From assembly GCA_947074225.1 (NCBI GenBank), contig CAMTOX010000005.1, forward strand, positions 1 through 16,388: 16,388 bases of DNA, written 5' to 3'. Position numbers and translations under genes: made by a program. This document shows positions 1-16,388 of this stretch, piece after piece (positions within the stretch are counted from its first letter, which is position 1; the number at the start of each line of letters is the position of its first letter). The DNA comes from an uncultured bacterium (GTDB lineage Bacteria > Bacteroidota > Bacteroidia > Bacteroidales > Paludibacteraceae). The notes beneath the pieces were generated by a model. It saw only the letters and a program-made list of their open reading frames with translations. It was not told where the DNA came from and searched no databases.

Positions 1-118
1 CCGTTACCCAACGCGACTGTCGACCGTACATATACATAGTCGTATTGTTTGAAAGTTTATAAATCAATAGCGTCAACTCTGTTTCATGTTGAGATGTCTC
101 GCCTTGTGGTTGATTAAC
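1..118 (-). pseudogene. In-frame continuation of the thioester-domain coding sequence beyond the TAG, cut by the window edge
   Basis: After the TAG at 121-119 the same frame stays open for 39 codons to the window edge. It still resembles the paralogue encoded just upstream: GETSQHETELTLLIYKL against GEPFGGDKELKKLIKLL, then a conserved Trp region (RWVT against EWIS). The TAG falls exactly opposite a Tyr of the paralogue, so one base change (TAT or TAC to TAG) would explain it. This is therefore probably the rest of the macroglobulin gene rather than intergenic DNA. Whether the stop is a real mutation, is read through or is an assembly error cannot be told from the window. Confidence 0.65.
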
Positions 119-3100
119 CTACTTCAACAGCAGTAAGGCGTTAATCATAGAGGCCATCTGTTCGTTAAAATCGTATATGTAGTGAATAACAAAGCCTAAC
201 TCAAGTTTAAAGAGGTCGATTGCCGAACTCTCGGCATATAGTGTAACATCGCCCAATATCGGATTCATGATAAAAGTATAAGGCTTACTATTGGTAAGTA
301 TTTTAAACTCTCCAAAGCTTTTCATTAAGCCTTGTTCTGTAATTGGTATTTTGCGTTCCTCGCCATCAAAGAACCCTTTGTTGTGATGTATGCTGTAGCT
401 CAACTCAAGGCTATCGCCTTCGCCAGCATTAATAGGCAGTTTATTAATATACGACCGATTTAATTGAATAGATTCTGAAACAGTATCGCCATTAAAAGCT
501 ACTGTTTCTGTTAGTTCTATAGGTTGTGGCAAATAGTTTACCACTCGACCAATAGCTTCAATACTATCGCCTCTTACAGCAAAGTGTGGTAAAGAGAGTC
601 GGGCACTTAGGCTCAGATAACTCTTAATCTTCAACTCCTTTGTAGCCATCTGTTTGTTATTGTTTCCTATGCCAATGTAGTAAGTGTCCCATTCTGTAAT
701 ATCGTCTGGGTAGGTTACAGTTACAGTGGCTTTACCCTCTGCATTTGTGCGTATAGCGGGTTGCCAGAAGGCATCGTCATGGAAGTTGCGGCGCATATTG
801 CCACCACCATTAATAGAAACTTCTTCTTCTTCTTTTGGAGAATCTGGGACTGGAACATTCTCAATCATAACATCCTCTTCAAGGCTAATTACGTCGACAT
901 CTTCGTTCGTAAATGCTATGTTTTCTTCTTCAACTTCAGGTACCTTAGCTGCTGCAGAGTTTACATAAGACCTCTTAGTTTTAGTGCTATAACCCTCTAC
1001 CACAGCCTCATATATTATTGCAGTTTTCTCTTCTATCAAGGTAATTCTCAACTCTTCTCCGAGTTTTACCCTAATTGTAGCTGTTTGGTACCCCATATAA
1101 CTAACCTCAATAACATCGTTAGGGAAGAGGTCTAAACTGAAATTACCATCGAAATCAGCTATAGTACCTATATTAGAACCTTTTTTAAGTATAGCAGCTC
1201 CAATAATCGGCTCTCCTTCGCTGTCGACAACTGTGCCCGAGTAGAATGAACTCTGGTTTCTTCGTTCGGCTTTATTTAGGTTGTAGCCATTGCTGAGATG
1301 GTATGGAGAGATACGCTGATTAATCTCCAAAGAGTTCATGAAGAGTTGGTAACCAAAATTTGCCAAGGCACTATGCTTCTCGTAAGAGATAGAGTCGAGC
1401 GATAAATAGTTGTTACCTCCTGGCTTAATCTCAATTGGACGAGTATAAGAGAGGCTATCGTTTATAATGAGGGTTAAATTGATTTTACCATAAGGTAGAA
1501 TATCAAACTCTCTTGTTCCTCCATAATATAGCTGATAATTCTCTTTTGTCAAGCTGTCGCTATGCTCTATGGGGCTAAAGAGTATGAGCATTGGTTTAAT
1601 AGGCTCCTGATCTTTATTGTTTAGTAGTTGCAGTTGCAGTTTCGCCAATAGTTTATATATCTTATAATTAAGATTATAAAGCGGGTGCATACTCGTTGTT
1701 TGACTTATTACTTTTTGTAGGTCCGCTTTAAAGGTGGAATCTATATCGGCTCTGCTAAGTGGTTTATCTTCAAGGATAAGTTCACTATCGTACTTTATCA
1801 TATTATTGAGCCAACTATCGAAATTATTACTCGTACTCTTGAGTGCATCTTCATAAATAGTATATTCACTATTTCCCTCTAATGGTATAAAAGTTATCGC
1901 TTTGTTATTGCTGTATAGTTTTGCAGTAGCACCTAACTCTTCTGTGTACGAACGTTTTGGAAAAGGTCCTACCAACACGCTTTTTGATTTAAACTGTTTT
2001 GAACCTTCTCTTCTACTAGTATATGCAGGATTCAGATAGTAATAGTTACCAAATGTTTCTAATACCAATGGGGCGTCTATCTGAGAACCGGAAGTAAAGA
2101 TTCCAGGCATGCTTAAGTAATTTAATTTCGGAGTAATAACCATTAACTCTTTAGCCAGTAGTTCACGCTCGCCGGCTGTAAGTCTGCCTATGCTCTTTTG
2201 GGGCACTGTGTCGCTATACATCTTCATACCTAAATAGTCTGTGTTATCGGTAATGATGAACTCGGGAAGTGTACCATCTACTGAGTAGTAGTTGCGGTGT
2301 CCTTTTATAACGGGAACATTGTGTAAAAGAACTATCCGATCGTTTATTCGGAATCGTAAGTTGTGTTTGCCGGGTGTTACCTCGAAACTATACACCCTCT
2401 GTTGTTCGCTGTTGGCGTAATGATATAGGATATTATCAATCCATAGTAGGTAATTGTTCATTATGTCTCCCTCTTTTACTACATAGGGAATGAGCTGTGT
2501 GCTACTGTCGGCCGATGGAATGGCATAATGATAAAACCGATTTGGAAATAAGAACTTATAATATTCAATACTATCTAATCCTAATTGCGATTGCCATAGC
2601 GAGTCAATCTTTGAATCTCTTATGTGGTCAACCCCTCTATCGCTTTTCTTTAGAGGTACCGTTACCACTTGACTTGCTTTCTTAACCTGCTTATAGGTGT
2701 CGATAAATGGCTTGTTGTTCGTGTTAAACTTCGAGGTGTAGCCATAGGCTGTTATATCGGCATTGGCTATGGGTTCGCCCTTCTCATTTGTCATGCTGAA
2801 TTGTAACTCTGCCTCTTCTCCAGGGTATACCTTTAGTGGTGTCTCGATCTCTAAATAGGCATACTGATTAATAATATCTAAGTTCTCGGTCTGTTGTTTT
2901 AAGATGCCTCCATAAATATAGTCGATTGTGAGTTGGTATGGTACTCTTTTTTTAGCTACAAAGCATCTGTTTAGTTCTGTAGAATAACCCGATGCAACGA
3001 GTTTCTTGTTGTCCATTAACCGATACCAAAAGGGTATTGAGGTGATACTATTTACTTGCACTAAAATGCTATCGCCTTTTCGTGTTAAAGAACTTTGAAG

Positions 3101-4687
3101 TGGTGAACCATTTAGGCTGCTCTGTTCACTGGCTTTGTTACCATAACTATCTTTTACTTCTACTCTTCCGATATACCAAGGTATGGTATCGGCATAAGGC
3201 AACATGACCTCTCGCTTCTCAAGTAAGCGGTTGTTGTAGCCATAGTATAATACTTCGGCTTGTGTAGTGTCTAAGCTTCCTCCGTCGTAAGCTTTCATAG
3301 TTGCTATGCCTTTGTCTATGCTAATGCTCAGGTCTCTACGCTTGTTTGCTCTTTGTTGAGATAGATATGCTACATGTTTTTCATTGTCTGGACTCCAATA
3401 GGTACATTGAATTAGGTAATAGAAATTCACATTCTTAGGGAATATACTATCGGGTATCACTACCACATTGTCCGCTTGCTCACTCATGTCTAATTGTTCA
3501 AACCATAACGTATCGGGAATAAAGATATCTTTGTTATTCTCTTTGTTTATAATAGCAGTAGGCGTAATGACAATTTCCGCTTTACCTCCATATACAGGCA
3601 TACTATTTTCATCGTCTACTATGATGGTAAATTCTGATGGCTCACCTGAATAATACTTCTCTTTTTTTCTTGTTAGATTTAAATTTATGCCTTTTAGTTC
3701 ATACTCCTCGTATGAAAAATTGTTTTTCAGATTATTCCAATTCAGTTTGTTATTACTGCTCTCTATCTTAATTGTGCACTTGGTATCCAGTAACAGATTT
3801 AAACTGTCGGATAGTATAAATTCAGAGTGATACATTCCCGGACGATAGGGTTTTAATTCCCTTACTAGTACGGTGTCTTTTAAACTGCGAAAACTTTGTT
3901 TGCTTGATTGGGTTTGATATTGAAGCACTATATCTATAGGTTCATTGTAAAGAACATCGTTATTGTCGGTAGCATAGAGTTTAAACTTAACCGTTTCATT
4001 AGGTTTATATTTTGGTTTATTGGTAACCATAAATCCTTTCATCCTAATTTTCTCATTCTCTTTCCCTTTCTTCTTCTTTGAACTTACCTTCTGTTGCTTT
4101 ACTTTGACATATTTCTTATTGGTAGTTTGGACATAGTATTTTACGATCTTTTCATAATGGTACACACCATTGTTGTTAAAGGTAATAATACCCTTATTGC
4201 CGTTCTTATAATTAGGGTTGTAAGGATCAAAGTGTTTAGGCTTGTAGTTGTTAAAGTAGTATAGTTGTAGCTTGCTATTATATTTGGCCTTACGCTTACC
4301 GTGGCGTACCTCTATATTTGGTAAGTTCTCGCCTTTAGTGTTGGTTACACGGAATTGTAGCAACTCTCCTGGTATGAGTGTTACTATAAAATCGTCGTGC
4401 GTATGCTCCTCTAATATCAGCTTACCCTCATTGCTACTTACTAATATATAGTTGCCAAAGGGTAGGTTAGGGCATGTGTCGGTATAAAGATATTGAGTTA
4501 CAGAGTCGCCAAGCAAAGTGGTATAATTTATATCTTTCTCATTATTGAACCGATACAACTCTTTTGCACCTATTTTGTATACTAATACATGATTTGATCG
4601 ACGTTCACTCTCGGCCAGGCGGTTCTGGCACATAACGCTACTTATGCAGCACGCTAAAAGTGCAAGTAATAGGGTTCTCTTTTTCAT
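119..4687 (-). CDS. Alpha-2-macroglobulin-family secreted protein, thioester-less, truncated by in-frame TAG
   Basis: Probable exported macroglobulin-like protein of 1522 aa up to a TAG. The N-terminus has a hydrophobic signal with likely cleavage before Q21 (SVMC|QN). A Lys-rich linker (about 185-215) precedes an MG2-type domain (about 216-310; KPKYKPNETVKFKLY and KPYRPGMY), followed by more MG-like beta domains. Residues 1149-1220 form a CarboxypepD_reg-like domain (GTVVDSEGEP, DFDGNF, SYMGYQ). It ends in a SusC-like EAVVEGYS (1227-1234). An acidic segment (1251-1289) follows, then the A2M domain from M1298 (MRRNF, YPDDITEW). The thioester site reads F1507-N-E-Q, so the Cys is missing. The ORF stops 12 residues after Q1510, although the family continues for hundreds of residues. 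It lies 18 bp downstream of its full-length paralogue, presumably in the same operon. It may be a decaying copy, or the stop may be a sequencing error near the contig edge. The family call is firm; the functional state is not. Confidence 0.85.
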   Translation of the reverse strand: MKKRTLLLALLACCISSVMCQNRLAESERRSNHVLVYKIGAKELYRFNNEKDINYTTLLGDSVTQYLYTDTCPNLPFGNYILVSSNEGKLILEEHTHDDFIVTLIPGELLQFRVTNTKGENLPNIEVRHGKRKAKYNSKLQLYYFNNYKPKHFDPYNPNYKNGNKGIITFNNNGVYHYEKIVKYYVQTTNKKYVKVKQQKVSSKKKKGKENEKIRMKGFMVTNKPKYKPNETVKFKLYATDNNDVLYNEPIDIVLQYQTQSSKQSFRSLKDTVLVRELKPYRPGMYHSEFILSDSLNLLLDTKCTIKIESSNNKLNWNNLKNNFSYEEYELKGINLNLTRKKEKYYSGEPSEFTIIVDDENSMPVYGGKAEIVITPTAIINKENNKDIFIPDTLWFEQLDMSEQADNVVVIPDSIFPKNVNFYYLIQCTYWSPDNEKHVAYLSQQRANKRRDLSISIDKGIATMKAYDGGSLDTTQAEVLYYGYNNRLLEKREVMLPYADTIPWYIGRVEVKDSYGNKASEQSSLNGSPLQSSLTRKGDSILVQVNSITSIPFWYRLMDNKKLVASGYSTELNRCFVAKKRVPYQLTIDYIYGGILKQQTENLDIINQYAYLEIETPLKVYPGEEAELQFSMTNEKGEPIANADITAYGYTSKFNTNNKPFIDTYKQVKKASQVVTVPLKKSDRGVDHIRDSKIDSLWQSQLGLDSIEYYKFLFPNRFYHYAIPSADSSTQLIPYVVKEGDIMNNYLLWIDNILYHYANSEQQRVYSFEVTPGKHNLRFRINDRIVLLHNVPVIKGHRNYYSVDGTLPEFIITDNTDYLGMKMYSDTVPQKSIGRLTAGERELLAKELMVITPKLNYLSMPGIFTSGSQIDAPLVLETFGNYYYLNPAYTSRREGSKQFKSKSVLVGPFPKRSYTEELGATAKLYSNNKAITFIPLEGNSEYTIYEDALKSTSNNFDSWLNNMIKYDSELILEDKPLSRADIDSTFKADLQKVISQTTSMHPLYNLNYKIYKLLAKLQLQLLNNKDQEPIKPMLILFSPIEHSDSLTKENYQLYYGGTREFDILPYGKINLTLIINDSLSYTRPIEIKPGGNNYLSLDSISYEKHSALANFGYQLFMNSLEINQRISPYHLSNGYNLNKAERRNQSSFYSGTVVDSEGEPIIGAAILKKGSNIGTIADFDGNFSLDLFPNDVIEVSYMGYQTATIRVKLGEELRITLIEEKTAIIYEAVVEGYSTKTKRSYVNSAAAKVPEVEEENIAFTNEDVDVISLEEDVMIENVPVPDSPKEEEEVSINGGGNMRRNFHDDAFWQPAIRTNAEGKATVTVTYPDDITEWDTYYIGIGNNNKQMATKELKIKSYLSLSARLSLPHFAVRGDSIEAIGRVVNYLPQPIELTETVAFNGDTVSESIQLNRSYINKLPINAGEGDSLELSYSIHHNKGFFDGEERKIPITEQGLMKSFGEFKILTNSKPYTFIMNPILGDVTLYAESSAIDLFKLELGFVIHYIYDFNEQMASMINALLLLK

Positions 4688-4705
4688 GATATGTATCTGT
4701 TTGTA

Positions 4706-7700
4706 TTATTCTGTAATCTTAATCTGTTTCATACTGTTGTTGCCATAGAAAATTGGAAAATACATTAACTCTATCTTGGCAGGGTTTAAATGATATGCTC
4801 CGCTAAATCGTGGTAGGAGCGAAATGGTAAAAATATGTTCTCCTTCCGTTAGTTGGTCACAGAATATCACTACCCGATCTTTATAATATTCACGATGTAT
4901 CTCGTTCTTATTGCACTCTTCGCGCTCTTTATTGTAGCTACAACCTGCCGGTATAGGCACCTCTATCATAACGTAGTTTGCCATCTGGGCTACTTTTACT
5001 TTTATCTCTAACTCTACTTTCTCACCGGCTGTTAAGCTGTTGGTAATAGCACTGTTTTGTACAAATTGACTTTCAATCTCAAAACCCTGGTTGCGCTCTA
5101 CATTAGGGTGACTTACAAAGTTATGCTGGTAAGTGGCGACAAACAGTGGCGCTTGGCCTATACGTTCTATGGTTACCTCGTTGGCGATTCCTAAATTAAC
5201 ACTATAAGGAAGTTCATGTATGGTTTTTCCATTCACTATAGCACTGCTCTTTAGTACTGTTTCTTCATCTTTCATCAAGTCGGGTAGAAGTTGTTTGGCT
5301 ATCTGGTACCGTTCGTAGGTGTTATTCCACCCTTGTTGCGCCTTCATCTCAAAGAAGTAGTTCTGCATTTTGGCTAAACTATCAGCACTTACACCCATCT
5401 GTTTCATCAGTTCGTACCCTAATAAACTATTGAAAATAGCTCCTTGATATGGTATTGGCGAAAACAATCTTTGCCCCTTATTCTGTTCGTCACTCCAGTA
5501 GTAGCTACCTAATAGGCTCTCCTTCATATCCTTCAAGAGCGAGTCTTTATCCATTTTATCGGCTAACCCAATGGCAAAGAGTGTTTGTTGTTCCAGTAGT
5601 CGCTCTTCTATCGTTGTGTTATCATACAGCGTAACCACCTCATTGTAGTATTGCTCGTAATTGGTTTTTACCCCTAACCGTTTTAGTAGTTGTAGAGTTT
5701 GTAATAGATGGCATTTATTGGAAAGCTCTTTGTTAGCGTTGTAACGCACTCGGCTTAATTGTTGTTTACTTTGACGTTCCAACTCAATTCCTATCTTTTT
5801 AAAATCTAAATCTACTCTATAGCCTGCCTCTTGAGCGTTCAATAGTTGGGTTATTACATGGTAGCTAATCCATTCGGAGCTGCGACTCTTTCCCCACCAG
5901 CCCCACAAATGTTCATCGTTCTGATTCTTTACCAATAGTTTAATAAGCTTTTTCAACTCTTTATCGCCCCCGAAAGGTTCACCTTTAGAGATGCAATAGT
6001 ACCGTTTAAGTAGCAAGGCGCCAATCTTAGAGGTTATTTGTTCATTGCAGTCGTAAATATAGTTAATCACCAAATCTAACTCAGTATCTATCACACTACT
6101 GAGCATATTGCCAATAAATAGTTGTGTATTGCCATAGTTACTGTCGATAGGAAGTGTCTGTGGCGTGTTGTTGTCGATAATCCGGAACGTCCCTTTGTTT
6201 ATCTCTATGCCTTGTGCAAGTATAGGAATAGTACGCTCTTCGCCATCAAAATAACCACTTTGAGTTACAATGCTATAGCTCACCGTTAAGCTATCGGTAG
6301 CATTAGCTGTTACCGGAATATACTGCACATGCGATTTATCTACCTCTATACTGTTGCTAAAACTATCGGTAGGTGTCGTACAACGCTCGCTTAGCGTAAT
6401 ACTATCGGACAGATAGTTTACCACCTGACCTATGGCTACCATGCTATCGCCCTCTATGGTAAACTTGGGCATGCTTAAGCGTGCGCTTAAATCTAACAAA
6501 CTCTTGGTGTTATTGAATTCTATACGTACTTGCTGTTTCTTGTTGCCTACAGCAATGAAATAGCCATTCCATTGTGTAATGTTGTCGGGATAGGTAAAGT
6601 TTACTGTTGCTTTACCCGCTTTATCGGTCTTAATGTTGGGTAACTCAAAAGCCACATCGTTAAAGTTGCGGCGCATACTGTTGCGTCCTTCATCAGGAAA
6701 TACTTCGCCTAATAGTTCTACAACACCTGTTTCTGCGTTGTTCTTAGCCCCTTTATATGAGGTGATAATTATGGCACCTCCTGGAGCTCTACTGCCATAT
6801 AATTGCATGCTTTCATCGGCATTAAGTACCGCAATATTATCTATGTCGTCTGGACTGATAGTCGTTATGTCGCCACTTACAATAACACCATCGACAACAT
6901 AAATAGGAGAGGAACTACTATTAACAGAACCTATACCACGAATGCGAACTGAGGCGTTTGTAGCAGCCAAACCTAGAACTTCTCCCTCAAGTAGTTCGGC
7001 AAGGCTCTTCCTATTAACGTTATCACCACTAACTAATTCGCAGCTTGCCATGTAACTGTGTACTATTTCGGGTTGGTTACAAGAGTAACCTAACACAAGA
7101 GCCTCGTCATACTCAACTTCCGAAGGTTTGCTGAGTATAACAATTATGGTATCGCCACCATTGTAGATGCTCTTATAAGTCGTATTGTATTTGTTGATTA
7201 TCTGAATGGTATCGCCTTTCTGCATTGGCATACAGAATTCTCCCTCTTGGTTGCTCATAGTTTTCTCGCCATTGGTCAGATTCTCTACTTTAGCTAAACG
7301 CTCTTTATTTTGGTTATAATAAATAACTCCTACCACACACTCCTCGGTAGGTTGTTGTAATGCCCTATTCCAAGCTCCTCTTTTTATACCACGTTTGTGG
7401 TGGTAGTTTATTGGATAATACTCTATTAACGACCTATAGTCGGCAAGGAGTTTTTTAGTAAGTATAGAATCGCGCTCTGTGCAAATTGAATCCAAAACGA
7501 TATAATTATTGCTATTTTGCTCTAATTTAATGGTTTGTGTATAGGAAGTAGAGTCTTTCATTACAATGGTCATCTTCATATCGGCCAATGCTAAAGGGTA
7601 TGCAGGTCGATGTGAGTAGCTAAACCATTGGAATACTCCTGGTTGAGTGCTATCGTTGGAACTGAAGTATATAAATAGAGGATGTACTGATTTTAGATTA

Positions 7701-10700
7701 CAATCTCTTTTAATCGTCATCGACAAGGTATAGGGCTCTATCCCTTTGGTATATTCTATATTCTGTGCAATGATACTGTTGGTGCTATTACTGTTGTTTA
7801 TAACAAGTTCCTGCTTTTTTTGCGAAATAGATTCTAATGTAACAGGTACAATATCTTTCTTAAGTGCCGATAGCAAATAGAATCCATTGTAACTACTGTT
7901 ATTATTAGCATTGCTTTTAATTATATTAGGATTGTAACCCTTTATTGTCGAAATGAAGAACGTGTCGTTATACAGCTCGTAACTACCATTAGGCTTAAGA
8001 GGTACTCTGCCCATGGCAATTGTGTCGCTATAAATGGTTATCTCCAAATCTTCACTATGGTCACGACCTAAGTGAGGGAATGGCCCAACCAAATAACTAT
8101 CAATATCTCTATTTCGTTTGTACTCAGAGTATCCTTTTTCGTAAGGGTTCACATGATAGTATTGTCCGGCATACTCTATCGCTATAGGGAGATAAAATCG
8201 TTCATCAGAGTGAGGTAGATAGATATACCCCATAGCTCCCTTAATCTCTATGAAATGGCTCATTACCTGTTCGATTTCCGATTGTTCAAGATCAAAGAAA
8301 CTCTTTATGAAATTTCTCTCACTATGCGTTGTTATAGGTAGAGCACTATTGGGTACTATGGTTTCACTCTTTTCGGCATTACCATTCACTATGATCAGAT
8401 TCCTTTGCCCGGCTTCAATAGGCACATTCTCTACTTCTACCATACGTCCCGGAATTAAGAAGCGTAGATTGTGCAAACCGGGTGTAATCTGAAACTGTTC
8501 TCTGGAACTGTTACCGAAAATGTTGGTGGCGAAGAGCAAATTGTCTATCCAGAATAATATAGGTTCTTTGTAAACTCCATTTTCCACAACATGTGCCCAT
8601 ATCCAGGTAGTGCTATCGTTGGTAACATGCTGTTTTATGCTTACACCACTGGGGTATAGAAAATCTAAGTTCTCTTCTTGTTCTTTATCTAACAACTCGG
8701 GCATGAACTCTTGTAAACTGAAAGTAGCGAAGAAATCTTCTAATTCCAGATACGTGTATTGATCTTGGTACCACCCATCTGGTTCAACTCCTTTATTTTC
8801 TAAAAAGAAGGTAGGTGCTACATTGGATTTTAATTGAGCGTTAACGCCACAAGCTGTAATGTCGGCATGTTTCACACCATCTCCCTTAGTGTCGGTTACT
8901 GTAAACTGAATCTCCCCTTTGCTACCAGGAGTTACGCGTTTAGCACTCTCTACATTAACCGATAGTTTGTTGCTGCTCACCTCTATGTAATCCTCTATCG
9001 AAATTGGACCTTCATATAGAAAGTCGCCATAAAGATAATTGAGTTTTACACTATAAATTTGTTTGCCTCTCACACGCCATTCCCGATTCAGTTCGTTGCC
9101 ATATCCTTTAGCAATGGTTCTGTTGTTGCGTTTAATGGTATACAAAAAAGGAACTTGTGCCGGGTTTTCGCTTTTAATCAGAATCTTATTATTCTCTTGA
9201 GTTAAATGTAGTGCAATAGGTATCTCTTGTGTGGTAATAAAATAGCTTTCCTCGTAGCCATTATCGCATATTACATTCACCTCCTCAACATTCCATGGAA
9301 TCGTATCTTGATAAGGCAACTCCACCCAACGTTCCGATAGTAAAACCTCTTCGGAAGAGAAATGTTTTACTATTGCTCCAACCTTTTCTTGCTTTCCAAA
9401 GTGTATGGCTTTAATATCTAATACTCCTAATCGATATTGAAATTCAATATTCAAACTCTTGCACTCCCAGCTTCCGCGCATGCTTTTTCTATACTCTTCG
9501 CGGTTAGAACTCTCGTAAATGCACGTTATGGTATAATCTATATCGGCATCGTTTGGGAATACAGAACCAGGAATTAGCAACTCTTCTTTATATTTGTTGT
9601 TCAAATTTATCTCTTGACTCCATAGTGTGTCGGGTATATAGATTACTTTGTTTTTACCCATCACTCTTTTTTCTCTACACCTGATTATTACATTGGCTTT
9701 GCCTCCATATACAGGCATGTCTGACACATCGACCACTTCCAAATTAATGCGTAAGGTGTCGCCGGCACCAATCAACTCTTTATTGGCTGTAAACTTGGTT
9801 TCAATGTTTTTTAAATCGTAGTCGGTATATTCAAATTTTCCAAAGATAGGCCATAACTCTTTACCATTGTTCATAGGTACAATAACATAGTCTTGGTCTA
9901 TCACCAGGTTTAAACTATCGGTTAAATAAAACTCATAGCAGTACATACCGGGTCTATAAGGTTTTACCCCTCTGGCTATCACACTATCTTTTACTTGGAT
10001 TGCGTTAGACATGCCAAAATAGTTCTGATTTTTATGTTTCAATATTAAATCAATAGGCTTACTGCTGCGTTTACCTCTGTTGTCTTCTAAATAGAGTTTC
10101 AGCTCCACTTTATCGTTAGGCCGATATTTGGGCTTACTCATAGCTACAAAACCGTAGGTGGATTTTGTTTTTTCGCTTCTTTGGTCTCTGCGTTCACTTA
10201 AGCGCTCAGTCCAATCTAACCATTTCATTTCCATTTTCTCTTTCCACGAATCCTGATCGAATTCGCCGAAATAGTAAATGCCATCATGTTCAATTAGTAA
10301 ACTCCCATCCTTGTGCAGTGTCGATAAGCGGTAGTAATTGTTTTTACGGTTGTAGTAAATGCGATGACCGCGATGCCACACTTTTGCATTAGGCACTAAT
10401 ACTCCCAAGCTATCGTATAACTTAAAATGTAAACGATTTTCTATCACTTTCTGAGCATATAGATTGCCCACTGTATGATTTCTTAATTCCCAACGATTGT
10501 TGAGTTTCTCAACTGTGAGGTAATTGCCATTGGGAAGCTCAGGGTATACACTATCCTTTGCAAAAGCCATTACATAATCGGTCATCAACTCTTTTGGGTT
10601 TTTATACCTAGAGTTGGCTATTTTTTTACACTGCTTCTTGGTTAACCGATACACATAAACCGAGTCTTTCAAGGAATTGGCTTGAAAGGATTGTGCTTCA

Positions 10701-10759
10701 ATAGTGTTAACTCCAAGAAGTGCTATTAGGCAAAATAATAGTAATGTTACGCGTTTCAT
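4706..10759 (-). CDS. Alpha-2-macroglobulin-family protein with embedded TonB-plug domain and intact thioester motif
   Basis: Complete 2017-aa exported protein. The signal peptide is MKRVTLLLFCLIALLGVNTIEA, probably cut before Q23, with no lipobox. An MG2 domain lies at about 198-290 (SKPKYRPNDKVELKLYL; KPYRPGMY), followed by MG-like beta domains sharing PGLHNLRF and YLVGPFP with the downstream paralogue. A diverged CarboxypepD_reg-like domain spans about 1141-1213, ending in EALVLGYS (1219-1226). A SusC-type TonB plug spans about 1249-1337 (VRIRGIGS 1271-1278, YVVDG 1287-1291, YGSRAPGG 1321-1328). No beta-barrel follows. The A2M domain starts at M1362 (YPDNITQW). The alpha-helical thioester domain spans about 1560-1825 with C1571-N-E-Q, the CxEQ thioester motif. 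A C-terminal beta domain like bacterial MG10 spans about 1894-2017. Family members covalently trap attacking proteases, so this one is inferred to act in the periplasm or at the cell surface. It is the first gene of the operon. The role of the plug is unknown. Confidence 0.92.
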   Translation of the reverse strand: MKRVTLLLFCLIALLGVNTIEAQSFQANSLKDSVYVYRLTKKQCKKIANSRYKNPKELMTDYVMAFAKDSVYPELPNGNYLTVEKLNNRWELRNHTVGNLYAQKVIENRLHFKLYDSLGVLVPNAKVWHRGHRIYYNRKNNYYRLSTLHKDGSLLIEHDGIYYFGEFDQDSWKEKMEMKWLDWTERLSERRDQRSEKTKSTYGFVAMSKPKYRPNDKVELKLYLEDNRGKRSSKPIDLILKHKNQNYFGMSNAIQVKDSVIARGVKPYRPGMYCYEFYLTDSLNLVIDQDYVIVPMNNGKELWPIFGKFEYTDYDLKNIETKFTANKELIGAGDTLRINLEVVDVSDMPVYGGKANVIIRCREKRVMGKNKVIYIPDTLWSQEINLNNKYKEELLIPGSVFPNDADIDYTITCIYESSNREEYRKSMRGSWECKSLNIEFQYRLGVLDIKAIHFGKQEKVGAIVKHFSSEEVLLSERWVELPYQDTIPWNVEEVNVICDNGYEESYFITTQEIPIALHLTQENNKILIKSENPAQVPFLYTIKRNNRTIAKGYGNELNREWRVRGKQIYSVKLNYLYGDFLYEGPISIEDYIEVSSNKLSVNVESAKRVTPGSKGEIQFTVTDTKGDGVKHADITACGVNAQLKSNVAPTFFLENKGVEPDGWYQDQYTYLELEDFFATFSLQEFMPELLDKEQEENLDFLYPSGVSIKQHVTNDSTTWIWAHVVENGVYKEPILFWIDNLLFATNIFGNSSREQFQITPGLHNLRFLIPGRMVEVENVPIEAGQRNLIIVNGNAEKSETIVPNSALPITTHSERNFIKSFFDLEQSEIEQVMSHFIEIKGAMGYIYLPHSDERFYLPIAIEYAGQYYHVNPYEKGYSEYKRNRDIDSYLVGPFPHLGRDHSEDLEITIYSDTIAMGRVPLKPNGSYELYNDTFFISTIKGYNPNIIKSNANNNSSYNGFYLLSALKKDIVPVTLESISQKKQELVINNSNSTNSIIAQNIEYTKGIEPYTLSMTIKRDCNLKSVHPLFIYFSSNDSTQPGVFQWFSYSHRPAYPLALADMKMTIVMKDSTSYTQTIKLEQNSNNYIVLDSICTERDSILTKKLLADYRSLIEYYPINYHHKRGIKRGAWNRALQQPTEECVVGVIYYNQNKERLAKVENLTNGEKTMSNQEGEFCMPMQKGDTIQIINKYNTTYKSIYNGGDTIIVILSKPSEVEYDEALVLGYSCNQPEIVHSYMASCELVSGDNVNRKSLAELLEGEVLGLAATNASVRIRGIGSVNSSSSPIYVVDGVIVSGDITTISPDDIDNIAVLNADESMQLYGSRAPGGAIIITSYKGAKNNAETGVVELLGEVFPDEGRNSMRRNFNDVAFELPNIKTDKAGKATVNFTYPDNITQWNGYFIAVGNKKQQVRIEFNNTKSLLDLSARLSMPKFTIEGDSMVAIGQVVNYLSDSITLSERCTTPTDSFSNSIEVDKSHVQYIPVTANATDSLTVSYSIVTQSGYFDGEERTIPILAQGIEINKGTFRIIDNNTPQTLPIDSNYGNTQLFIGNMLSSVIDTELDLVINYIYDCNEQITSKIGALLLKRYYCISKGEPFGGDKELKKLIKLLVKNQNDEHLWGWWGKSRSSEWISYHVITQLLNAQEAGYRVDLDFKKIGIELERQSKQQLSRVRYNANKELSNKCHLLQTLQLLKRLGVKTNYEQYYNEVVTLYDNTTIEERLLEQQTLFAIGLADKMDKDSLLKDMKESLLGSYYWSDEQNKGQRLFSPIPYQGAIFNSLLGYELMKQMGVSADSLAKMQNYFFEMKAQQGWNNTYERYQIAKQLLPDLMKDEETVLKSSAIVNGKTIHELPYSVNLGIANEVTIERIGQAPLFVATYQHNFVSHPNVERNQGFEIESQFVQNSAITNSLTAGEKVELEIKVKVAQMANYVMIEVPIPAGCSYNKEREECNKNEIHREYYKDRVVIFCDQLTEGEHIFTISLLPRFSGAYHLNPAKIELMYFPIFYGNNSMKQIKITE

Positions 10760-10802
10760 ATGCTATTTGGATGATATGACACCATAGGAATTAAATAATG
10801 TT

Positions 10803-10810
10803 CAAATTTA
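10803..10810 (-). promoter_or_regulatory. Candidate Bacteroidota -7 box for the macroglobulin operon
   Basis: Read on the minus strand this is TAAATTTG, a match to the Bacteroidota -7 consensus TAnnTTTG. It lies about 44 bases upstream of the ATG at 10759. I see no good -33 TTTG at 19-21 bp spacing, so the call rests on one short box in AT-rich DNA. Confidence 0.35.
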
Positions 10811-10935
10811 ATAATATTATTCGATATAGTAATGGTTTTTAAGTTATTCTTTTTGTTCTAACAATGAGTTGCTTATTTGTTATTGTGTGGTTGTTTGTCT
10901 ATTCTTGTAATTATGAATAATGCTTTATTGCTACC

Positions 10936-11008
10936 AAAGTCGTTTTAAAGTCGATTCAAAGTCGTACCAAATTCGATTCTAAGCAATCGACTTTGGTACG
11001 ACTTTGAA
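10936..11008. repeat. AAAGTCG iterated boxes with 11-bp period forming a 24-bp-arm palindrome
   Basis: AAAGTCG occurs at 10936, 10947 and 10958, and AAATTCG at 10969, a spacing of exactly 11 bp. The inverted form CGACTTT occurs at 10988 and 10999, again 11 bp apart. The last direct boxes and the inverted boxes form a palindrome: 10955-10978 pairs with 10985-11008 over 24 positions with one mismatch (10972/10991), around a 6-nt loop. Spacing of about one helical turn puts all boxes on one DNA face, which suggests a cooperative protein-binding array. Neither arm is followed by a T-tract, so it does not look like a terminator. The binding factor is unknown. Confidence 0.8.
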
Positions 11009-11122
11009 ACCTTTCATAATGCATTTTGATAGCTATTTGAGGATAATAAAGGTGCTCAATATGTGGTTTGGCTCAATAGAGAGTTTCCTTTTCTGGTTGA
11101 GAGAGATTTAGTATAGCAACAC

Positions 11123-11153
11123 TTTCAATATCACTAAAAAAGCACTATCTTTG
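11123..11153 (+). promoter_or_regulatory. Bacteroidota-type promoter for the ABC-F gene
   Basis: TATCTTTG at 11146-11153 fits the -7 consensus TAnnTTTG. It is preceded at 19-bp spacing by TTTC (11123-11126), a 3 of 4 match to the -33 TTTG. Transcription would begin near 11158-11162, giving a leader of about 90-95 nt before the ATG at 11253. Confidence 0.6.
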
Positions 11154-11166
11154 TAGAAGTTTAGCG

Positions 11167-11256
11167 ATGGTTTATTTCCAACTAGCTAAATGCTTATATG
11201 CGACTCTGATTTACGGAGCCGTTTTTTTATTAATAAAAAATATGCTATTAAGATGA
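11167..11256 (+). CDS. Possible 29-codon hydrophobic leader peptide overlapping the ABC-F start
   Basis: An ATG only 5-9 nt after the predicted transcription start opens a 29-codon frame (MVYFQLAKCLYATLIYGAV... ending NMLLR). Its TGA overlaps the ABC-F ATG as ATGA (11253-11256). It spans the attenuator-like hairpin. Position and overlap suggest translational coupling or a regulatory leader. The peptide is short and could be a chance ORF, and no ribosome binding site is visible. I do not recognise it. Confidence 0.25.
   Translation: MVYFQLAKCLYATLIYGAVFLLIKNMLLR
11201..11228 (+). terminator. Attenuator-like hairpin with T7 tract in the ABC-F leader
   Basis: CGACTCTG (11201-11208) can pair with CGGAGCCG (11214-11221) around loop ATTTA, with one A-C mismatch and one T-G wobble, and is followed directly by seven T (11222-11228). 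It has the form of an intrinsic terminator but lies inside the 5' leader, between promoter and start codon. That is where an attenuator would act. Stem strength is moderate. Confidence 0.4.
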
Positions 11257-12887
11257 TTTCTGTTGATGCATTGGCAGTAGAGTTTGGTGCTACTACCTTG
11301 TTTAAAGATATTTCCTTTGTAATAAATCCTACCGATCGTATAGCCCTAATGGGTAAAAATGGTGCCGGGAAATCTACCTTGCTTAAGATTCTTGCAGGGG
11401 TGCGCGAACCTAATCGTGGCTCTATATCGGCTCCCGATGGTACCATTATAGCCTATTTGCCACAGCATCTATTGTTGGAGGATAACCGTACCGTTTTTGA
11501 AGAGGCTGCTCAAGCTTTTGCTGAGGTGAATGCTATGGAAACGCGAATCAATGAGATTAACCATGAGTTGGAAACACGTACTGACTATGAAAGCGATGCT
11601 TATATGCAGCTCATTGAAGAGGTGTCGCATTTGAGCGAACGTTTCTACTCTATTGAGGAGCGTAACTACGATGCCGACATTGAGAAAACTTTGCAAGGGT
11701 TAGGTTTTAAACGCAGTGATTTTACACGTAACACCTCAGAGTTTAGTGGCGGATGGCGCATGCGTATAGAGTTGGCCAAGATGCTCTTGAGAAACCCGGA
11801 TCTTATCTTGCTCGATGAGCCTACCAACCACTTGGATATTGAGTCTATTCAATGGCTGGAGCAGTTTCTTATTACTTCAAATAAGGCAGTGATGGTGATT
11901 AGTCACGACCGTGCTTTTGTGGATAATATTACCAATCGGACCATTGAGGTAACTATGGGGCGTATTTATGACTATAAGACCAATTATTCACACTATTTGC
12001 AATTACGCGAAGAGCGACGTGAACAACAACAACGTGCTTACGACGACCAGCAAAAGATGATTGCCGAAACTACTGAGTTTATAGAACGCTTTAAAGGCAC
12101 TTATTCTAAAACATTGCAGGTGCAGAGCCGAGTTAAGATGTTGGAGAAGTTAGAGATTATTGAGGTCGACGAGGTCGATACATCTTCATTGCGCCTGAAG
12201 TTTCCACCTGCGCCACGTTCGGGAAACTACCCTGTGGCAACCGACCGTTTAGAGAAACATTATGACGAGAAGCAGGTGTTCGACAATGTAAACTTCACTA
12301 TTGAGCGCGGTGAGAAGATAGCATTTGTGGGAAAGAATGGTGAGGGTAAATCTACATTGGTTAAATGTATTATGAACGAGATTGAACATGGTGGCGAACT
12401 TTTATTAGGTCATAATGTTAAGATAGGCTATTTTGCTCAGAACCAAGCGTCGCTTTTGGATGAGGAGTTGACCGTATTTCAAACCATTGACGATATTGCC
12501 GTGGGCGATATTCGTACAAAAATTCGCGATATCCTTGGGGCATTTATGTTTGGTCGTGACGATGTCGATAAGAAGGTGAAAGTGCTTTCCGGAGGAGAGC
12601 GTCAGCGTTTGGCTATGATAAAGCTACTGCTTGAACCGGTAAACTTATTGATTCTCGATGAGCCTACCAATCATTTGGATATGCGTACTAAAGATGTGTT
12701 GAAACAAGCGTTGAAAGAGTTTGATGGTACCTTAATTGTTGTATCTCACGACCGTGACTTCTTGGATGGTTTAACCACTAAGGTGTTCGAGTTTGGAAAC
12801 GGACGTGTAGTAGAGCATTTGGAAGATATTTATGGATTCTTACGCAAGAAACAGATGGAGAATCTACGCGAGATAGAACGTAAATAG
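11253..12887 (+). CDS. ABC-F family ATPase (ribosome-associated, non-transporter)
   Basis: 544 aa with two ABC domains and no membrane segment. Domain 1 has Walker A GKNGAGKST (34-42), signature FSGG (164-167) and Walker B LILLDEPTNHLD with catalytic E189. A charged linker (about 245-325; REERREQQQ, then SRVKMLEKL) matches the P-site-tRNA-interacting region of ABC-F proteins. Domain 2 has Walker A GKNGEGKST (360-368), signature LSGG (445-448) and D469-E470. Family members bind the ribosomal E site and tune translation, and some protect against antibiotics. The length and lack of a C-terminal coiled-coil tail suggest a YbiT-like housekeeping class rather than Uup, but this is not certain. An in-frame ATG at 11190 lies 63 bp upstream. 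I chose 11253 because the protein then begins MISVDALAV, the usual start of domain 1, and the extra residues would be encoded by the leader hairpin. It ends in TAG. Confidence 0.93.
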   Translation: MISVDALAVEFGATTLFKDISFVINPTDRIALMGKNGAGKSTLLKILAGVREPNRGSISAPDGTIIAYLPQHLLLEDNRTVFEEAAQAFAEVNAMETRINEINHELETRTDYESDAYMQLIEEVSHLSERFYSIEERNYDADIEKTLQGLGFKRSDFTRNTSEFSGGWRMRIELAKMLLRNPDLILLDEPTNHLDIESIQWLEQFLITSNKAVMVISHDRAFVDNITNRTIEVTMGRIYDYKTNYSHYLQLREERREQQQRAYDDQQKMIAETTEFIERFKGTYSKTLQVQSRVKMLEKLEIIEVDEVDTSSLRLKFPPAPRSGNYPVATDRLEKHYDEKQVFDNVNFTIERGEKIAFVGKNGEGKSTLVKCIMNEIEHGGELLLGHNVKIGYFAQNQASLLDEELTVFQTIDDIAVGDIRTKIRDILGAFMFGRDDVDKKVKVLSGGERQRLAMIKLLLEPVNLLILDEPTNHLDMRTKDVLKQALKEFDGTLIVVSHDRDFLDGLTTKVFEFGNGRVVEHLEDIYGFLRKKQMENLREIERK

Positions 12888-12961
12888 ACTGTAACGAAAC
12901 TGTAGAAGTTAAGAAGTAAACATCTATTTTCTTTTTGAAGAGGTAGAAGATAAATGATAAG

Positions 12962-13007
12962 AAAAAGAGTTGGGAGTTTCAATAATAGAAACTCCCAACT
13001 CTTTTTT
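12962..13007. terminator. Bidirectional intrinsic terminator, perfect 19-bp stem
   Basis: 12962-12980 pairs without mismatch with 12988-13006 around the 7-nt loop AATAATA. The core is GAGTTGGGAGTTTC. A T6 run (13002-13007) ends the plus-strand copy and the A5 run (12962-12966) gives a T5 run on the minus strand. It lies between the convergent ABC-F gene (stop at 12887) and the small unknown gene (stop at 13029), so it can end both transcripts. Confidence 0.9.
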
Positions 13008-13028
13008 AATGGATTAGATACATGGTTG

Positions 13029-13484
13029 TTATGTTTCGAAAAACTCATCGTATTCATAGTTCTCGAAAACATACTCAACAAAATTATTCACTGTTGGACG
13101 CATTATAAATGGTCCATATTCAAGTCTTAGTCCGGGGTGATTTACTTGAACCACACTCCACTCTGCCTCCTCGTTAATGTCGCTAAGGCTCTTTTCAAGA
13201 GTATAATAGGTAGCACTTTGAGATAAATAGTCGAAAAAAATTAAGCCAAATATTGGCTTTTCATTATACGATGTCTCACCAAAATGATAAATACCTACCG
13301 ATTTATACTCCGAGAGTGGCCGATGTTCTATAATAATGTCTTGCCAATAGTTGAAGGCCTCGCTCTCTTTGTAGGTGTTGCGTAGATAATGTTTATCTAC
13401 CATGTGGTGTTGCTCCTCTTTACCCTGATTGTATGAATCTACCAGCTCTGGTAATAGCTGGTAAGCCAAATCATAGGTTGTCAT
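13029..13484 (-). CDS. Hypothetical acidic soluble protein, 151 aa
   Basis: I do not recognise a family. The protein starts MTTYDLAYQLLPELVDSYNQ and is rich in Glu, Asp and Tyr, especially at the C-terminus (FENYEYDEFFET). It has no signal peptide, no membrane segment and no obvious catalytic motif. The middle (GIYHFGETSYNEKPIFGLIFFDY) looks like beta strands and the ends look helical, so a small mixed fold is likely. The ATG at 13484 is the first in the frame and no better start is visible. It is convergent to the ABC-F gene and monocistronic in this window. The length, even codon use and a shared terminator support a real gene. It is presumably cytoplasmic. Confidence 0.75.
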   Translation of the reverse strand: MTTYDLAYQLLPELVDSYNQGKEEQHHMVDKHYLRNTYKESEAFNYWQDIIIEHRPLSEYKSVGIYHFGETSYNEKPIFGLIFFDYLSQSATYYTLEKSLSDINEEAEWSVVQVNHPGLRLEYGPFIMRPTVNNFVEYVFENYEYDEFFET

Positions 13485-13599
13485 GAATGTAATAAGGTTA
13501 AGATTATTTTTGATTAGTTTAAAATCGACGCTGTTAATAACTATATAATTACTTTTCTATAATATTAAATTAATATTTATTTCCAACGCTAAAACAGTC

Positions 13600-13607
13600 C
13601 AAATATA
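13600..13607 (-). promoter_or_regulatory. Candidate -7 box for the 151-aa gene
   Basis: On the minus strand this reads TATATTTG, matching TAnnTTTG, about 116 bases upstream of the ATG. No -33 TTTG is found at the expected distance, and the surrounding DNA is so AT-rich that a chance match is plausible. Confidence 0.28.
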
Positions 13608-13757
13608 TAAATAAATAGTTATATATTGTATAAAAATTTATTCTTTTTGTATGTTTATTGATTATAAAGGATACTCTAGTTCCATTTTTTTGTGAGCAAG
13701 CTAACTATTGAAACGTGTAAAGATAGGGTATGTTTCTTTCATTAATGGCAAAATAGA

Positions 13758-13806
13758 AGCTCTTGTTTTATAGAGTTTCTCTGTTTGAATCTATAGAACA
13801 AGAGCT
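13758..13806 (-). terminator. Inverted repeat, probable terminator of the Hcp-like/flavoprotein operon
   Basis: AGCTCTTGTTTTATAG (13758-13773) is complementary to CTATAGAACAAGAGCT (13791-13806) with a single T-G wobble, and the stem extends one more A-T pair inward. On the minus strand it follows the stop at 13863 by about 57 bases and is followed by TCTATTTTG, a weak U-tract. A terminator or 3'-end-protecting hairpin is the likeliest role. Confidence 0.5.
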
Positions 13807-13862
13807 ATAATTCTCGAATTGGCCATTGTTAGTCGCTCCGGAAGATATTATCATGTTAAAGG

Positions 13863-14420
13863 TTACTCTTTTTGTTGTTCTTGGTTTACGATGAAATGAT
13901 TTTTTACATCTTCAACTTGATGTACATACTCTTGCTTTAATACTGGATGATTAATACCTGTTTCTGTGGAGAAATGTTGATAATATTCGGGTAGTGAAAA
14001 AGCAGCTAAGATCTCTGCACCATGCAGTGGAAACTCTCTTAATGCTGCTCCCATAACACACGAGGCTCCTTTTGCTCCCGGAGAAGTGGAGAGAAGAAAT
14101 AGTTTTAATTTATGAAAGAGTTTATGTTCGGCACGCGAACACCAGTCGAACATGTTCTTAAATGCCGGAGTATAACTTCCATTATATTCGGCCAATGAGA
14201 GTATAACTAAATTGGCCGATGCTAATTTCTTAGCAAATAATATGGCCTGTTCAGGAATTCCTAAACTACTCTCTAACTCCGGGCTATATATAGGTATAGG
14301 GAAGTTGTTTAAATCTAATAGTTCTATCTGTGCTCCTTCAAACAGATGTGCCGTATAGTTTGCAAAAGCTTTATTTATACTTGTTGTACTGTTGCTTGCG
14401 CCAAATGCTACTATTTTCAT
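13863..14420 (-). CDS. NAD(P)H-dependent FMN reductase-family flavoprotein
   Basis: 185 aa with a flavodoxin-like fold, the usual length for the family. The FMN-phosphate loop is GASNSTTSIN (7-16), close to the family GSxRxxSxN. The flavin-ring loop is LAEYNGSYTPAFKNMFDW (76-93), equivalent to PEYNGSxPxxLKNxxDW. A further conserved loop is STSPGAKGA (111-119). Family members use NAD(P)H to reduce FMN, quinones, azo dyes or metal ions; the true substrate cannot be read from the sequence. It lies 40 bp downstream of the Hcp-like gene on the same strand, so the two are probably cotranscribed. It could supply reduced flavin or electrons to that partner, but this is inference from position only. 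It has no signal peptide, so it is cytoplasmic. It ends in TAA. Confidence 0.88.
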   Translation of the reverse strand: MKIVAFGASNSTTSINKAFANYTAHLFEGAQIELLDLNNFPIPIYSPELESSLGIPEQAILFAKKLASANLVILSLAEYNGSYTPAFKNMFDWCSRAEHKLFHKLKLFLLSTSPGAKGASCVMGAALREFPLHGAEILAAFSLPEYYQHFSTETGINHPVLKQEYVHQVEDVKNHFIVNQEQQKE

Positions 14421-14460
14421 GGTTTTTTCTCTTTGGGTAGAGGAGTTTAATGGCTACTTT

Positions 14461-16005
14461 CTAATGACTCTCTACAACATTAATAAATTTGCAATGATAA
14501 CGTTTTGCAAGTTCTTCTTGCATGGCATTGGTAATGAATGGAGGTGTGGTAGGTCCTAAATATATTTGTTGATACCCCAGCTTAAGCATGGTAATATATA
14601 TGAGAATAGATTTCTCGCTAAACCATGCTAAATGAAACTCTATGGGTAGATCTGTTACCTCTTTAAGTTCTGCCTCTTTTACGAGTTCGTTGAATATAAT
14701 ATGCCATGAGTAGATATCGGCACACTGTCCGGCATCTAAAATTCGAGGCATATTAGCCAACGTACCTAAGTTATCTTGATTAAATTGATATTTAATATTA
14801 CCGGCTGTAAGAATTAGGCAATCTTCTTTTTGTGCCTCTATGAGCTGCTTGTAGAAGCCATATTCATCTTGACCATTATCGCATCCTGCCACAAGTAAAA
14901 GTTTGCTGATGGTTCCATTTTTAATTGATTGTGCCATGCGTGGTAAGAGGTTCATGGTTTGTTGATGTCTAAATCCAATGGTAAGTTCTTTACCATTATT
15001 CTCGGCCGGAGCAGTCATGGTTTTCGCTTTCGCTATTAATTGGCTAAAGTCCCTACTGCTATCTTTATCATTTCTCTCTATGGCATTCCAACTATTTAAG
15101 CTCACACTTCCGGTAGTAAATACTCTGTTACTTAATGGTGAATCGGCATCAATGTAGGGTAGAGGCGAGGTGGTTAACAGAATTGCTCCGCCAAATTTCT
15201 CGAAGTCATTTACATGGTCGCCAATCTCGAATCCATAATTAGCCACTAAATGGCGCTCTTTCTTAAATGCCGGATAGCTATGTGCTCCTAAAAGAGAGTC
15301 GTGGGTGTAGATGTCTACCTCTTGTTCACGGCTCTGCTCTAATAGCTGGTAGAGTGCTTCCATATCTTCGCCGCATACTAATATGCCCGGTTTTTCACCA
15401 TTAACGGTGGCTACTAGTGTGACTTCTGGTATGCCAAAAGCGTTGGTTTTTACTCCATCTAACTGAGTTATTATTTGGAAACCGTCGGCAGCAACCTGCT
15501 CAATAATATTCCAAATGTCGTCGTGAGATTCTATGTTGTTTAGATTTACTATTACCTGCATGAGGTTATGGTAGATATTAGAATCTACTGAAGCAAAAGC
15601 CGAAATCTGTTCGCAATAAGAGGCTAATCCTTTTGTCGCAAAGAGTAAGAAGCGTTTTAGTTCAAACCATTCGCTATCGTTATCTTTAATGATAAACTCA
15701 AAGAGGGCATTGTCTTCCCATGCAGGGTCGTCGTGTGTCGGGAATTTGCTCTGTGAAAGATAGTCGGGATAACTCTCTTCAATCTTCTTGCGAAGCTCTA
15801 AACAGCTTGCTATGGTCGATTCTAAAAGGGCATTATCAAAATTACTATCAATACATGTCATGGCCAATGCGTGGCATAGATAGCGTCCATTTGTTGTTGT
15901 CTCTGCTCCTTTAGTTTCAGCATAAAGTGTTGCCTCGGCAAGGGCTTGGCAACAATACAACAGTTTGTTTTGATGTTGCAGTGGAGTAATACTCAATGTT
16001 TCCAT
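14461..16005 (-). CDS. Hybrid cluster protein (Hcp) homologue lacking most metal-cluster ligands
   Basis: 514 aa, slightly shorter than classical Hcp (about 550), and alignable from about residue 17 to the end. Shared segments include LYQLLEQ, DIYTHDSLLGAHSYP, HLVANYG, LVAGCDNG, DCLILTAGNIKYQFN, MPRILDAGQC and LGPTTPPF. The N-terminal four-cysteine motif that binds the [4Fe-4S] cluster is absent. Compared with the E. coli Hcp ligands as I recall them, H249 is E213, E273 is S237, C317 is P281, C433 is N403 and E492 is S463. Only C405 (C375, the persulfide Cys), C458 (C428) and K494 (K465) remain. A normal hybrid cluster therefore seems impossible, so hydroxylamine or NO reductase activity should not be assumed. 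The 514-codon frame is uninterrupted, which argues for a retained non-canonical role. It is cytoplasmic and the first gene of an operon with a flavin reductase. It ends in TAG. Confidence 0.85.
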   Translation of the reverse strand: METLSITPLQHQNKLLYCCQALAEATLYAETKGAETTTNGRYLCHALAMTCIDSNFDNALLESTIASCLELRKKIEESYPDYLSQSKFPTHDDPAWEDNALFEFIIKDNDSEWFELKRFLLFATKGLASYCEQISAFASVDSNIYHNLMQVIVNLNNIESHDDIWNIIEQVAADGFQIITQLDGVKTNAFGIPEVTLVATVNGEKPGILVCGEDMEALYQLLEQSREQEVDIYTHDSLLGAHSYPAFKKERHLVANYGFEIGDHVNDFEKFGGAILLTTSPLPYIDADSPLSNRVFTTGSVSLNSWNAIERNDKDSSRDFSQLIAKAKTMTAPAENNGKELTIGFRHQQTMNLLPRMAQSIKNGTISKLLLVAGCDNGQDEYGFYKQLIEAQKEDCLILTAGNIKYQFNQDNLGTLANMPRILDAGQCADIYSWHIIFNELVKEAELKEVTDLPIEFHLAWFSEKSILIYITMLKLGYQQIYLGPTTPPFITNAMQEELAKRYHCKFINVVESH

Positions 16006-16341
16006 AGTTTGTATATTATTTTTTTATTCTGTGTTGCGACATATCGGCTATGGTACAGCTGCGAAAGATAAAATGAGATAGCTAGTTGAGTTTTGTTATG
16101 ATGAGCGACATTCAAACTTGGTTTGCTATTCTGTTTCTCTCTGAAATGATTTTGCAAACATTATTCCAACTTACAACTCATTTCAATCTTTGAACCCGCT
16201 TATACTTTGAAGAGGATAATGAATCTTTGGTTGAAGTTGAAAAGTGCAATGAAATGTTTTATTTCTGTTTTTATGCTTAATAATTTATTTAAAGTATTAA
16301 TTTTGTTTTGTATCGTATAGTGTTTAATAGTTCTATTTTAG
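16006..16341. other. Intergenic region upstream of the Hcp-like gene
   Basis: No gene is visible in these 336 bp. Besides the weak leftward -7-like box, a plus-strand TAATTTTG (16298-16305) matches TAnnTTTG but lacks a -33 partner. It could belong to a rightward gene beyond the contig end. I found no clear FNR/CRP-type palindrome near the start. Confidence 0.5.
16063..16070 (-). promoter_or_regulatory. Weak -7-like box upstream of the Hcp-like gene
   Basis: On the minus strand this reads TATCTTTC, one base off TAnnTTTG, about 58 bases before the ATG at 16005. No matching -33 box is seen. Confidence 0.22.
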
Positions 16342-16388
16342 AGATCGGAAGAGCACACGTCTGAACTCCAGTCACATTCAGAAATCTC
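16342..16388 (+). other. Illumina TruSeq adapter and index read-through (not genomic)
   Basis: The sequence from 16342 begins AGATCGGAAGAGCACACGTC and continues exactly as the TruSeq read-1 adapter up to GTCAC. It is followed by the 8-nt index ATTCAGAA (TruSeq HT D705 as I recall) and ATCTC, the start of the next adapter segment. These 47 bases are a library artefact at the contig end, and genomic sequence stops at or before 16341. Confidence 0.98.

Follow-up and report, generated by a model that had tools for sequence, protein, structure and literature searches.

A hybrid cluster protein paralogue with probable loss of both clusters in an uncultured member of the Paludibacteraceae

Hybrid cluster proteins and their described relatives

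In the hybrid cluster protein (Hcp, or prismane protein) of D. vulgaris (1e2u), the residues H244, E268, C312, C406, C434, C459 and E494 are those which we take to be the seven ligands of the hybrid cluster. In PMC10502027, seven conserved hybrid-cluster ligands are described for Hcp, which fits this set, and the cluster ligand residues are stated to be conserved across all three classes of the family, viz. class I (D. vulgaris, D. desulfuricans and M. thermolithotrophicus; PF03063, TIGR01703), class II (E. coli) and class III (M. marburgensis). Loss of ligands is already known in the superfamily, since in the sister family of Ni-CODHs the active-site residues of structural groups A-4 (D, P, C, C, C, C, then Q and R) and A-6 (N, S, C, C, C, C, H, L) are incomplete according to PMC6344411. 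A search of the open-licence literature found no description of a cluster-less Hcp.

The protein described here is encoded in a stretch of 16,388 nucleotides (referred to as the window) from contig CAMTOX010000005.1 of the assembly GCA_947074225.1. Like the A-4 and A-6 groups it has an incomplete set of active-site residues, although it does not belong to the Ni-CODHs as judged by the CODH-type fold and the C-cluster ligands. It differs from the class I Hcps in having no N-terminal cysteines and in the replacement of five of the seven ligands, from the class II and class III proteins in that these keep their ligands, and from CooS-V (CODH-V of C. hydrogenoformans), which retains a hybrid Fe-S-O cluster.

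Ligand sites of the window protein

The gene and the sites that are discussed below are as follows; P0002 is a second protein, described in the next section.

14461..16005, minus strand: putative cluster-less Hcp paralogue, 514 aa, ATG to TAG, single open frame
15373..15375, minus strand: C211, a new Cys in common with P0002; mostly Ser in canonical sequences and Cys in none of 58
15367..15369, minus strand: E213, aligned with ligand His244 of D. vulgaris Hcp; also E in P0002
15295..15297, minus strand: S237, aligned with ligand Glu268; also S in P0002
15163..15165, minus strand: P281, aligned with ligand Cys312; also P in P0002
14968..14970, minus strand: R346, Ala in 97% of canonical sequences; also R in P0002
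14881..14883, minus strand: C375, aligned with persulfide Cys406; Ser in P0002
14797..14799, minus strand: N403, aligned with ligand Cys434; also N in P0002
14722..14724, minus strand: C428, aligned with ligand Cys459; Asn in P0002
14617..14619, minus strand: S463, aligned with ligand Glu494; also S in P0002
14611..14613, minus strand: K465, at Lys496; also K in P0002 and in all canonical sequences covering the site

The initial annotation had proposed that the fold-defining segments of Hcp are retained over nearly the whole length of this protein, and the prismane/Hcp domain indeed spans its full length (Pfam PF03063, 235.9 bits over residues 11-504). The ligand positions were counted along a phmmer alignment to 1e2u (E 3e-79), and the codons were then read back in the window DNA. 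By this means the reported replacement of five of the seven ligands by Glu, Ser, Pro, Asn and Ser was confirmed (H244 to E213, E268 to S237, C312 to P281, C434 to N403 and E494 to S463), as was the retention of C375 (C406), C428 (C459) and K465 (K496). An alignment slip is ruled out, as two alignment programs yield an identical map with the same site spacings (24, 44, 28 and 25 residues) that had been noted earlier. The 514-codon open frame was also confirmed; it lies on the minus strand, which the initial annotation had not mentioned. Of the hybrid-cluster ligands H, E, C, C, C, C, E, two are thus present in the window protein. The four N-terminal [4Fe-4S] cysteines, reported earlier as gone, are all absent from it in the alignment, and a start-codon or frameshift error masking them is ruled out, since no CxxC was found in any of the six frames of positions 16003-16341. 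The loss of conserved catalytic or cofactor residues that is one mark of a pseudoenzyme is hence seen in this protein. Taken alone, the loss of both Hcp clusters is very probable from these residues, and the earlier view that the protein is an Hcp paralogue which retains the fold, and which cannot itself be a canonical Hcp, is supported.

Among the NCBIfam equivalog models for hydroxylamine reductase, the window protein passes NF003658 (373.3 bits against a cut-off of 367) and falls below the cut-off of TIGR01703 (344.4 against 360.8). A dip in AlphaFold confidence at the C375 loop (73 in block 371-380) was set aside as uninformative, because the canonical control P0003 shows a similar one (74 in block 401-410).

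Distribution and a second member of the clade

Three homologue searches of protein databases, each of which listed the best 120 of its matches (1,020, 466 and 947, respectively), gave 267 listed proteins; two of these searches scored the 7,996 candidates with the most words in common, and lower-ranked short fragments could escape. All seven hybrid-cluster ligands are kept by 265 of the 267 listed proteins, hence the window protein does not represent ordinary divergence. The only exceptions are P0001, the window protein's own database entry with a single residue difference (I179M), and P0002. All twelve inspected residues are present in 255 of the listed proteins, and ten others, which are short or late-starting entries, are without one or more of the N-terminal positions only. 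Three Hcps of 518-521 aa (P0190, P0196 and P0212) have all seven hybrid-cluster ligands with no N-terminal cysteines seen; this could reflect either late start calls or a real loss of the [4Fe-4S] site alone.

P0002, the only further clade member among the matches listed by the three protein searches, is a 330-residue fragment (2,488-base contig, source ena) with 65% identity to the window protein. Its residues at the five replaced sites are likewise E, S, P, N and S, the lysine is shared too, and with Ser for C375 and Asn for C428 it has none of the seven hybrid-cluster ligands. Because the P0002 fragment stops short of the N-terminus, only the window protein shows the loss of the [4Fe-4S] site. 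On the sequence comparisons, then, the cluster-binding residues have been lost in two diverged proteins in which the fold-defining sequence is kept. In a phylogenetic tree these two proteins are set apart (SH-aLRT 100) on a very long stem. The tree was made by a quick method with midpoint drawing, its 21 locus rows were hand-picked and required to have the canonical AWYEQKA motif, and it leaves the parent Hcp of the two proteins unspecified.

No third member was found among the matches listed with P0002 as the query (2,556 candidates), and no further members in two scans of genome contigs and one of viral contigs. The plasmid search gave none either, its 46 records all being below 60% identity (31-32% in the five listed). 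The window gene was not found outside its own genome in any of five overlapping genome samples, comprising 101 relatives and 393 genomes from the same order, 395 from the phylum, 358 from the family and 395 from the class. Of the 83 Hcp-like frames at loci from these genome searches (counted with repeats and with the reference), the full set of seven ligands and the lysine are found in 75; the remainder are four copies of the window gene and four fragments that are canonical at the residues present. For the matches in the phylum genomes, the ligand check covered those with loci; in this sample the window protein (235.5 bits) is an outlier in score, the next matches (at least 450 profile positions) scoring at least 306.

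The clade is therefore extremely rare in the data that were searched. The initial annotation had named as refuting its proposal an isolated occurrence in a single strain with signs of relaxed selection. This is not what is seen, as the separate clade whose existence it raised has at least one diverged second member.

Conservation between the two proteins

Of 81 columns that are invariant in 58 canonical Hcps, the window protein and P0002 agree at 71 (50 with the canonical residue and 21 with shared new residues), as against 38 of the 84 columns that are less than 60% conserved. Among the 98 columns with at least 98% conservation, 31 are changed in both proteins, 24 of them to an identical residue, and nine more are changed in just one of the two; agreement over these 40 altered columns (24, or 60%) is not above the overall 65%. 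In the former ligand loops (up to 3 residues from the sites) the two proteins agree at 35 of 42 positions (83%), compared with 63% elsewhere, and this argues against decay. For canonical pairs of 60-70% identity (n=16,019), agreement in the ligand loops averages 88.8%, and the share of such pairs with values as low is 10.9%, 1.3%, 28.6% and 7.5% for windows of 3, 4, 5 and 6 residues, respectively. By this comparison, the old active-site loops appear to be still held, slightly more loosely than in working Hcps. The changes in conserved columns are not clearly crowded beside the ligand sites, to judge from their counts within 3 residues of a ligand (12 of 29, versus 14 of 62; p 0.056) and from the test at 2 residues (p 0.32).

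The codon usage of the frame matches that of the neighbouring genes, and the two shifted frames match less well. The initial annotation had taken the open frame to imply selection, and there are signs of continued constraint: loop conservation together with the shared replacements would favour continued purifying selection.

Genomic context and the canonical hcp

The features flanking the gene are:

16006..16341, minus strand: upstream region up to the adapter, with no HcpR2-type site
13863..14420, minus strand: putative NAD(P)H-dependent FMN reductase (PF03358, 92.9 bits), next gene on the same strand after a 40-bp gap
13750..13815, minus strand: hairpin after the FMN reductase gene, a possible terminator (-21.1 kcal/mol, z -4.43)

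The hairpin was equalled in stability by one of 200 shuffles, and it was missing from the output of a pattern scan. The Hcp paralogue and the FMN reductase are probably co-transcribed. Relatives of the FMN reductase (48-51% identity) occur in G002, G029, G056 and G095, and no Hcp frame was found within about 1.5 kb of any of them. The last three of these genomes are outside the 27 Hcp-positive ones among the 101 relatives, and in G002 the hcp is on another contig; hence the pairing of Hcp with the FMN reductase is not ancestral. No match was found to a Bacteroidetes-type promoter pattern or in Rfam.

At the contig end, positions 16342-16375 are an exact 34-base match to the Illumina adapter AGATCGGAAGAGCACACGTCTGAACTCCAGTCAC, and the final 47 bases of the window are likely to be non-genomic. 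Elsewhere in the window, the minus strand encodes two tandem giant alpha-2-macroglobulin-like proteins, of 1522 aa (119-4687) and 2017 aa (4706-10759). The former has a carboxypeptidase-regulatory-like domain and ends where the latter continues, so that a truncation or frameshift close to the end of the contig may have shortened it; part of the latter looks by eye like a TonB-receptor plug, with no Pfam match. A 151-aa frame (13029-13484, minus strand) matches nothing in Pfam or NCBIfam.

A check for a canonical hcp in the same genome, which the initial annotation had proposed, was positive. In this assembly (67.5% complete, 1.8% contaminated, 393 contigs) it is present at a different locus, on contig C215, where it is preceded by genes for a divergent Crp/Fnr-type regulator, a cupin and a ferredoxin. 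A similar composition makes it likely that both hcp genes are from one organism. The divergent intergenic region at the canonical locus contains GTAACAAATGTTAC, which is the HcpR2 consensus as given in PMC1274295; the hcp of B. thetaiotaomicron is dependent on HcpR, according to PMC13370916. The HcpR2 pattern has eight exact matches in the genome versus five for a reversed control, so it is only the placement before the canonical operon that makes this site telling. Whereas the canonical copy, like the hcp genes of many anaerobes, has an HcpR-type site and a ferredoxin neighbour, no HcpR2-type site was found for the window gene, even allowing up to 2 mismatches, in the 336 bp that the contig carries upstream of it; the gene is probably outside the HcpR regulon.

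Possible roles of the window protein

With moderate confidence, we favour the reading that this is an Hcp paralogue without both clusters, in which the class I fold has been kept and which is retained for another job. The polar residues E213, S237, N403 and S463, perhaps together with C211, R346, E464 and the retained lysine K465, would re-line the space of the hybrid cluster, and the cavity so formed may now bind a small ligand or a protein partner. The protein would act as a metal-free binder, a sensor or a non-redox enzyme rather than reduce NO or hydroxylamine. In a more specific and rather unlikely version, it would represent a metal-free branch of the Hcp/CODH superfamily whose cavity has been rebuilt as an organic active or binding site (C211/E213/S237/R346/N403/S463/E464 with K465) and which works with the NAD(P)H:FMN reductase as one transcription unit.

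Slow decay, in which a second hcp lost its clusters after duplication and is drifting, the frame being open by chance or because the loss is recent, would fit the occurrence in one genome among those searched and in two protein clusters among the matches listed, the difference between the two proteins at the last two cysteines and the long stem on the tree. It is nevertheless improbable, because the replacements are common to two proteins that are 65% identical over 330 aa, the codon usage is neighbour-like and the former ligand loops are 83% identical; moreover, drift on such a scale should have broken the frame, which runs for 514 codons without a stop. The persistence of C375 and C428 in the window protein, with the surrounding loops kept, would suit a persulfide or NO carrier or a transnitrosylase-like protein using these residues. 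However, the sulfur or NO carrier on C375 that was suggested initially is not supported, since in P0002 Ser and Asn in their place, with the other replacements kept, indicate that neither cysteine is required across the clade, and we regard such a role as very unlikely.

Of the new residues, C211, E213, H435, H458 and E464 are common to both proteins and each is found in none of the 58 canonical Hcps, so that a small site for mononuclear Fe, Zn or similar might be built from some of them (C211, E213, H435, H458 or E464); as they form no recognised motif, another metal protein of this kind seems unlikely. Pseudoenzymes often regulate their active kin, and the canonical hcp in the same genome and the retained outer fold would both be in keeping with a protein that partners or regulates the cell's canonical Hcp, e.g. 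as a heteromer subunit or as a decoy that engages the electron donor of that Hcp. This too is doubtful, in view of the different locus, the lack of an HcpR-type site in common and the description of class I Hcps as monomers in PMC10502027.

As NF003658 accepts the window protein, annotation pipelines may label it a hydroxylamine reductase, without its having the cofactor-holding residues. A diverged clade with no ligands would show that the Hcp fold can live without its cofactor, and it would supply a natural cluster-free control for the structure of Hcp and a new use of its fold.
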